Source: Thermodesulfobacteriota bacterium (GTDB lineage Bacteria > Desulfobacterota > Deferrisomatia > Deferrisomatales > JACRMM01). From it: a stretch of DNA of 57,344 nt. Positions 1 to 57,344 of this stretch are shown here, in pieces. The position numbers and the translations under genes were made by a program. The stretch's first letter is position 1; every line of letters starts with the position of its first letter. The notes beneath the pieces were generated by a model. The model made no database searches. It worked only from the letters and a program-made list of their open reading frames with translations, and was not told where the DNA came from. The stretch spans positions 1 through 57,344 of the forward strand of contig JBFLZB010000008.1 in assembly GCA_040756475.1 (NCBI GenBank), in the 5' to 3' direction.

Positions 1-107
1 GCCGATTCTGGACCTCGCGCCCCTGCCCCCGAAACCGTAGACACACGACCTTTTCGAGGCCCCCGTGGATGCCCCCGGAATGATTGGCGATTCTCCAACC
101 CGTCTGC

Positions 108-611
108 TTACGGGGGCGGAACCCAGGTGTAAGCGTTCACGGGGGGTGGCAGGGAATCCGACGATGATGTGGAGACACGTGGGGCGGCCACTGCCAGGAG
201 GGCTTTCCCCAGTGCCTCCACCGCCCGCCGGTGCTCGGGCTCCACCTCCCGGCGCCACCGCTCCAGGTCCGCCGCGGCCCTCGCCTCTCCCCATCGCTCC
301 CGCGCGATGCGCAACGCCTCGCCCACCACCCGCTCCCCGGCCCGGGCGCGGCGCAGTCGCTCCCGGACCCCGTCAGGGTCGTCTTCCCCTGCCGCGTCGA
401 GGTCCGCCGGTTGCCCCAGGGCCAGGGCAAGGGCGCCTTGGGTCGGGTTCAGTGCCCGGCTACCGCCAAGGGCAAGGTCGTAGAGACGGCCCTCAAGGGC
501 TGTCACCTCCGCTCGCTCTTCTTGGAGCCGGGCGTTTACATCCTGAAACCTCTCAAGTGCCGCCGCCGCGTTCATCGCTGGGGTTGCCGCGTGTGTGCCG
601 TTTCCGTTCAT
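108..611 (-). CDS. Hypothetical alpha-helical/coiled-coil protein
   Basis: A 167-residue protein of unknown function. The ATG is preceded by AAAGGAG nine bases upstream, which supports this start. There is no signal peptide or membrane segment. Residues about 15-50 and 80-140 are rich in Glu, Arg, Leu and Ala with heptad-like spacing, suggesting two long helices or coiled coils, and the tail is Ser/Pro rich. I recognise no family. It lies on the same strand as, and downstream of, the toxin-antitoxin pair, but a terminator-like hairpin separates them, so it is probably transcribed independently. The Ala/Arg-rich helical composition resembles many small accessory or phage-derived proteins, but nothing proves that origin. 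Confidence 0.55.
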   Translation of the reverse strand: MNGNGTHAATPAMNAAAALERFQDVNARLQEERAEVTALEGRLYDLALGGSRALNPTQGALALALGQPADLDAAGEDDPDGVRERLRRARAGERVVGEALRIARERWGEARAAADLERWRREVEPEHRRAVEALGKALLAVAAPRVSTSSSDSLPPPVNAYTWVPPP

Positions 612-740
612 AGTGTCGCGCTCCTTTCGAAGGGGCAGTCGCTCCGGTTGATTTCTACCACTTCAGGCTCCCAGCCCTCCGGCGGGACCCTCTCCCGTTC
701 GCCAGGAAGGAAGAGGTCGAGCCGCTCCAAGGCGCAAGAA

Positions 741-765
741 AGCCCCCGAGGGGTCCTCGGGGGCT
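741..765 (-). terminator. Terminator hairpin after the RES/Xre operon
   Basis: An 11-bp perfect inverted repeat (AGCCCCCGAGG with CCTCGGGGGCT) has a 3-nt loop. Read on the minus strand it is followed by TTCTT. It lies about 140 nt beyond the toxin stop codon and fits a Rho-independent terminator for the toxin-antitoxin operon. Confidence 0.65.
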
Positions 766-903
766 CTTGTCTGGGGTGGGGGGCCTACCCGGTGGGCCGC
801 GCCTCTTCCACGAGTTCCACCAGGCCCGGGAAGTCCTCCCGGATGTCGTCCACGACCCCCCCTTTGGCGACGTAGTCCGAGAAGACCGGCCCTCGAAGAG
901 GGG

Positions 904-1395
904 CTAGTGTCGCGCCGCCGAGTCACTCGGCTGCAACATCCTGGGATCGAACCGGAAGGGTTGCACCGAAAGCACCTGGACGGTCTCAAAGTCCGGGTGG
1001 CGGGGGTTGAGGATCAGATTCCGCTCGAACGGGATGATGGCGGAAGGTACGTCCAGACCACAGGCATCTCCAGCCTCCAGCCACCCCAGGGCCAACTCTT
1101 GTGTCGCCGCGATAGGCAGCGCACGGTCCCAGTCGGGGGGCAGCTCCTCCACCCCTACGCGACGCACAGAGACGCCGGAGACGTCGATCTGGATGGCGAC
1201 AAGATCCGACGGCAGGTGCTTGCGGGCAGGGAGGTGGACAAACACCTCCAGCGCCGCCAGGGAAAGCGTCCTCGAAGTATAGAGGACGGGGGTCCCCCGA
1301 GGGTGCCATCGCCCAGGGTAGCGTCTTGCTCCTTCACCAGAGAGCGGGTTGTTCTCGCAGTGTTCCCGCTTGGTGATCCGCCAGACCTCGCTCAA
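904..1395 (-). CDS. RES-domain toxin
   Basis: A 163-residue RES-domain protein. Characterised members of this toxin family deplete NAD+ in the cytoplasm (NAD+ phosphorylase or glycohydrolase activity). The family signatures are visible: a GRWHPRGTPVLYTS segment near residue 28 with the conserved Arg, a following LAALE with the conserved Glu, and an NLILNPRHPDF...PFRFDPR tail at about residues 125-152 with the conserved Asn/Pro/His-Pro-Asp pattern. Length is typical for single-domain RES toxins. Its ATG overlaps the stop codon of the upstream antitoxin gene (ATGA), so the two are translationally coupled with the antitoxin first, as usual for this module. Confidence 0.9.
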   Translation of the reverse strand: MSEVWRITKREHCENNPLSGEGARRYPGRWHPRGTPVLYTSRTLSLAALEVFVHLPARKHLPSDLVAIQIDVSGVSVRRVGVEELPPDWDRALPIAATQELALGWLEAGDACGLDVPSAIIPFERNLILNPRHPDFETVQVLSVQPFRFDPRMLQPSDSAARH

Positions 1396-1826
1396 GCAAA
1401 GATTCCGTGCTCAATGCGGCCCAGTTCCTCGTCCACGAGTCGAATGCCGGCCTCGGTGTCGAGAAGCGACACCGGGGTTTGTCCCCCCAGCGCGGGGATC
1501 GCATCGTGGAACCACCCCGCCGCCTGCTCTTCGTCGTCAAAGACGTGCAAGGCATGGACGGCCAGCAGCGCAAGCCGGTAGAGCCGGTCGGATTCGTGGG
1601 GCTTGAGGTACTTGTCCTTGCGCCGCCTGGCGAGGGTGCGCGCGGGTATGCCCAACGCGTGACTGGTCTCCTCGGCGCTCAATCCAAGCGTCTGCGCCGT
1701 GCGATCCATAGCAGGAATCGGCAGTCCCTCTCGCAGGAGGTCGATCATGGCGTCAGGAGAGTCCACGGCACTGCGCAGGATTGGTCGACCCCCGAGCATG
1801 TCACTGACGGTAGCGGGAAGTCCCAT
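1392..1826 (-). CDS. Xre/MbcA/ParS-type antitoxin (DUF2384)
   Basis: A 144-residue antitoxin partner of the RES toxin. I chose the ATG at 1826 rather than an upstream ATG (1901) because it has GGAGG at the right spacing and begins a compact protein. The N-terminal half (LGLSAEETSHALGIPARTLARR) is the helix-turn-helix-like Xre/MbcA region. The C-terminal half contains the ParS-toxin-binding pattern, with residues such as ALHVFDDEEQAAGWF and the PALGGQTPVSLLDTEAG segment typical of DUF2384. In this family the protein both neutralises the toxin and represses its own promoter. A 4-nt overlap couples it to the toxin gene. Confidence 0.9.
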   Translation of the reverse strand: MGLPATVSDMLGGRPILRSAVDSPDAMIDLLREGLPIPAMDRTAQTLGLSAEETSHALGIPARTLARRRKDKYLKPHESDRLYRLALLAVHALHVFDDEEQAAGWFHDAIPALGGQTPVSLLDTEAGIRLVDEELGRIEHGIFA

Positions 1827-2088
1827 CCTTGGCCTCCTCTGGGCGCAGCCAGCCTGGTGCACTGATGGCGCTACGGTACCATGCCACATGGCAGAGAGCA
1901 ACGCATCCGTGGCTCACCGAGGCCTTGGCCACGCGCCGGGCGCAGGGGCTTGGGGAGACAGTGGCCGATTCTCGCCGAATGGCCGCCAGCCGAGCAGCCA
2001 ACACTTTGTCTCGGACCCTCTCGTCGGTCAAGAGGTCGGGCAGAAATGTGTCGCTCTCTTCGCCTGTCGATGGTGTCGATGGGGACAT
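1801..2088 (-). CDS. Possible small hypothetical ORF upstream of the antitoxin
   Basis: A 95-residue open frame whose ATG at 2088 is preceded by an AGAAGGTAAGG purine-rich tract. It overlaps the antitoxin start by 26 nt. Residues 1-45 (start MSPSTPSTGEESDTF, then LPDLLTDERVRDKVLAARLA) look like a plausible acidic/amphipathic protein, but the second half is low in regular features and no family is recognised. It could be a decayed gene or a leader ORF. The remaining sequence between it and the TPR gene stop at 2187 shows nothing I can name. Confidence 0.25.
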   Translation of the reverse strand: MSPSTPSTGEESDTFLPDLLTDERVRDKVLAARLAAIRRESATVSPSPCARRVAKASVSHGCVALCHVAWYRSAISAPGWLRPEEAKDGTSRYRQ

Positions 2089-2186
2089 CCTTACCTTCTC
2101 TTTGTTCTTGCGGAACGCTCGGGATGCCCGCCACGGCCCGCTGGAGGCCGATGGTCGACCCGGTGCGGCGCCCCGGGGCTCACGAA

Positions 2187-2777
2187 TCAGCGCTCGGTCA
2201 GCCACTCGGAGGTGTTGACCGCGAGCATGCCCTCCCTCACCTGCTCGAGCACGCCCGGGTCCCGTATCCTCTGGCTCAGGGCCCGGTCGGGGTAGACGTA
2301 GGCAGCCAGCAGGTGGGCGCACGGGGGCTCTCCCTCTTTCGACACTTGCAGCCGGTCTCCCGGCCGAAGCCACGCCCCCCCCGCCACCACGAGCCGCCCC
2401 GCCACAACCCCCAACACCTCCCCAGGCCGCGCCCGCAGGGTCCGCGTCCGCTCTCTCAGGGTGGACACCAGGGCTCCCACGCTCTCGGCATCTTCTGCCC
2501 CAGGCTCCAAGGCCAGGTACCTCTCGAAGTGGTAGAGCGCGAGGGGGGTGGCGTTGTATCCTCGGAGGAAGGCAACTCCGAGGTTGTAGTGGGCCTCGGA
2601 GAAGTTCGGAGAGAGTTCCAGGGCCTGAAAGTAGCAGTCGATGGCGTCCGCATACCGCTTGGCTTCGAGGAACTGGTTGCCCGCATCCTTGATCAGGATG
2701 GACGATCGCGGGATACTCCCGGCCCAACTGCCCGACGCGACCAGCACGGCGGTCAAGAGTGCGAAACCGTAGGCCAT
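2187..2777 (-). CDS. Secreted TPR-repeat protein
   Basis: A 196-residue exported protein of unknown specific role. The start at 2777 is preceded by GGAAGGAGGCAGAC, a strong ribosome binding site. Residues 1-20 form a signal peptide (MAYGFALLTAVLVASGSWAG). Residues about 30-85 hold one to two tetratricopeptide repeats (AGNQFLEAKRYADAIDCYFQ, then ALELSPNFSEAHYNLGVAF and ALYHFERYLALEPGA). The C-terminal half, with VLGVVAGRLVVAGGAWLRPGD, is a small beta-rich region without a recognised family. TPRs mediate protein-protein contacts, so it is probably a periplasmic scaffold. It is monocistronic as far as can be seen and divergent from the TIGR02757 gene. Confidence 0.75.
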   Translation of the reverse strand: MAYGFALLTAVLVASGSWAGSIPRSSILIKDAGNQFLEAKRYADAIDCYFQALELSPNFSEAHYNLGVAFLRGYNATPLALYHFERYLALEPGAEDAESVGALVSTLRERTRTLRARPGEVLGVVAGRLVVAGGAWLRPGDRLQVSKEGEPPCAHLLAAYVYPDRALSQRIRDPGVLEQVREGMLAVNTSEWLTER

Positions 2778-3008
2778 GTCTGCCTCCTTCCCCACGCAGG
2801 GAAAATCGGTTCACAAAAACAGCAGGAACCTACACACCCTCCCCTGCGCCGATGTGAGCCCGCGCACCGGACGCGCTCGCGGCAGGGGCCTGGAGAAACC
2901 TACCGCCTACGCTACCCCGCAGCAACCCGACGCAGGACGTCTTTGGGAACGGGTCCTCACGTTTTCAAGATGCGTGCCGGAACGATGCAAGCGGGAAGGA
3001 AGGCGACC

Positions 3009-3896
3009 ATGCGCCGAAGTGCTGGACCCCTCGCGAAGGGCACGGCCCGTTCCACCGGGGCGCCTTGCGCACCGCTCTCGCCCCCCGGCTCCCTGCCGGA
3101 GCTCCTGGAGCGGCTGTACCGGCGGCACCATCGGCTGGAGAACCTCGCCCCGGACCCGTTGGTTTTCGCCCGCCGCTTTCGAGAGCCCCGGGAGGGGGAG
3201 GTCGCCGGTTTGATCGCCGCCTCCCTGGCCTACGGCCAGGTGGCACAGATCATGATCACCCTCGAAGGGGTCTTTTCCATCCTGGCGCCCTCGCCGAAAA
3301 GATTTCTCGAGGGGGCCTCGCCGGCAGAACTCTTGGCAGCAACGGCCGAATTCTCGTACCGTTTTCACAAGGGATCCGACCTGGCACTGTTCCTCCACCT
3401 GTTGCGGCAGCTTCTGGACCGTCACGACGACCTGCTCAGGGCGTTTCGGGCGGGCGACCCGGGGGGTCCCATCGGCCCGGCCCTGTCAGCCTTTGCAGAC
3501 GCCCTGCTCGGGGGTGACCCGCGCCCCCTGCTGCCGAGCCGCACGATTCCGGCGAACCACCCGGTGCGCCACCTCGTCGCGTCTCCAGCGGGGGGAGGGC
3601 CGGCAAAGAGACTGTGCCTGTATCTGCGCTGGATGGTTCGCCGGGACGCACTGGACCCCGGGTTCTGGCACGGCGCGGTGGACCCGGCGCGCCTGGTGGT
3701 TCCCCTGGACACCCACGTGGCCCGCGCCGGCCGGGAACTGGGCCTGACCCCGCGAAAGGCTGCCGACTGGAAGACCGCCTGCGAAATCACCGAGGCGCTG
3801 CGGCGGTGCGACCCTGCCGATCCCGTGCGCTTCGACTTCAGCCTCTTCCGCTTCGGCATGGGCCGGGGACCCCGGGGGCAGGCCGCCTCGCCCTAG
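3009..3896 (+). CDS. TIGR02757 (DUF2400) family protein
   Basis: A 295-residue member of the TIGR02757/DUF2400 family, a conserved bacterial protein of unknown biochemical role. The start at 3009 follows GGAAGGAAGGCGACC. Features seen: the N-terminal helical region LPELLERLYRRHHR, the conserved block EVAGLIAASLAYGQVAQI, a central FSYRFHKGSDL segment, and a C-terminal block KRLCLYLRWMVRRD followed by LVVPLDTHVAR, which is characteristic of the family. The tail LFRFGMGRG is also typical. It is cytoplasmic with no signal. It leads a run of plus-strand housekeeping genes that continues into purine synthesis. The 5' extension of this open frame upstream to 1881 is not coding. Confidence 0.85.
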   Translation: MRRSAGPLAKGTARSTGAPCAPLSPPGSLPELLERLYRRHHRLENLAPDPLVFARRFREPREGEVAGLIAASLAYGQVAQIMITLEGVFSILAPSPKRFLEGASPAELLAATAEFSYRFHKGSDLALFLHLLRQLLDRHDDLLRAFRAGDPGGPIGPALSAFADALLGGDPRPLLPSRTIPANHPVRHLVASPAGGGPAKRLCLYLRWMVRRDALDPGFWHGAVDPARLVVPLDTHVARAGRELGLTPRKAADWKTACEITEALRRCDPADPVRFDFSLFRFGMGRGPRGQAASP

Positions 3897-4032
3897 GCGG
3901 GTTGGTTCCCTGTGGGCCCGGAGCCGGGCGAGAGGGACTCGGCACTCGTCCCGGCGCTTGAATCGACCCCTCCCCTCCGCTATCATCGCGCCCTCGACTC
4001 CCCCCCCCGAGCCGACGTACGAGGAGCATCTT

Positions 4033-4821
4033 CTGGAGCTTTGTGCTCTCGCCAGCGGCAGCAAGGGAAACGCGGTGTACGTGGGGAGCGGCGGCCGGGG
4101 TGTGCTCGTGGACGCCGGGCTCCCGGGCAGGCACCTCGCAGGGCGCCTGGACCACGCCGGGATCGAACCGCGCCAAGTGGCGGCCGTGGTGGTGACCCAC
4201 GGCCATCGGGACCACCTCTCCGGGGCGGGGGTGTGGGCTCGCCGGTACCGGGTGCCCCTCTACCTGACCGAGGCGTGTCGCGGCAGCGCCCACCGGGTTC
4301 TGGGGCCCTCGGGGCTGGAGGGGGTTGAGGTGCGGCTCTTCGAGCCCGGCAACCCGTTTCGGGTGGACGCCCTGGAGTTTCGGCCGGTCTCCACGAGCCA
4401 CGACGCCCCGGACTCGGTGGGGTTTCGCGTGACCGACGGCGCCTGCGTCCTCGGCCTCGCCACCGATCTCGGCTTCGTCTCCCAGTTGGTGCGCCACGCC
4501 TTGAGGGATGCCCACATCCTGTACCTGGAGTCGAACCACGACGTGGACCTCCTGGCCCGAGGCCCTTACCCCTGGCATCTGAAGCAGCGCATCCGGTCCC
4601 GGCACGGCCATCTCTCCAACGGGGAGTGTGCGGAACTGCTCCGGGGTCTCGTGCACCCGGAACTGCGCGCGGTCGTGCTCGGCCACCTCTCGGAGATCAA
4701 CAACGAGCCGCGCCTGGCCTTCGGGGCCGCGCACCACGTGTTGGAACAGACCGGAGCCGCCGGCGACGTGACCCTCCTCGTAGCCCGCCAGGACCGCCCT
4801 GGCCGGCTCGTCACCCTCTGA
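4033..4821 (+). CDS. MBL-fold metallohydrolase, WalJ/YycJ family
   Basis: A metallo-beta-lactamase-fold exonuclease-like protein of the WalJ/YycJ group (about 262 residues). Metal ligands are visible: THGHRDHLSG (HxHxDH), STSHDAPD, LESNHD, RHGHLSNGE and LGHLSEINN. The N-terminal strand LELCALASGSKGNA matches the family start. The only canonical in-frame start is a TTG at 3958 without a ribosome binding site, and it would add 25 unconserved residues. A CTG at 4033 lies 6 nt after GAGGAG and begins exactly at the conserved N-terminus, so I place the start there. Homologues act on nucleic acids or cell-wall homeostasis. It sits 40 nt upstream of purB, probably in the same transcript. Confidence 0.85.
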   Translation: MELCALASGSKGNAVYVGSGGRGVLVDAGLPGRHLAGRLDHAGIEPRQVAAVVVTHGHRDHLSGAGVWARRYRVPLYLTEACRGSAHRVLGPSGLEGVEVRLFEPGNPFRVDALEFRPVSTSHDAPDSVGFRVTDGACVLGLATDLGFVSQLVRHALRDAHILYLESNHDVDLLARGPYPWHLKQRIRSRHGHLSNGECAELLRGLVHPELRAVVLGHLSEINNEPRLAFGAAHHVLEQTGAAGDVTLLVARQDRPGRLVTL

Positions 4822-4830
4822 CCCCCGTGC

Positions 4831-4860
4831 TCCAACGGACAACGGGCAACGGACAACGAG
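4831..4860. repeat. CAACGGN heptamer repeat (family C), single arm
   Basis: Four tandem copies of a 7-nt unit (CAACGGA, CAACGGG, CAACGGA, CAACGAG) end one base before the purB ATG, leaving purB without a conventional Shine-Dalgarno. The same unit forms two-armed hairpins at 39029 and 46269. Confidence 0.75.
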
Positions 4861-4861
4861 C

Positions 4862-6160
4862 ATGATTTCACGTTACTCGCGGCCCGAGATGGCCGCCGTA
4901 TGGACCGACGAAAACCGCTACCGGAAGTGGCTCGAGGTAGAGCTCTACGCCTGCGAAGCGTGGAACCGCCTGGGCCAGCTCCCCGACGAGGCCCTGGCGA
5001 CCATCCGAACCCGAGCGGCCTTCGAGGTGGGACGCATCGAGGAGATCGAGGCCGAGGTCAAGCACGACGTCATCGCTTTTCTCACAAACGTGGCCGAGCA
5101 CGTGGGGCCCGACGCCCGCTTCGTCCACATGGGGCTCACCTCCTCGGACGTGCTCGACACGTCGCTGGCGATGCTGCTCGTCGAGGCCGCGGACCTGCTC
5201 ATCGCACAGGTGCGGGAGCTCTTGACGGTGCTCGAGGCCCGGGCCCGGGAGTTCAAGCTCACGCCCCAGATGGGCCGATCCCACGGCATCCACGCCGAAC
5301 CCGTCACCTTCGGCCTCAAGCTGGCCTCGTGGTACGACGAGATGCGCCGCGGCCTCGCGCGCCTGGAGCGCGCCCGCGAGGCCATCGCGGTGGGAAAGAT
5401 CTCGGGGGCCGTGGGCACGTTTGCCAACGTCGACCCCTTCGTGGAGGCGCACGTGTGCGCCCGGGCCGGGATCGCCGCCGCCCGGGTCTCCACTCAGGTG
5501 GTGTCTCGCGATCACCACGCCGAGTTCTTCTCCCAGCTCGCGCTGGTGGGCACCAGCATCGAGAAGTTCTGCGTGGAGATCCGCCACCTCCAGCGCACCG
5601 AGGTCCTCGAAGCCGAGGAGCACTTCGCCAAGGGGCAGAAGGGCTCCTCCGCCATGCCCCACAAGCGCAACCCCATCGCCACCGAGAACCTCTCGGGGTG
5701 CGCGCGCCTCCTGCGCTCTTACGCCCAGGCGGCCCTGGAGGACGTGGCCCTCTGGCACGAGCGCGACATCTCCCACTCGAGCGTGGAGCGGGTGATCGCC
5801 CCCGATGCGACGATCCTGCTGCACTACATGCTCCATCGGTTTACGAACGTGGTGCGTAACCTGGTGGTCTACCCGAACAACATGCTCCGCAATCTGGAGC
5901 TCACGGGGGGCCTCATCCACAGCCAGCGCCTGCTCCTCAAGCTCGTGGAGAAGGGCGCGAGCCGGGAGGACGCCTACCGCCTGGTGCAGCGAAACGCCAT
6001 GAGAGTGTGGGAGGAAGGGGCCGACTACAAGTCGCTTCTCCGGGCCGACCCCGAGGTGGCGGCGCTGCTCACCCCGGCCGAGATCGACGAGGCGTTCGAC
6101 CTGGGCTACCACCTCAAGCACGTGGACACGATCTTTCGCAGGGTGTTCGGAGAGGCGTGA
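4862..6160 (+). CDS. purB: Adenylosuccinate lyase
   Basis: A 432-residue adenylosuccinate lyase of the fumarase/aspartase superfamily. It cleaves SAICAR to AICAR and adenylosuccinate to AMP, releasing fumarate, in the cytoplasm. The superfamily signature is present as GSSAMPHKRNP at about residues 261-271. Other family blocks are MGLTSSDVLDTS (residues 84-95), GRSHGIHAEPVTFG (138-151) with the catalytic His, and RDISHSSVERV (about 302-312). Length is normal. The ATG is preceded not by a clear ribosome binding site but by a tandem CAACGGN repeat. It starts the purine run purB-purL-purQ-purF. Confidence 0.97.
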   Translation: MISRYSRPEMAAVWTDENRYRKWLEVELYACEAWNRLGQLPDEALATIRTRAAFEVGRIEEIEAEVKHDVIAFLTNVAEHVGPDARFVHMGLTSSDVLDTSLAMLLVEAADLLIAQVRELLTVLEARAREFKLTPQMGRSHGIHAEPVTFGLKLASWYDEMRRGLARLERAREAIAVGKISGAVGTFANVDPFVEAHVCARAGIAAARVSTQVVSRDHHAEFFSQLALVGTSIEKFCVEIRHLQRTEVLEAEEHFAKGQKGSSAMPHKRNPIATENLSGCARLLRSYAQAALEDVALWHERDISHSSVERVIAPDATILLHYMLHRFTNVVRNLVVYPNNMLRNLELTGGLIHSQRLLLKLVEKGASREDAYRLVQRNAMRVWEEGADYKSLLRADPEVAALLTPAEIDEAFDLGYHLKHVDTIFRRVFGEA

Positions 6161-6234
6161 GAGGTGAAACGTGAAGAGTGAAGGGGAGACCGTCCCCTCC
6201 CTTCACTTCTCACTTTTCACTTCTCACTTTTCAC
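6157..6234. repeat. GTGAGA/GTGAAAC repeat hairpin (family B)
   Basis: The left arm (GTGAGAGGTGAAACGTGAAG...) and the right arm (CTTCACTTCTCACTTTTCAC...) are made of 7-nt-like units and are complementary, with a GGGGAGACCGTCCCC core, so the whole element folds back on itself. It fills the purB-purL junction and overlaps the purB stop codon. Confidence 0.8.
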
Positions 6235-6247
6235 AGGGATTCCCCCA

Positions 6248-9244
6248 ATGGCACAGCGGATCGAAGTAGGGATGAAGGGGCACCTGCGGGACCCTCGGGG
6301 GGAGGGGGTGGCCCGGGAGGTGCGCGAGTTCCTCCACTTGCCGGTGGAGGAGGTGCGCACCCTCGACGTATACACCCTGGATCTCGGCCTCACCCCCGAG
6401 CAGGCCGAGGCAGCCGCCCGGGAGCCCCTGTCGGACCCGGTGATCCAGGATGCCTGCGCGGGCGCCCCCTTGGCCCTGCGCCTCTATCCGGCCTTCCACT
6501 GGGCGGTGGAGGTGGGGTTCCTGCCGGGGGTTACCGACAACGTGGGGCGCACCGCCAAGGAGGCGGTGGAAGCCTTCCTGGACCAGAGCTTTCCCCACGA
6601 GCTCCAGGCCTATACTTCGGTCCAGTACCTGCTCCGGGGCGAAGAGCTTGCGCGAAGCCACGTGGGCGCCCTCGTGGAGGGGCTCCTTTCCAACCCCCTC
6701 ATCCAGCACGCGCAGATCCTCTCCCGGGAGGAGTTCGGCGCGGGAGGGGGATTCGCCGTGCGGGTGCCACGGGTGCGGGAAACCGCCGAGGGCCGGGTGG
6801 AGGCCGTGGACCTGGAGGTTTCGGACGCCGAGCTCCTGCGCCTCTCCAAGGAGCGGCTCCTGGCGCTGACCCTGGAGGAGATGGAGGCGATCCGCCGCCA
6901 CTATCGGGACCCCGCCGTGCGCAGCCGGCGCGCCGAACTCGGCCTGCCGCCGGTGCCCACCGACGTGGAGCTCGAGTGCCTGGCCCAGACCTGGTCCGAG
7001 CACTGCAAGCACAAGATCTTCAACGCCGTGATCCGCTACGACGACGGTTCGGGCGAGATCCGCACCGTGAAGAGCCTCTTCAAGACCTACATCGTGGGCG
7101 CCACCGAGCGGGTGCGAAAAGGCCTGGGAGCGCACGACTACTGCCTCTCGGTCTTCGTGGACAACGCCGGGGTGATCGCCTTCGACGACGAGTGGTCCTT
7201 GTGCTTCAAGGTGGAGACCCACAACTCCCCCTCGGCCCTCGACCCCTACGGCGGCGCACTCACGGGGATCGTGGGGGTCAACCGCGACCCCATGGGCACC
7301 GGGATGGGCGCCCAGCTCCTCTTCAACGTGGACACCTTCTGCTTCGCCGATCCCTTCTATCGGGGCGAGCTGCCCCCGCGGCTCCTGCATCCCCGGCGGA
7401 TCTACGAAGGGGTGGTGCGCGGGGTGGAGCACGGGGGCAACAAGAGCGGCATCCCCACGATCAACGGCGCCGTGGTCTTCGACGACCGTTTTCTCGGAAA
7501 GCCCCTGGTCTACTGCGGCACGGCCGGCCTCATCCCCCGACTCGTCGCGGGCGCGCCGGGCCACGAGAAGCGCGCCCGGCCCGGCGACCGGATCGTGATG
7601 GCGGGCGGCCGGATCGGGAAGGACGGCATCCACGGCGCCACCTTCTCTTCCGAGGAGCTCCACGAAGGCAGCCCCGCCACGGCCGTCCAGCTCGGGGACC
7701 CCATCACCCAGAAGCGCCTCTACGACTTTCTCCTGCTGGCCCGCGACCGGGGGCTCTACCGCTCGATCACCGACAACGGCGCCGGCGGGCTCTCCTCGAG
7801 CATCGGGGAGATGGCCGAGCAGTCCAACGGGGCGGTGCTCGATCTCGACCGGGCGCCGCTCAAGTACCCGGGGCTCCACCCCTGGGAGATCCTCGTGTCC
7901 GAATCCCAGGAACGCATGTCGCTCGCGGTGCCGTCCGAGACCCTCCCGGGATTCCTGGCCCTGGCCCGTGAGATGGGGGTCGAGGCTACCGACATCGGCG
8001 AGTTCACCGCGAGCGGGGCCTTCGAGGCCCGCTACCGGGGAAACACCGTTGCCCACCTGCCCCTGGACTTCCTCCACGACGGGCTCCCTGCCATGGAGCT
8101 CGCGGCCCGGTGGGAGAAGCCGATCCACGAAGAACCCGCGTCCCCCTGCCCCGCCGACCTCACGCCGGACCTCCTGGGCCTGCTGGGCCGGCTCAACGTC
8201 TGTTCCAAGGAATCCATCGTGCGGCGCTACGACCACGAGGTGCAGGGGGGCAGCGTGGTGAAGCCCTTCGTCGGGGTCGCCAACGACGGGCCCTCCGATG
8301 CAGCGGTGGTGCGGCCGCTCCTGGACCGTTTTTCCGGCGTGGTGACGGCCAACGGCATCTGCCCCCGGTACAGCGACGTCGACACGTACTGGATGGCCGC
8401 CGCCGCCGTGGACGAGGCGGTGCGCAATGCCCTGTGCGTGGGCGCCAGCCTGGAGCACCTGGCGGGGCTCGACAACTTCTGCTGGTGCGACCCCGTGCAG
8501 AGCGAGCGCACCCCCGACGGGGAGTACAAGCTCGCCCAGCTCGTGCGGGCCAACGAAGCCCTCTACGACCTCACCGTGGCCTACGGGGTGCCGCTCGTCT
8601 CGGGCAAGGACTCGATGAAGAACGACTACCACGTCGGGGGGACGAAGATCTCCATCCCGCCCACGTTGCTGTTCAGCGTGATCGGCAAGGTCGACGACGT
8701 GCGCCGGTGCACCACCATGGACGCAAAGCGCCCCGGCGACGCGGTGTACGTGCTGGGCACCACCCGACCCGAGCTGGGGGCTTCCGAGTATTGGGCCGCC
8801 CGGGGCTTCATCGGCAACCAGGTGCCCCAGGTGCGGGTCGACGAGAGCCTGCTCCTCTACCGGGCACTGGAAGAGGCGCACCGCCGCGGCCTGGTGGCCT
8901 CGTGCCACGACTGCTCCGACGGCGGGCTCGCGGTGGCGCTGGCCGAGACCGCCTTTGCCGGGGGGTTCGGCATCGCCGCAAACCTGGCCCGCGCCCCCGC
9001 CGAAGGGCTGACCCGGAACGACGAGCTCCTCTTCTCCGAGTCCCAGAGCCGCTTTGTGGTGACCGTGCGCCCGGCCCACACCCCAGCCTTCGAGGCCCTC
9101 TTTGACGGAAGAGCGGCGGCGAGGGTGGGCCAGGTGACCGCCGAGCCCGTCCTCGTGCTCGCGGGGCTGGGCGGCGGCGAGGTGGTGCGCGCGCCCCTGG
9201 CGGCCCTGAAGAAGGCATGGCAGGAACCGCTGGCTGGGATTTGA
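6248..9244 (+). CDS. purL: Phosphoribosylformylglycinamidine synthase, PurS-like domain fused to PurL
   Basis: A 998-residue FGAM synthase subunit. It converts FGAR, ATP and glutamine-derived ammonia to FGAM. The first about 180 residues carry two PurS-like segments (RIEVGMKGHLRDPRGEGVAR and a second ending near EEFGAGGGF). The catalytic PurL part follows, with LAQTWSEHCKHKIF near residue 243 and KVETHNSPSALDPYGGA near 323. Two AIRS-type repeats are evident, the second containing SGKDSMKND. It lacks the glutaminase domain, which is supplied by purQ 43 nt downstream. The architecture lies between small PurL (about 740 residues, separate PurS) and the 1300-residue proteobacterial single chain. 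The ribosome binding site is weak (AGGGA). Confidence 0.96.
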   Translation: MAQRIEVGMKGHLRDPRGEGVAREVREFLHLPVEEVRTLDVYTLDLGLTPEQAEAAAREPLSDPVIQDACAGAPLALRLYPAFHWAVEVGFLPGVTDNVGRTAKEAVEAFLDQSFPHELQAYTSVQYLLRGEELARSHVGALVEGLLSNPLIQHAQILSREEFGAGGGFAVRVPRVRETAEGRVEAVDLEVSDAELLRLSKERLLALTLEEMEAIRRHYRDPAVRSRRAELGLPPVPTDVELECLAQTWSEHCKHKIFNAVIRYDDGSGEIRTVKSLFKTYIVGATERVRKGLGAHDYCLSVFVDNAGVIAFDDEWSLCFKVETHNSPSALDPYGGALTGIVGVNRDPMGTGMGAQLLFNVDTFCFADPFYRGELPPRLLHPRRIYEGVVRGVEHGGNKSGIPTINGAVVFDDRFLGKPLVYCGTAGLIPRLVAGAPGHEKRARPGDRIVMAGGRIGKDGIHGATFSSEELHEGSPATAVQLGDPITQKRLYDFLLLARDRGLYRSITDNGAGGLSSSIGEMAEQSNGAVLDLDRAPLKYPGLHPWEILVSESQERMSLAVPSETLPGFLALAREMGVEATDIGEFTASGAFEARYRGNTVAHLPLDFLHDGLPAMELAARWEKPIHEEPASPCPADLTPDLLGLLGRLNVCSKESIVRRYDHEVQGGSVVKPFVGVANDGPSDAAVVRPLLDRFSGVVTANGICPRYSDVDTYWMAAAAVDEAVRNALCVGASLEHLAGLDNFCWCDPVQSERTPDGEYKLAQLVRANEALYDLTVAYGVPLVSGKDSMKNDYHVGGTKISIPPTLLFSVIGKVDDVRRCTTMDAKRPGDAVYVLGTTRPELGASEYWAARGFIGNQVPQVRVDESLLLYRALEEAHRRGLVASCHDCSDGGLAVALAETAFAGGFGIAANLARAPAEGLTRNDELLFSESQSRFVVTVRPAHTPAFEALFDGRAAARVGQVTAEPVLVLAGLGGGEVVRAPLAALKKAWQEPLAGI

Positions 9245-9246
9245 GA

Positions 9247-9266
9247 GGGCCGACCCGTCCGACGGG
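9247..9266. repeat. GTCGGACC-type palindrome (family F)
   Basis: ACCCGTC-C-GACGGGT is a 7-bp inverted repeat directly after the purL stop. It resembles GTCGGACCCGTC-type units at 28472, 36899 and 41665. Confidence 0.5.
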
Positions 9267-9287
9267 TTCTCTGCGAAAGGAACTGCG

Positions 9288-10109
9288 ATGAAGGCCGTCA
9301 AGGCCCTGGTGCTTACCGGAAACGGGGTCAACTGCGAACGGGAGATGGCTCATGCGTGCCGGCTCGCGGGGGCCGAGGCCCACGTCGTCCATCTGGCCGA
9401 GGTCTTCTCGGGCCGGGTTCACCTGGCGGACTACCACTTCCTCAACTTCCCGGGGGGCTTTTCCGACGGGGACGACCTGGGCTCGGCCAAGGCCGGGGCC
9501 GTGCGCCTCAAGTACGGGAAGATCCAGGACGACGGGCGCCGACGGTTCCTGGAGGACCTCCTGCGCTTCGTCGCCGGCGGCAAGCTCGTCCTGGGCGTAT
9601 GCAACGGCTTCCAGCTCCTGGTGAAGCTGGGCCTGCTGCCGGGGCTCGACGGCCGGTACGCCGAGCAGACGGCGAGCCTCACCCACAACGATTCGGGCCG
9701 CTTCGAGGACCGCTGGGTTCACCTGGCGGTCGACCCGGCGAGCCCCTGCGTCTTCACCCGGGGGCTCGACCGCCTCTACTACCCGGTGCGCCACGGGGAG
9801 GGGAAGTTCGTGCCCGCAGAACACGACGTGCTCCGGCGCGTCGGCGCCCAGGCCCTCGTACCTCTGCGCTACGCCGGCTCCGACGGCCAGCCCACCCAGC
9901 GCTACCCCGAGAACCCCAACGGGAGCGTAGGGGCGGTAGCAGGGCTGTGCGACCCCACGGGGCGCATCTTCGGGCTCATGCCCCACCCCGAGGCCTTCCT
10001 CCACCGCACCAACCACCCGCGCTGGACCCGGGAAGAGCTGCCCGAGGAAGGACAGGGACTGGCCCTCTTTCGCAACGCGGTGGAGCTCATCCGCAGGGAG
10101 CTCCTGTAG
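9288..10109 (+). CDS. purQ: Phosphoribosylformylglycinamidine synthase glutaminase subunit
   Basis: A 273-residue class I glutamine amidotransferase that supplies ammonia to PurL. The catalytic triad is visible: Cys in LGVCNGFQLL at about residue 105, and His/Glu in LMPHPEAFLH near residue 245. The start has AAAGGAACTGCG in front. The chain is longer than the 220-230-residue PurQ of Bacillus, as expected for partners of the larger PurL form. Extra segments such as KYGKIQDDGRRRFLED are also seen in the long form. It lies 43 nt after purL, so the two subunits are probably made from one transcript. Confidence 0.95.
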   Translation: MKAVKALVLTGNGVNCEREMAHACRLAGAEAHVVHLAEVFSGRVHLADYHFLNFPGGFSDGDDLGSAKAGAVRLKYGKIQDDGRRRFLEDLLRFVAGGKLVLGVCNGFQLLVKLGLLPGLDGRYAEQTASLTHNDSGRFEDRWVHLAVDPASPCVFTRGLDRLYYPVRHGEGKFVPAEHDVLRRVGAQALVPLRYAGSDGQPTQRYPENPNGSVGAVAGLCDPTGRIFGLMPHPEAFLHRTNHPRWTREELPEEGQGLALFRNAVELIRRELL

Positions 10110-10193
10110 CCGGAGGCAGACCGCGTGGGCGTCGGCCGCCCGCGCCACGGAAGCAGGTGGTGGGGATTACAGGCCACCTGGATGCACCGTCCA

Positions 10194-10247
10194 AATCGAA
10201 ATCGATCTCGAAATCGATCTCGACTTCGATTGCGATTCCGATTCGGT
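10194..10247. repeat. ATCGNN hexamer repeat hairpin (family A)
   Basis: Tandem 6-nt units (AAATCGAAATCGATCTCG...) run into complementary units (...CGACTTCGATTGCGATTCCG), giving an inverted arrangement. It lies in the 255-nt gap between purQ and purF. Sister copies are at 13022, 24131, 31393, 41274 and 44171. Confidence 0.8.
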
Positions 10248-10364
10248 AAGGGGGTAGGGGCTGACATGCCTCGGCGGCCGGAGGCGCAGCCGCGCCAGAC
10301 GTTTCTCTTTGGGGCGCGGGTATCCCCGTGTCCTCGGGTCACTGGACAACCATCGGGAGCGCGC

Positions 10365-11759
10365 ATGTTCGACAGGTGGCACGACGAGTGCGGGGTCTTC
10401 GGGATCTACAACCACGCGGAGGCCTCCAACCTCGCGTATCTGGGGCTCCACGCCCTCCAGCACCGGGGGCAGGAAAGCGCCGGCATCGTCACCTCCGACG
10501 AGGTCACGATGCGCATGCACATCGGCATGGGGCTCGTGCAGGAGATCTTCGACGAGGAGATCCTCGCCCGGCTCCCCGGCAGCCACGCCATCGGCCACGT
10601 GCGCTACTCCACCACCGGGGCCAGCGTGGCCAAGAACGCCCAGCCCTTCTACGCCGACACCGTCCACGGGCCCATCGCCATCGCCCACAACGGCAACTTG
10701 GTCAACGCCCCGGCGCTGCGTCGGAGCTTGGAGGGGCGAGGCAGCATCTTCCACACCACCAACGACACCGAGGTCATCGCCCACCTCTACGCCCGGAGCC
10801 AGAAAGAGAAGCTCCTGGACCGGCTCGTGGACGCCCTGCGCCAGGTCCAGGGGGCCTACAGCCTGGTGGTCCTGGTGGAAAAGCGCCTCATCGCCGTGCG
10901 CGACCCCTTCGGCTTCCGGCCCCTGGTGCTCGGCAAGGTGAAGGACTCCTTCGTGGTGGTCTCCGAGACCTGTGCCCTGGACCTCATCGAAGGGGAATAC
11001 ATCCGGGAGGTGGAGCCCGGAGAGATCCTCATGATCAGCGCCGAGAAGGGCCTCCAGAGCTTTCGGCCCTTTGCCCCGGCCCCCCACCGCCAGTGCATCT
11101 TCGAACACATCTACTTCGCGCGCCCCGACTCGGTGATCTTCGGCCGGCCCGTCTACCAGGTGCGCCAGGCCTTCGGCCGGGAGCTCGCCCGGGAGCACCC
11201 GGTCGAGGCCGACGTGGTCGTGCCCGTGCCGGACTCGGGCATGGTCGCGGCCCTCGGCTACGCGGAGGAGTCCGGCATCCCCTTTGCCCTCGGGCTCATC
11301 CGCAACCACTACGTGGGGCGAACCTTCATCGAGCCCGAGCAGTCGATCCGGCACTTCGGGGTCAAGCTCAAGCTCAACGCCGTGCGCCACGTCTTGCAGG
11401 GAAAGCGGGTGGTGGTGCTCGACGACTCCATCGTGCGCGGCACCACGAGCCGCAAGATCGTGAAGATGATCCGGGAGGCCGGCGCCCGCGAGGTGCACAT
11501 GCGCGTGTCCTCTCCCCCCACGTGCTATCCGTGCTACTTCGGCATCGACACCCCCACACGCAAGGAACTGGTGGGGTCGAGCCACTCCGTGGCGGAGATC
11601 GCCCGCTACCTCACGGCGGACACCCTGGGATACTTGAGCCGCGAGGGCCTGCAGCGGGCAACAGACTACGGGCCGTATGTCTACTGCGACGCCTGCTTTA
11701 CCGGCAACTACCCCATCCACCCCGACCGCCCCGAGGGGACGCAGCTGGGGTTGTTCTAA
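10365..11759 (+). CDS. purF: Amidophosphoribosyltransferase
   Basis: A 464-residue glutamine PRPP amidotransferase, the first committed enzyme of purine synthesis. The start at 10365 follows GGGAG. The catalytic N-terminal nucleophile is Cys9 in [11 protein letters not shown], so an 8-residue propeptide must be removed. The PRPP-binding motif is [14 protein letters not shown] at about residue 352. Cysteines in [18 protein letters not shown] and [11 protein letters not shown] match the four-cysteine [4Fe-4S] site of the Bacillus-type enzyme. That cluster is oxygen-labile in the known enzymes, which fits an anaerobe. It is 10 nt upstream of pyrE, so the two are cotranscribed. Confidence 0.97.
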
Positions 11760-11769
11760 GGAGAACGCC

Positions 11770-12357
11770 GTGGAACCATCACTCGACCAACTGAAGGAAG
11801 AGCTCCTGGCGCTCCTCCGGGAGAAGTCCTACCAGGAGCGGCCGGTGACCCTGGCCTCGGGGCGCCGAAGCAATTTTTACGTGGACGGCAAACAAACGGC
11901 GCTGCACCCCCGGGGCGCGTACCTGATCGGCCGCCTCTTCTGGGAACGGCTGGGAACCTTCGGCGCGGTGGACGCCGTGGGGGGCCCCACCCTGGGGGCC
12001 GACCCACTGGCCACCGCGACGAGCCTCGTCTCCGGCCTCCAGGGGGCGGGGTTGCCCGCCTTCATCGTGCGCAAGGAACCCAAGGGCCACGGAACCCAGA
12101 GCTGGATCGAAGGCAAGCAAAACCTCGCCCCGGGCGCCCGGGTGGTGGTGCTCGAAGACGTGGTGACCACGGGGGGGTCGAGCCTCCAGGCGGTCGAGCG
12201 GGTGGAGTCCGAGGGCTACCGGGTGCTCGGCGTCCTGGCCCTGGTGGACCGGCAGGAGGGCGGCCGGGAGGCCCTGGAGGGCCGGGGGTACCGCTTCGAG
12301 GCCCTCTTCACCAAGGCAGAGGTCCGGGGGAGGCGGGACGCGGAGGAAGACGCATGA
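11770..12357 (+). CDS. pyrE: Orotate phosphoribosyltransferase
   Basis: A 195-residue PyrE that joins orotate and PRPP to form OMP in pyrimidine synthesis. The GTG at 11770 follows TAAGGAG with good spacing and gives the expected family length, whereas the longer upstream frame overlaps purF. Seen motifs: LASGRRSNFYVDGKQ near residue 28, GPTLGADPLATA near residue 77, and the PRPP signature VVVLEDVVTTGGSSLQAVE at about residues 124-142. It is tightly linked to purF (10-nt gap) and overlaps the following lipoprotein gene by 4 nt, so purine and pyrimidine steps share a transcript here. Confidence 0.95.
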   Translation: MEPSLDQLKEELLALLREKSYQERPVTLASGRRSNFYVDGKQTALHPRGAYLIGRLFWERLGTFGAVDAVGGPTLGADPLATATSLVSGLQGAGLPAFIVRKEPKGHGTQSWIEGKQNLAPGARVVVLEDVVTTGGSSLQAVERVESEGYRVLGVLALVDRQEGGREALEGRGYRFEALFTKAEVRGRRDAEEDA

Positions 12358-12965
12358 CCCGGCCGAGAGGGCGTTTCCCGGCGTTCCTCGTCGCGGCGGC
12401 ACTTCTGGCCGGCGCCGGGTGCGCGTACGGCCCCGAAGACATCCGGGTCACCCGGGGCTTTGCCTCGCCCGCAACGGCCTACGGCGCCCTGCTCCCCCGC
12501 CACACCCGCAGCGCCGAGCTCTACGACGCCCTCGACACGGTGGCCAAAGGCTGGGCCACGTGGAAGTCACCCCAGCTCCGGTCCGCCCTCGCCGAAACGA
12601 GCATCGCGGCGTACCGCCTCGAGGGGGACGCCGCCCGCACCTTGCGGCTCGAGGAAGAGCGGGCCGGCCGGAGGGTGAGGGAGTTCCACCTGGCCCTTTA
12701 CACCCCCAAGAAGGACTGGAACGACCTGGAATCGGCCCACACCCTATGGCGGGTCTACCTGACCCTGCCCGGGGGCGAGCGCTCCGAGCCGGTCCGGGTC
12801 ATCTACCTTCCCAAGTCCGACAAGAGCGCCGTGGAGCACCCTTACGTCACCCGCTGGACCCGGGAGTACTCCCTGCTCTTCCCCATCCTCGACGGCACCC
12901 GGGCGGACCTGCCGCCCACCCTGGTGCTCACCGGCCCCCTGGGAACCCTGCGCTTCGCGTTCTAG
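12354..12965 (+). CDS. Hypothetical lipoprotein
   Basis: A 203-residue predicted lipoprotein of unknown function. The N-terminus has Arg residues, a hydrophobic core (FLVAAALL) and a lipobox LAGAGC with the acylated Cys at about residue 22. The mature part has no recognised domain. It contains a charged helical section (EGDAARTLRLEEERAGRRV) and beta-rich segments (TLWRVYLTLPGGERSEPV, ending TLVLTGPLGTLRFAF). It overlaps pyrE by ATGA, so it is translated with the nucleotide genes, although the role need not be related. It ends the plus-strand run and converges on the HTH gene. Confidence 0.75.
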   Translation: MTRPRGRFPAFLVAAALLAGAGCAYGPEDIRVTRGFASPATAYGALLPRHTRSAELYDALDTVAKGWATWKSPQLRSALAETSIAAYRLEGDAARTLRLEEERAGRRVREFHLALYTPKKDWNDLESAHTLWRVYLTLPGGERSEPVRVIYLPKSDKSAVEHPYVTRWTREYSLLFPILDGTRADLPPTLVLTGPLGTLRFAF

Positions 12966-13021
12966 CGGCAGAGCGCTTTGCCGAACGGGCAACGGACGTT
13001 GCTCTGCCTGTCCCTCTCTCG

Positions 13022-13091
13022 TTCGAAATCGGTATCGGTATCGCAATCGGGATCGGGGTCGGGGTCGAAACCGACTTCGATTTGGATTGCG
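13022..13091. repeat. ATCGGT hexamer repeat hairpin (family A)
   Basis: The arm AATCGGTATCGGTATCG-CAATCGGGATCGGGGTC is followed by a complementary CCGACTTCGATTTGGATTG arm. It occupies the convergent junction between the lipoprotein (+) and HTH (-) genes, so it could serve as a bidirectional terminator or structural spacer. Confidence 0.75.
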
Positions 13092-13153
13092 AGGGCGAGG
13101 GGGGAGAACTCCCCGCCGTCCCTCGGCAATGGGGTTGCCCCTCACCTCGTCCG

Positions 13154-14089
13154 TCACTCCAGGGGCCGGAATCCCCCGCGGGTCCGATCCCACTCGTAGT
13201 CCCGCGCCCCCCACAGCGCCCGCAGGTCCGCCGGGTCGAGCCCCAGCCCGTGGGCGCCCTCCAGACGTTCCAGGGCGTCGAGCACCTCGGCGTCGCTGAT
13301 CTGGAAATCGGCGTTGTGATCGGCCCAGTGTACGAACTCGAGGTCGATCCGGCCCTCGCCCCGCACGGCGCTGCTCCCGTCATCCGCCCCGGGGGTCACT
13401 ACCTCCCCGAAAAACCGGTGCGCCGATCCCTCCGTCCCTCCGGGCGGGGCTCGGACCAGGTAGGCGACCCGACCTCCACCATCCTCCAGGGTGAGAATCC
13501 ACTTGATCGTTCCGTCCGGGGCCGGCCCCTGGTCGGGGGAAGGCTCCGCCCCCAAGAGCGCCCACCCCGGCGGCAGGGTCTCCCGCAGGATCACCCTTTG
13601 CCCAACCCCCGAGACCGCACGCAGGTGAACCACTACGGGAACCTCGGTTCCCGGGGGCGTGTAGAGAGGAAGCCGGCGCTGGCCCTCCACCACGAAGGGC
13701 GCCGGTCCCGCAGCGCGCCAGAGCGTCCAGAGCCCCAGGAGGACGAGGACCGCCACCCCGCCTACCCAGGGCCAGAGACGGGGTCGAGGACGCCCCTCCC
13801 CTTCTTCCTGAGCCTCGGGAGCCGCCGGGGCTGCGGAAGCGCCTTCCGGCGCGGCAGGCTCCTCCTGGAGAATTGAATCCAGGTCCACTTCCAGGGCGTC
13901 GGCCAAGGCTTGGGCGTTCTCGCGCTTTACGGCGGGGGTGCGGTTGTTCTCCCAGCGGCTCACGGTGTCCACGCTCACACGGGCCACCTCGGCCACGTAG
14001 AGCTGGGTGAGCCCTTTCGACTCCCTGAGGAGGCGCACTTTCTCACCGTCGAGCCGCACCGTGGGCGGTTTGCGAAGCAACAGGGTCAT
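13154..14089 (-). CDS. Membrane-anchored Xre-HTH protein with C-terminal EF-hand
   Basis: A 311-residue protein with an unusual layout. I use the ATG at 14089 because AAGGGGAGCC precedes it. Residues about 15-72 are an Xre/Cro-type helix-turn-helix (RLLRESKGLTQLYVAEVARV, VSRWENNRTPAVKRENAQAL). A Pro/Ala/Glu linker follows. Residues 105-124 (LWPWVGGVAVLVLLGLWTLW) form one transmembrane span preceded by RPRPR, so the HTH is cytoplasmic. The outside part (about 130-250) is beta-rich and resembles DUF11-like or Ig-like repeats (GQRVILRETLPPGWALLG). Residues 257-268, DHNADFQISDAE, match a 12-residue EF-hand calcium loop (Asp1, Asn3, Asp5, Ile8, Glu12). RodZ is a loose architectural analogue, but the outer domain differs. 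Confidence 0.8.
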   Translation of the reverse strand: MTLLLRKPPTVRLDGEKVRLLRESKGLTQLYVAEVARVSVDTVSRWENNRTPAVKRENAQALADALEVDLDSILQEEPAAPEGASAAPAAPEAQEEGEGRPRPRLWPWVGGVAVLVLLGLWTLWRAAGPAPFVVEGQRRLPLYTPPGTEVPVVVHLRAVSGVGQRVILRETLPPGWALLGAEPSPDQGPAPDGTIKWILTLEDGGGRVAYLVRAPPGGTEGSAHRFFGEVVTPGADDGSSAVRGEGRIDLEFVHWADHNADFQISDAEVLDALERLEGAHGLGLDPADLRALWGARDYEWDRTRGGFRPLE

Positions 14090-14362
14090 GGCTCCCCTTG
14101 GTCCGTGCGTCATCGGCCGTGCCGCAAGAGATCGGAAACCTAGCAGACTCCCGCGCCGAAGTCACCCCCGGGCGCCGCGCCCGATTCTCCACGGGGCTCG
14201 GGCGACCCGGCACGGGCCCGGGACAGATCCGACACGGCCCCGACGCGGCCCGGCACAAGGCCGTATGCCCCCCGATGCGGCTAGCGAACGCGGCGCGCGG
14301 GCCGTATAGAGGGGGCAGAGGGCGGAATCGGCCGCCCCGGTTTTCCACCAAGGAGGCAGACC

Positions 14363-14713
14363 ATGAACCGACGCATCCTCGCAACCGCCCTCATCGCCGC
14401 AGCCCTTGCCGCCGCCGCATGGGCGGCGAGCCCGCCCCCGGAGCCCGCTCCGGTAACCAACTTCGGCAAGAAGGCCCCGGTGGTCTTCGACCACAGCCAG
14501 CACGCGGGCGAGGGGTTCACCTGCGTCCAGTGTCACCACAACGAGGCCGAGGGCACGTTCCGGTGCGGCTCGTGCCACACCCTGGAAGGGGAAGGAGACG
14601 TCCTCAAGATCCGCGACGCCTTCCACGGCAAAGACGTGGGCAAGTGTTGGGGCTGCCACCTGGCGCCCGACGCCGGCACCAAGCTCAAGTGCAGCGATTG
14701 CCACAAGGAGTGA
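14363..14713 (+). CDS. Small periplasmic tetrahaem cytochrome c (c3/c7-like)
   Basis: A 116-residue exported cytochrome. Residues 1-21 are a signal peptide. Four CXXCH haem-binding motifs occur: CVQCH (54-58), CGSCH (68-72), CWGCH (95-99) and CSDCH (110-114). Extra His residues (FDHSQH, the second His after CVQCH, and AFHGKD) can act as distal ligands, as in class III cytochromes. Such proteins shuttle electrons in the periplasm of metal- and sulfate-reducing bacteria. The start follows AAGGAGGCAGACC, a strong ribosome binding site. The gene stands alone, with about 270 nt upstream in which I see no clear promoter. Confidence 0.92.
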   Translation: MNRRILATALIAAALAAAAWAASPPPEPAPVTNFGKKAPVVFDHSQHAGEGFTCVQCHHNEAEGTFRCGSCHTLEGEGDVLKIRDAFHGKDVGKCWGCHLAPDAGTKLKCSDCHKE

Positions 14714-14907
14714 GCAGGAGCGGCGTCAGCCGTTGGCTCGGGGAGGGCGGCCCCACGGGGGGTCGCCCTTCACCTTCCAACCGGGACCCGCCACGGACGA
14801 TTCGCGACACGATGCGTGCGCCTGCTCCCCACCAACGACGCGCAACCTGCACGGTTCGGCGTGCAGCGGACGCACGACGACGGCCCAGACCGGACGCGGG
14901 CAGGATA

Positions 14908-14936
14908 TTGACACGCCCATGGACGGGGTAGATAAT
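14908..14936 (+). promoter_or_regulatory. Sigma70-type promoter for the CAU tRNA
   Basis: A TTGACA -35 box (14908-14913), a 17-nt spacer and a GATAAT -10 box (14931-14936) end 16 nt before the mature tRNA, an ideal arrangement for a strong housekeeping promoter. Confidence 0.85.
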
Positions 14937-14952
14937 CAGCAGCCCTTGATCG

Positions 14953-15029
14953 GGGCCCATAGCTCAGCTGGTGAGAGCTGCCGGCTCATAACCGGTCGGT
15001 CCCTGGTTCGAATCCAGGTGGGCCCACCA
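14953..15029 (+). tRNA. tRNA with CAU anticodon (elongator Met or Ile2)
   Basis: The cloverleaf is clear. The acceptor stem GGGCCCA pairs with TGGGCCC, followed by discriminator A and encoded CCA. The D-arm is GCTC...GAGC. The anticodon arm is CCGG-CTCATAA-CCGG with anticodon CAT. The T-arm is CCTGG-TTCGAAT-CCAGG. The anticodon fits elongator Met or lysidine-modified Ile2. The C4-G69 and C5-G68 acceptor pairs resemble the TilS-recognised Ile2 pattern known from E. coli, so Ile2 is a real possibility. No terminator is obvious before the NIF3-like gene. Confidence 0.95.
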
Positions 15030-15112
15030 TCCCCGCCCACCTCCTGTGCGGTGTTTGCTGCGTACCCATGCTCGAGACCGGAGAACCACAACGCGGAGAG
15101 GTCGCCTCCTAG

Positions 15113-16270
15113 ATGGTTGTCACCATCGAGGACGTGGCCCGAGCCCTGGAGGAACTCGCCCCGCCAGGGCTCGCGGAACCCTGGGACCGCTGCGGGCTCC
15201 AGGTGGGCGATCCCCGGGCGCCGGTCCACGCGGTCCTGGTGGCTCTGGACCCCTCCCCCCAGGCTCTCTCCGAAGCCCTTCGCCGCCGAGCCCAGCTCCT
15301 CGTCACCCACCACCCCCTGCTGCTCGAACCCCCTGCCAGTCTCGATCTCTCCACTCCGCTGCCCCGCCTCCTGGCCGACTTCATCCGCTCCGACGTGGGG
15401 GTGTACGCCGCCCACACGAGCCTGGACCGTGCCCCGGGTGGCGTCAACGATGCCCTGGCACGGTGCCTGGGGCTCGGCGAGGTGCGCTGCCTCGGTTCGG
15501 GGGAGACCCTGTACAAGCTCGTGGTCACCATTCCCCTGGGGTACGAGGACCCGGTGCGCCGCGCGCTGGCCGCAGCCGGCGCGGGGAAGATCGGCAAGTA
15601 TGAGGGCTGCGGCTTCGGATGCCGCGGAATGGGGGTATTCGTGCCACGGGAGGGGGCCCGGCCCTTCCTGGGCGAGCCCGGGAAGGAAGAGCGGGCGGAC
15701 GAGACCCGCTGGGAAGTCGTGGTGCGCCGCAGCGCGCTGCCGGGTGCGCTGGCCGCGGTGCGCCGCGAGCACCCGTACGAAGAACCGGCGGTGGACGTGT
15801 ACGCGCTGGAAGGGACCGTCTCGGAGGGAGGGCTCGGCCGCTGGGGGGTCCTTCCGGCACCGCGGACCCTGGGAGAGTGGGCGCGCGATGTGGCCCAAGT
15901 TCTCGGGGCAGGTTCGGCGCGCCTGGTGGGCGACCCACGGGCGGTGGTGGAGCGGGTGGGGGTGTGCGGCGGAAGCGGCACCTCCCTTTGGCCCCAGGCC
16001 GTGGCCGCAGGGGTTCAGGTGCTCGTGACGGGCGACGTCAAGTACCACGCGGCCCTCGAGGCTCGGCAGGCCGGGTTGGCCCTGCTCGACGTGGGCCACG
16101 CCCCGAGCGAACGGGTGGCGATCGACGTCGTGGTCGCTCATCTCGCATCCTGGGCCGGCCGCAGCGGCGTTGGCCTGGAGGTGAGCGCCTTTCGGGAAGC
16201 CGACCCCTTCCTCCCCGTGGAGATCTCGGGCGGCCCGCGGGGCGCCCGTTGCGAGAAGACTTTGCTGTAA
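15113..16270 (+). CDS. NIF3-like dinuclear metal centre protein
   Basis: A 385-residue NIF3/YqfO-type protein. The family forms hexameric toroids with a two-metal site and has a debated role; GTP cyclohydrolase-like folds and metal-related roles are proposed. Metal ligands are visible: LVTHHPLLL near residue 63, AAHTSLD near 99, and YHAALEARQAG...GHAPSE at about 311-330. The length indicates the long form with a central inserted PII/CutA-like domain (about residues 125-245, containing YKLVVTIPLGYEDPVRRAL). The start codon context is weak (GGAGAGG is 13-16 nt away). A zinc-ribbon protein gene follows after 22 nt, a pairing common in this bacterial group. Confidence 0.9.
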   Translation: MVVTIEDVARALEELAPPGLAEPWDRCGLQVGDPRAPVHAVLVALDPSPQALSEALRRRAQLLVTHHPLLLEPPASLDLSTPLPRLLADFIRSDVGVYAAHTSLDRAPGGVNDALARCLGLGEVRCLGSGETLYKLVVTIPLGYEDPVRRALAAAGAGKIGKYEGCGFGCRGMGVFVPREGARPFLGEPGKEERADETRWEVVVRRSALPGALAAVRREHPYEEPAVDVYALEGTVSEGGLGRWGVLPAPRTLGEWARDVAQVLGAGSARLVGDPRAVVERVGVCGGSGTSLWPQAVAAGVQVLVTGDVKYHAALEARQAGLALLDVGHAPSERVAIDVVVAHLASWAGRSGVGLEVSAFREADPFLPVEISGGPRGARCEKTLL

Positions 16271-16292
16271 CCCGAGCGGCGAGGAGGAAGCG

Positions 16293-17015
16293 TTGGACGC
16301 AGACGTACTGGGACAGCTGGAGAAGCTGCAAGAGGTAGCCGACGAAATGGACCGCCTGGAGGCAAGGCGCCGGGGCGCCGTGCAGGCCAAGGAAAAGGCC
16401 GACGCTTCCTTGCAGGAAGCATCGGTTCTCCTTGCCGGCAAGGAGGAGCGGGCGCGGGCCGTGGACATGGAGCGCCGCAAGCGCGAGCTGGTGCTCAAGG
16501 CCGAGCGGGACCGGATGGCTCGAGTGAAAGGGCGCCTGGGCGACGTCAAGACGAGCCGGGAGTATCAGGCGGTGCTCCAGGAGATTGCGTCGGCCAAGCA
16601 CACCATCACCGAACAGGAGGAAGCCCAGCTCCGGGAGATGCAGGAACTGGAGTCGATGGAGAGCGAGATTGCCGGGTTGCGGGGCGAGCTCCAGACTCTG
16701 GGCGAGAGCTCGCGCACCGCGCAGCAGGAACTGACCCGGGTGCTGGAGGAAACCGACGCCGCCGTGGCCGAGTGCAAGGGCCAGGAGTCGTCGATCCTCA
16801 AGAGCCTTCCCCGGGAGGCCGTGGACCGCTACCGCCTCATCCGCTCCCGCCGGGGGGGACTGGCGGTGGTGCCCGCCAAGAACGAGGCCTGCACCGCGTG
16901 CTTCATGCGCCTGCCGCCCCAGATGTACCTTGAGATCATGCGGCGCACCAAGGTGATCCAGTGCCCCAACTGCCACCGCATCCTCATCCCTCCGAAGGTC
17001 CGGGCCGAAGAGTGA
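16293..17015 (+). CDS. Coiled-coil C4 zinc-ribbon protein (DUF164-type)
   Basis: A 240-residue protein of the CT398/DUF164-like family. It starts with TTG at 16293, just after GAGGAGGAAGCG. Residues about 5-180 form a long charged coiled coil (LEKLQEVADEMDRLEARRRG onward). The C-terminus holds a four-cysteine zinc ribbon, CTACF near residue 198 and CPNC near 226. A Chlamydia homologue has been linked to sigma-54 and type III secretion proteins, but the general role is unknown. It probably forms an operon with the NIF3-like gene and precedes the RNase P RNA gene. Confidence 0.88.
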   Translation: MDADVLGQLEKLQEVADEMDRLEARRRGAVQAKEKADASLQEASVLLAGKEERARAVDMERRKRELVLKAERDRMARVKGRLGDVKTSREYQAVLQEIASAKHTITEQEEAQLREMQELESMESEIAGLRGELQTLGESSRTAQQELTRVLEETDAAVAECKGQESSILKSLPREAVDRYRLIRSRRGGLAVVPAKNEACTACFMRLPPQMYLEIMRRTKVIQCPNCHRILIPPKVRAEE

Positions 17016-17098
17016 AGCGGCAGGGGCCGGTGGGGGGGCGCAACCCGGCGGCCGGGGCGAAGTATGTGCCCGCCAGTGCATTAGCGGGAACGAAGTTA

Positions 17099-17484
17099 GG
17101 AAGGGAGGCAGGGAGAGAGGGCGGGCAGCCGCCCCGTCAGCGGGGAGGAAAGTCCGGGCTCCACAGGGCAGGGTGCTGGATAACGTCCAGTCGGGGTGAC
17201 CCGAAGGAAAGTGCAACAGAGAGCAGACCGCCGGACTCCGGTTCGGCAAGGGTGAAACGGTGAGGTAAGAGCTCACCAGCGGCCCGGGTGACCGGGCCGG
17301 CTCGGCAAACCCCACCCGGAGCAAGACCAAATAGGGGAGCGTTACGAGGGCTGCCCGCCCCAGGCTCCCGGGTAGGTCGCTCGAGGCCTCGAGGAATCGA
17401 GGTCCCAGAGGAATGGCTGCCACCCCCGCAGGGGGGCACAGAACCCGGCTTACGACCCTCTCGCCCTCCCTCCCTTCCCTTTTT
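17099..17484 (+). ncRNA. rnpB: RNase P RNA, bacterial class A
   Basis: The catalytic RNA that matures tRNA 5' ends. Conserved class A landmarks appear in order: GAGGAAAGTCCGGGCTCC near 17145, ACAGAGAGCAGACCGCC near 17217, GGTGAAACGGTGAGGTAAGA near 17260, GGAGCAAGACCAAATAGGG near 17318, and ACAGAACCCGGCTTAC near 17438. The ends 17099-17121 and 17456-17478 can pair over about 23 bp with only two mismatches, forming an unusually long P1 helix. It is followed by TTTTT at 17480-17484, which may also terminate transcription. The exact mature ends are inferred from that pairing. Confidence 0.95.
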
Positions 17485-17507
17485 GGGGGGCATCGGCCGA
17501 CCTTCGA

Positions 17508-17537
17508 TTGACAGGGAAACGGGGGGTTGCCTAGACT
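17508..17537 (+). promoter_or_regulatory. Candidate sigma70 promoter of the TlpA/cytochrome operon
   Basis: TTGACA (17508-17513), an 18-nt spacer and TAGACT (17532-17537) lie 50 nt before the first TlpA-like gene and just after the rnpB terminator. The -35 box is perfect and the -10 box matches four of six consensus bases. Confidence 0.6.
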
Positions 17538-17587
17538 TCGTAAGATTTGTCACGATCTCACGCGTCGACATCCAAGGGAGGCTCGTC

Positions 17588-18130
17588 ATGTCTTGCCGAA
17601 CGTCTCGGTTCGCCACGGTGCTGATCGCTCTGGCCGCCTTGTGCCTCGCGGGCCCTTCCTGGAGCTCGGAAGACGAAGAATGGGTGGGCAAGCCCGCGCC
17701 GAGCTTCGAGCTCAAGGACCTGGAGGGCCGGCCGCTCCACTTGTCGGAGCTCCTGGGGAAGAAGGTGGTCTGGCTCAACTTCTGGGGCCTTCGCTGCGGC
17801 CCCTGCGTGCGGGAGCTCCCGGTCCTGGAAAAGCTCTACCAGACCTACAAGGACAAGGGGTTGCTCATCATCGGTCTGAATGCCGACGGGGTGGACGCCG
17901 CCTTCATTGCGAAGCAGTTCGAGACCCGCGACGATCTCAAGGCGGCGGGGGTCACCTTCCCCATGGCGCCGGACACCGACTTCGCGGTCATCGATGCCTA
18001 CGGGCTCCTGGGCGCTCCCCTCAACGTGATGATCGACCGCCAGGGGGTGGTGCAGTTCCGCCACGAGGGGTACGAAGACGGGGACGAGATCCATTACGTG
18101 AAGGTGCTGGAGAAGCTGCTTGTCCAGTGA
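17588..18130 (+). CDS. Periplasmic TlpA/ResA-like thioredoxin-fold protein (first)
   Basis: A 180-residue exported thiol-disulfide oxidoreductase. A signal peptide covers residues 1-27 (VLIALAALCLAGPSWSS). The mature domain has the AhpC/TlpA opening GKPAPSFELKDLEGRPLHLSE, the active site WGLRCGPC (Cys70 and Cys73), and the cis-proline region LLGAPLNVMIDRQG. In this family such proteins reduce apocytochrome cysteines for haem attachment or act as periplasmic redox partners. The start has GGGAGG in front. It heads a five-gene operon, with the next gene overlapping its end by 11 nt, and encodes the first of three related proteins there. Confidence 0.9.
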   Translation: MSCRTSRFATVLIALAALCLAGPSWSSEDEEWVGKPAPSFELKDLEGRPLHLSELLGKKVVWLNFWGLRCGPCVRELPVLEKLYQTYKDKGLLIIGLNADGVDAAFIAKQFETRDDLKAAGVTFPMAPDTDFAVIDAYGLLGAPLNVMIDRQGVVQFRHEGYEDGDEIHYVKVLEKLLVQ

Positions 18131-18704
18131 CCCTGCGCGGGGTTCCGGGGGCCGACTTCTGCTGCTGCTTGCAGCCCTCTGGCTGGGCGTGGGCTGCACC
18201 ACGGTGCGGCCCCAGGGCGAGGTCTGGCAGCTGGAGACGGTCGTCCCCCTGGAGGAGGGCAAGGTCGAGGTGGGGCGACCCTACTTCGACTTCACCGCCC
18301 CCGAGCTCATGGGCGGCACCGTGCGCCTGTCTTCGTTGGTGGGCAAGAAGGTGGTGCTCCTCCAGTTCTGGGGTATCCGATGCGCCCCGTGTCTGGCCGA
18401 GATGGAGTTCCTGGTGGACTTGCAGTCCCGCTATCGAGGCCGGGGGCTCCAGGTGATCGGCGTCAATACGGATCGGGCGAGCCCGGCCCAGCTCACCGAG
18501 GCCCTGGTGGCGCGGAAGATAGAGCCCGCGTACCCGCACGTGCTGGACCCCAACCTGACCATTGCGAGACACTACACCCAGTGGCTGATTCCGGTAACGG
18601 TCCTCATCGACCGCACCGGGGTCGTACGGGCCGTTCACACCGGCTACAAGCCGGAGCTGGCAGGCGCCATCGAGGCCGAAATCGAAGCCCTGCTCGGGAG
18701 GTGA
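18120..18704 (+). CDS. TlpA/ResA-like lipoprotein (second)
   Basis: A 194-residue thioredoxin-fold protein. The best start is TTG at 18120, inside the previous gene and 7-8 nt after GGAG. The N-terminus is hydrophobic (RLLLLLAALWLGVGC) with Cys26 as a probable lipid attachment site. The lipobox is imperfect because Gly occupies the -3 position. The active site is WGIRCAPC (Cys88 and Cys91). The cis-proline loop is LIPVTVLIDRTG. It is probably anchored in the membrane, facing the periplasm. It differs from the first copy in its long acidic N-terminal linker (EVWQLETVVPLEEGKVEVG). The cytochrome gene follows after 4 nt. Confidence 0.87.
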   Translation: MSSDPARGSGGRLLLLLAALWLGVGCTTVRPQGEVWQLETVVPLEEGKVEVGRPYFDFTAPELMGGTVRLSSLVGKKVVLLQFWGIRCAPCLAEMEFLVDLQSRYRGRGLQVIGVNTDRASPAQLTEALVARKIEPAYPHVLDPNLTIARHYTQWLIPVTVLIDRTGVVRAVHTGYKPELAGAIEAEIEALLGR

Positions 18705-18708
18705 GATC

Positions 18709-19818
18709 GTGGGGAAGGCAACTGCCGTCCTCTGTCTGTGGACGCTCGTGGCCGCTGTGGGCTCGGCGTCGGGAGACGCCTTCGACCCCCCGGGGTACGC
18801 GGGCAGCGACCGGTGCGGCCCGTGCCACGCCGAGAAGTACGAGGGCTGGAAGCAGACCTTCCACGCCACCGTGGTCCAGGACGCCAAGCAGAACCCGTCC
18901 GTCGTCCTCGGCGACTTCTCGGTCCCCGGGCTCGGGTTCACCCTCGACGACGTGGAGTTCACGATCGGGGGACACTGGGACCAGCGTTACATGAAGAAGA
19001 TCGACGACGATTACTACGTGCTCCCGAAGCTGTGGAGCGTCCAGTCCCAGACCTGGCGCCCCTACAACGTGTGGTCCTGGCGCAAGAAGCCCTACTCGAA
19101 GTTCTGCAAGGGGTGCCACGTCACGGCCTACGACCCGCGGGCGAACGTCCCCACCGCGGAGAACCGCGTGGGGTGCGAGGCCTGCCACGGTCCGGGATGG
19201 AATCACGCGGCCAGCGGCGGGAAGAAGCCCATCGTCAACCCGGCAAAGCTGTCCGAAGACCGCCGCGACATGGTTTGCGCCGCCTGCCACGTGCGCGGAC
19301 AGGACAACTCGGGAGAATACTACTTTCCGGTGGGGTACGTGCCGGGCGAGGACCTGGGGCTCTACTATCGTCCAATGGAAGTGCCGGAGGGAGAGACCAA
19401 CAGCCAGGCGATCCTGCGCGAGTTCTCCAAGTGGAAGAGCGACCGGGAATCGAACACCAAGGTGCGGTGCGAGGTCTGCGGTATCTACGACGCGAGCGAG
19501 GAGAGGCGGCCCGAGGCCGCAGGGGCCATGGGGCTGTGCCTGGGCTGCCACGACTTCAAGGACCGGTACGCCGAGCACTCGCGCCATCCGGATTCCGCCC
19601 AGATCCTCTGCCTCGACTGCCACGTACCGCAGACTCCGGAGATCATGAACACCGAGCGTCTCGACATTCACACGCCCGGATACTTCCTGTTGCACCCCGA
19701 CAACTGCTACGATCGACGCATCGAGAACCGCTGCGGCAAGTGCCACGCCGACAAGGGCCTCGAATGGGCACAGAGGCTCGTCGAGCAGTGGCGCCGGCCG
19801 GTGGAGGTGAGACATTGA
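18709..19818 (+). CDS. Multihaem cytochrome c with seven CXXCH and one CXXCG site
   Basis: A 369-residue exported cytochrome. The GTG start follows GGGAGGTGA. Residues 1-22 form a signal peptide. Haem motifs are at residues 36-40, 133-137, 156-160, 190-194, 277-281, 301-305 and 342-346. At 254-258 the sequence is CEVCG, where the proximal His is replaced by Gly, so an ancestral eighth haem site appears lost or altered. The opening GYAGSDRCGPCHAEKYEGW and the general spacing resemble the cytochrome c554/octahaem-type families. It sits between TlpA-like genes, suggesting these act on it or share its electron flow. Confidence 0.9.
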   Translation: MGKATAVLCLWTLVAAVGSASGDAFDPPGYAGSDRCGPCHAEKYEGWKQTFHATVVQDAKQNPSVVLGDFSVPGLGFTLDDVEFTIGGHWDQRYMKKIDDDYYVLPKLWSVQSQTWRPYNVWSWRKKPYSKFCKGCHVTAYDPRANVPTAENRVGCEACHGPGWNHAASGGKKPIVNPAKLSEDRRDMVCAACHVRGQDNSGEYYFPVGYVPGEDLGLYYRPMEVPEGETNSQAILREFSKWKSDRESNTKVRCEVCGIYDASEERRPEAAGAMGLCLGCHDFKDRYAEHSRHPDSAQILCLDCHVPQTPEIMNTERLDIHTPGYFLLHPDNCYDRRIENRCGKCHADKGLEWAQRLVEQWRRPVEVRH

Positions 19819-19871
19819 GCGGGGACCGGGGCGACGAAGAGACTGCCGAGCGGCGAACAAAGGAGCGGGAC

Positions 19872-20444
19872 ATGAGGAGCAGCACGTGCGCTAAGCTGGG
19901 AGCCATCGTCGGGGCTGCCCTCCTGGGAGTGGCCGGGTGGATGGGCTCGGCGACCGCGCAGGACACCGCGATGAAGCTCAAGATCGGGGACCGGGCTCCG
20001 GACTTCTCCCTGGAGGAGTTCACGACGGGCCAGCAGGTGACCCTCTCCCAGTACCTGGGCAGGAAGGTCGTGATGCTCGAGTTCTGGGCCACCTGGTGCG
20101 ACATCTGCAAGGTCGAGATGCCCCGTCTGGTGCGGGAGTACGAGGAGTACAAGAACAAGGGCTACGAGCTCCTGGCCATTACCCTGAGCCGAGGCGACGA
20201 CAAGGACCGCCGAAAGATCCAGGCCCTCAAGGACCAGCACAAGCTGAGCTACCCGATCCTCCTCGACACCGAGTACGAGGTTGCCACCCGGGTGTATGGC
20301 CTGTCGGGCCCCATTCCCCTGAAGGTCATCATCGACTGCCAGGGACGGATCCGGTACTCCCACGTGGGTGACTACGCCGACGGCGTCAGCGAGGTACCCT
20401 TCGTGCTCGACGAACTGCTGGCCGATCCCGCCTGCAAGCGGTGA
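19872..20444 (+). CDS. Periplasmic TlpA/ResA-like thioredoxin-fold protein (third)
   Basis: A 190-residue exported protein. The ATG at 19872 follows AAAGGAGCGGGAC. The signal peptide (AIVGAALLGVAGWMGSATAQ) ends near residue 30. The active site is FWATWCDICK (Cys76 and Cys79), and the cis-proline segment is GPIPLKVIIDCQG, which carries an extra Cys. The central segment with ITLSRGDDKDRRKIQALKDQ is longer than in the other two copies. Its CDIC active-site dipeptide differs from CGPC and CAPC, so the three proteins probably differ in redox potential. The next gene overlaps its stop by 4 nt. Confidence 0.9.
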   Translation: MRSSTCAKLGAIVGAALLGVAGWMGSATAQDTAMKLKIGDRAPDFSLEEFTTGQQVTLSQYLGRKVVMLEFWATWCDICKVEMPRLVREYEEYKNKGYELLAITLSRGDDKDRRKIQALKDQHKLSYPILLDTEYEVATRVYGLSGPIPLKVIIDCQGRIRYSHVGDYADGVSEVPFVLDELLADPACKR

Positions 20445-22183
20445 GACGAGACCTCCTACCGCTGCTCCTCGCAGGGCTCGCCGGGCTGTGCCTGGCGGGC
20501 CCTGACGTGTCTCTCCTGTGGGTCTCCGGGGGGGCCGAGGCCGCCGTGCGAACCCTGCCCCGCCGGTCGCCGTCGGGATCGCCGGCAGTAACCGACGCCC
20601 TCGCCGCCCCCACCGAAGCCGGGCGAGTGCAGGCTCTCCTCGCCGTGATGGGGGGAGACGACCTCCCCGCGGCCCTGGAAGCCATGGAGATGCTCGCCTC
20701 CATGGGCCCCCCCGTCGTCCCGCGCCTGGTCTCGGAAATGCGCCACACGCGCAACAACTGGCTCGTGGGAGGAGCCCTGGTGGCCATGGGCTCCCAGGCG
20801 GTGGGACCCATGATCGAGCTCCTGGACAACGCCACCGAGGCCACGGTCGTGGACTGCCTCTACCTCCTGGGGGAGATCCAGGACCGCAGGGCGGTTCCCA
20901 CCCTCGTTCGATACCTGGACGACCGGCGAGACAAGGTGCGGATGCACGCCGTAACGGCGCTCCTCCAGATCGGCGGGCCTCGCGCCGTGGAGGCGGTGCT
21001 CTCGCGGCTGACCCGGGAGGGCAAGGGGCTCGAGAGCTTCATCGTCGAGAGCCTCCTGCGTTACGGCAGGAAGAGCGTGGAGCCGGTGCTCCAGAGCCTC
21101 CTGAGCGACGACCCCCGAGTGCGGCGGGAGGCGGCCTACCTCCTCGGGGGCCTGGGGGACCTGCGGGCGGTGGACCCGCTGCTCCGGACCCTCGGAGACC
21201 CCGACCCCCGGGTCCGCCGCAATGCGGCCTACGCACTGGGTGAGCTCGGCACCGCAGTCTCGGAGCCCCAGGGCATCGTCATCGCCCTGAGCCTGAGGCT
21301 CGCGGACGAATCGCCGGAGGTGGCCGACTCGGCGCGCGCCGCCCTGGTGCGGTACGGGCCCCGGGCCGTCGAGACGCTGATCGAGCGCGCCCGCACCGGC
21401 GGGGAGGACGAAAAGCTGGCGTGTCTCAACGCCCTGCGGGAGATCGGGAGCCCGGAGGGCGAAGCGGTCATGATCGAGCTCTTGCGCCACCCCCAGCGCC
21501 GGATTCGGATTGCGGCCGCAGCCGGTCTCATCACCTCTGGAACGGGCCGGGCCGTGGAGGCCCTGCTCGACGCTCTTCGCGACGACGACCTGCGCTGGTT
21601 CGCGACCCTCGCCTTGGAGAAGGTGGGCGGCGAGAATCCCGACCTCTTCTTCTCCGCCCGCCCCAACGACCCCACCATGAGCCTGCGAACCCAGATCCTC
21701 GTGAGGCTGGGCCCGGCGGTGATCCCCGCCCTGCGCGAGCATCTGCGTGACGAGAGCGTAGGCCGGCGAGCAGCGGCCCTCTGGATCCTGGGAGAGATCG
21801 GAGATCCCTCCGCCGCGCCGGACGTGCTGGGGCACCTGATCGACCCCCACCTGGGGTGGCTCGCCGGACGAGCGCTCCACAAGCTCGGGCAGCCCGGGCT
21901 CGAGGCCCTCGTACGGTATACCCAGGCACCCCCTTCGGAACCCGGTGCCCACCAGGCGGTGGAGGCACTCGCCCTCTTCGACGACGCGCGAGCATGGGAC
22001 GCCCTGGAAGCAGCGGTGGGGGGGGGGTTGCCCCGAGCCGCCCGCGTGCGCTCGGCCGTGCTCGTATCCTTGTCCGGCGACCCGGCCCGGGTGGACCGCC
22101 TGCGGGCGTACCTCGACGGACCGGGGCAGGGGCTCTGGCCCGACGTGGAAGCCGCCCTCCGGGCCGAGGGCCAGGTGCGATAA
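20441..22183 (+). CDS. Exported HEAT-repeat protein
   Basis: A 580-residue protein. The GTG start overlaps the previous stop (GTGA). The first about 20 residues are hydrophobic (LLPLLLAGLAGLCLAG), consistent with a signal peptide. From about residue 65 to 560 the chain is a string of HEAT/PBS-lyase-type repeats, for example VPTLVRYLDDRRDKVRMHAV, DPRVRREAAYLLGGLGDLRA and DPRVRRNAAYALGELG. Such alpha-solenoids bind partner proteins. Its place at the end of the TlpA/cytochrome operon suggests a periplasmic scaffold for those proteins. No catalytic motif is seen. Confidence 0.85.
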   Translation: MRRDLLPLLLAGLAGLCLAGPDVSLLWVSGGAEAAVRTLPRRSPSGSPAVTDALAAPTEAGRVQALLAVMGGDDLPAALEAMEMLASMGPPVVPRLVSEMRHTRNNWLVGGALVAMGSQAVGPMIELLDNATEATVVDCLYLLGEIQDRRAVPTLVRYLDDRRDKVRMHAVTALLQIGGPRAVEAVLSRLTREGKGLESFIVESLLRYGRKSVEPVLQSLLSDDPRVRREAAYLLGGLGDLRAVDPLLRTLGDPDPRVRRNAAYALGELGTAVSEPQGIVIALSLRLADESPEVADSARAALVRYGPRAVETLIERARTGGEDEKLACLNALREIGSPEGEAVMIELLRHPQRRIRIAAAAGLITSGTGRAVEALLDALRDDDLRWFATLALEKVGGENPDLFFSARPNDPTMSLRTQILVRLGPAVIPALREHLRDESVGRRAAALWILGEIGDPSAAPDVLGHLIDPHLGWLAGRALHKLGQPGLEALVRYTQAPPSEPGAHQAVEALALFDDARAWDALEAAVGGGLPRAARVRSAVLVSLSGDPARVDRLRAYLDGPGQGLWPDVEAALRAEGQVR

Positions 22184-22309
22184 GCCCCCGCGGAACGTGC
22201 GCCATGCGCGCCGCGCGCGACGCGTTGCGTTGGTTTTCCCGCCTGTGCTACCGTAACCGCCGGCACTCGGGGCCGTCTCCGGCCCTCGTCTTCGCCGTGG
22301 CCGGGAAAC

Positions 22310-22954
22310 ATGACCCAGACCAAGTGCATCCGCGTGCTCATCGCCGAGGACCAGCGTCTCCTGCGCCAGTGTTTCCAGGAAGTCCTGGACCTGGACGCGG
22401 AGATCGAGGTCGTGGGCGCGGCGTCGGACGGCCTGGAGGCCCTGGTCCTGGCCGAGAAGTACCAGCCCCACGTGATCCTCATGGATCTGGCCATGCCCAA
22501 CCTCGACGGCATCAGCGCCACGGGGCTGATCCACGAGCGCCTGCCGGGCGCCAAGGTCCTGATGCTCTCCCTCCACGACACCCCCACGCAGGTGGGCAAG
22601 GCCGTAAAGGCGGGGATCGCCGGATATGTCCTCAAGGACGTGGATCTGGCAGAGCTCGTTCGCATCATCAAGGCCGTGCACCGGGGAGAGGAGATCCACT
22701 CCCCGTTCCTCGCGGACCAGAAGCTCCACGCCGCCACCGACCGAAGGCGCTACGGTCTCTCGTCCCGGGAGCTCCAGGTGCTCAAGCTCCTGGTGCAGGG
22801 GTTGAACAACGCCGAGATCGCAGAGGATCTCTGCGTCTCCGAGCAGACCGTGAAGAAGGAGCTCGTGAGCCTCTTCGAGAAGCTCGACGTGAAGAACCGC
22901 ACCCAGGCAGCGGTCAAGGGGGTCCAGATCGGCCTGGCCGAGCCCCTGGGCTGA
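22310..22954 (+). CDS. NarL/FixJ-family response regulator
   Basis: A 214-residue two-component regulator. The receiver domain (about residues 7-125) has the acidic pocket IAEDQ, the phosphoacceptor Asp59 in ILMDLAMPN, and the conserved Lys in YVLKDVD. The output domain (about 148-210) is a LuxR-type HTH, LSSRELQVLKLLVQGLNNAEIA followed by VSEQTVKKELVSLFEKL. No histidine kinase is nearby, so its signal is unknown. It begins 126 nt after the HEAT-repeat gene and could control the preceding redox operon, but no operator evidence supports that. Confidence 0.93.
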   Translation: MTQTKCIRVLIAEDQRLLRQCFQEVLDLDAEIEVVGAASDGLEALVLAEKYQPHVILMDLAMPNLDGISATGLIHERLPGAKVLMLSLHDTPTQVGKAVKAGIAGYVLKDVDLAELVRIIKAVHRGEEIHSPFLADQKLHAATDRRRYGLSSRELQVLKLLVQGLNNAEIAEDLCVSEQTVKKELVSLFEKLDVKNRTQAAVKGVQIGLAEPLG

Positions 22955-23011
22955 CGCGGTCCACCCAGAGCGCTTCGCCCTCCCCTCTCCTTCGAGACAC
23001 GAAAGGCTCCC

Positions 23012-23566
23012 ATGGTCCTCGCCGTCGCCGGGAGCGGCAGAAGAGACGCCAACTCCGCCCGACTTCTCGCCGAGGCCCTCGCCGGATACGGCGCGGGCGG
23101 CAGCAAGGCGACAGAAGCCCTCACCCTGGCGGACCTCTCCTTCCGCGGCTGCATCGGGTGCCGCGCCTGCCGGGAGTCCGCCGATGCCTGCGTGCTGCTC
23201 GACGACCTCACCCCGGTCCTCGAGGCCACGGGGCGAGCCGACGCCCTCGTGCTCGCGGCCCCCATCTACTATGGCTACCCCTCGGGGCTGTTCAAGTCGT
23301 ACCTCGATCGCTGGTATGGCTTTCGCGACGGCAACCGGGCGCTGCGGATGCGGGAGGGGCGCCCCGCCCTGCTCATCCTCACCCAGGGCCACCCCGACCC
23401 GGGAGCCTACGCCTGGACCCGGGAGAGCTTGGAGAAGGTGCTCACCGCCTACGGGCTGCGGGCGACGACCCTCGTGGGGGCCGGCCTGGAGGGCGCCCAG
23501 GACGCGACCCAACGGCCCGAGCTCATGGCCCGGGCGCGGGAGATGGGAGCCGCCCTGCGCGGGTGA
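23012..23566 (+). CDS. Flavodoxin-fold NAD(P)H/FMN oxidoreductase family protein
   Basis: A 184-residue protein of the NADPH-dependent FMN reductase/iron-sulfur flavoprotein group. The flavin-phosphate loop is near the start (VAGSGRRDANSARLLAEAL). A CIGCRAC cysteine pair near residue 48, together with a later Cys (SADACVL), resembles the compact cysteine cluster of iron-sulfur flavoproteins, although only three Cys are closely spaced. The APIYYGYPSGLFKSYLDRWY segment is the family flavin-binding block. GAAAGG precedes the ATG. Substrate is unknown; homologues reduce quinones or small electrophiles. Confidence 0.82.
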   Translation: MVLAVAGSGRRDANSARLLAEALAGYGAGGSKATEALTLADLSFRGCIGCRACRESADACVLLDDLTPVLEATGRADALVLAAPIYYGYPSGLFKSYLDRWYGFRDGNRALRMREGRPALLILTQGHPDPGAYAWTRESLEKVLTAYGLRATTLVGAGLEGAQDATQRPELMARAREMGAALRG

Positions 23567-23684
23567 CTTCGCGGCACACCCGGCCCCGTCGGCCGGCGCC
23601 CGCCCCCCGGGCGACCCGGTGGGCGAGAATCCTCGGGCGAAAGCGACGGCTCGTGGAAGGGAACACCCTGAGGAGGCAGGACCG

Positions 23685-24107
23685 ATGGAGGGATACCCCG
23701 TCACCGCCCGGATCGAGGTCCGCTGGCGCGACGTCGACGCGATGGGGCACGTGAACAACGCCGTGTACTTCACCTACCTGGAGATCGCCCGGGCCCGCTA
23801 CTGGGAGGCGGCCTTCCAGGCCCGCACCATCCAGGACATCAACTTCATCGTCGCTTCGATCCAGTGCGACTTCCTCGCCCCCACCCGCTACGGAGCGGAG
23901 GTGGAGGTGGGCATCCGGATCCCATCGGTGGGCCGCACGAGCTTCGAGTTCGCGTACGAGGCCCGGGCCGAGGGCGGCCGCCCCGTGGCCCGCGCCCGCA
24001 GCACCCAGGTGCTCTACGACTACGCCGCCGACCGCAAAATCCCCCTGACCGACGCCTGGATCGACCGGGTCGCCTCCCTGGAGGGCCGACAGCCGCAGCG
24101 GCGGTGA
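23685..24107 (+). CDS. 4HBT hotdog-fold acyl-CoA thioesterase (YbgC-like)
   Basis: A 140-residue hotdog thioesterase. The ATG at 23685 follows AGGAGGCAGGACCG. The catalytic pattern VRWRDVDAMGHVNNAVYFTY (about residues 12-31) includes the Asp of the 4-hydroxybenzoyl-CoA thioesterase type. The rest (FIVASIQCDFLAPTRYGAEV and ARARSTQVLYD) is typical. It hydrolyses acyl-CoA or aroyl-CoA esters in the cytoplasm. Because it lies next to the CoA-based catabolic island, it may rescue CoA from dead-end intermediates, although it is on the opposite strand and could equally be housekeeping. Confidence 0.88.
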   Translation: MEGYPVTARIEVRWRDVDAMGHVNNAVYFTYLEIARARYWEAAFQARTIQDINFIVASIQCDFLAPTRYGAEVEVGIRIPSVGRTSFEFAYEARAEGGRPVARARSTQVLYDYAADRKIPLTDAWIDRVASLEGRQPQRR

Positions 24108-24130
24108 GGGGAAGGGGTGCGCCCCAACCT

Positions 24131-24195
24131 CGGAATCGGTATCGCTATCGGAGCCCAGTCCGATTTCGATTCCGATCCCGATCCCGATTCCGACC
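24131..24195. repeat. ATCGGT hexamer repeat hairpin (family A)
   Basis: The left arm GGAATCGGTATCGCTATCGG and the right arm CCGATTTCGATTCCGATCCC are complementary 6-nt repeat arms. It fills the convergent junction between the thioesterase (+) and DctM (-) genes and may end both transcripts. Confidence 0.8.
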
Positions 24196-24205
24196 GGAGA
24201 CTTCC

Positions 24206-25510
24206 TCAGCGCAGCAGCGCCGGGAGGAACGTGGCCGTGGCGGGAAACGCCATCATGATCCCGATGCAGGCGGCGAACGAGAACAGGAAGTACGACACTC
24301 CCCGAAAAACGGTGGTCATCGGCACATCCCGCGACATGGCCGCCACTACGAAGGCGTTGACTCCCACCGGGGGGGTGACGGCCCCCATGGTGGTGACCAC
24401 CGTGATGACCACCGAAAACCACAGGGGGTCGTACCCGAGCTTCACGGCCACCGGGTAGAAGATCGGGAGCATGATCATAAGGAGCCCCAGGGCGTCCATG
24501 ATCGCCCCGCCCACGGCGAAGATCAGGAGCATCAGGACGAGGATCACCCCGCGGTGAATGGGCAGGCCGGTAATCCACTCGGCCGCTTCGAAGGGGATGC
24601 GGGTGATGGTGAGGAAGCGTCCGAAGATTACCGCCCCCGCCACGATGACGAGGATCATGCACGACATGCGGATGCTGTCGTCCACCGCCCCGAGGAATTT
24701 CTTCCACGTCAGGTGGCGGCCGGCGAGGCTGATGACGAGGGCGAAGAAGGCCGCGGCGGCCCCCGCCTCGGTGGGCGTGAACCAGCCCGCGAAGAGCCCC
24801 CCCATGATCAGGGCAAACAGGAGCAGCATCTCCACGGAGCCGGGGAGGCTTGCGAGCTTCTCCTTCCAGCTCGTCCTCGGGCCCCGGGGGCCCGCGCCGG
24901 GCTGGATGCGGCACACGACCCACACCGTCGCGACAAACAGGCCGGTGAGGATCAGCCCCGGGATGAACGCTGCGAAGAACAGACGGGCGATCGAGTCCCC
25001 GGTGGAGAGACCGATGAGGATCAGTACGACGCTCGGAGGGATGACGACCCCCAGGGTGGCCCCGCACGCCACCGAACCCGTGCTCAGGGCGTTGTCGTAC
25101 CCGAAGCGGCGCATCTCGGGCAGGGCCACCGTGCTCATGGTGGCCGCGGTCGCGGCGTTGGAGCCGCAGATCGCAGCAAAGCCCGCACAGGCCATCACCG
25201 TGGCCATGGCCACCCCCCCGCGGATGTGCCCCAGCCACGTGTAGGCCGCCCGGTAGATCCGCTCGCTCAGGCCGGCAGCAAAGCAGATATTGCCCATGAG
25301 GATGAACAACGGGATGACCGTGAGCCCGTAGGACGAAAACGTCTGCCACAGGGAGCTGCCGGCCATGTTCAGGGCGGCCCTGGGGTTGACCACCACCGCA
25401 AACCCCAGGTACCCCACCAGGGCCATGGCAAAGCCCACGGGCATGCGAAAGAGGAAGATCACGGCCATCAGCGCCGCGATGCCCGCGAGGCCCACTGACA
25501 CCGGGTCCAT
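24206..25510 (-). CDS. dctM: TRAP transporter large permease (DctM-type)
   Basis: A 434-residue integral membrane protein, the proton/sodium-driven translocation subunit of a TRAP transporter. About twelve hydrophobic segments are visible. Family blocks include FRMPVGFAMALVGYLGFAVV near the N-terminus, FAAICGSNAATAATMSTVALPEMRRFGY, GATLGVVIPPSVVLILIG, WFTPTEAGAAAAFFALV and VVTTMGAVTPPVGVNAFVV. The ATG at 25510 follows GGGAGGAGGG and overlaps the dctQ stop by one base (ATGA). It ends the minus-strand catabolic operon. The substrate is probably an organic acid that feeds the upstream CoA-ligase genes. Confidence 0.95.
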   Translation of the reverse strand: MDPVSVGLAGIAALMAVIFLFRMPVGFAMALVGYLGFAVVVNPRAALNMAGSSLWQTFSSYGLTVIPLFILMGNICFAAGLSERIYRAAYTWLGHIRGGVAMATVMACAGFAAICGSNAATAATMSTVALPEMRRFGYDNALSTGSVACGATLGVVIPPSVVLILIGLSTGDSIARLFFAAFIPGLILTGLFVATVWVVCRIQPGAGPRGPRTSWKEKLASLPGSVEMLLLFALIMGGLFAGWFTPTEAGAAAAFFALVISLAGRHLTWKKFLGAVDDSIRMSCMILVIVAGAVIFGRFLTITRIPFEAAEWITGLPIHRGVILVLMLLIFAVGGAIMDALGLLMIMLPIFYPVAVKLGYDPLWFSVVITVVTTMGAVTPPVGVNAFVVAAMSRDVPMTTVFRGVSYFLFSFAACIGIMMAFPATATFLPALLR

Positions 25511-25998
25511 CAACCCTCCTCCCGCTCCCCGCGCAGCGCTCCGATCCCGTCGAGGACCAGGCCGAAGCACAGCCCCCAGAGCCCCAGGGCCACGCAGAAG
25601 ACGATGGGATGAAAAGCCACCCGGAGGGTCTCCGAGACCTCGCCGGTACCCATGAGGTCGAGGCCGAGACGCCCGATACGGTACCCGGCGAGACCGAAGA
25701 ACGCCGCGCAGACCAGGTGGGACACCCCGCCCAGGGCCCCCTGGAGGCGGGGTCCGAACCGCTCGAACACGATGTCGACCGAGATGTGGTTGCGGCGCTC
25801 CTGGGTGTAACCCAGGGCAAAGGCGGCGATCAGCGCCCCTCCGAACCCCATGAGCTCGAAGGAACCCTGCACCGGCCGGCCCAGCGGCCGGAGCACCATG
25901 TTGGCCACCGCGATGCCCATGGTGACGAGCAGGGTCGCCGAGGCCGCGCGCAGCATCCACCGGTTGACGAGCCGCGAGGCTCGCCGCAGCCAGGCCAT
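25510..25998 (-). CDS. dctQ: TRAP transporter small permease (DctQ-type)
   Basis: A 162-residue membrane protein with four predicted transmembrane helices (for example ASATLLVTMGIAVANMVL, LIAAFALGYTQERRNHISVD, VCAAFFGLAGYRIG and IVFCVALGLWGLCFGLVLDG). Motifs GSFELMGFGGALIAAFALGY and RRNHISVDIVFERF are characteristic of DctQ. I use the ATG at 25998 because GGAGGACGTTCC precedes it. It pairs with DctM to form the membrane unit that takes substrate from DctP. The dctP-dctQ interval of 333 nt holds two structured elements. Confidence 0.93.
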   Translation of the reverse strand: MAWLRRASRLVNRWMLRAASATLLVTMGIAVANMVLRPLGRPVQGSFELMGFGGALIAAFALGYTQERRNHISVDIVFERFGPRLQGALGGVSHLVCAAFFGLAGYRIGRLGLDLMGTGEVSETLRVAFHPIVFCVALGLWGLCFGLVLDGIGALRGEREEG

Positions 25999-26135
25999 GG
26001 AACGTCCTCCGCCCACTAGGCGCTGAGGTCCCGAAATATTGAGTAATGCGTCAAGTTTCTCACCGAACCCCACCGGACCGGAGCCCGCACCCTACGCGGC
26101 CTTTTGGGTGGAGGGAGCCCCCCACAGGCAATGTT

Positions 26136-26222
26136 TGAACCACCAAGACACAGAGACACGAGGAATGCACACGTCTCCTTTTCGCGATCTCCTTTGTGTC
26201 TTGGTGCCTTCGTGGTTCGAGG
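26136..26222. repeat. Long inverted repeat (family J)
   Basis: The left arm AACCACCAAGACACAGAGAC pairs with the right arm around TTTGTGTCTTGGTGCC...GTGGTT. An element of this type (CACCAAGACACAGAGACAC with its complement) is scattered between genes in many bacteria. It lies between dctP and dctQ. Confidence 0.75.
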
Positions 26223-26288
26223 GTTTCGTGCCCTCCTGCCCGCCCAATCCCCGATGGTCTGAGGCGCCGCCTCGTGAGAAAGGGGACC

Positions 26289-26320
26289 GGGCGCCCCCCT
26301 CCCTCTGAGGGGGGGCGCCC
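26289..26320 (-). terminator. GC-rich hairpin after dctP (terminator or attenuator)
   Basis: An 11-bp stem (GGGCGCCCCCC with GGGGGGCGCCC) begins about 12 nt beyond the dctP stop and is followed on the minus strand by GGTCCCCTTTCTC. It fits a partial terminator that would make binding protein more abundant than the permease subunits. Confidence 0.6.
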
Positions 26321-26331
26321 CGGCCCGCACC

Positions 26332-27357
26332 CTACTTGCCGAGCTCCGCCTCGTACTTGCCCTTGAGCACGAAGAGATCGCCCACGAACTCCCGGGCCGG
26401 GAAGCCCTTGGCCGCCAGGCCCGCCACCCACTCGTCGATGACCGGCTTCATGGTCTCGTGGACCTTCTGGTACTCCTCGGGAGCGAGCCGGATCACCTCG
26501 AGGCCGTACTTCTCCACCGACCACTGCACCGAATCCCGGCCGTGGTTGTCCACGTACTCGCCCACCCACAGGGAGTGCTCCCGGGCCGCGTCGTCGAAGA
26601 CCTTCTTCACGTCATCGGGGAGCGCATCCCACTTCTTCCGGTTCATCACCACCCCGAAGGACGTGGTCTGCATGTCGGTGATGGTGGCGTAGCGCAGCAT
26701 CTCCGCGAAGTTGAAGTCCTTGAGCACGTCCAGCGACGAGAAGACGCCCTTCACGATCCCCTTTTGCAGCGCCTCGGGGGTCTCGGACTGGGGCATGGCC
26801 ACGGGGGTCGCGCCCAGGAGCTGGAGGGGCTTGACCCCGGCGCCGGTGGCCCGAAGCTCGTAGCCCTTGAGGTCCGCCAGGGCGCGGATGGGAGTCTTCG
26901 ACATGACCTGGGCCGGCGGCGCAGTAAAGAGGGCGAGGATCTTCACCTTCTCCAGGGACTTGGGCTGGTACTTCACGTAAAGGTCCCAGAGGACCGCGTT
27001 GGCCACCTTGGAGCTGGTGAACCCCACCGGCAGGTCCACTCCCTCCAGGAGCTCGAACCGCCCCGGCTGGTAGGGAAAGGCCAGGCACCCGATGTCCGCG
27101 ACCCCGTCGATGACCCCGTCCATCATGCCCTTGGCGTCCAGGAGGGTGGAGCCCGGGAAGGTCTTGACCGCGACCTTGCCCCCGGTGCGCGCCTCCACGG
27201 TCTCGCGCCACTTCTCCATCTGCACGGACGGGAAGGTCGGTGCCGGGGGAAAGTTGGCATAGGTGAGGCTGATCTTGTCCGAGGCAAGGGCGCCGGTGGC
27301 GAGCAGGCCCACGGCGAGGCCGGCCCCGAGGAGCGAGAGGATGCTGGGCAGCTTCAT
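26332..27357 (-). CDS. dctP: TRAP transporter substrate-binding protein (DctP-type)
   Basis: A 341-residue periplasmic solute-binding protein. The signal peptide is MKLPSILSLLGAGLAVGLLATGALAS. The mature chain has DctP-family blocks such as LLDAKGMMDGVIDGVADIG, KTPIRALADLKGYELRATGAG and GVKPLQLLGATPVAMPQSE. The conserved Arg that salt-bridges a substrate carboxylate in known DctP proteins is probably the Arg of ELRATG. CAGGAGGCGTACC precedes the ATG at 27357. It transfers an organic acid to DctQM. Its position in a CoA-activating operon implies it imports that pathway's substrate. Confidence 0.94.
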   Translation of the reverse strand: MKLPSILSLLGAGLAVGLLATGALASDKISLTYANFPPAPTFPSVQMEKWRETVEARTGGKVAVKTFPGSTLLDAKGMMDGVIDGVADIGCLAFPYQPGRFELLEGVDLPVGFTSSKVANAVLWDLYVKYQPKSLEKVKILALFTAPPAQVMSKTPIRALADLKGYELRATGAGVKPLQLLGATPVAMPQSETPEALQKGIVKGVFSSLDVLKDFNFAEMLRYATITDMQTTSFGVVMNRKKWDALPDDVKKVFDDAAREHSLWVGEYVDNHGRDSVQWSVEKYGLEVIRLAPEEYQKVHETMKPVIDEWVAGLAAKGFPAREFVGDLFVLKGKYEAELGK

Positions 27358-27475
27358 GGTACGCCTCCTGTCTGGTGGTGGATCGTTGCGGCCGCCGAGC
27401 AGAGGGCGGCGAGACGTCAAGACATACACCCGTTCTCCTCCGAGGCACCACAGAAAATCAAACGGGGTAACTTCC

Positions 27476-27584
27476 TGGACAGGATGACAGGATGAACAGG
27501 ATGGGAGGGCCGAAGCCGACGGCCGCGCCCCCCTCCGCCTATCCCGGCTCTGCACCCATCCTGCGTCATCCTGTCATCCTGTCC
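27476..27584. repeat. ACAGGATGA repeat hairpin (family E)
   Basis: The left arm GGACAGGATGACAGGATGAA and the right arm TCATCCTGTCATCCTGTCC are complementary tandem 9-nt-like units around a GC-rich loop. It lies between dctP and the YqeB-like gene. A second copy is at 51790. Confidence 0.8.
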
Positions 27585-27620
27585 CGAACCTCCTTCCGTT
27601 CCCGGCTCTGCGCCTGCGCC

Positions 27621-28433
27621 TCACCGGTTGAAGTGCCCGAGCACGGCCTCCAGGGCGCTTCCCCCCAGGGCCCTGGCCTTTTCCGAGATAGTGAAGCAGT
27701 GCTGCCGCACGCCCCGGGGATCCACGTCGCCGGCCTTGAGCCCCGGGGTGACGGCGAGCCCGGGGCGCAGAAGGCCGCGGAGCACGCCGGAGATCTCGGC
27801 GCGGAGTTCCACGCCCGCGACCCGGGCCACCGCCTGGCCCGTCTCCACCCGGTCGCCGATCTCGGCCAGCGCCTCGAAGACTCCGTCCCGGGGACACCGC
27901 AGCACCCGCTCCCCCGCGAAACCCAGGGTGCTGCCGGGAACGCCCGTATTGGGCTCGGCGCCCCCCTCGAAGAGGAGCCGCCCCAGGTCGTGGCCCCGGT
28001 TGGTCTCCACGACGAGGTCCACGTCCACCCCGGCGGTGAAGCCCGGGCCGAAGCCCACCACCAGCTCGGCCATGTCCCGGTGGGTGCCCAGATTTCGCTT
28101 GACCACGGCTGCGTCGAGGAGCGCGTGGGGCCGCCAGGCTTCCAGGCAGGCGAGCCCCGGGTCCACCAGCACGGGGATCTCCCCGGCGGCCAGCACCGCA
28201 TCGAACTGCTGCGCCGAGCCCACCCGGCGGCTTCGCACGCCCTCCACCTCGGCGGCGCCGTCCCACACCGCCTCACAGAAGCTCACCTTGCGGCGCACGG
28301 CCAGGGGGTGGGCGATCTCGGTCAGGGCCACCTTGAGGTGGCTCCGCAAGAGCCGGTGGGCGATGCCCGAGGCCATCTCGCCGGCGCCCCGGACGAGGAT
28401 GCGAAGGTCGGTGAGGCTCGAGTGCAGGCGCAT
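27621..28433 (-). CDS. yqeB: YqeB-type selenium-dependent molybdenum hydroxylase maturation protein
   Basis: A 270-residue member of the EF2563/YqeB family. Homologues are genetically linked to selenium-dependent Mo hydroxylases and help make the selenium-containing cofactor. Seen features: an N-terminal Rossmann-like loop ILVRGAGEMASGIAHRL, a VLVDPGLACLEAWRPHALLD segment, the conserved VVKRNLGTHRDMAELVVGFG block, and a C-terminal biotinyl/lipoyl-like part (GVFEALAEIGDRVETGQAVA). The start has only a weak ribosome binding site. It lies directly downstream of the Mo-hydroxylase subunits, which suggests their Mo site may carry labile selenium. Which of the two Mo enzymes it serves is uncertain. 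Confidence 0.85.
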   Translation of the reverse strand: MRLHSSLTDLRILVRGAGEMASGIAHRLLRSHLKVALTEIAHPLAVRRKVSFCEAVWDGAAEVEGVRSRRVGSAQQFDAVLAAGEIPVLVDPGLACLEAWRPHALLDAAVVKRNLGTHRDMAELVVGFGPGFTAGVDVDLVVETNRGHDLGRLLFEGGAEPNTGVPGSTLGFAGERVLRCPRDGVFEALAEIGDRVETGQAVARVAGVELRAEISGVLRGLLRPGLAVTPGLKAGDVDPRGVRQHCFTISEKARALGGSALEAVLGHFNR

Positions 28434-28471
28434 GAGGTGTCCGTGGTCAGTGGTCCGTCGTCGGTTGGAGC

Positions 28472-28517
28472 TTCGGACCGATCGGACGGATCAGACGGAT
28501 AGGTCCGATCCGACCGT
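28472..28517. repeat. GGACGGATC repeat (family F)
   Basis: The units CGGACCGATCGGACGGATCAG and GACGGATAGGTCCGATCCG make an inverted, hairpin-capable element between the Mo-subunit stop and the YqeB-like gene. It is related to shorter elements at 9247, 36899 and 41665. Confidence 0.65.
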
Positions 28518-30830
28518 TCACGGTTCGCCCGCCTTTTCTCTGAGCGCGGCCAGCACGCGCTCGGGCTTCATGGGAAGCGTGCGCAGGCGCACGCCCACGG
28601 CGTGGTAGATGGCGTTGGCGATGGCCGGGGCCGTGGGCACGAGGCCCGGCTCGCCGATGCCCTTGGCACCGAAGGGGCCCGCCGGGTCGTCGGTCTCCAC
28701 CAGCACCGGCTCCACCGGAATCGTGTCCGCCGCGGTGAGGATCTTGTAGTCGCGGAAGTTGGGGTTCAGGAGCCTGCCTTCCTCGTAGATCATCTCCTCG
28801 GTGAGGGCGTAGCCCACGCCCATGAGCCCGGCGCCGTAGATCTGCCCCTTGAGGAGCATGGGGTTGATGGCTTTGCCCACGTCGTGGGCGGCCACGTACT
28901 TGACGATCTCCACGTGGCCGGTCTCCGTGTCCACCTCCACCTCCACGCCGTGGCAGCCCCAGGCGTAGGAGGCCGAGAAGTTCCCCTTGAAGTCCCCCGC
29001 CAGGAGGTCCGTGGCCGGCTCGAAGAACTCCGCCGCCAGGAACATGGTGTTGCCGCTGGTGGCGAAGTGTGCCTTGCGCAGGATCTTCTCCAGCGGGGTG
29101 TTCTTGGAGGCGTCCTCGCTGCAGACGACCTGGCCGTCGCGCAAGGACAGGATCTCCTTGGGCGCCTCCAGAACCTCCTCGGCAAACGAGAGGATCTGGT
29201 CGCGCACGGTGCGGGCAGCGGCCAGGGCCGAGTTGCCCGCCACGAAGGTGGAGCGGCTGGCGTGCACCCCCACGTCCCAGGGGCAGACGTCGGTGTCGCC
29301 CACCACCACGTTCACATAGTCCACCGGCACCCCCAGGGTCTCGGCCACGATCTGCCGGAGCACCGTGTCGAGGCCCTGGCCGATGTCCATGGACCCGCTG
29401 AAGACGTCCACCCGGCCCTGGTCGTCCACCTTGATCATGGTGCCGCAGCCGTCGGACTTGTAGATCTTGGCCCCGCCCCCCACGTGCATGAGGCACGCCA
29501 TGCCCACCCCCCGGGCCTTGCGGCCGGTGGACCTGGGCCGAGCCCGGGCGGCGGTCCAGTCGAGGCGCTTCGCCACCTCCTCCAGGCACTCCCGGTGGCC
29601 GCAGGTGACGGGCCGGAACCCCTGGGGGGTCACGTCCCCGGCCTGGTTGGCGTTCTTGAGGCGCAGCTCGTAGGGGTCGATCCCCGCCGTCTCCGCCAGT
29701 TCGTCCAGGTTCGCCTCGATGGCAAACGTCACCTGGGGGGTGCCGTAGCCCCGCATGGCCTGGGAGTACGTGTTGTTGGTGTAGACACAGGTGGCCTGGA
29801 ACCGGACGTTGGGCACCCGGTAGAGGCTCGTGGAGGGCATCATCATCACCGTGGGGGTGGTGGCGCCCCAGGAGGTGTAGGCCCCGTTGTCGAGCACCAT
29901 GGAGATGTCGCGGAAGGTGAGCCGCCCCTCGCGGTCGCACCCCTGGCGGATGCGGATGCGGGTGGGCTGTCGCGGCGAGGTGGCGACGAACTCCTCCTCC
30001 CGGCCGAAGACGATCTTCACGGGCTTCCGGGTCCGGTGCGCCAGGAGGATCGCGATGTACTCGTAGGCGTAGGTGTCGAGCTTGGAGCCGAAGCCGCCCC
30101 CCACGGCGGTGTTCACCACCCGCACCCGGCCCTTCACCCCCATGGCCTTGAGGGCCTCCTGGAAGTCGTTTTTCGCGAGGCTCGGGATCTGGGTGTTGGA
30201 GTGGACGGTGAGGTTGTCCCGGGTGTCGAAGCTCGCCACGCACCCGGAGGTGCCCATGCAGCAGTGGGTCACCCACCCCGCTTCGTACTCCCCCTCCGCC
30301 ACGAAGGCCGACGCCGCCTCCCCCGCGGCCACGTCGCCGGCCTCCACCTTCCACGGCAGGCGAAGGCGGTTGTCCTTCACGGGCTTGCCCTTGGCGTCCG
30401 CGTCGTGGAGCCGGGGCGCGCCCTCCGCCAGGGCGGCCTCCGGGTCGAAGACCGCGGGCAGGTCCTCGTAGGTGACCCGGATCCGTGCCAGGGCCTCGGC
30501 CGCCGCCTCCGGGGTGGTGGCCGCCACCGCCGCGACCTCGTCCCGGTACTGGCGCACCCGCCCCTTCTTGAGGGCCGTGTTGTCCTTGAGGAACCCGAAG
30601 CGGATCTCCGGGGTGTTCTCGGCCGTGATCACGGCCCGAACCCCGGGAACCTTCTCCGCCTCGGCGGTGTCGACGGCCACGATGCGGGCGCTCACCCGCT
30701 CGGAGTAGAGGATGCGGCCGTGGAGCATGCCGGGGAGCACCAGGTCGTGGACGTACACCGAGCGGCCGACGACCTTCTCGCCGGCGTCCGCCTTGGGGAT
30801 GGCCTTGCCGACGGCGCACAGGTCAGCCAC
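28518..30830 (-). CDS. Xanthine-dehydrogenase-family Mo-cofactor subunit
   Basis: A 770-residue molybdopterin-binding subunit. The GTG at 30830 follows GGGAGGTGCCCC and overlaps the 2Fe-2S gene. The N-terminal domain begins VGKAIPKADAGEKVVGRSVY. Pterin and active-site blocks are VGGGFGSKLDTYAYEYIAIL near residue 246, QAMRGYGTPQ near residue 348, GSMDIGQGLDTVLRQI, and the C-terminal GAKGIGEPGLVPTAP with the catalytic Glu in the GxGE position. The loop THCCMGTSGCVAS replaces the MEPH-type segment of many relatives, pointing to a distinct substrate. It would hydroxylate an aromatic, heterocyclic or aldehyde-type carbon using water. Partner subunits are the next two genes upstream. Confidence 0.93.
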   Translation of the reverse strand: MADLCAVGKAIPKADAGEKVVGRSVYVHDLVLPGMLHGRILYSERVSARIVAVDTAEAEKVPGVRAVITAENTPEIRFGFLKDNTALKKGRVRQYRDEVAAVAATTPEAAAEALARIRVTYEDLPAVFDPEAALAEGAPRLHDADAKGKPVKDNRLRLPWKVEAGDVAAGEAASAFVAEGEYEAGWVTHCCMGTSGCVASFDTRDNLTVHSNTQIPSLAKNDFQEALKAMGVKGRVRVVNTAVGGGFGSKLDTYAYEYIAILLAHRTRKPVKIVFGREEEFVATSPRQPTRIRIRQGCDREGRLTFRDISMVLDNGAYTSWGATTPTVMMMPSTSLYRVPNVRFQATCVYTNNTYSQAMRGYGTPQVTFAIEANLDELAETAGIDPYELRLKNANQAGDVTPQGFRPVTCGHRECLEEVAKRLDWTAARARPRSTGRKARGVGMACLMHVGGGAKIYKSDGCGTMIKVDDQGRVDVFSGSMDIGQGLDTVLRQIVAETLGVPVDYVNVVVGDTDVCPWDVGVHASRSTFVAGNSALAAARTVRDQILSFAEEVLEAPKEILSLRDGQVVCSEDASKNTPLEKILRKAHFATSGNTMFLAAEFFEPATDLLAGDFKGNFSASYAWGCHGVEVEVDTETGHVEIVKYVAAHDVGKAINPMLLKGQIYGAGLMGVGYALTEEMIYEEGRLLNPNFRDYKILTAADTIPVEPVLVETDDPAGPFGAKGIGEPGLVPTAPAIANAIYHAVGVRLRTLPMKPERVLAALREKAGEP

Positions 30831-31323
30831 GGGGCACCTCCCGGCGGGCCTGGGCGGCGGCCCGCACCGCCTCGAGGATCTGGGTGTAGCCGGTACACCG
30901 GCAGATGTTGCCGGCGAGCGCGGTCCGGATCTCAGCCTCGTCGGGCTCGGGGGACCGGTCGAGGAGCGCCTTGGCCGAGAGCACCATGCCCGGCGTGCAG
31001 AACCCGCACTGCACCGCCCCGTGGTCCACGAAGGCCTGCTGGATGGGGTGGAGCCGCCCCACCCCGCCCGCCTCTTCCCGTGCCGCCAGGCCCTCGATGG
31101 TGACCACGCTGCGGCCCTCCGCCTCCGGGGCCGGAAACAGGCACGCGTTCACCGCCGCCCCGTCCACCAGTACGGTGCACGCGCCGCACTCCCCCGCGCC
31201 GCACCCTTCCTTGGCGCCGGTGAGCCCCAGCCCCTCCCGGAGCACCCGGAGCAGGTTCCACCCGGCCCCCGCCCGCACCGAGACCGCCTCGCCGTTGACC
31301 GTGAATCGGACGACTTCTTCCAT
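30823..31323 (-). CDS. Mo-hydroxylase 2Fe-2S subunit
   Basis: A 166-residue iron-sulfur subunit of the XDH family. Plant-type [2Fe-2S] ligands lie in GCGAGECGACTVLVDG (about residues 40-55). The second, C-terminal helical cluster is bound by CGFCTPGM and CRCTGY. Length and spacing are canonical. It passes electrons from the Mo site to FAD. The gene overlaps the Mo-subunit start by 8 nt, so the two are coupled. Confidence 0.95.
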   Translation of the reverse strand: MEEVVRFTVNGEAVSVRAGAGWNLLRVLREGLGLTGAKEGCGAGECGACTVLVDGAAVNACLFPAPEAEGRSVVTIEGLAAREEAGGVGRLHPIQQAFVDHGAVQCGFCTPGMVLSAKALLDRSPEPDEAEIRTALAGNICRCTGYTQILEAVRAAAQARREVPRG

Positions 31324-31340
31324 GGTTTGGACCTCTAGGA

Positions 31341-31372
31341 TCGTGAAGCGTGAGACGTGAAGCGTGAGACAG
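31341..31372. repeat. GTGAAGC/GTGAGAC heptamer repeat, single arm (family B)
   Basis: Four 7-nt units (GTGAAGC, GTGAGAC, GTGAAGC, GTGAGAC) sit just upstream of the 2Fe-2S gene start, directly next to a family A element. No complementary arm is seen. Confidence 0.7.
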
Positions 31373-31392
31373 ACGTTCCAGCCCTTCAGCCC

Positions 31393-31446
31393 GTCGGAAT
31401 CGGTATCGACATCGGGGCCGGCGTCGATACCGATAGCGATACCGGG
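31393..31446. repeat. ATCGGT hexamer repeat hairpin (family A)
   Basis: The left arm GTCGGAATCGGTATCGACATC and the right arm GTCGATACCGATAGCGATACC are complementary, with a GGGGCCGGC loop. It lies between the FAD and 2Fe-2S genes, ending next to the FAD-gene stop. Confidence 0.8.
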
Positions 31447-31449
31447 GTT

Positions 31450-32322
31450 CTAGACTTCCCCCTCCAGCGCACCCGCCCGCTCCAGAACCCTCGGCACCAG
31501 CACCCGGATCATCTGGCGGCGGTACCAGGCCTTGCCCCGCCAGGAGTCGCGGACCTGGGCTTCCTGGGCCGCAGCCTCGGCGGCCGCGGCGGCGGTCTCC
31601 CGGGTGAGGGGCCGTCCCTCCAGGGCAGCCTCCGCGGCTCGGGCCCGCAGGGGAGTGGGCCCCGCCACCCCCAGGGCGACCCGGGCCTGGCGAACTACCC
31701 CGTCGCCGTCCAGACTGACCCGCACCCCCACCCCGAGAATGGGGAGCTCCACGGCCTTCCGGCGGGTGAGCTTCCAGTAGTCGGCGTAGGTGCGCCCCGA
31801 GGGTGTGGGCGCCGGCACCCGGATGTGGACGAGGATCTCCCCGGGATCCAGGGCGTTCTTGCCCGGGGCCAGGAAGAACTCCGCGACCGGGATCGCCCGC
31901 TCCCCCCCGGGCCCCCGGGCCACGCACACGGCGTCGTAGAGGAGCAGCGGCACCGCGCTGTCGGCCGACGGCGCGGCGTTGCAGAGGTTCCCGCCAACCG
32001 TGCCCACGTTTCGCACCTGGCGCGAGCCCACCGCCGAGCACGCCCGGTGGAGGGCCGGCAGGCGCTCCCGGAGGAGGGCCGAGTCCTCCACCGCGGCGTG
32101 GGTCGTCGCAGCACCCAGGGTCACGGCGCCCCCTTCCTCCCGAATCCCCGCCAGGCCTGGGATGCGCCGCAGGGAAACCAGGGCGGAAGGGGCGATCTTC
32201 TTCCCCTGGATGCCCACCCACACGTCCGTGGCGCCGGCCACGGGCACGGCCCCCTCTCGGCCCGCGAGGAACGCCAGGGCTTCTTCCAGGGTCTCGGGGC
32301 GCAGGTACTCGAAGGCGTGCAT
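31450..32322 (-). CDS. Mo-hydroxylase FAD-binding subunit
   Basis: A 290-residue CutM/XdhB-type FAD subunit. I place the start at 32322, after GAAGGATTTGGC. FAD-binding motifs are VAGATDVWVGIQG near residue 35 and the VGTVGGNLCNAAPSADSAVP block near residue 105. The C-terminal CO-dehydrogenase-flavoprotein domain carries the substrate-side helices. Unlike the beta subunit encoded at 48007, it has no cysteine-rich insertion, so this enzyme has no extra [4Fe-4S] cluster. The gene order FAD, 2Fe-2S, Mo on the minus strand is the standard one. Confidence 0.93.
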   Translation of the reverse strand: MHAFEYLRPETLEEALAFLAGREGAVPVAGATDVWVGIQGKKIAPSALVSLRRIPGLAGIREEGGAVTLGAATTHAAVEDSALLRERLPALHRACSAVGSRQVRNVGTVGGNLCNAAPSADSAVPLLLYDAVCVARGPGGERAIPVAEFFLAPGKNALDPGEILVHIRVPAPTPSGRTYADYWKLTRRKAVELPILGVGVRVSLDGDGVVRQARVALGVAGPTPLRARAAEAALEGRPLTRETAAAAAEAAAQEAQVRDSWRGKAWYRRQMIRVLVPRVLERAGALEGEV

Positions 32323-32337
32323 GCCAAATCCTTCGCA

Positions 32338-32446
32338 GTTCCCCCTCCCCCCTGCGGGGAGAGGGCTAGGGTGAGGAGTGGGGGCGGCGTTCGGAGAACG
32401 CCCCCTCACCCCGCCCCTCCCCCCGCGGGGGAGAGGGAGAGATGGG
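32338..32446. repeat. CCCCTCTCCC / GGGAGAGGG palindromic repeat (family G)
   Basis: Two inverted copies of a CCCCTCNCCC...GCGGGGAGAGGG unit flank a GGGGGCGGCGTTCGGAGAAC core. The element is of a kind widely dispersed between bacterial genes. It fills the gap between the second ligase stop and the FAD gene. A related copy starts at 57297. Confidence 0.75.
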
Positions 32447-33742
32447 TCACCTCCGGTCGAACACCCGCTGGGCGCGCCCGGCGCTTCGCGGAAGGGTGGC
32501 GTAGTCCACCACCTCCACTTCGGCCGAGACCATGACCTGGTTCTTGATCCGGCGCTCGATCTCGGCCTCGACCGCCTCGTCCTTGAGGGGGCTGCCCGCA
32601 GGGTCGCGCTCCACCCGAACGTTCATGAGGTCCTTGCCGTAGCGCCGCTCCAGCACGATCTGGTACTCGCTCGAGACCCCGGGGCTTTCGGAGATGATCT
32701 CCTCGATCTGGCTCGGGTAGATGCTCACGGCCCGATAGACGAAGAGGTCGTCGTCCCGGCCCAGCACCCGGTCGTGCCGGGGGTAGGCCGACCCGCAGGG
32801 GCAAGGCCCGGGCAGGAGCCGGGTCAGGTCCCGGGTGCGATAGCGGATGAGCGGCGAGGCTTCCTTGGCCAGCGTCGTCACCACCATCTCGCCCAGCTCT
32901 CCCTCGGGCACCGGCCGCAGCGTCTCGGGGTGGAGAACCTCCAGCAGGTACCAGTCGGACCAGTAGTGGATGCCCCGGTGCTCGCGGCACTCGATTCCCG
33001 CCCCGGGGCCGGAGAGCTCGGTAAACCCGGTCAGGTCGTGGACGTGCTCGGCTCCCAGGAGGGCCTGGATGCGTCGGCGGGTAAGCTCGCCGCATCGCTC
33101 GCCGCCCTGGATCACCGTGCGCACCCGGAGCCGCTTCCTCAGGTTGCGGCGGTCGACCTCCTCGGCGAGCAGGAGCGCCATGCTCGGGGTACAGCACAAC
33201 ACGGTGGTTTCCAAATCCACCAGGAGCCGGCACTGCATGTCCACGTTGCCCGGGCCCACGGGGATTGCCAGCGCGCCCACGGCCTCGCACGCGGCCTGGA
33301 AGCCCGACCCCGCGGTCCACAGGCCGTAGCCTACGGCGATCTGGGCCGTGTCCCCCCGCCCCACCCCCGCCATCTCCAGGCACCGGGCAAAGTGGCGGGT
33401 CCACTCTTCCAGGTCCCGGGAGGTATAGCACAGGATCTTTCGCTTGCCCGTGGTGCCCGAGGAGGAGTGCACCCGCACCAGGTCCTCCCGGGGCACGCAG
33501 CGAAGCGGCAGGGGATAGCCCGCATCCAGGTCGTGGGCCGTGGTGAAGGGCAGGCGCTGGAGGTCGTCCAGGGAGCGGATGTCCTCGGGCCGCACCCGGG
33601 CGCCCTCGAGCTTCCTGCGGTAGAAGTCGCTCCCCGCGTACGCGTGGCGCACGGTCCACCGCAGCCCTTCGAGCTGGCCGTCGGCTAGGGAGACCGCGGG
33701 GTCGTACCCGGGGGAGGCCCGGAGGGGGGCGGCGCCCGGCAT
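32447..33742 (-). CDS. Phenylacetate-CoA-ligase-type enzyme (copy 2)
   Basis: A 431-residue adenylate-forming ligase of the PaaK family that activates a carboxylic acid to its CoA thioester with ATP. The start at 33742 lies 6 nt beyond the upstream paralogue's stop. The ATP-binding loop is VHSSSGTTGKRK near residue 89. The adenylate motif region contains HVHDLTGFTELSGPGAG. The C-terminal lid contains GRDDDLFVYRAVSIYPSQIE. Length is standard for PaaK. The substrate is probably aromatic but cannot be read; geobacterial and syntrophic aromatic degraders use relatives for benzoate-type acids. It is a tandem paralogue of the next gene, and the pair differ around the substrate pocket. Confidence 0.92.
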   Translation of the reverse strand: MPGAAPLRASPGYDPAVSLADGQLEGLRWTVRHAYAGSDFYRRKLEGARVRPEDIRSLDDLQRLPFTTAHDLDAGYPLPLRCVPREDLVRVHSSSGTTGKRKILCYTSRDLEEWTRHFARCLEMAGVGRGDTAQIAVGYGLWTAGSGFQAACEAVGALAIPVGPGNVDMQCRLLVDLETTVLCCTPSMALLLAEEVDRRNLRKRLRVRTVIQGGERCGELTRRRIQALLGAEHVHDLTGFTELSGPGAGIECREHRGIHYWSDWYLLEVLHPETLRPVPEGELGEMVVTTLAKEASPLIRYRTRDLTRLLPGPCPCGSAYPRHDRVLGRDDDLFVYRAVSIYPSQIEEIISESPGVSSEYQIVLERRYGKDLMNVRVERDPAGSPLKDEAVEAEIERRIKNQVMVSAEVEVVDYATLPRSAGRAQRVFDRR

Positions 33743-33747
33743 TCCTC

Positions 33748-35037
33748 TCAAGCCTGCCGCTCGTCGTAGATCCGCTTGGACTTCCTCTCGCTCCGGGGCA
33801 GCTCCCCGTACCCCACCACCTTCACCTCGGCGGAAACCAGGATCTGGCTCTGGATGCGCCGCTCGATCTCGGCCGCCAGGGCCGCATCGGCCTCGGGCGT
33901 GCCCGTCGGGTCGCGCTCCACGCTCACGGTCATGAAGTCCTTGCCTCCTCGACGCTCCAGCCGGATGTTGTACTCGCTGGAGATCCCCGGCACCCGGGAG
34001 AGGAGCTCGTCGAGCTGCCCGGGGTAGATGTTCACGGCCCGGAAGATGATCATGTCGTCGCTGCGGCCGAGCAGGCGGTCGTGGCGGGGCAGGACCGACC
34101 CGCAGGAGCAGCGGCCGGGGAGGCTGCGGGTGAGGTCCCGGGTGCGGTAGCGCAGGAGCGGCGAGCCCTCCTTCGCCAGCGTCGTCACCACCATCTCGCC
34201 GATCTCCCCATCGGACACCGGCTGGAGACTCTCGGGGTCCAGGAGTTCCAGGAGGTAGTAGTCCGCCCAGTAGTGAATGCCCTGGTGGTGGGCGCAGTCG
34301 AGCCCCGCCCCCGGCCCGTACAGCTCGGTCATCCCGGTGATGTCGTAGAGGTGCTCGGCGCCGAGGAGCTCGAGGATGCGCCGGCGCATGGCGTCGCTGC
34401 ACCGCTCCGAGCCCTGGATCACGGTCCGGACCCGGACCTTGCCCCGCAGGCCCCGCCGCTCCACCTCCTCGGCCAAGAGCAGCGCCATACTCGCCGTGCA
34501 GCAGATCACCGTGGGCTCGAGGTCCACGAGGAACTGGCACTGCATGTCCAGGTTGCCGGGGCCCACCGGGATGGCCATGGCCCCCACGGCCTCGCACCCG
34601 GCCTGGAAGCTCACCCCGGCCGTCCACAGGCCGTAGCCCACCGCGATCTGCACCCGGTCTCCGGGGCCCACCCCCGCCATCTCGTAGCAGCGGGCGAAGA
34701 ACCGGGTCCAGTCCTCCACGTCCTTCCGGGTGTAGCACAGCACCTTGCGCTTGCCCGTGGTGCCCGAGGAGGAGTGGATGCGCACGAGCCGCTCGAAGGG
34801 CACGCTGCGGAGCGGGAAAGGATACCCGGCCCGGAGGTCGTCGGCCGTGGTGAAGGGCAGGCGGCGCACGTCTTCCAGGGTGCGGATGTCCTCCGGGCGG
34901 ACCCCCGCGGCGTCCAGGCGCGCCCGGTAGAACTCGCTCCCCCGGTAGGCATGGGCCACGCTCCACTGGAGCCCCCGGAGTTGGTGGCTGGCGAGCTCCG
35001 CCTCGGTGCGAAAGGTGGGCATGAAGGATGGTGACAT
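33748..35037 (-). CDS. Phenylacetate-CoA-ligase-type enzyme (copy 1)
   Basis: A 429-residue PaaK-family ligase, very similar to the following copy. The start at 35037 follows AAGAGGGCTTC. The ATP loop is IHSSSGTTGKRK. The adenylate motif is LYDITGMTELYGPGAG. The lid is GRSDDMIIFRAVNIYPGQLD. The tail LPRSERKSKRIYDER contains the conserved C-terminal lysines. It would form a CoA thioester from an imported or newly carboxylated acid. The two copies presumably arose by tandem duplication and may activate different acids in the same pathway. Confidence 0.92.
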   Translation of the reverse strand: MSPSFMPTFRTEAELASHQLRGLQWSVAHAYRGSEFYRARLDAAGVRPEDIRTLEDVRRLPFTTADDLRAGYPFPLRSVPFERLVRIHSSSGTTGKRKVLCYTRKDVEDWTRFFARCYEMAGVGPGDRVQIAVGYGLWTAGVSFQAGCEAVGAMAIPVGPGNLDMQCQFLVDLEPTVICCTASMALLLAEEVERRGLRGKVRVRTVIQGSERCSDAMRRRILELLGAEHLYDITGMTELYGPGAGLDCAHHQGIHYWADYYLLELLDPESLQPVSDGEIGEMVVTTLAKEGSPLLRYRTRDLTRSLPGRCSCGSVLPRHDRLLGRSDDMIIFRAVNIYPGQLDELLSRVPGISSEYNIRLERRGGKDFMTVSVERDPTGTPEADAALAAEIERRIQSQILVSAEVKVVGYGELPRSERKSKRIYDERQA

Positions 35038-35055
35038 GAAGCCCTCTTGATGCGT

Positions 35056-35116
35056 GGGAGCGGCCTTGGCCGCGAACCGTCCCGACAGTTCCCTTCGCGG
35101 GCAAGCCCGCTCCTGC
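35056..35116. repeat. GGAGCGG...GGCCGCGAA REP-like element (family H)
   Basis: GGGAGCGGCCTTGGCCGCGA pairs with TCGCGGGCAAGCCCGCTCC, two back-to-back palindromes reminiscent of Pseudomonas-type REP elements. It lies between the HyuB-like stop and the first ligase. A second copy is near 52363. Confidence 0.75.
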
Positions 35117-35137
35117 ACCTTCCGGCGGCCGGGCCGG

Positions 35138-36877
35138 TCACGTCCCCCGCCGCCGCGCCGTCTCCGCCGCGTCCACGGTCCAGGTGGCGGTGTCCACGGC
35201 CACGCCGTAGGCCTGCCGGGCCTGCTCGGCGGAGACCACGCCGTTTCGCACGTCCCGGAGCACCTTCTCGGGCGGGCGCTTCTTCGGGTCGCCCCACCCT
35301 CCGCCGCCCCCAGCCTGCTGGAAGTAGAGGGTCCCCGCCGGCACGTCCGGCACCAGGTCCTTGGTGGTGCACAGGTAGTCGCGGCCGTCGGGGTAGGTGA
35401 GCCGGATTGCGTTCAGGGTGCCGTCCTTGCCCCCCAGGGCGCCCCGAGCCGGCTCCACGTCGCCGTCGCCAAAGGTGACGAGCTTCACCCCCTGGCCGCC
35501 GATGCGGAACCGGGTCTCCACCCCGAGCCCGCCCCGCCACTGGCCGGCGCCGGCCGAGTCGGTCCAGTACTCGTGCTGGAGGAGGAGATGGGGCGTCTGC
35601 TGCTCGAAGATCTCGTAGTCCTGGTCGAGCACGCCGCCGGAGGCGTCGATCATCCCGATGTGGTCGTAGCCGTCGCATCCCTGGATGGCCCCCGAGCCGC
35701 CCTTGAGGCCCATGAAGCCGATGTCCACGAAGGGCTCCCCGCCCTTGCGGGGGTCCTTCCCGGTGGTGAGGCTGCACAGAAGCTCCCCCCACTCGGCGGT
35801 CACCCGGTCCGGGATCACGGGAGCCAGGGCCCGCATGATGGCGTCGGCGTTGTTGGGGCAGAGGTGGTTGCCGTAGGTGGTGGCCGCGGGGTAGGCGGCG
35901 TTCAGGATCGTGCCCTCGGGGATGGTGATCCGGATCGGCTTCACCATGCCCTCGTTGTGGGGCATGTTGGGGTTCACCATCTGGAGGAAGGTCAGGATCG
36001 TGGCCGAGGCGCTGGAGGTATAGGTGCCGTTGACGAAGCCGGTGGTCTGGGCGTCGGTGCCCGTGTAGTCGAAGTGGATGTCCCCGTCCGCGACGGTGAT
36101 GGTTACCCGGATGGTGTAGGAGGAGCCCGGGTTCTTGCCGTCGTAGTAGGCCACCGCCTCGCCCCGGTACACGCCGTCGGGGATCGAGCGGATCTCCTGG
36201 CGCATCATCTTCTCGGTAGCGTCGAAGAGGTGGGCCACGTGGGCCTCGAACACGTCGCGGCCGTAGCGCTCCAGGATCTTGAGGATCCCCCGCTCCCCCA
36301 CCACGCACGAGCCGATCTCGGCGCGCATGTCCTCCTCGACGATGTCGAGGCGGATGTTGGCGAAGATCAGGTCCCACACGTCCTTTCGCAGCTTGCCCTT
36401 CTCGTAGACCTTGACCGGCGGGATGCGCAGCGCCTCCTGCCACACCTCGGTGGCCTGGGGGTTGTAGCCCCCCTGCACCGCGCCGCCGATGTCGGCCTGG
36501 TGGCCCTTGCACGCGGCCCAGGCCACCAGCGCCCCCTCGTGGAAGATGGGCTTGTACACCGCCACGTCGTTGTTCTGGTTGCCCATGCTGAAGACGTCGT
36601 TGTGGAAGATGACGTCGCCCGGGTGCAGGTCGTCGCCGAAGTACTCGAGGATGTACTTGCACACCGGCGCCAGGCTGAAGGCCAGGATCGGCAGGTTCTC
36701 GGTCTGCTCCAGCATGTTGCCCCGGGCGTCGTAGAGCCCGGTGACGAAGTCCTTGGCCTCGCACAGGATCGGGGACCGGGTGGTCCGGGTCATGGCGATG
36801 CTCATCTCCTCGGTGATGCTCTTCAGGCGCCGCTGGAGGATGGAGACCAGGACCTTGTCGATGGGGATCTCGGGCAT
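35138..36877 (-). CDS. HyuB-like subunit (hydantoinase B/acetone-carboxylase alpha type)
   Basis: A 579-residue HyuB-family protein. Known members are the B subunit of N-methylhydantoinase and oxoprolinase, and the metal-binding subunits of acetone and acetophenone carboxylases. Family blocks: SIAMTRTTRSPILCEAKDF near the N-terminus, HPGDVIFHNDVFSMGNQNND, GGAVQGGYNPQATEVWQE, and C-terminal GGLGVETRFRIGGQGVKLV and the Gly-rich GGGGGWGDP. It follows the HyuA-like gene, with which it would form the catalytic pair. In a CoA-activating operon, ATP-dependent carboxylation of a ketone is a reasonable guess, but no gamma subunit is present nearby and hydrolysis of a cyclic amide is equally possible. 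Confidence 0.87.
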   Translation of the reverse strand: MPEIPIDKVLVSILQRRLKSITEEMSIAMTRTTRSPILCEAKDFVTGLYDARGNMLEQTENLPILAFSLAPVCKYILEYFGDDLHPGDVIFHNDVFSMGNQNNDVAVYKPIFHEGALVAWAACKGHQADIGGAVQGGYNPQATEVWQEALRIPPVKVYEKGKLRKDVWDLIFANIRLDIVEEDMRAEIGSCVVGERGILKILERYGRDVFEAHVAHLFDATEKMMRQEIRSIPDGVYRGEAVAYYDGKNPGSSYTIRVTITVADGDIHFDYTGTDAQTTGFVNGTYTSSASATILTFLQMVNPNMPHNEGMVKPIRITIPEGTILNAAYPAATTYGNHLCPNNADAIMRALAPVIPDRVTAEWGELLCSLTTGKDPRKGGEPFVDIGFMGLKGGSGAIQGCDGYDHIGMIDASGGVLDQDYEIFEQQTPHLLLQHEYWTDSAGAGQWRGGLGVETRFRIGGQGVKLVTFGDGDVEPARGALGGKDGTLNAIRLTYPDGRDYLCTTKDLVPDVPAGTLYFQQAGGGGGWGDPKKRPPEKVLRDVRNGVVSAEQARQAYGVAVDTATWTVDAAETARRRGT

Positions 36878-36898
36878 GGTTTGCTCTCTCTGCAAGGA

Positions 36899-36917
36899 GG
36901 TCGGACCCGTCGGACTC
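36899..36917. repeat. GGTCGGACCCGTCGGAC unit (family F)
   Basis: A short GTCGGAC direct/inverted unit lies in the 38-nt HyuA-HyuB junction and overlaps the HyuA stop codon. Confidence 0.5.
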
Positions 36918-39021
36918 AGCTCTTCAGCACCCTGCCCAGCACTTCCTGCTCCTTCTCGCGCAGGTACAGGGTGTAGGTGCCGTACCGGTCCACGGCCACG
37001 TGGAACTCGGGGGTGACGAAGGTGGTGGTGTTCACCTGCTCGATGATGGCCGGGCCCTCCAGGCGATTGCCGTGCTGGAGCTTCATCCCGTCGAAGATGT
37101 CCACGTCGGTGAAGCGCCTCTCCCGGGGCAGGTACGCCCGGCGCACACCCTTGAAGGCCGCCGAGGGGTCGGCGTCGGCCCGGGGCTCGGGCACCAGGCT
37201 CGGCTTCTCGGTGCGCCCCACGGCCGAGAGCCGCAGGTTGATGAGCTCCACCGGGGTTCCCTTGTCCGCCAGGGAGTAGCCGTAGAGGGCGTCGTGCTGG
37301 GGATGGAACTTGGCGGCGATGGCCGCCGGGTCGCAGATCTCCGCCTCCTCCCAGGTGAGCTCGACCCCCACCTCGTGGTACTGGCGCACGTAGCGCAGGT
37401 CCACGGTGAGGTGGCAGGAGACCCGGTCCTCGCCGATCCCCTCGCTGCGCAGCAGCCGCACGCCCTCCTCGCGCATCTCCCGGAAGAGGGACTGAAACTG
37501 CTCCCGGTCCATCCGGTCGAGCCGCCCCGGGTAGGTGCGCACGAAGTCGTGCTTCAAGTCCGAGCGGAGCATCCCGGCGGCGCAGAAGATCGACGACTCC
37601 CGGGGGATCAGCACCACCGGGATGCCGAGCTCCAGCGCGATCATGCAGGCGTGATTGGGGCCGGCGCCCCCCGCCGTGACCAGAGGGAAGTCCCGGGGGT
37701 CGTAGCCGTTCTTGACCGCGATCTCCCGCACCGCGGCGGCCATGGAGACGTTGATCACCTCGTACATGCCCGCCGCGGCCTGGGCCACGTCGTACCCCAG
37801 GGGCCGGGCGATGTGCTCCTGGATGGCCGCCTCGGCGGCCTTGGCGTCGAGCTTCAAGCGCCCGCCGGCGAAGAAGTCGGCGTCCAGGTACCCGAGAAGG
37901 AGGTCCGCGTCGGAGCAGGTGGGGAGCGCGCCGCCCCGGCCGTAGCAGGCCGGGCCCGGGTCGGCGCCGGCGCTCTGGGGGCCCATGCGCAGGAGCCCTC
38001 CCTCGTCGATCCAGCCGATGGAGCCGCCCCCGGCGCCGATGGTCACCACGTTGAGCATGGGCAGGCTGATCCGAAGTCGGTCGATGTCGCCCTCGGTGGT
38101 GGTGAGGGGCTTGCCGTCCTTGACCAGGGCCACGTCGAAGCTCGTGCCCCCCATGTCGCAGGTGATGCAGTCCTGGTGGCCCTGACCCGCGGAGAAGGCG
38201 AGCCCGGCCACGGGCCCCCCGGCCGGGCCGGACAGCAGCGTCATTGCCGGCTTGGCGATGGCCGCCTCGGGGGAGATGACGCCGCCGTTGGAGGCCATGA
38301 TGAGGAGCACCCCCTGGTACCGAAGTCCCTCGAGCCGGCGCACGAGGCTGCGCAGGTAACGCTCGAGCACCGGCCCCACGTAGGCGTTGAGACAGGCGGT
38401 GGAGACCCGGTCGTAGAAGCGGATGGCCGGGGCGACCTCGGTGGAGACCGAGAGGAAGGCGCCGGGCAGGGCCTGCCGCACGAGTTCGGCGGCCCGGGCC
38501 TCGTGGGCCGGATTGGCGAAGGAGTTCATGAAGCAGATGGCCACCGCCTCGACGCCCTCCCGCCGGAAGGCCTCGATGCCGGACCGGACCGAGCCCTCGT
38601 CCAGGGGCGTGAGGACCGCCCCGCGGTAGTCCAGGCGCTCGTCCACCGGAAGCCGCAGGTAGCGCTCCACCACGGGCCGCACGTTCTCGTAGCGGTTGTT
38701 GTACTGCTCCTCCCGGATGCCCCGGCGCATCTCCAGGGCGTCCCGGACACCCCGGGTGGTGAGGAGCCCGGTCTTCGCCCCCCGGTGGGTCAGGGTGGCG
38801 TTGGTGGTGACCGTCGTTCCGTGGACGATGGTACTCACCTCCTCCAGAAACTCCTCGGTGGTGAGCCCCCGGTCCCGGGCCATCTCCTCGATGCCCTGGA
38901 TCGTGGCGATGGAAGGGTCCGAGGGGGTGGAGAGCACCTTGTAGATGTGGCTCGTCCCGTCCTCCTCGGCGAGGAGGAAGTCGGTAAAGGTCCCGCCCAC
39001 GTCGATGCCGATCTTGTACAT
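36916..39021 (-). CDS. HyuA-like ATPase subunit (hydantoinase A/acetone-carboxylase beta type)
   Basis: A 701-residue HyuA-family protein. Its N-terminal actin-like ATPase motif is YKIGIDVGGTFTDF. Further blocks are IVHGTTVTTNATLTHRGAKT, TCDMGGTSFDVALVKDGK, TIGAGGGSIGWIDEGGLLRMGPQSAGADPGPACYGRGG and VTAGGAGPNHACMIALELG. Members phosphorylate a substrate (hydantoin, oxoproline, or bicarbonate and enol in acetone-type carboxylases). Length is typical. The ATG has no good Shine-Dalgarno, because a heptamer repeat element abuts it. It lies between the mutase and the HyuB-like gene, so the reaction probably belongs to the same pathway as the CoA ligases. Confidence 0.9.
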   Translation of the reverse strand: MYKIGIDVGGTFTDFLLAEEDGTSHIYKVLSTPSDPSIATIQGIEEMARDRGLTTEEFLEEVSTIVHGTTVTTNATLTHRGAKTGLLTTRGVRDALEMRRGIREEQYNNRYENVRPVVERYLRLPVDERLDYRGAVLTPLDEGSVRSGIEAFRREGVEAVAICFMNSFANPAHEARAAELVRQALPGAFLSVSTEVAPAIRFYDRVSTACLNAYVGPVLERYLRSLVRRLEGLRYQGVLLIMASNGGVISPEAAIAKPAMTLLSGPAGGPVAGLAFSAGQGHQDCITCDMGGTSFDVALVKDGKPLTTTEGDIDRLRISLPMLNVVTIGAGGGSIGWIDEGGLLRMGPQSAGADPGPACYGRGGALPTCSDADLLLGYLDADFFAGGRLKLDAKAAEAAIQEHIARPLGYDVAQAAAGMYEVINVSMAAAVREIAVKNGYDPRDFPLVTAGGAGPNHACMIALELGIPVVLIPRESSIFCAAGMLRSDLKHDFVRTYPGRLDRMDREQFQSLFREMREEGVRLLRSEGIGEDRVSCHLTVDLRYVRQYHEVGVELTWEEAEICDPAAIAAKFHPQHDALYGYSLADKGTPVELINLRLSAVGRTEKPSLVPEPRADADPSAAFKGVRRAYLPRERRFTDVDIFDGMKLQHGNRLEGPAIIEQVNTTTFVTPEFHVAVDRYGTYTLYLREKEQEVLGRVLKS

Positions 39022-39028
39022 GGCGTTT

Positions 39029-39120
39029 GCTCGTTGCTCGTTGTTCGTTGCCCGTGGTCAATAAGACCCCTCGCCGTCGCCCTTTCTCCAACGGGCAACG
39101 AGCAACGGGCCACGAGCAGC
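39029..39120. repeat. CAACGGG heptamer repeat hairpin (family C)
   Basis: The left arm (GCTCGTTGCTCGTTGTTCGT) and the right arm (CAACGGGCAACGAGCAACGG) are complementary 7-nt tandem arms around an AT-containing loop. It spans almost the whole HyuA-mutase junction. Confidence 0.85.
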
Positions 39121-39122
39121 CT

Positions 39123-40751
39123 TTAGAAAATCTTTGGCTCCTGGAACTCCCCGTACACCTGGCGGAACACGTCCGCCATCTCGCCCACGGTGGCGTAGGC
39201 GCGGCAGCACTCCACGAGGGGGGCCATGACGTTCTTCCCCTCCCGGGCGGCCTGCTCCAGGCCCTTGAGCGCGGCGGCCGCGGCCGCTGCGTCCCGGGTG
39301 CGCCTGAGATCCCGCAGGTCGGCGAGCTTCTCCTCGGCCCAGGCCTCGTTGTACTCGTGGAGGTCCACCTCGTGCTGGCCTTCGGTGGCGTACTTGTTCA
39401 CCCCCACCTTCACCAGCTCGCCCCGCTCCAGGGCGGCCTCGAACTCGAAGGCCTGGCGGGAGACCTTGCGCTGCACGTACCCGTCCTTGACGCAGGCGAG
39501 CATCCCGCCCCGGGCCTCGATGTCCTCCATTTCCTCCCGGATCTTCTCCTCCATCTGCTTGGTGAGGGTCTCGACGAAGTAGGAGCCGGCCAAGGGGTCG
39601 ACGGTGTCCCGCATCCCCACCTCCTCCATCAGGATCTGGCAGGTGCGCAGCGAGAGCAGCGCGGAGCGCGGCGTGGGGATGGTGTAGGCCTCGTCGAAGG
39701 AGCACAGGGCCGTGGTCTGGGCCCCCGAGAGGGCCGCGGCCAGGGCGTAGTAGGCCCCCCGGATGATGTTGTTCTCGGGCTCGGCCTTGGTCAGCCCCGA
39801 CCCGCCCCCGGCAAACAGGCCCCGGAGCCAGAGGTTCCGGGGGTCCTTCACCCCGTACTTCTCCTTCAGGTTCTGGGCCCACACCTTGCGGCCGGCCCGG
39901 AACTTGGCCACCTGCTCCCAGAGATTGCCGAAGATGTTCAGGTTGAAGCTGAAGCGGCCCACGAACTGGTCCGGGTGGTAGCCCCGGCGCACCACCTCGT
40001 CGATGTAGGCGTTGGCGATGCCGAAGGCGTAGGCCATCTCCTGGGCCGGCGTGGCCCCCGACTCACGGATGTGGTAGCCGCAGATGCTCACGGGGTTGGT
40101 GCGGGGCATGGCCTCGATGGCGTACTCGATGGTGTCGCCGATCAGCTTCACCGCCGGGTCCAGGGCGTAGATCCACGCGCCCCGGCCGATGACCTCTTTC
40201 AGGATGTCGTTCTGGGGCGTGGCCGAGATCTTCGTCCGGTCGAAGCCGAGCTTCTCCCCCACCGCCTGGTACATGGCGAGCATGATCGAGGCCACGGCGT
40301 TGATGGTGAGCCCGGCGCCCACCTTGTGCAGGTCGATGCCGTCGAAGGCGACCTCGAAGTCCCGCAGGCTGTCCACGGCCATGCCCACCCGGCCCACCTC
40401 GCCCTCGGCCATGGGGTGGTCCGAGTCGAGGCCCATCTGGGTGGGCAGGTCGAAGGCCACGTTCAGCCCGGTCTGGCCGTGGTCGATCATCAGCTTGAAG
40501 CGCTCGTTGGTCTCCCGGGGCGTGCCGAAGCCGGTGTACTGCCGGGTGGTCCACTCCCGCGACCGGTACCCCTCGGCGAAGAGGTTGCGAGTGAAGGGGT
40601 ACTCCCCGGGCTCCCCCAGGTCCCTCGCATAGTCGAAGCCCACGGCCTCCAGGTCTGCCGGGCCGTAGCTCGGCTTCACGTGGATCCCCGACGAGAGCTC
40701 CACGTCGAGGATCCTGTCGTTCTTGTCTCGGGTGTAGCGGGCGACGTCCAT
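39123..40751 (-). CDS. B12-dependent acyl-CoA mutase, large subunit
   Basis: A 542-residue methylmalonyl-CoA-mutase-family large chain without its own cobalamin-binding domain. The separate subunit is the next gene upstream. The TIM-barrel blocks are GYRSREWTTRQYTGFGTPRE, FDLPTQMGLDSDH, SATPQNDILKE and CGYHIRESGATPAQEMAYAF. At the specificity positions it has Tyr62 (aligned to Tyr89 of Propionibacterium mutase) and Lys202 (aligned to Arg207). Methylmalonyl-CoA mutase has Tyr/Arg, isobutyryl-CoA mutase Phe/Gln and 2-hydroxyisobutyryl-CoA mutase Ile/Gln. The substrate is therefore not assigned. CAGGAGCACCC precedes the ATG. Confidence 0.92.
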   Translation of the reverse strand: MDVARYTRDKNDRILDVELSSGIHVKPSYGPADLEAVGFDYARDLGEPGEYPFTRNLFAEGYRSREWTTRQYTGFGTPRETNERFKLMIDHGQTGLNVAFDLPTQMGLDSDHPMAEGEVGRVGMAVDSLRDFEVAFDGIDLHKVGAGLTINAVASIMLAMYQAVGEKLGFDRTKISATPQNDILKEVIGRGAWIYALDPAVKLIGDTIEYAIEAMPRTNPVSICGYHIRESGATPAQEMAYAFGIANAYIDEVVRRGYHPDQFVGRFSFNLNIFGNLWEQVAKFRAGRKVWAQNLKEKYGVKDPRNLWLRGLFAGGGSGLTKAEPENNIIRGAYYALAAALSGAQTTALCSFDEAYTIPTPRSALLSLRTCQILMEEVGMRDTVDPLAGSYFVETLTKQMEEKIREEMEDIEARGGMLACVKDGYVQRKVSRQAFEFEAALERGELVKVGVNKYATEGQHEVDLHEYNEAWAEEKLADLRDLRRTRDAAAAAAALKGLEQAAREGKNVMAPLVECCRAYATVGEMADVFRQVYGEFQEPKIF

Positions 40752-40776
40752 GGGTGCTCCTGGGTGGGGGGTCGTG

Positions 40777-40840
40777 ATGGGACTCATGGGACCCATGGGA
40801 CCTATGGGTCCTATGGGTCCTATGGGTCCTATGGGTCCTA
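40777..40840. repeat. CTATGGGTC nonamer repeat (family D)
   Basis: Five near-identical 9-nt units (CTATGGGTC) are preceded by inverted GGGACTCATGGGACCCATGG units. Mixed orientation lets it fold. It fills the junction between the B12 subunit and mutase genes. Confidence 0.85.
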
Positions 40841-41242
40841 CGCTCCGGTGCGCCCCACGTTCTCCCGAATGAACTCGATGGTCTCCCGGAGCGGCGTGCC
40901 GCCGGGGAAGATGCCCTTCACCCCCAGGGCCCGCAGGGCCTCGAAGTCGCGGCTCGGGATCACCCCGCCCACGCACACGAGCTTGTCCGCCGCCCCCTTC
41001 TCCGCAAGGAGCTTCCTGAGCTTGCGGCAGATGGCGAGGTGGCCGCCGGTCAGGATGGAGAGGCCGATCACGTCCGCGTCCTCCTGCACGGCGGCCTGCA
41101 CCACCGCCTCCACGCTCTGGTGGAGCCCGGTGTAGACCACCTCCATGCCGGCCTCCTTGAGGGCGTGGGCCACGACCTTCGCCCCCCGGTCGTGCCCGTC
41201 CAGCCCCGGCTTGGCCACGAGAACCTTGATTCTTCTGATCAA
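40838..41242 (-). CDS. Cobalamin-binding small subunit of the mutase
   Basis: A 134-residue B12-binding protein. Its [15 protein letters not shown] motif (about residues 15-29) contains the DxHxxG sequence whose His coordinates cobalt in the base-off mode. Later blocks are [12 protein letters not shown] (residues 60-71) and [20 protein letters not shown]. The start is TTG at 41242, with GGAGGCCCAAG in front. It acts with the large mutase subunit encoded immediately downstream, giving the two-chain form typical of isobutyryl- and hydroxyisobutyryl-CoA mutases. A nonamer repeat lies between the two genes. Confidence 0.95.
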
Positions 41243-41273
41243 CTTGGGCCTCCGTCTGCGTTGGCCGGTCTCA

Positions 41274-41357
41274 CGTCGATACCGATACCGCTGTCGATCC
41301 CGATACCGATACCGAGCTCGCCCTCGCTATCGCTATCGGTATCGCTATCGGGTTCGG
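41274..41357. repeat. ATCGGT hexamer repeat hairpin (family A)
   Basis: The longest family A copy. The left arm GTCGATACCGATACCGCTGTC and the right arm GCTATCGCTATCGGTATCGC run in opposite orientation over about 84 nt, between FixX and the B12 subunit gene. Confidence 0.85.
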
Positions 41358-41371
41358 ACCAGATCATCGCC

Positions 41372-41650
41372 CTACCCATACCGGTACTGCACCCCCCACC
41401 CGCCCCGGGGATACCGCCAGGAGAGGGCGTCCTCCCGGCAGGCCACCAGGCAGGTGCCGCACTCCAGACACCCGGCGTACTCCACCACCATCCGGTCCGC
41501 CTCGGCGTTCCACTCGTAGAGCGTCGCCGGGCAGACCCGCTCGCAGTAGCGCTCGGTGCACCGGGTGCGGCACACCTCCGCGTCGATGGCGATGTGGCTC
41601 TCGCCGTCGGGCTTGATGGCGTTCTTCGTGAGCTTTTCGGTTGCGTCCAC
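41372..41650 (-). CDS. fixX: FixX-type ferredoxin
   Basis: A 92-residue ferredoxin-like protein. In known systems FixX carries [4Fe-4S] and supplies the iron-sulfur part of an ETF:quinone oxidoreductase, with FixC as the flavoprotein part. Cysteines are arranged as CRTRCTERYCERVCP (about residues 27-41) and GCLECGTCLVAC (about residues 60-71). Size is normal for FixX. It follows FixC and the ETF genes, so electrons from the acyl-CoA dehydrogenase can pass EtfAB, then FixCX, then quinone. A repeat-rich stretch separates it from FixC. Confidence 0.93.
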   Translation of the reverse strand: MDATEKLTKNAIKPDGESHIAIDAEVCRTRCTERYCERVCPATLYEWNAEADRMVVEYAGCLECGTCLVACREDALSWRYPRGGWGVQYRYG

Positions 41651-41664
41651 GCCTTCGCTCCTCC

Positions 41665-41692
41665 CCGTCGGACCGGTCAGACCCGTCGGACG
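41665..41692. repeat. CGTCGGACC repeat (family F)
   Basis: CGTCGGACCGGTCAGACCCG TCGGAC units lie directly upstream of fixX. The GGACCGGTC core is partly palindromic. Confidence 0.5.
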
Positions 41693-41715
41693 CCTCTCAG
41701 ATTCTCCGCCACCCC

Positions 41716-41805
41716 GCCAGAGGCGTAGGGCGGGGCTTGCCCCGCCAAACCGGCGGGCGAACCCCGCTACGCGGGAACCGCCCGCCCTACCGTTTCATCC
41801 CTCGG
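41716..41805. repeat. GCGTAGGGCGGGGCTTGCCCCGCC palindromic element (family I)
   Basis: GGGCGGGGCTTGCCCCGCC is a near-perfect palindrome. It is followed by GGCGGGCG...CGCCCGCC, which pairs across ACCCCGCTACGCGGGA. The composite hairpin lies between FixC and FixX. Confidence 0.75.
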
Positions 41806-41828
41806 GGTGATCGAAGGTCATGGGCAAC

Positions 41829-43115
41829 TCAGATCTTCCGCCAGCCCGCCAGGGCCCTGAGGTCCGTCCAGTTGAGCACGTTGCGGCGCAGGAACTCCCA
41901 GACCCTGGTCGAGAGCTTGCCCGGTCGCCCCTGTTCCAGCCGCACGAGACCTCCGAGCAGCCGGCAGACCTCCCGAGGGTAGCGGTCGAAGAGGGCCGGG
42001 TTCTCCAGGAGCCGGGGCATCTCCCGGTACGCCTCCAGGTACTGCCAGACGAAGCTCTCCTTGAGGCGCCGGGGGTAGCCGGCAAGCCCCGCGGCCGAGC
42101 AGTCCTCTTTCTGGCGGGCCTCGATCACCGCTTCGGCCGCGAACCTCCCGCTGGCCAGGGCGAACTCCATGCCGCGCACGGTGTAGCCCATGTTCAGGGC
42201 CAGGCCGGCGGCGTCGCCGGCGAGACACAGGCCGTCGCGCACGAGGGACGGCACCGCACCGAGCCCCCCCTCGGGGATCAGGTGCGCCGAGTACTCCAGG
42301 AGCTCGGACCCCCGCGTGAGGCTCCGGACCCGGGGGTGGGCCTTGAAGGCCTCGAAGAGCTCCGGCACCTTCTCCTGCCCGCCCTTCTCCATCAGGTCGC
42401 CGACCCCGACCACCAGCCCCAGGGAGAGGGACTCCTGATTGGTGTAGCAGAACCCGCCGCCCAGGAGCCCCCGGGTCACCGAGCCCACGAAGAGCTCGGC
42501 TGCCCCCTCGCCGGGGTCGAGCTGGAAGCGGTCCTCGATGGTGCCCGACGGCAGCCCCAGGACCTCCTTCACCCCCACGGCCACGGTCTTCGGCGCGGGC
42601 CGGCCCCGGAGCCCGGCTGCCTGGCCCACAAAGGAGAGGAGCCCGTCGCAGGCGATCACCGCGTGGGCCGGGATCTCCTCCCCGTCCACCTTGACCCCGG
42701 CCACGGCCTCGCCTTCCCAGAGGAGCTGGGCCACGGGCTTCTGGGGGATGACGAAGGCCCCCTTCTGGCCCACCCGATCGCCGAGCCAGGCGTCGAACCT
42801 GGCCCGGAGCACCGTGTGGCTCTGGGGCAGTTCTCCGCCCAGGCCCTCGTCCTGGAAGTCGAGCCGAAGGCTTCGGCCCTCGTCCAGGAGGGTCCAGGCC
42901 TCGTGGGTCACCGGACGCTCCAGGGGGGCCTCGGCCCACCACTCGGGGAAGAGATCGCGCACGCTCTCCACATAGAGCCGGCCGCCGGTGACGTTCTTCG
43001 CCCCCGGCGCGTCGCCCCGCTCCAGGACCACCACCTGGAGCCCCGCGTCCGCCAGGGTCTCGGCCGCGGCCAGCCCCGCCAGACCCGCGCCCACGACGAC
43101 GGCGTCCAGCTTCAC
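41829..43115 (-). CDS. fixC: FixC-type FAD-dependent ETF:quinone oxidoreductase
   Basis: A 428-residue flavoprotein of the FixC/ETF-QO family. The dinucleotide-binding fold is at the N-terminus (DAVVVGAGLAGLAAAETLAD, then VVVLERGDAPGAKN). The second FAD block is GLCLAGDAAGLALNMGYTVRG near residue 300. Length matches FixC. It lacks the C-terminal ferredoxin domain of mitochondrial ETF-QO, which FixX supplies as a separate protein. It receives electrons from EtfAB and sends them to the quinone pool at the membrane. A heptamer hairpin lies upstream, before etfA. Confidence 0.94.
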   Translation of the reverse strand: MKLDAVVVGAGLAGLAAAETLADAGLQVVVLERGDAPGAKNVTGGRLYVESVRDLFPEWWAEAPLERPVTHEAWTLLDEGRSLRLDFQDEGLGGELPQSHTVLRARFDAWLGDRVGQKGAFVIPQKPVAQLLWEGEAVAGVKVDGEEIPAHAVIACDGLLSFVGQAAGLRGRPAPKTVAVGVKEVLGLPSGTIEDRFQLDPGEGAAELFVGSVTRGLLGGGFCYTNQESLSLGLVVGVGDLMEKGGQEKVPELFEAFKAHPRVRSLTRGSELLEYSAHLIPEGGLGAVPSLVRDGLCLAGDAAGLALNMGYTVRGMEFALASGRFAAEAVIEARQKEDCSAAGLAGYPRRLKESFVWQYLEAYREMPRLLENPALFDRYPREVCRLLGGLVRLEQGRPGKLSTRVWEFLRRNVLNWTDLRALAGWRKI

Positions 43116-43134
43116 GGCGCGGGCCTCTTGGGGC

Positions 43135-43209
43135 GTCGTGAGACGTGAGACGTGAGACGTGAGACGACGTCCATGGGCGGGGTTCCTCTTCTACGCTTCA
43201 CGCTTCACG
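43135..43209. repeat. GTGAGAC heptamer repeat hairpin (family B)
   Basis: The left arm GTCGTGAGACGTGAGACGTG and the right arm CTACGCTTCACGCTTCACGG are 7-nt unit arrays in opposite orientation. The element is in the etfA-fixC junction and overlaps the etfA stop codon region. Confidence 0.8.
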
Positions 43210-44159
43210 GCCCTTAGTTCCGCCGTGAGCGCCGGCAGCACCTGCAGCGCATCTCCCACGATGCCGTAGTCGGCATACTGGAAGATCGGGGCCTTGGGGT
43301 CGGCGTTGACGGCGACCACCACCTTGGCCGTGTCCATGCCCATGGTGTGGTGGACGGCGCCGGAGACGCCGGCCACCACGTAGAGGGCCGGGGAGATGGT
43401 CTTGCCCGACTTGCCCACCTGGATGGCGTGGTCGGCCCACCCCGCGTCCACGATGGCCCGGCTCACCCCCACCGCGCCCCCTAGGACGTCCGCCAGCTCT
43501 TCGAGGATCTTCAGGTTCTCCGGCGCCCGCAGACCCCGCCCGCCGGCCACCACCCGCTGGGCCTCGGTGAGGGGCACCCGGGCCGAGGCCCGGGGCCTCT
43601 TCTCCAGCACCTCCACACGGCTCGGGTCCGGCGAGGCCTGGTGCGTCTCGAACTGGGTCTCTGCCACGGGCTCGGCCCCGGCGTCGAAGCTGTTCGGGCG
43701 GAAGGCCGCGAGGCACAGGCGGTCGCCGGAGCGCACCGTGGCGTAGGCCTTGCCGCCGAAGGCCGGCCGGGTGAGGAGGAACGCCTCACCGTCCGCCTCC
43801 AGCCCGAGGGCGTTGGTCAGGGCCGAGGCCCCCAGCCGGACGGCCAGGCGCGGCAGGAGCTCCCGGGTCCGGGTGCCCTCGGCGAAGAGGACGAGCCGCG
43901 GGGCACCGGCGGAGAGGACGCCGGCCACGGCGCCCACCCAGGGGTCGGCAGCATAGGGCGAGAGGTTTGGCCCCTGGACCGCCACCACCCGGTGGGCGGC
44001 ACCGCGAAGCGCCTGGGCAGCGGCCGCCTCGTCGCCCACGGCCACCGCCACCACCTGCCCCCCGGCTCCACCGACCAGGCGGCGCGCCTGGGAGAGGAGC
44101 TCCAGCGTGGACGCCCGGTACCCGCCTTCCTGCCCTTCGCAGATCACCCAGATGGACAT
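43191..44159 (-). CDS. etfA: Electron transfer flavoprotein, alpha subunit
   Basis: A 322-residue EtfA. The C-terminal FAD-binding domain has VVAGGRGLRAPENLKILEEL near residue 207, LGGAVGVSRAIVDAGW and the QVGKSGKTISPALYVVAGVSG signature near residue 256. These are followed by AVHHTMGMDTAKVVVAVNAD, which contacts FAD. The N-terminal half is the divergent alpha/beta domain. It pairs with EtfB encoded just upstream. No NAD-binding or bifurcating insertion is evident by eye, so ordinary transfer from the acyl-CoA dehydrogenase to FixCX is the simplest view. Hexamer repeat DNA separates it from etfB. Confidence 0.95.
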   Translation of the reverse strand: MSIWVICEGQEGGYRASTLELLSQARRLVGGAGGQVVAVAVGDEAAAAQALRGAAHRVVAVQGPNLSPYAADPWVGAVAGVLSAGAPRLVLFAEGTRTRELLPRLAVRLGASALTNALGLEADGEAFLLTRPAFGGKAYATVRSGDRLCLAAFRPNSFDAGAEPVAETQFETHQASPDPSRVEVLEKRPRASARVPLTEAQRVVAGGRGLRAPENLKILEELADVLGGAVGVSRAIVDAGWADHAIQVGKSGKTISPALYVVAGVSGAVHHTMGMDTAKVVVAVNADPKAPIFQYADYGIVGDALQVLPALTAELRAVKREA

Positions 44160-44170
44160 GGGAACCTCGT

Positions 44171-44253
44171 GATTCGTGATCGAAATCGCTATCGAAATCG
44201 GCAGTCGGGACCGGGGTCGATTTCGCTCCCGATTTCGATTTCGATGTGGATTG
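44171..44253. repeat. ATCGAA hexamer repeat hairpin (family A)
   Basis: The left arm GATCGAAATCGCTATCGAAA and the right arm GATTTCGATTTCGATGTGGA, with a CGGGACCGGGGTCG centre, make a long stem. It lies between etfB and etfA and reaches the etfB stop. Confidence 0.85.
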
Positions 44254-44256
44254 CCG

Positions 44257-45021
44257 TCACAGCACCTTCGCCTCTTCCCTGAGGAGCTTCACCAACTGCG
44301 CCGCGGCAACGGCGGGCTCGCCCTCCACCATCTTCACCGGCGCCCGCTTGGCCGGGCCGCGGTAGGACTGGACCGCCAGAGCCGGCGCCGCCTCGACCCC
44401 GAGCTCGGCCAGGGTCGCCTTCGGCACCTGGGCCTTCATGGCCTTCATGAGCCCCATCACCTGGGGAACCCGGGGCTCGCACAGGCCCTTCTCGGCGGTG
44501 AGGAGCGCGGGGAGGGGTACCCGCAGGACCTCCGCCCCCCGGTCGGTCTCCCGGGTCACCCGGGCGGCGCCCGACTGCACCGCAAGCTCCGTCACGCCGG
44601 TGGCGCAGGGCACCCCCAGGAGCTCGGACACCATGGGCCCCACCAGCCCGGCCTCGCCGTCGGTGGCCTGCCGGCCCGCCAGCACCAGGTCGAAGCCCTC
44701 CCGCCGGCACACCCCCGCCAGGGCCCGGGCCACGGTGAGGGGGTCGGCCCCGGCCAGGGCCGGGTCGTCCACCAGGAACGCGGCGTCCGCCCCCATGGCC
44801 AGGGCCCGCCGCGCCGCGTCGAGCCCCGTGCCCGCACCGGCCGAGACGGCGTACACCGAGCCTCCGGCCGCCTGTTTGACCCGCAGGGCCGCCTCCACCG
44901 CGATCTCGTCGAAGAAGTTGAGGCAGCGCTTCTTCTCCACCTCCACCGATTTTCCCCCCTCGGCCACCTTCACCAGGGCCTCCAGGTCGGGAACTTCCTT
45001 CACGAGCACTGCGATCTTCAT
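44257..45021 (-). CDS. etfB: Electron transfer flavoprotein, beta subunit
   Basis: A 254-residue EtfB. I place the start at 45021, after CCAAGGGGTGCC. Family blocks are MKIAVLVKEVPD at the N-terminus, KKRCLNFFDEIAVEAALRVK, LVLAGRQATDGEAGLVGPMV (about residues 123-142), and VPLPALLTAEKGLCEPRVP. The chain binds AMP in simple ETFs. Together with EtfA it accepts electrons from the acyl-CoA dehydrogenase encoded immediately upstream. A heptamer repeat hairpin lies before the start. Confidence 0.95.
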   Translation of the reverse strand: MKIAVLVKEVPDLEALVKVAEGGKSVEVEKKRCLNFFDEIAVEAALRVKQAAGGSVYAVSAGAGTGLDAARRALAMGADAAFLVDDPALAGADPLTVARALAGVCRREGFDLVLAGRQATDGEAGLVGPMVSELLGVPCATGVTELAVQSGAARVTRETDRGAEVLRVPLPALLTAEKGLCEPRVPQVMGLMKAMKAQVPKATLAELGVEAAPALAVQSYRGPAKRAPVKMVEGEPAVAAAQLVKLLREEAKVL

Positions 45022-45033
45022 GGCACCCCTTGG

Positions 45034-45111
45034 GTCGTGAAGCGTGAGACGTGAAACGTGAGACGGGGACCCGCTCTTCACGCTTCACGTCTCACGTCTA
45101 ACGTTTCACGC
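45034..45111. repeat. GTGAAGC/GTGAGAC heptamer repeat hairpin (family B)
   Basis: The left arm TCGTGAAGCGTGAGACGTGA and the right arm CTTCACGCTTCACGTCTCAC are complementary over about 30 nt with a GGGGACCCGC loop. It sits between the acyl-CoA dehydrogenase stop and etfB start. Confidence 0.85.
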
Positions 45112-45112
45112 C

Positions 45113-46261
45113 TTACCGTTCCCGCACGATTTCCCGGCCCACGAAGTCCTTGATGATCTCGTGGGTGCCGCCTCCGTAGAGCAGGAACCGGGCGTCCCGG
45201 AAGTAGCGCTGGGGGCCGTACTCGGAGGCGAAGCCGTTGGCGCCGTAGATCCGGGTCACCTCGTCCACCACCTTGAGGCAGGTCTCGGTGGCGAACATCT
45301 TGGCCATGGCGGCTTCCTTTCGCGGGTTCATCCCCTCGCCGATCATCCAGGCCACCCAGTACACCATGAGGCGTGCCGCCTCCATCTCGGTGGCCAGGTC
45401 CGCCAGCTTGGCCCGGATCAGCTGGTACTCGCCGATGGGCTTGCCGAAGGCCTGGCGCTTGCGGGCGTACTCAAGGCCATCGGCGAAGGCGGTGCGGGCC
45501 ATCCCGAGGGCCATGGCGCCGGTCATGCAGCGCACCTCGTTGAGGATCTCGCCGAGGTACACCACCCCCTTGCCCGGCTCCTCGCCGAGCAGGTTCTCGT
45601 CCGGGACGAAGACGTCTTCGAGCACGAGCTCGCCGCAGGCCGGCCCCCGGGCGCCGAGCTTGTGCAGGAGCTGGCCGGACTGGAAGCCGGGCGTTCCCTT
45701 CTCCACCAGGAAGAAACTCAGGCCCTTCATGCCCTTGGCCGGGTCGCTGGTGGCGAGCACCGTGGCGAAGTCGGCGGTGGGGCCGTTGGTGATCCAGTTC
45801 TTGGTGCCGGTGAGCACCCAGCCCCCGTCCACCTTCTTCGCCGCGGTCCGGGTGGCCGCCAGGTCCGAGCCCGACTGGTCCTCGGTGAAGCACATGGTGG
45901 CGATCTTCTCGCCCCGCAGCGCCGGCAGCAGGCACCGCTCGCGAATCCCCGGGCTTCCGAACCGGTAGAGGAAGTGGGTGCCCATGAGCATGTTCATGAT
46001 CACCGCCTGGGCGAACCCCACCGAGCCCCGGGAGAGCTCCTCGTAGAAAAGCATGCAGGTCACCGGGTCGGCATTCATGCCCCCCAGCTCCTCCGGGTAG
46101 CGCAGCCCCAGGTACCCCAGCCCCGTGAATTCCCGCCACAGGTCCGCCGGGATGGCGTCCGCCTGGTCGATCTCCTCCACCCGGGGCAGGATGAGGCGGT
46201 CCACCGTGTCGGCCACGGCGCTGCGGAAGAACTCCTGCTCGTCGGTCAGGCGAAAATCCAT
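45113..46261 (-). CDS. Acyl-CoA dehydrogenase family protein
   Basis: A 382-residue FAD-dependent dehydrogenase. Family blocks are MCFTEDQSGSDLAATRTAAK (FAD-binding), GWVLTGTKNWITNG, FFLVEKGTPGF, and the C-terminal YARKRQAFGKPIGEYQLIRA. The canonical catalytic Glu lies in a YEGT motif in medium-chain enzymes. Here the segment is LYGGGTHEII at about residues 361-370, so Gly replaces Glu, as in isovaleryl-CoA and some other subtypes. The alternative helix-G Glu is not obvious; the corresponding segment is LNEVRCM. The true base is therefore unclear. It passes electrons to EtfAB. The ATG abuts a heptamer repeat. Confidence 0.93.
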   Translation of the reverse strand: MDFRLTDEQEFFRSAVADTVDRLILPRVEEIDQADAIPADLWREFTGLGYLGLRYPEELGGMNADPVTCMLFYEELSRGSVGFAQAVIMNMLMGTHFLYRFGSPGIRERCLLPALRGEKIATMCFTEDQSGSDLAATRTAAKKVDGGWVLTGTKNWITNGPTADFATVLATSDPAKGMKGLSFFLVEKGTPGFQSGQLLHKLGARGPACGELVLEDVFVPDENLLGEEPGKGVVYLGEILNEVRCMTGAMALGMARTAFADGLEYARKRQAFGKPIGEYQLIRAKLADLATEMEAARLMVYWVAWMIGEGMNPRKEAAMAKMFATETCLKVVDEVTRIYGANGFASEYGPQRYFRDARFLLYGGGTHEIIKDFVGREIVRER

Positions 46262-46268
46262 GGTCTCT

Positions 46269-46371
46269 GCTCATCGCTTGTTGCGCGTTGTCGGTTGCGA
46301 GTTGCGCGTTGGAGGTTGCGCGTGGTGGTGGTGGTCGTTCTCTCCAACGCGCAACGTGCAACCCCCAACCC
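46269..46371. repeat. GTTGCGC/GCGCAAC heptamer repeat hairpin (family C)
   Basis: The left arm GCTTGTTGCGCGTTGTCGGT pairs with the right arm CCAACGCGCAACGTGCAACC. A GTGGTGGTGGTGGTC stretch lies in the loop. It occupies the CoA-transferase/acyl-CoA dehydrogenase junction. Confidence 0.8.
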
Positions 46372-46379
46372 CCAGCCCC

Positions 46380-47573
46380 TCAAATCACCCCCTCCGCCTT
46401 CAACCCCTCCAGCTCTTCGGAGCCCAGTCCCAGTTCGCCCCCGTACACCGCCCCGTTGTGCTCGCCGAAGCGGGGGGGGAAGGAGAGGGACTGGCCCTGC
46501 GCCTTGAGATAGGGGGTCATGTAGGGAGGGGGCGCCAGGGTGACCCGGAAGCCGGTCTTGGGGTCCACGGTCTCCAGGAGCCGGGGCTTGACCGCCGGGT
46601 CCTCGCACACCTCGAGCACGTCCTGCACCTTGGAGATGGGGATCAGGGCCTTGCGGAAGGTCTCCAGGAGCGCGTCGGTGGCGAACTGCCGGGTGGCGGC
46701 CGCCATCTTCCCGTTGAGTCGTCCCACGTCTTCGATCCGGCCCGCGTTGGTGGCGTAGGCCGGGTCGTTCAACCCCTCGAAGCCCGGCAGAGCCAGGAGC
46801 CGCTGCCACTGCACGTCGTTGCCCAGGGCCACGTACACGTACCCGTCCTTCGTGGGATAGACGCTCACCGGCGCGAAGAACTCGTGGGTGGCGCCCCGGC
46901 GGGTCATCACCTTGCCGAAGCTCTTGGCCATGGCGATGGGTTGGGTGAGCCAGGAGACCGTGGAGTCGATCATCGCCAGGTCGATTCGGCTGCCCTCGCC
47001 GGTCACGGCGCGCTGGTAGAGGGCCCGCATCAGCAGCCCGTAGGCGTGCTCGCTCGTGCCCATGTCCGGCAGCGGAATGCCCACCACCTGGGGGCTGCCC
47101 CCCGCCTCGCCGGTGAGGTCCATGAGCCCTCCCCGGGCCTGGAGCACCGGGTCGTAGGCCGCCTCGTTGGAGTCGGGGCCGAAGCCGGTGAGCCCGAGCC
47201 AGATGAGGTCAGGCTTCACCGCGGCCAGGGTCTCGTAGGCGATGCCCAAAGGCCCGTAGTTCTTGGGCAGCTGGTTGGTGGCGAAGACATCGGCCTCGAG
47301 CTCCACGATCAACTTCTTCAAAAGTTCCTGGCCTCTGGGGTGCTTCAGGTTGAGGGTCACCGCCTCCTTGCCGGCGTTGATGGAGAGGAAGTAGCTCCCC
47401 ATCGCGTCCTCTCCGGGCGCGAAGGGCTCCCCCACCTTGCGGTTGGGGTCTCCGAGCTGGGGGTGCTCGAGCCGGATCACCCGCACGCCGTCCTGCGCCA
47501 GGCGATAGGTGAGGTAGGGCAGGACGGTCGCCTGCTCCAGGCTCAGGACGGTGAGGTTTCGGAGGGCGTCCAT
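46380..47573 (-). CDS. CaiB/BaiF (class III) CoA-transferase
   Basis: A 397-residue family III CoA-transferase. The start at 47573 follows GGGAGCGCAGCCC. Blocks are LTVLSLEQATVLPYLTYRLA, NLKHPRGQELLKKLIVELEA, LIWLGLTGFGPDSNEAAYDP, and GLMDLTGEAGGSPQVVGIPLPD, with the region of the catalytic Asp. Enzymes such as formyl-CoA:oxalate and benzylsuccinate CoA-transferases belong here, so it moves CoA between an intermediate and a free acid without ATP. It is the promoter-proximal gene of the 19-gene minus-strand operon, facing the divergent HBCR-type operon. Confidence 0.93.
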   Translation of the reverse strand: MDALRNLTVLSLEQATVLPYLTYRLAQDGVRVIRLEHPQLGDPNRKVGEPFAPGEDAMGSYFLSINAGKEAVTLNLKHPRGQELLKKLIVELEADVFATNQLPKNYGPLGIAYETLAAVKPDLIWLGLTGFGPDSNEAAYDPVLQARGGLMDLTGEAGGSPQVVGIPLPDMGTSEHAYGLLMRALYQRAVTGEGSRIDLAMIDSTVSWLTQPIAMAKSFGKVMTRRGATHEFFAPVSVYPTKDGYVYVALGNDVQWQRLLALPGFEGLNDPAYATNAGRIEDVGRLNGKMAAATRQFATDALLETFRKALIPISKVQDVLEVCEDPAVKPRLLETVDPKTGFRVTLAPPPYMTPYLKAQGQSLSFPPRFGEHNGAVYGGELGLGSEELEGLKAEGVI

Positions 47574-48006
47574 GGGCTGCGCTCCCGCTGTTTGAGAAAT
47601 GCAATGCTGTGTTCTACGCAATATAGAAAACCGTTTTGACCGATCCCTCGACGGAGTCTAGCGTCGCCCCGAAAATCTGTCAACCGATCATTCGACAGCC
47701 TTCCGTTCCGGCGCTTATCTCCGCCAACGCCGCTTCGTTTGTCGCGTTGACATGCCATTCCTCGTCTGCTACCGTTCCCCACGGCCTGCCGGCGGCGGCG
47801 GGCACATTGTTCTATTATGCAATATGTTGTTTGTCTGGCGCTGCCGGGGCGCTACCGTGCCGTTCCTGGCTCAGGCTGCTCCTACGGGGCGCCCCGGTCC
47901 GGGTGCCCCAGGGCGGTTCCCCGGCAGCGGGGGTTCGCCCGCCGCGCCGGTGGGGCAGGTTCCAACCGCAGTGACCCGGGAGAGCTCGCTTTCCACAGGA
48001 GAGGAA
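47574..48006. promoter_or_regulatory. Divergent control region between the two catabolic operons
   Basis: This 433-nt gene-free region should hold both promoters. At 47612-47628 TTCTACGCAATATAGAA is an imperfect palindrome (5-nt perfect arms TTCTA/TAGAA). At 47810-47826 the related TTCTATTATGCAATATG occurs. Both share TTCTA and GCAATAT. They resemble operators of IclR-like regulators, but no regulator gene is nearby. An ATCTGTCAACCGATCATTCG stretch at about 47674 includes small inverted repeats. The region is lower in GC than its surroundings. I cannot assign -10/-35 boxes confidently. Confidence 0.5.
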
Positions 48007-49014
48007 ATGCTCCGCCTTCCCCCGACCCCGGTGATCCGCCCCCAGGATCTGCGTGAGGCCCTGGAGGCCTTGTCCGGACCCGGCGCGACTCGGGTACTGG
48101 CCGGGGGCACCGACCTCCTGGTGGCGTACAAGAACGGGCTCGGAGGAGGCGCGGCCCTGGTTTCCCTGACTCGACTGCCCCTCGGCGGGATCGAGGAGCG
48201 CGGCGGCGGCTGGTCCCTGGGCGCGACCACGACCCTCGCGGAGCTGATCCGCTGGGCGCCGGCGGGCGCGCCCTCCTTGCAGGAGCTCTCCCGGGCCGCC
48301 GCCCTGGTCGCGGCCCCCCCGATCCAGAGCCGGGCCAGCCTGGGCGGCAACCTCTGCCTGGACACCCGGTGCTGCTTTTACAACCAGTCCGCCTTCTGGC
48401 GGAGCGGCCGGCCCCCCTGCCACAAGGCCGGGGGCGAGGTCTGCCACGCCGTGCCCGGCAGCCCCCGGTGCCACGCCTGCCACCAGGCCGACCTGCCGCC
48501 GCTCTTGATCGCCCTGGGCGCGGCGGTCGAGGTCGTGGGCGCCGCCGGATCGAGAACGATGCCTCTGGAGGAGCTCTACTCCGGAGACGGCCGGGTGCCC
48601 CTGCGCCTGGGCAAGGGCGAGCTCCTCACCCGGGTCACCCTGCCCAAGCCGGCACCGGCAGCGGGGGCGGCCTACGAAAAGCTCCGGCCCCGCAAGGGCC
48701 TCGACTTCCCGGCCGCCGCCGCGGCCGTCTGCGTGCAGCGGGACGGCGAGGGCCGGTGCAGCGCCGCCAGCGTGGTCCTGGGGGCCGTGGGTTCGGGTCC
48801 CCTGCGAGTTCCAGAGGCCGAGGCGGCCCTCATCGGCTCCAGGCTTGAAGAACCGGCCCTGGGTACCGCCGCCGAGGCGGCCCGCAAGGCCGCCAGGCCG
48901 GTCAAGAACGCCGATCTGACCCCCCCCTACCGCAGGAAGGTGGTCGGGACCCTGGTGGCCCGGGCCGCCCGTCGCGCCTGGGCCGCGGTCGGACCCGAGG
49001 GAGGCGCCCCGTGA
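48007..49014 (+). CDS. hcrB: 4-hydroxybenzoyl-CoA-reductase-type beta subunit (FAD, extra [4Fe-4S])
   Basis: A 335-residue FAD subunit. I place the start at 48007, after CACAGGAGAGGAA. The FAD motif VLAGGTDLLVAYKNG lies near residue 30, and SLGGNLCLDTRCCFYNQSAF near residue 111. Between about residues 117 and 158 is the cysteine-rich insertion unique to HBCR beta subunits, with Cys117, 122, 123, 138, 146, 155 and 158. The 122/138/146/155 spacing fits the known extra [4Fe-4S] site. In HBCR this cluster lets electrons run inward from ferredoxin to reduce the substrate rather than hydroxylate it. It leads the plus-strand Mo operon and overlaps hcrC by 4 nt. Confidence 0.92.
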   Translation: MLRLPPTPVIRPQDLREALEALSGPGATRVLAGGTDLLVAYKNGLGGGAALVSLTRLPLGGIEERGGGWSLGATTTLAELIRWAPAGAPSLQELSRAAALVAAPPIQSRASLGGNLCLDTRCCFYNQSAFWRSGRPPCHKAGGEVCHAVPGSPRCHACHQADLPPLLIALGAAVEVVGAAGSRTMPLEELYSGDGRVPLRLGKGELLTRVTLPKPAPAAGAAYEKLRPRKGLDFPAAAAAVCVQRDGEGRCSAASVVLGAVGSGPLRVPEAEAALIGSRLEEPALGTAAEAARKAARPVKNADLTPPYRRKVVGTLVARAARRAWAAVGPEGGAP

Positions 49015-49520
49015 GCCGCCCGAGGAAGCTCCCCATCCAGCTCCAGGTGAACGGCACGGCCCACGAGCTCCTGGTAGCGCCCGAGCGCACGCTGCTCGAG
49101 GTGCTCCGGGAGGACCTGGGGCTCACCGGCGCCAAGGAGGGGTGCGGCGTGGGCGCCTGCGGCACCTGCACCGTGCTGCTGGACGGGAAGCCCGCGCGCT
49201 CGTGTCTGACGCTGGCCTGCGAGGCCGAGGGCCGGGAGGTCCTCACCATCGAGGGTCTGGCCGAGACCTGGCCGGGCCGGGCGCAGGAGGAGCTCCACCC
49301 GGTCCAGGAGGCCTTCGTGGAGCGCCACGGCATCCAGTGCGGCTTCTGCAGCCCGGGCATGATTCTCACCGCGGTGGCGCTCCTGGACGAGACCCCCCGG
49401 CCCACCGAGGCCCAGGTCCGCCACGCCCTCTCGGGGCAGGTGTGCCGCTGCACCGGCTACGCCAAGATCGTGGACTCGGTGCTGGCCGCGGCCGAGCGCC
49501 TCCAGGAGGTGAAGCCGTGA
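49011..49520 (+). CDS. hcrC: 4-hydroxybenzoyl-CoA-reductase-type gamma subunit (2Fe-2S)
   Basis: A 169-residue [2Fe-2S] subunit. The GTG start overlaps the hcrB stop (GTGA). Ligands for the plant-type cluster lie in GCGVGACGTCTVLLDG (about residues 44-59). The second cluster is bound by CGFCSPGM and CRCTGY. Spacing matches the small subunits of all XDH-family enzymes, so the HBCR label comes from the neighbouring beta subunit. It overlaps the alpha-subunit start by 4 nt, and all three subunits are translationally coupled. Confidence 0.93.
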   Translation: MSRPRKLPIQLQVNGTAHELLVAPERTLLEVLREDLGLTGAKEGCGVGACGTCTVLLDGKPARSCLTLACEAEGREVLTIEGLAETWPGRAQEELHPVQEAFVERHGIQCGFCSPGMILTAVALLDETPRPTEAQVRHALSGQVCRCTGYAKIVDSVLAAAERLQEVKP

Positions 49521-51799
49521 AGCCGGGCCGCACCATCGGCAAGAGCCTCCCCCGCCGGGACGCCCGGCTCAAGGCCACCGGCGAGGCCCGCTACACGGCG
49601 GACGTGAGCCTGCCCTACATGCTCCACGCCGCGGTGCTGCGAAGTCCCCACCCCCACGCCCGCATCCTCAAGCTCGACGCGACGCCGGCGCTGGCGCTCC
49701 CCGGGGTCAAGGCCGTCGTCACCGCCGCCGACGCCTCGGGGGTCAAGTGGGGGGTCTTTCGCTACACCCGGGACCAGGAGTTCCTGGCCCGGGACGTGGT
49801 GCGCTACATCGGCGAGGAGATCGCGGCGGTGGCGGCCGAGACCGAGGAGCTGGCCCGGGAGGCGGTGGCCCGGATCGAGGTCGAGTACGAGGTCCTGCCC
49901 GCGGTCTTCGATCCCCTCTCGGCCATGGCACCCGGCGCGCCCCGGGTGCACGAGCACGCGGAGCGCAACGTCAACATCCACGTGCCCATCCACGTGGGCG
50001 ACGTGGAGGCGGCCCTGGCCGCCTGCGACTACGTGCACACCGAGCGCACCGAGAGCGAAGAGGAGAGCTACTTCATGACCGAGCCCTACGCGGTGGTCGC
50101 CCACTGCGACCGCCAGGGCACGGTCGAGGTGTGGATGCCCAACGCGAGCCCCCACACCAAGGCCAAGGGGCTCGCCAACGCGCTGGAGCTCCCGGTCTCC
50201 AAGGTGCACGTGCGCCACGTGGCCGTGGGGGGCGCCTTCGGGGGCCGCAGCGACATGTTCCCCGGGGAGTACATCGCGGCGCTCCTCTCCCGCAAGACCC
50301 GGCGGCCGGTGAAGCTCGTCTACACCCGGGAGGAGAACTCCATCGCCATCCGCCAGGGCCACTCCATGGTGGTGGAGAGCACCTTCGGGTTCGGCAAGGA
50401 CGGCACCCTCCAGGCCGCCGACGTCACCGCCTACATGGACGGGGGCGCCTACTCCTCCACCGGCCCCATCGCCACCAGCGTGCCCTTCCTGTGCTTCGAG
50501 CAGACCTACCGGGTGCCCAACGTCCGCTACAACGGCTACCGGGTCTATACCAACAAGCCCATCCGGGGGATGATCCGCACCCACGGCCGGGCCTGGGCGT
50601 GCAACGTGGACATGCAGCTCGACCTGGCGGCCCGGGCCCTGGGCCTGGACCCCATCGAGATCCGCCGGAAGAACGCCCTCCACGGGGGGGAGTACACCCC
50701 CACCCGGAGCTACATCCCGGTGATGGCGAGCGGCGAGACCATCGACGCCGTGGCCGAGGCGAGCCGCTTCCGGGACAAGTGGGGCAAGCTCCCCCCCTGG
50801 CACGGCATCGGCGTGGGGTGCGTGAGTGTGATGAGCGGCTTCCCCATGGGCATCCGGGGAGGCTCCGCGGCCATGATCAAGTTCGACGAGGACGGGGGGG
50901 CGACCCTGATTTCGGGAGTGGTGGACAACGGCCAGGGCAACGAGGGGGTGGTGCTCCAGATCGCGGCCGAGGCCCTGGGCATCCCGGTGGACCAGATCCA
51001 GCTCACCGCCTCCGACACCGAGGTGACCCCCATCGACCAGGGGGCCTACTCCCAGGCCACCACCCTGGTGAGCGGCAACGCCGTGCGCCTGGCCTGCGAG
51101 GACGCCCGCCGCCAGCTCCTGGAGATCGCCGCCGAGGCCATGGAGGCGAGCGCCGCGGACCTTGACATCGAAGACGGGAAGATCTTCGTCGTGGGCTCCC
51201 CCTCCCGGGCCATGCCCGTGGCCAAGGCCATCCGCACCGGGCTCCTCCAGGGCAAGGCAGTGCTCGGCCAGGGGAGCTTCGGGCCCAACGTGGACCAGAC
51301 CCGGGAATGGATCACCAACCCCCAGGGCCAGCTCGCCGCGGCGTTCAGCTACGGGAGCGCGGTGGTGGAGGTGGCGGTGGACCCGGAGACCGGGCTGGTG
51401 GACGTCCTGGACGTATGGGTGGCCCACGACTGCGGCCGGGCCATCAACCCCGCCGAAGTGGAGGGGCAGATGGAGGCCGGGGTGGCCATGGGCGGCCACG
51501 GGGGTATCCTGCTCGAGGCGTGCCGGTGGCACCGGGGGGCGAACCTGAACACCGGCTTCCTGGACTACAAGGTGCCCCTGGCCCCGGACATGCCGCCGAT
51601 CCACAACACGATCATCGAGTCCGAAGACCCGGTGGGGCCCTTCGGCGCCAAGGAGGGCGGGCTCTCCATCTCCATGTGCACCGCCCAGGCTTACACCAAC
51701 GCCATCGCCGACGCCATCGGGACCTTCGTCCGGGAGTTCCCCTACACCCCGGACCGCATCCTGGCAGCGATCGAGGAGAGACGAACGTCGACAGGATGA
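49517..51799 (+). CDS. hcrA: 4-hydroxybenzoyl-CoA-reductase-type alpha (Mo) subunit
   Basis: A 760-residue Mo-cofactor subunit. The GTG start follows CAGGAGGTGAAGCC. Blocks are RTIGKSLPRRDARLKATGEA, VGGAFGGRSDMFPGEYIAAL near residue 236, MIRTHGRAWACNVDMQLDLA, and ISGVVDNGQGNEGVVLQIAA. In the C-terminal block GPFGAKEGGLSISM the position that holds the catalytic Glu in GAKGxGE is Leu716. A Glu occurs three residues earlier instead. Either the chemistry differs or another residue substitutes. The last codons (ACA GGA TGA) are part of a dispersed ACAGGATGA repeat. The best guess is a reductase or hydroxylase of a CoA-activated aromatic compound. Confidence 0.9.
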   Translation: MKPGRTIGKSLPRRDARLKATGEARYTADVSLPYMLHAAVLRSPHPHARILKLDATPALALPGVKAVVTAADASGVKWGVFRYTRDQEFLARDVVRYIGEEIAAVAAETEELAREAVARIEVEYEVLPAVFDPLSAMAPGAPRVHEHAERNVNIHVPIHVGDVEAALAACDYVHTERTESEEESYFMTEPYAVVAHCDRQGTVEVWMPNASPHTKAKGLANALELPVSKVHVRHVAVGGAFGGRSDMFPGEYIAALLSRKTRRPVKLVYTREENSIAIRQGHSMVVESTFGFGKDGTLQAADVTAYMDGGAYSSTGPIATSVPFLCFEQTYRVPNVRYNGYRVYTNKPIRGMIRTHGRAWACNVDMQLDLAARALGLDPIEIRRKNALHGGEYTPTRSYIPVMASGETIDAVAEASRFRDKWGKLPPWHGIGVGCVSVMSGFPMGIRGGSAAMIKFDEDGGATLISGVVDNGQGNEGVVLQIAAEALGIPVDQIQLTASDTEVTPIDQGAYSQATTLVSGNAVRLACEDARRQLLEIAAEAMEASAADLDIEDGKIFVVGSPSRAMPVAKAIRTGLLQGKAVLGQGSFGPNVDQTREWITNPQGQLAAAFSYGSAVVEVAVDPETGLVDVLDVWVAHDCGRAINPAEVEGQMEAGVAMGGHGGILLEACRWHRGANLNTGFLDYKVPLAPDMPPIHNTIIESEDPVGPFGAKEGGLSISMCTAQAYTNAIADAIGTFVREFPYTPDRILAAIEERRTSTG

Positions 51800-51871
51800 C
51801 AGGATGAGCAGGATGGAGAGGACAAGACCAACCGAAAACGAGTTCTATCCTGTCCATCCTGTCATCCTGTC
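51790..51871. repeat. ACAGGATGA repeat hairpin (family E)
   Basis: The left arm GACAGGATGACAGGATGAGC and the right arm TCCTGTCCATCCTGTCATCC are complementary. Its left end encodes the stop codon of the Mo subunit. The loop contains AACCGAAAACGAGTT. Confidence 0.85.
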
Positions 51872-51889
51872 CAAGAAGCGGGGTTGCGC

Positions 51890-52330
51890 ATGAAGGCCAA
51901 GGCCATCGACCATATCTGCTTCGTCGTGCGCGACCTGGACGCCGCGGTCGCGCGCTACCGGGACACCCTGGGGATGGAGCCCGACGGGTTCTACACGGCG
52001 CCCTCCGAGAGCATCCGGGTGGCCCGGTACTACCTGGAGAACGTGGCCCTCGAGCTCATGGAGCCCACGAAGCCCGACAGCGAGGTGGGCCGCTTCCTGG
52101 AAAAGCGCGGGGAGGGGTTCTTCCTCATCTCCTACCGGGTGGACGACGTGGCGGCGGGCCTCGCCGAGCTCAAGGAGAAGCACTACCGCACCATCGACCG
52201 GGCGCCCCGGGAGCTCATGGGCAACCGCTACGCCTTCATCGCCCCGCCCCCCCAGATGCACGGCGTGCTCACCGAGATCCTGGACGGGGACTTCGACCGG
52301 AGCTATGACGACGGGGGGGATGACGCGTGA
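51890..52330 (+). CDS. VOC-family protein (methylmalonyl-CoA-epimerase-like)
   Basis: A 146-residue vicinal-oxygen-chelate protein with two beta-alpha-beta-beta-beta modules. Likely metal ligands are His in IDHICFVVRDLD (near residue 7), Glu in LENVALELMEP, His in QMHGVLTEI (near residue 126) and the Glu of that strand. The pattern matches methylmalonyl-CoA epimerase and related dehydratase or isomerase members. As a B12 acyl-CoA mutase is encoded in the divergent operon, an epimerase role in that pathway is plausible. The ribosome binding site is weak. The assignment to CoA substrates is inferred from context. Confidence 0.8.
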   Translation: MKAKAIDHICFVVRDLDAAVARYRDTLGMEPDGFYTAPSESIRVARYYLENVALELMEPTKPDSEVGRFLEKRGEGFFLISYRVDDVAAGLAELKEKHYRTIDRAPRELMGNRYAFIAPPPQMHGVLTEILDGDFDRSYDDGGDDA

Positions 52331-52362
52331 CGCATCTGGTGCCGATTTCCTGGGGTCTCCGC

Positions 52363-52440
52363 AGGAGCGGGCTTGCTCGCGAACGACCCGTGCCTCGGCG
52401 CCCCCGCAGTGCGGTTCCCGGCCGAGCCCGCTTCTGCGCC
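52363..52440. repeat. GGAGCGGGCTTGCTCGCGAA REP-like element (family H)
   Basis: GCAGGAGCGGGCTTGCTCGC faces a GGCCGAGCCCGCTTCTGC arm, the second copy of the Pseudomonas-like REP type seen at 35056. It lies between the VOC and MoxR genes. Confidence 0.75.
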
Positions 52441-52460
52441 GAGACCTGAGGCTGCACGCC

Positions 52461-53378
52461 ATGGAGCCGACGTTCTCCTCCGTCGACGCCATCATCGAGG
52501 CCCTGGGGCGGGAGCACTACGTCGCCGAGCCGTCGCTGGCCACGGTGCTCTACCTGAGCCAGGTGCTGGAGAAGCCCCTCTTTCTGGAGGGGGCGCCCGG
52601 GGTGGGGAAGACCGAGCTCGCGGTGGTGCTCGCCCGGGCCCTGGACACGGCATTGATCCGCCTCCAGTGCTACGAGGGGCTCGACGCCTCCATGGCCCTC
52701 TACGAGTGGAACTACCCCCGCCAGATCCTGGAGATCAAGCTCCAGGAGGCCTGCGGCGACCGGGAGCGGCTCGCCGCGACGATCTTCCGGGAGGAGTTTC
52801 TCATCAAGCGACCGCTCCTCCAGGCCATCCAGCACCCCGGGCCCCGCCCCGCCGTGCTCCTCATCGACGAGCTCGACCGGGCCGACGAGGAGTTCGAGGC
52901 GTTCCTCCTGGAGCTCCTGGCCGACTACCAGATCACCATCCCGGAGCTCGGCACCGTGCGGGCGGCGGTCAAGCCCCTCGTCCTCGTGACCTCCAACCGC
53001 ACCCGCGACGTGCACGACGCCCTCAAGCGCCGCTGTCTGTACCACTGGATCGACTACCCGGATTTCGAGAAGGAGTACGCCATCGTGCGGAGCCGTCTGC
53101 CCCGGGTCGAAGCCGAGCTCGCGGCCCAGGTGTGCCGGTTCATGGAGCACATCCGCACCGAGGAATACCTGAAGAAGCCCGGGGTGGCCGAGACCCTGGA
53201 CTGGGCGGCGGCGCTCTTGGCGCTCAACCGCCACAGCCTGGACGCGGGGGCCGTGGAGGACACCCTGGGGTGCATCTTCAAGAACCAGCAGGACATCCAG
53301 GTCTTCCGGGGCGAGGTCTGGGCCGACGAGGCGCGGCGCGAGGCCTACCTGCGCGAGGTGAAGGAGAAGGTGTGCTGA
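52461..53378 (+). CDS. MoxR-type AAA+ ATPase (CoxD-like)
   Basis: A 305-residue MoxR-family ATPase. Walker A is GAPGVGKTEL near residue 41, and Walker B is VLLIDELDRADEEF near residue 133. Sensor 1 lies in LVLVTSNRTRDVHDALKRRC. The start at 52461 follows TGAGG. In CO dehydrogenase clusters CoxD, with CoxE (VWA) and CoxF, helps insert sulfur and copper into the Mo site. This operon has the same trio downstream of an HBCR-type enzyme, so it probably matures that enzyme's cofactor. Its stop overlaps the XdhC start by 7 nt. Confidence 0.92.
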   Translation: MEPTFSSVDAIIEALGREHYVAEPSLATVLYLSQVLEKPLFLEGAPGVGKTELAVVLARALDTALIRLQCYEGLDASMALYEWNYPRQILEIKLQEACGDRERLAATIFREEFLIKRPLLQAIQHPGPRPAVLLIDELDRADEEFEAFLLELLADYQITIPELGTVRAAVKPLVLVTSNRTRDVHDALKRRCLYHWIDYPDFEKEYAIVRSRLPRVEAELAAQVCRFMEHIRTEEYLKKPGVAETLDWAAALLALNRHSLDAGAVEDTLGCIFKNQQDIQVFRGEVWADEARREAYLREVKEKVC

Positions 53379-54163
53379 CCCCCGCCCCCCCCGACCTCCT
53401 CGACCGGGCGCGGGAGCTCCTGGCGAGCCGCGACGCCTTCTGCCTGGTCACGGTGCTCGCCTCCCCCGACCCTGCCCTGCCTCCGGGCCGCAAGGCCATC
53501 GTCCGCCGGGACGGCACCCTGGAGGGCACCCTCGGCGACGCCGGTCGGGACCGGGAGCTGCGGGAGGCGGCGGTGGAGGCGATCGCCCGCCGGCGCAAGG
53601 GCACAGCCGAGCTCGGCGGGGGCCTGCGGGTCTTCCTCGACGTGCTCGCGGCCGAGGCCGAGCTCGTCGTCTGCGGGGCCGGCCACATCGCGGTGCCGCT
53701 CGCCACCTTCGCCCGCAGTCTGGGGTTTTCGGTGACGGTGCTCGACGACCGGCCCGACTTCGCCCGGCCCGACCGGTTCCCCGGCTGCACGGTGCTGGCC
53801 GCGGACTTCGCCGAGGCGCTTCAGCGCATGCCCCTGGGCGGATCCACCTATGTGGTGGTCATCACCCGGGGCCACGAGCACGACGCAGAGTGCCTGGCCG
53901 AGGTGCTCCGCAAGCCCACGGCCTACGCGGGCATGATCGGGAGCCGCCGCCGGGTGCGCTTCGTCCTGGAGATGCTGGGCAGGGAAGGCGTGCCGGCCTC
54001 CCGGCTCGAAGAGGTCTTCACCCCCATCGGTGTGCCGATCGGCGCCGAGTCGCCGGAGGAGATCGCCCTTTCGATCGCCGCCGAGCTCGTGTGCGTGCGG
54101 CGCAAGGGGCCGGGGCGGGCCCGGGCCCTGCGGGAGGCATCGCAAGAAGGGGGGGAGCGGTGA
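53372..54163 (+). CDS. XdhC/CoxF-type Mo-cofactor insertion protein
   Basis: A 263-residue XdhC-family protein. The GTG start follows AAGGAGAAGG and overlaps moxR. The N-terminal half is a weak XdhC/CoxI-like domain (AFCLVTVLASPDPALPPGRK), with charge signatures of the family but without the usual GxTPRxxGAxM motif. The C-terminal Rossmann domain has LVVCGAGHIAVPLATFARSL, VVITRGHEHDAECLAEVLRK, GMIGSRRRVRFVLEML and the VPIGAESPEEIALSIAAEL block. XdhC binds Mo-pterin and aids its sulfuration and insertion. A second small XdhC/CoxI gene follows and may supply the N-terminal motif missing here. Confidence 0.9.
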   Translation: MLTPAPPDLLDRARELLASRDAFCLVTVLASPDPALPPGRKAIVRRDGTLEGTLGDAGRDRELREAAVEAIARRRKGTAELGGGLRVFLDVLAAEAELVVCGAGHIAVPLATFARSLGFSVTVLDDRPDFARPDRFPGCTVLAADFAEALQRMPLGGSTYVVVITRGHEHDAECLAEVLRKPTAYAGMIGSRRRVRFVLEMLGREGVPASRLEEVFTPIGVPIGAESPEEIALSIAAELVCVRRKGPGRARALREASQEGGER

Positions 54164-54477
54164 CCGACCGGGAGTTCCTGGCAAAGCTCGCCGAGCTGCG
54201 GGCTGCAAAGGTGGCCGTGTGCCTGGCCACGATCGTCGACGCTGCCGGCTCCACCCCCCGGGAGGTGGGCGCCAAGATGCTCGTGTGCGCCGACGGAACG
54301 ACCTACGGCTCCGTTGGGGGCGGCTGCGGGGAGCGAAACGTCAAGACCGCGGCGCTGCGCTGCCTGCTCGCCACCCGCGCCCCGGAGTTGGTGGAAGTGG
54401 ACCTCACCGACGACCTGGGCACCCGCGGCGGCGACGTCTGCGGCGGGACGATGCGCATCTTCGTGGAGCCTTACTGA
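54160..54477 (+). CDS. Stand-alone XdhC/CoxI domain protein
   Basis: A 105-residue protein containing just the XdhC/CoxI domain. The GTG start overlaps the previous stop (GTGA) and follows GGGGGAGCG. The hallmark TIVDAAGSTPREVGAKMLV (about residues 23-41) and YGSVGGGCGERNVKTAALR are present. It ends FVEPY soon after a GGDVCGGTMRIF segment. It corresponds to the N-terminal domain of full-length XdhC. The neighbouring gene has the Rossmann half plus a degenerate copy, so the two likely work together in Mo-cofactor delivery to the HBCR-type enzyme. Confidence 0.9.
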   Translation: MTDREFLAKLAELRAAKVAVCLATIVDAAGSTPREVGAKMLVCADGTTYGSVGGGCGERNVKTAALRCLLATRAPELVEVDLTDDLGTRGGDVCGGTMRIFVEPY

Positions 54478-54562
54478 CTCCGCGGGAAATCGGAGAAGGT
54501 ACCGTCTTTTCATCGGGAGCCTCGGGAGGAGCGAGATGACGACAACCGACGACTGAGCGCCG

Positions 54563-55735
54563 ATGCCGGAACCTCGCCCCGCAGCCGGCTCCGAAATCCC
54601 CGACGGCCCCCTGGGCATGGCGGGGAGCATCGTGGCCTTCTCCCGGCTCCTCAAGGACGCCGGGCTGCCCACCCACCCCCGGGCGGTGGCCGACGCCTGC
54701 CGCTCGGTGGCCGCCCTGGACCTGGGCGACCGCCGGCAGGTGTATTGGGCCCTTCGCGCCAACCTCGTCTCCGACCAAAGCCGCTACGAAGCCTTCGACC
54801 GCCTCTACCGCCTCTTCTGGGACGAGGGGCTCCGCCGCCTGCCCCAGCCCCCCAATGAGCGCCTGGGCTCTCTCCCCGTCCGCGTCCCGGCGCCGCCCGC
54901 CCCGCCGGATGCGCCCCCGGACTTCGACGCCAGCGCACCGCGCCGGACTGACGGCTCGGGAGGCGCCAGCGCCGACGAAGTCCTCCTGCGCAAGGACCTG
55001 CGCACCCTGGCCCCCCGGGAGGAGCCCCGCCTGCGGGAGATCCTCCAGTCCCTCCTGGCCAAGCTCGCCACCCGCCCGGGGCGCCGCACCCGGCCGACGC
55101 CCCGGGGCCGCGGCCGGGGCCTGGCGCTTCGTTCCACCTTCCGGCGCTCCGCCCGCACCGGCGGAGAGCTCCTCACCCTGGTCCGCCGGGAGCGCAAGGT
55201 CCGCAAGCGCCGAGTCGCCTTCCTGGGGGATGTCTCCGGCTCCATGGACGCCTACAGCCGGTTCTTCCTCCTGGTGGCCCACGCGCTCGCCCGGCAGGAG
55301 CCCGGGGTGGAGGTCTACGCCTTCTCCACGCGGCTCTTCCGTCTCACCGACTTCGTTCGGGACAAGGACGCCAGCCGCGCCCTGGCACGCCTGAGCGAGG
55401 AGACGCGGGGGTGGTCCGGGGGGACGCGGATCGGAGAATGCCTGGCCGAGTTCCACCGGGAGCTACGCCGCCGGCCCCACCTCAAGGACACCGTGGTGGT
55501 CATCCTCAGCGACGGCTGGGACCGGGGCGACCCGGACCTCCTGCGCCGAGAGATGATCCGGCTCAAGGCCGCCACGGGGCGTGTATACTGGCTCAACCCC
55601 CTCGTGGGAGACCCCGATTACCGGCCCCTGTGCCGGGGCATGGCCGCGGCGCGGCCGTACCTGGACGGTTTCCACCCTGCCCACAGCGTCGAGGCGCTGG
55701 CACGGTTCGCGCGGCAGCTCGTGCGTCTGCGCTGA
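54563..55735 (+). CDS. VWA-domain protein (CoxE-like)
   Basis: A 390-residue von Willebrand factor A protein. The C-terminal half (about residues 215-390) carries the MIDAS motif LGDVSGSMD near residue 225, and other VWA features such as VEVYAFSTRLFRLTDF and TVVVILSDGWDRGDP. The N-terminal half has a helical CoxE-type domain (LLKDAGLPTHPRAVADACRS), followed by a proline-rich linker. No signal or membrane span is seen. It partners with the MoxR ATPase of this operon, a pair that assists Mo-hydroxylase maturation. The 85-nt gap before it contains no obvious promoter, and no good ribosome binding site is seen. Confidence 0.92.
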   Translation: MPEPRPAAGSEIPDGPLGMAGSIVAFSRLLKDAGLPTHPRAVADACRSVAALDLGDRRQVYWALRANLVSDQSRYEAFDRLYRLFWDEGLRRLPQPPNERLGSLPVRVPAPPAPPDAPPDFDASAPRRTDGSGGASADEVLLRKDLRTLAPREEPRLREILQSLLAKLATRPGRRTRPTPRGRGRGLALRSTFRRSARTGGELLTLVRRERKVRKRRVAFLGDVSGSMDAYSRFFLLVAHALARQEPGVEVYAFSTRLFRLTDFVRDKDASRALARLSEETRGWSGGTRIGECLAEFHRELRRRPHLKDTVVVILSDGWDRGDPDLLRREMIRLKAATGRVYWLNPLVGDPDYRPLCRGMAAARPYLDGFHPAHSVEALARFARQLVRLR

Positions 55736-55813
55736 CCCTCGAAGAGCCCAGGAGGTGCCGCCCACGGAGCCCCCATCGATCGTTTCCGCCCACCCACCCA
55801 GAGGAGCCGAAAC

Positions 55814-57178
55814 ATGGATCAGACCAAGTACCTGCTCACCGAGAAGGACATCCCCCGGCAGTGGTACAACATCGCGGCCGACATGCCCAACCCCATGAAG
55901 CCTCCGCTCCACCCGGGCACCGGGCAGCCGATCGGGCCCGAAGCCCTGGCGCCGCTCTTCCCCATGAGCCTGATCGAGCAGGAGGTGAGCGGCCAGCGCT
56001 GGGTCGACATCCCGGACGAGGTCCTGGACATCCTCAGCCTCTGGCGCCCCACGCCCCTCTTCCGGGCCCGCCGTCTCGAGAAGGCCCTGGGGACCCCCGC
56101 CAAGATCTTCTACAAATACGAGGGCACGAGCCCGGCCGGGAGCCACAAGCCCAACACCAGCATTCCCCAGGCGTACTACAACAAACAGGAGGGCGTGAAG
56201 CGCATCGCCACCGAGACCGGGGCCGGCCAGTGGGGCAGTGCGCTTTCCCTGGCCTGCAACTTCTTCGGCATCGAGGCCAAGGTCTACATGGTGAAGATCT
56301 CGTACCAGCAAAAGCCCTACCGGCGGATGCTGATGGAGACCTGGGGCGGCAAGGTCACCCCCAGCCCCTCCAACGAGACCGCGGCCGGCCGCAAGATCCT
56401 GGCCGAGACCCCAGACTCCACGGGTTCCCTGGGCATCGCCATCTCCGAGGCCGTGGAGGACGCGGCGAGCCGCGAGGACACCAAGTACGCCCTGGGCTCG
56501 GTGTTGAACCACGTGCTCCTGCACCAGACCGTGGTGGGCCAGGAGGCACAGAAGCAGATGGAGATGGCCGGGGCCTATCCCGACGTCATCCTCGGGTGCT
56601 GCGGCGGCGGCTCCAACTTCGCCGGCCTTGCGTTCCCCTTCCTCCGGGACAAGATCGCCGGCAAGAACATCGACATCGTGGGCTGTGAGCCCAGCGCCTG
56701 CCCGACCCTCACCAAGGGGCATTTCCACTACGACTTCGGCGACAGCGTGGGCATGACCCCGCTCCTGCCCATGCACACCCTGGGGCACACCTTCATGCCC
56801 GCGGGCATCCACGCGGGCGGCCTTCGCTACCACGGCATGGCGCCCCTGGTGAGCCAGATCCTCAAGGACAGGCTCATGCGCGCCGTGGCCTTCCACCAAG
56901 TGGAGTGCTTCGACGCCGGCGTGCTCTTTGCCCGCTGCGAGGGCATCGTGCCCGCGCCCGAGTCGAACCACGCCATCCGCGGCGCCATCGTCGAGGCGAT
57001 GAAGGCCAAGGAGGAGGGCAAGCAAAAGAACATCCTCTTCCTGCTCTCGGGCCACGGCCACTTTGACATGGCGGCCTACGACGACTACTTCGCCAAGAAG
57101 CTCGAAGAGTACGAGCTTCCCCAGGCCGAGCTCGACAAGGCCTGGAACGCCATCAAGGGCCGGCCCTCGGCCGCCTGA
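55814..57178 (+). CDS. trpB: Tryptophan synthase beta chain, TrpB2 type
   Basis: A 454-residue PLP enzyme of the TrpB2 branch. The PLP lysine lies in [17 protein letters not shown] (near residue 113), with SHKPN in place of the AHKxN of TrpB1. The phosphate-binding loop is [15 protein letters not shown] (near residue 258), and [20 protein letters not shown] and [15 protein letters not shown] are TrpB2-typical. The catalytic Glu is in KYEGTSPAG. It condenses indole with serine. No TrpA or other trp genes are near, as often seen for TrpB2, which can salvage indole independently. Its ATG follows AGAGGAGCCGAAAC. Confidence 0.94.
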
Positions 57179-57186
57179 GCAACTCC

Positions 57187-57216
57187 GGGGGACGGCCCGG
57201 CAACCGGGCCGCCCCC
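57187..57216 (+). terminator. GC-rich hairpin after trpB
   Basis: GGGGG-A-CGGCCCGG / CCGGGCCG-CCCCC with a CAA loop is a 13-bp stem with one bulge, 9 nt after the trpB stop. There is no T-run, so termination strength is uncertain. Confidence 0.5.
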
Positions 57217-57296
57217 CGTCCGGCAACCCGGCGGGCTGGAATCGCTGCCTTCTCCCGTCGAGGGAAGGCGCCGCCTTGGGGTAGCAGTGCATCCCC

Positions 57297-57344
57297 AATG
57301 GCCCCCTCTCCCTCAGGGAGAGGGCTGGGGTGAGGGTGGGGCGG
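57297..57344. repeat. CCCCTCTCCC / GGGAGAGGG palindromic repeat (family G), partial
   Basis: CCCCCTCTCCCTCAGGGAGA GGGCTGGGGTGAGGG is cut by the window edge. It is the same repeat type as at 32338. Confidence 0.75.

Follow-up and report, generated by a model that had tools for sequence, protein, structure and literature searches.

We describe a five-gene cassette, conserved among genomes of the order Deferrisomatales, that encodes a seven-heme c-type cytochrome, three exported thioredoxin-fold proteins and a HEAT-repeat protein. The cytochrome belongs to a clade that has lost the histidines of one heme site but kept its cysteine pair, and whose genes mostly lie near thioredoxin genes. These features, read from sequence, suggest that electrons may pass between hemes and protein thiols outside the cell membrane in these relatives of iron-reducing bacteria.

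The window is the whole stretch of DNA that was analysed (57,344 nucleotides). The features needed here are as follows.

15113..16270, + strand: NIF3/DUF34 gene, a conserved syntenic neighbour outside the cassette
16293..17015, + strand: C4 zinc-ribbon gene (Zn_ribbon_9; Pfam 3e-14), a conserved syntenic neighbour
17508..17537, + strand: sigma-70-like promoter, TTGACA-18-TAGACT, a consensus match only
17588..18130, + strand: T1, exported ResA/TlpA-like thiol oxidoreductase, FWGLRCGPC (Pfam AhpC-TSA 1e-22)
18120..18704, + strand: T2, TTG start, probable lipoprotein, ResA/TlpA-like, FWGIRCAPC (Pfam AhpC-TSA 3e-18)
18709..19818, + strand: CYT, GTG start, exported 7-heme c-type cytochrome, OcwA/c554-like, CYT7 subfamily (Pfam Cytochrome_C554 2e-9)
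19468..19479, + strand: encodes the non-heme cysteine pair of CYT, CEVC within CEVCG (C232 and C235 in mature numbering), at the heme V position of octaheme relatives
19705..19707, + strand: third non-heme cysteine of CYT (NCYD), specific to the CYT7 subfamily
19872..20444, + strand: T3, exported ResA/TlpA-like thiol oxidoreductase, FWATWCDIC (Pfam AhpC-TSA 2e-25)
20441..22183, + strand: HEAT, GTG start, exported HEAT-repeat protein, probable scaffold (Pfam HEAT_2 7e-44)

An earlier, sequence-only reading had proposed five tightly coupled open reading frames, and their place, strand and spacing are borne out: successive genes are joined by an 11-nt overlap, a 4-nt gap, a 53-nt gap and a 4-nt overlap. 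It had also named the active sites CGPC, CAPC and CDIC correctly. Pfam assigns all three thioredoxin-fold proteins to AhpC-TSA/Redoxin (1e-18 to 1e-25), and the AhpC-TSA scores of T1, T2 and T3 (80.6, 66.4 and 89.7 bits, gathering cut-off 26) place them within this fold. The multihaem cytochrome and HEAT-repeat protein of that reading are likewise recognized, as Cytochrome_C554 in CYT and as HEAT_2 and HEAT_PBS in HEAT. Signal sequences and the lipoprotein cysteine of T2 were read by eye and agree with the proposed export and with one probable lipoprotein; the signal-sequence cysteine is also present in the T2 orthologues inspected (L038, L048, L054 and L063). The promoter is the sole match in 17000-22600, where 0.1 is expected in shuffled sequences, and lies 50 nt 5' of the cassette. 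A bilin-lyase-like (CpcE/F) identity for HEAT was rejected, as it gave generic repeat matches only, far under cut-offs.

T1, T2 and T3 share the invariant residues C70, C73, E76 (the glutamate after CXXC) and P144 (the cis-proline), and the last two are also common to ResA. Among solved structures, ResA proteins are the best relatives of T1 and T3, and T2 is matched best by 3gl3, a DsbE-like thioredoxin, with ResA close behind. All three score below the curated cut-off of 170 bits for the ResA subfamily NF002854 (T1 104.5, T2 69.5 and T3 98.7 bits). In trees, they form separate orthogroups of 17, 11 and 20 rows, with SH-aLRT supports of 96, 86 and 99, respectively.

CYT carries seven CXXCH motifs and one conserved CEVCG that has no histidine. 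The latter is the main clue, and it was overlooked in the sequence-only reading. Homology to OcwA and c554 extends across the heme core: the Cytochrome_C554 score is 38.6 bits (cut-off 20.8), and a profile match to OcwA of Thermincola potens (PDB 6I5B) aligns ~290 residues with an E value of 1e-26. Two other identities were rejected on score: the GSU2203 decaheme family NF041028 (59.9 of 325 bits) and the DmsE family decaheme TIGR03508 (48.9 of 192.2 bits) gave weak local matches near hemes 3-4 that fall far short of the curated cut-offs. The multiheme selenoprotein MccSep (9wt8) was a weak PDB match (E 0.16). An AlphaFold2 model built from 10 sequences (pLDDT 44, pTM 0.38) was unusable for placing the cysteine pair or for comparing the heme stacking and three-helix C-terminus with those of OcwA/c554 cytochromes.

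The cysteine pair was studied by comparing 39 members of the CYT clade (among them CYT7, CYT8 and CYT11 proteins) with 11 related octaheme cytochromes. In the octaheme proteins, the heme V site is normal and is accompanied by two further conserved histidines, and their mature chains have no non-heme cysteine. Three histidines (win 240, 251 and 254) are found in 73-100% of these 11 proteins and in 0% of the clade, whereas the cysteine pair is retained in all 39 clade members. The residue that follows the pair in the clade is variable (G, K, N, R or C). An NrfA CXXCK-like active-site heme is disfavoured: the window protein has CEVCG, lysine occurs in only 2 of the 39 members, closely related CYT11 proteins have either K or G at this residue, and the histidines near it are lost. 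The third non-heme cysteine is present in 21 of 22 CYT7 proteins and absent from CYT8, CYT11 and the octaheme relatives.

Gene neighborhoods differ between the same two groups. Thioredoxin genes lie within 2.5 kb of 31/39 clade members and of 0/11 octaheme relatives; the latter include an octaheme-type paralogue in G004, a genome that also has a clade cytochrome. The heme-less clade arose by a single change on the tree (stem support 83), so neither this association nor the co-occurrence of genes reported below is phylogenetically replicated. Because of this single origin, the Fisher p value for thioredoxin neighborhood and motif (9e-6) is descriptive only.

The order T1-T2-CYT-T3-HEAT recurs in six more Deferrisomatales genomes (seven in all) at ~50-80% identity, beside the same two housekeeping neighbours; wherever a window-type locus has enough sequence, the NIF3/DUF34 and C4 zinc-ribbon genes are found upstream of it. 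With start codons picked by position, spacing in the six other genomes is -11 to +7 nt for T1/T2, -4 to +4 for T2/CYT, 46-99 for CYT/T3 and -4 to +35 for T3/HEAT. The synteny is thus not limited to one strain; a restriction to one strain had been named as a finding that would count against the proposal. Outside the order, a T1-T2-CYT7-T3 core occurs in families f25 and f30 (the latter in genome G037). In these comparisons, close orthologues of HEAT turned up only in cassettes of the Deferrisomatales type, and in other families of the phylum another multiheme cytochrome takes the place of HEAT. As judged from the trees, the cassette predates the order, because the separate T1, T2 and T3 orthogroups are shared between families within and outside it.

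CYT7 and T3 occur together in 13 of 297 genomes, T3 alone in three and CYT7 alone in two (Fisher p 3e-18, again descriptive only in view of the single origin). Scattering of the genes in relatives had been named as a second finding that would count against the proposal, and it is partly seen: one family of the order has CYT elsewhere, but T1 and T3 remain together at the ancestral site. In family f3, CYT7 lies away from thioredoxin genes. Of the four f3 genomes with CYT7, three still have T1 and T3 at another location, and the fourth, G011, gave no match to T1 or T3 at the cut-offs applied. G134 and G229 have T3-like genes but no CYT7.

The sequence-only reading had left two options, cytochrome maturation and a thiol/electron chain. 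Of these, the chain is now favoured, because the heme-less CXXC is present throughout the clade and the octaheme relatives that lack the pair also lack thioredoxin neighbours, and maturation is weakened. In the version of the chain to which we give about an even chance, the seven-heme cytochrome and the three ResA/TlpA-like proteins constitute a periplasmic relay that swaps electrons through the non-heme CXXC, with HEAT as a scaffold. The CXXC of CYT would occupy the position at which heme V is bound in an octaheme relative, and T1-T3 (two soluble proteins and one lipoprotein) would dock on CYT and trade electrons through this pair. The multiheme pool would then reduce or, less probably, oxidise envelope thiols, and HEAT would be an added scaffold. 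The gene set and its conservation, the lost heme V histidines, the retained cysteines and the association with thioredoxin genes are visible in the sequences; we infer that the pair carries no heme, that it is redox active and has T1-T3 as partners, and likewise the direction of flow, the substrate and the role of HEAT. Points against the relay are the single origin of the heme-less clade, the separation of CYT7 from thioredoxin genes in f3, and the T3-like genes that lack CYT7.

Dedicated cytochrome maturation is the chief alternative, one that we consider rather unlikely. T1-T3, as ResA/CcmG-like reductases, would hold the many CXXCH cysteines of CYT, or those in other multiheme cytochromes, in the reduced state for heme attachment; HEAT would be an apocytochrome chaperone, and CXXCG a degenerate heme site. 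The sequences of T1-T3 are indeed closest to ResA-like reductases, and biogenesis genes are found in the vicinity of paralogous CYT7 cassettes: in G004 a ccm-type cluster is ~5 kb away, and in G000 CcsA/ResB share the contig. The G004 paralogue and the CcsA/ResB pair of G000 are each accompanied by a DsbC-like protein that contains a heme motif. Moreover, the TlpA-like SirH is encoded alongside a dedicated lyase in the sulfite reductase cluster (PMC6976685). However, the octaheme relatives have an equal heme number and no thioredoxin neighbours, loss of the cysteines would be expected at a degenerate site but all 39 clade members retain them, and three reductases for one cytochrome are excessive. 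The window cassette also contains no heme lyase, ResB/ResC or CcdA, and ResB, CcsA, CcdA-like and Ccm-type genes are located elsewhere in the genome, the first three on other contigs.

It is improbable that CYT is instead a respiratory or detoxifying reductase, akin to OcwA, NrfA and MccA, of an oxyanion of sulfur, selenium or the like; in that case T1-T3 would carry thiol-bound intermediates and the CXXC would belong to the active site. The closest structures (OcwA, c554 and MccA) are enzymes or their kin, OcwA reduces nitrite and hydroxylamine (PMC6703420), and the CYT8 and CYT11 paralogues with their varied thioredoxins suggest substrate variants, but the cassette has no conserved substrate-specific neighbour and the heme V position no longer resembles a heme site. 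Least probable is a purely structural role, in which the CXXC, a common metal-binding motif, could form a disulfide or small metal site, in CYT7 with the third cysteine as part of a fold-stabilising element, and thioredoxins would isomerise or reduce it during folding; the third cysteine is missing from CYT8 and CYT11 and so is no obligatory partner, and a structural role alone would not account for the retention of three redox-competent thioredoxins across families.

Electrons for periplasmic thiol reduction come from cytoplasmic thioredoxin via CcdA or DsbD, and in disulfide formation they pass to quinone via DsbB or VKOR. No DsbB or above-cut-off VKOR was found in these anaerobes. A bolder form of the relay, which we advance tentatively and believe to be doubtful, is that the cassette directly connects electron transport through hemes with the thiol chemistry of the envelope and replaces membrane thiol redox proteins, so that the heme pool supplies thiol reductases without CcdA or DsbD, or dithiols are oxidised into the heme chain. 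If true, metal-reducing bacteria would have a further path for electrons, linking their multiheme networks with envelope thiols. The two-cysteine hypothesis is open to ordinary biochemistry, and a heme-less CXXC inside a multiheme cytochrome is a motif to seek in other cytochrome families.

As was anticipated, the literature searched yielded no named system of this composition, and the comparisons below concern the parts of the cassette. T1-T3 keep the CXXC, glutamate and cis-proline of the extracytoplasmic thioredoxins ResA, CcsX, CcmG and TlpA, but they adjoin a multiheme cytochrome instead of ResB/ResC or CcdA, and three distinct paralogues stand together. CYT aligns with OcwA and c554 of the c554/NrfA/MccA/HAO multiheme superfamily, but differs in having seven heme sites and a conserved non-histidine CXXC; the part of the OcwA report consulted describes that protein as being without redox-active disulfide bridges and makes no mention of thioredoxin partners (PMC6703420). 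As in CYT, one heme site departs from CXXCH in NrfA (CXXCK) and in MccA/SirA (CX15CH or CX12NKGCH), and a thioredoxin-like gene can adjoin (PMC6976685, PMC12285233); in those proteins a dedicated lyase usually attaches heme at this site, whereas the CYT cassette has no lyase gene and the residue after the pair is unconserved. MtrC of Shewanella has a redox-active cysteine pair, CX8C, that controls its function (PMC9973256), and CYT resembles it in carrying a conserved cysteine pair, putatively redox active, on a multiheme cytochrome. MtrC is an extracellular decaheme protein of another family, with a CX8C that responds to oxygen and flavin rather than to partner thioredoxins (PMC9973256). The cassette is a new arrangement of known parts, for which the proposed relay offers a sharp and testable mechanism.

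Rechecking the open reading frames confirmed the five exported genes and the intergenic spacing of the sequence-only reading: three ResA/TlpA-like thioredoxins (T1, T2 and T3; Pfam AhpC-TSA/Redoxin), a seven-heme cytochrome (CYT; Cytochrome_C554) and a HEAT-repeat protein (HEAT; HEAT repeats). On inspection, all five proteins have a signal-like N-terminus, and T2 is the probable lipoprotein that this reading had proposed, because its signal ends in Cys in lipoprotein style. The source is a 57-kb contig within a 5.0-Mb assembly that is 96% complete; the order Deferrisomatales includes the iron reducer Deferrisoma.

Features of the window
17588-22183, forward strand: cassette T1-T2-CYT-T3-HEAT
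50 nt 5' of T1: sigma-70-like promoter, consensus-like match, the only one in 17000-22600
14363-14713: small exported four-heme cytochrome, class III/c7 type
10227-10241, 13023-13049, 24130-24193, 31394-31439, 41277-41350, both strands: 6-base-period repeats (CGATACCGATTCCGA)
4833-4862, 6202-6234, 31342-31370, 39089-39118, 43137-43166, 45036-45065: 7- and 14-base tandem repeats

The four-heme cytochrome is separate, 2.9 kb upstream of the cassette, and does not belong to the block that the inspected relatives share. The dispersed 6-base-period repeats and their variants, often in facing arms, gave 16 matches, versus none expected from shuffles; in translation they become low-complexity Ser/Arg/Asp/Gly runs that could be mistaken for genes. 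The short tandem repeats (CGTGAGA, CAACGGACAACGAG, TCACTTC) occupy several apparently intergenic sites.

The cassette extends further than was evident from one sequence. The five genes occur in identical order and with similar spacing in the window genome, G001, G002, G004, G008, G010 and a further assembly, SZUA-580 (L038), with typical identities to the window of 59-70% (T1), 51-72% (T2), 62-72% (CYT), 70-79% (T3) and 60-73% (HEAT). Genes for NIF3 and a zinc-ribbon protein (ZnR) lie 5' of the cassette in every locus with enough flanking sequence; the G006 contig starts with T3-HEAT, the remainder lying beyond its edge. Family f3, within the order, has NIF3-ZnR-T1-T3 at this site (G003, G005, G007, G009) and CYT elsewhere in the genome, except that none was found in the G005 genome. 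Outside the order, f25 (G032, G069), f30 (G037, G207) and CP070719 retain most or all of T1-T2-CYT7-T3, where CYT7 is the seven-heme subfamily that includes CYT, and a larger CYT relative replaces HEAT 3' of this core. A phylogeny of 90 thioredoxin-like proteins resolves T1, T2 and T3 into distinct groups (SH-aLRT 96, 86 and 99; 17, 11 and 20 rows). Because each group spans the order and the f25/f30-type families, the core appears older than the order; HEAT is probably a later addition.

CYT carries seven CXXCH motifs and one CEVCG. Its closest solved structure is 6I5B, OcwA of Thermincola potens (profile search, E 1e-26), followed by a Carboxydothermus multiheme cytochrome, c554 and MccA. The alignment comprised 50 relatives, each having seven or more CXXCH motifs: 39 from the window's clade and 11 of octaheme type. 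At the CEVCG position, all 11 octaheme-type relatives have a normal CXXCH with a His three residues after the motif, and 8 of 11 have a His 11 residues before the motif's own His. All three His are missing and both Cys retained in 39 of 39 clade members, in which the residue after the pair is mostly G (K in two; C, N and R in one each). The clade has also gained a His at window residue 82 (97%, versus 0% in octaheme-type relatives). Mature octaheme-type chains have no Cys outside heme motifs, any extra Cys being in the signal sequence, and two have a CX3CH heme site. The pair is present in every one of the 22 seven-heme members, 21 of which also carry a third Cys (NCYD); the paralogous CYT8 and CYT11 types have the pair, and the third Cys is not family-wide. 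The simplest reading of these alignments is that heme V was lost together with its ligands and that its Cys were probably retained for some other purpose. The eleven-heme relatives at L066 (8029), L110 (5436) and L117 (6281) have CDVCK, CDICK and CDACG at the heme-less site, and each is followed by two thioredoxin-like genes, with sites CPRC and CPNC.

Counting both strands, 31 of 39 clade members have a thioredoxin-like gene within 2.5 kb (29 on the same strand), versus 0 of 11 octaheme relatives. G004 provides an internal control, with such neighbours beside its heme-less paralogues and none beside its octaheme-type paralogue. Of 297 genomes in the phylum (T3 at E 1e-38 or better), 13 have both T3 and CYT7, three T3 only and two CYT7 only, although a weaker T3-type gene adjoins the CYT7 of one of the latter (G069). 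Because the heme-less state arises by a single change on the cytochrome tree (stem support 83), these counts represent one lineage, not independent repeats. A second CYT paralogue set in the window genome (L054, G000:C23, 747-7564) includes NosD-like beta-helix proteins and a phosphonate-binding-protein-like gene (PF12974) between thioredoxin-like genes.

The most likely function is a cytochrome-thioredoxin relay through the CEVC pair. T1-T3 retain the ResA-like CXXC, a Glu three residues on and a cis-Pro, and the best structure match is ResA for T1 and T3 and, marginally above ResA, a DsbE-like thioredoxin for T2. The gene set, its conservation, the lost and retained motif residues and the thioredoxin neighbourhood are shown directly by sequence. 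We infer that the pair is redox active and partnered by T1-T3, which would bind to CYT and trade two electrons with the pair; the pair would pass them to or from the hemes, and HEAT could serve as scaffold. Direction and substrate are likewise putative. We favor a reductive route, from hemes through thioredoxins to envelope disulfides, since disulfide reduction is what the best-studied relatives of T1-T3 carry out. The oxidative direction, from thiols to hemes, is kept as a less preferred option, because searches of six whole genomes (G000, G001, G003, G004, G032, G037) found no DsbB and, for VKOR, one sub-threshold hit, in G000.

The strongest rival is dedicated cytochrome maturation by the cassette thioredoxins. 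CYT7 paralogue cassettes are found some 5 kb away from a ccm-type cluster (G004) and on the same contig as CcsA/ResB (G000), and both settings contain a DsbC-like protein that carries a heme motif at its N-terminus:

L053, 7809-8630: beside the CYT7 paralogue (G004)
L118, 11490-12287: beside CcsA/ResB (G000)

Moreover, the TlpA-like SirH of Shewanella belongs to the maturation cluster of a related sulfite reductase (PMC6976685). However, octaheme relatives do without thioredoxin neighbours, the window cassette has no lyase, CcdA-like, ResB and CcsA-type genes are present elsewhere in its genome, and two Cys should not persist at a useless site. It is also possible that CYT is a substrate-reducing enzyme, or that the CXXC is purely structural or metal-binding. 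The sequence-only reading, which offered cytochrome maturation or a thiol/electron chain, is supported in part: the proposed relay is of the latter kind, with maturation as its main competitor.

The cassette is conserved and unnamed, and it comes with a specific mechanistic clue; because this clue is correlative and of single evolutionary origin, our confidence is limited. In line with that reading, which knew of none, no named system with this make-up was found in a search of mainly open-access literature; a description may exist elsewhere. CYT scores below the cut-off of every named NCBIfam family, and T1-T3 share the ResA/TlpA-like fold but fall outside the curated ResA subfamily. By homology, CYT belongs with the OcwA/c554 group, OcwA being described in PMC6703420. 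The CX8C pair of MtrC, which, according to the abstract of PMC9973256, controls flavin reduction, is the closest precedent for working paired Cys in a multiheme cytochrome; MtrC is of another cytochrome family, and that abstract mentions no thioredoxin partners.
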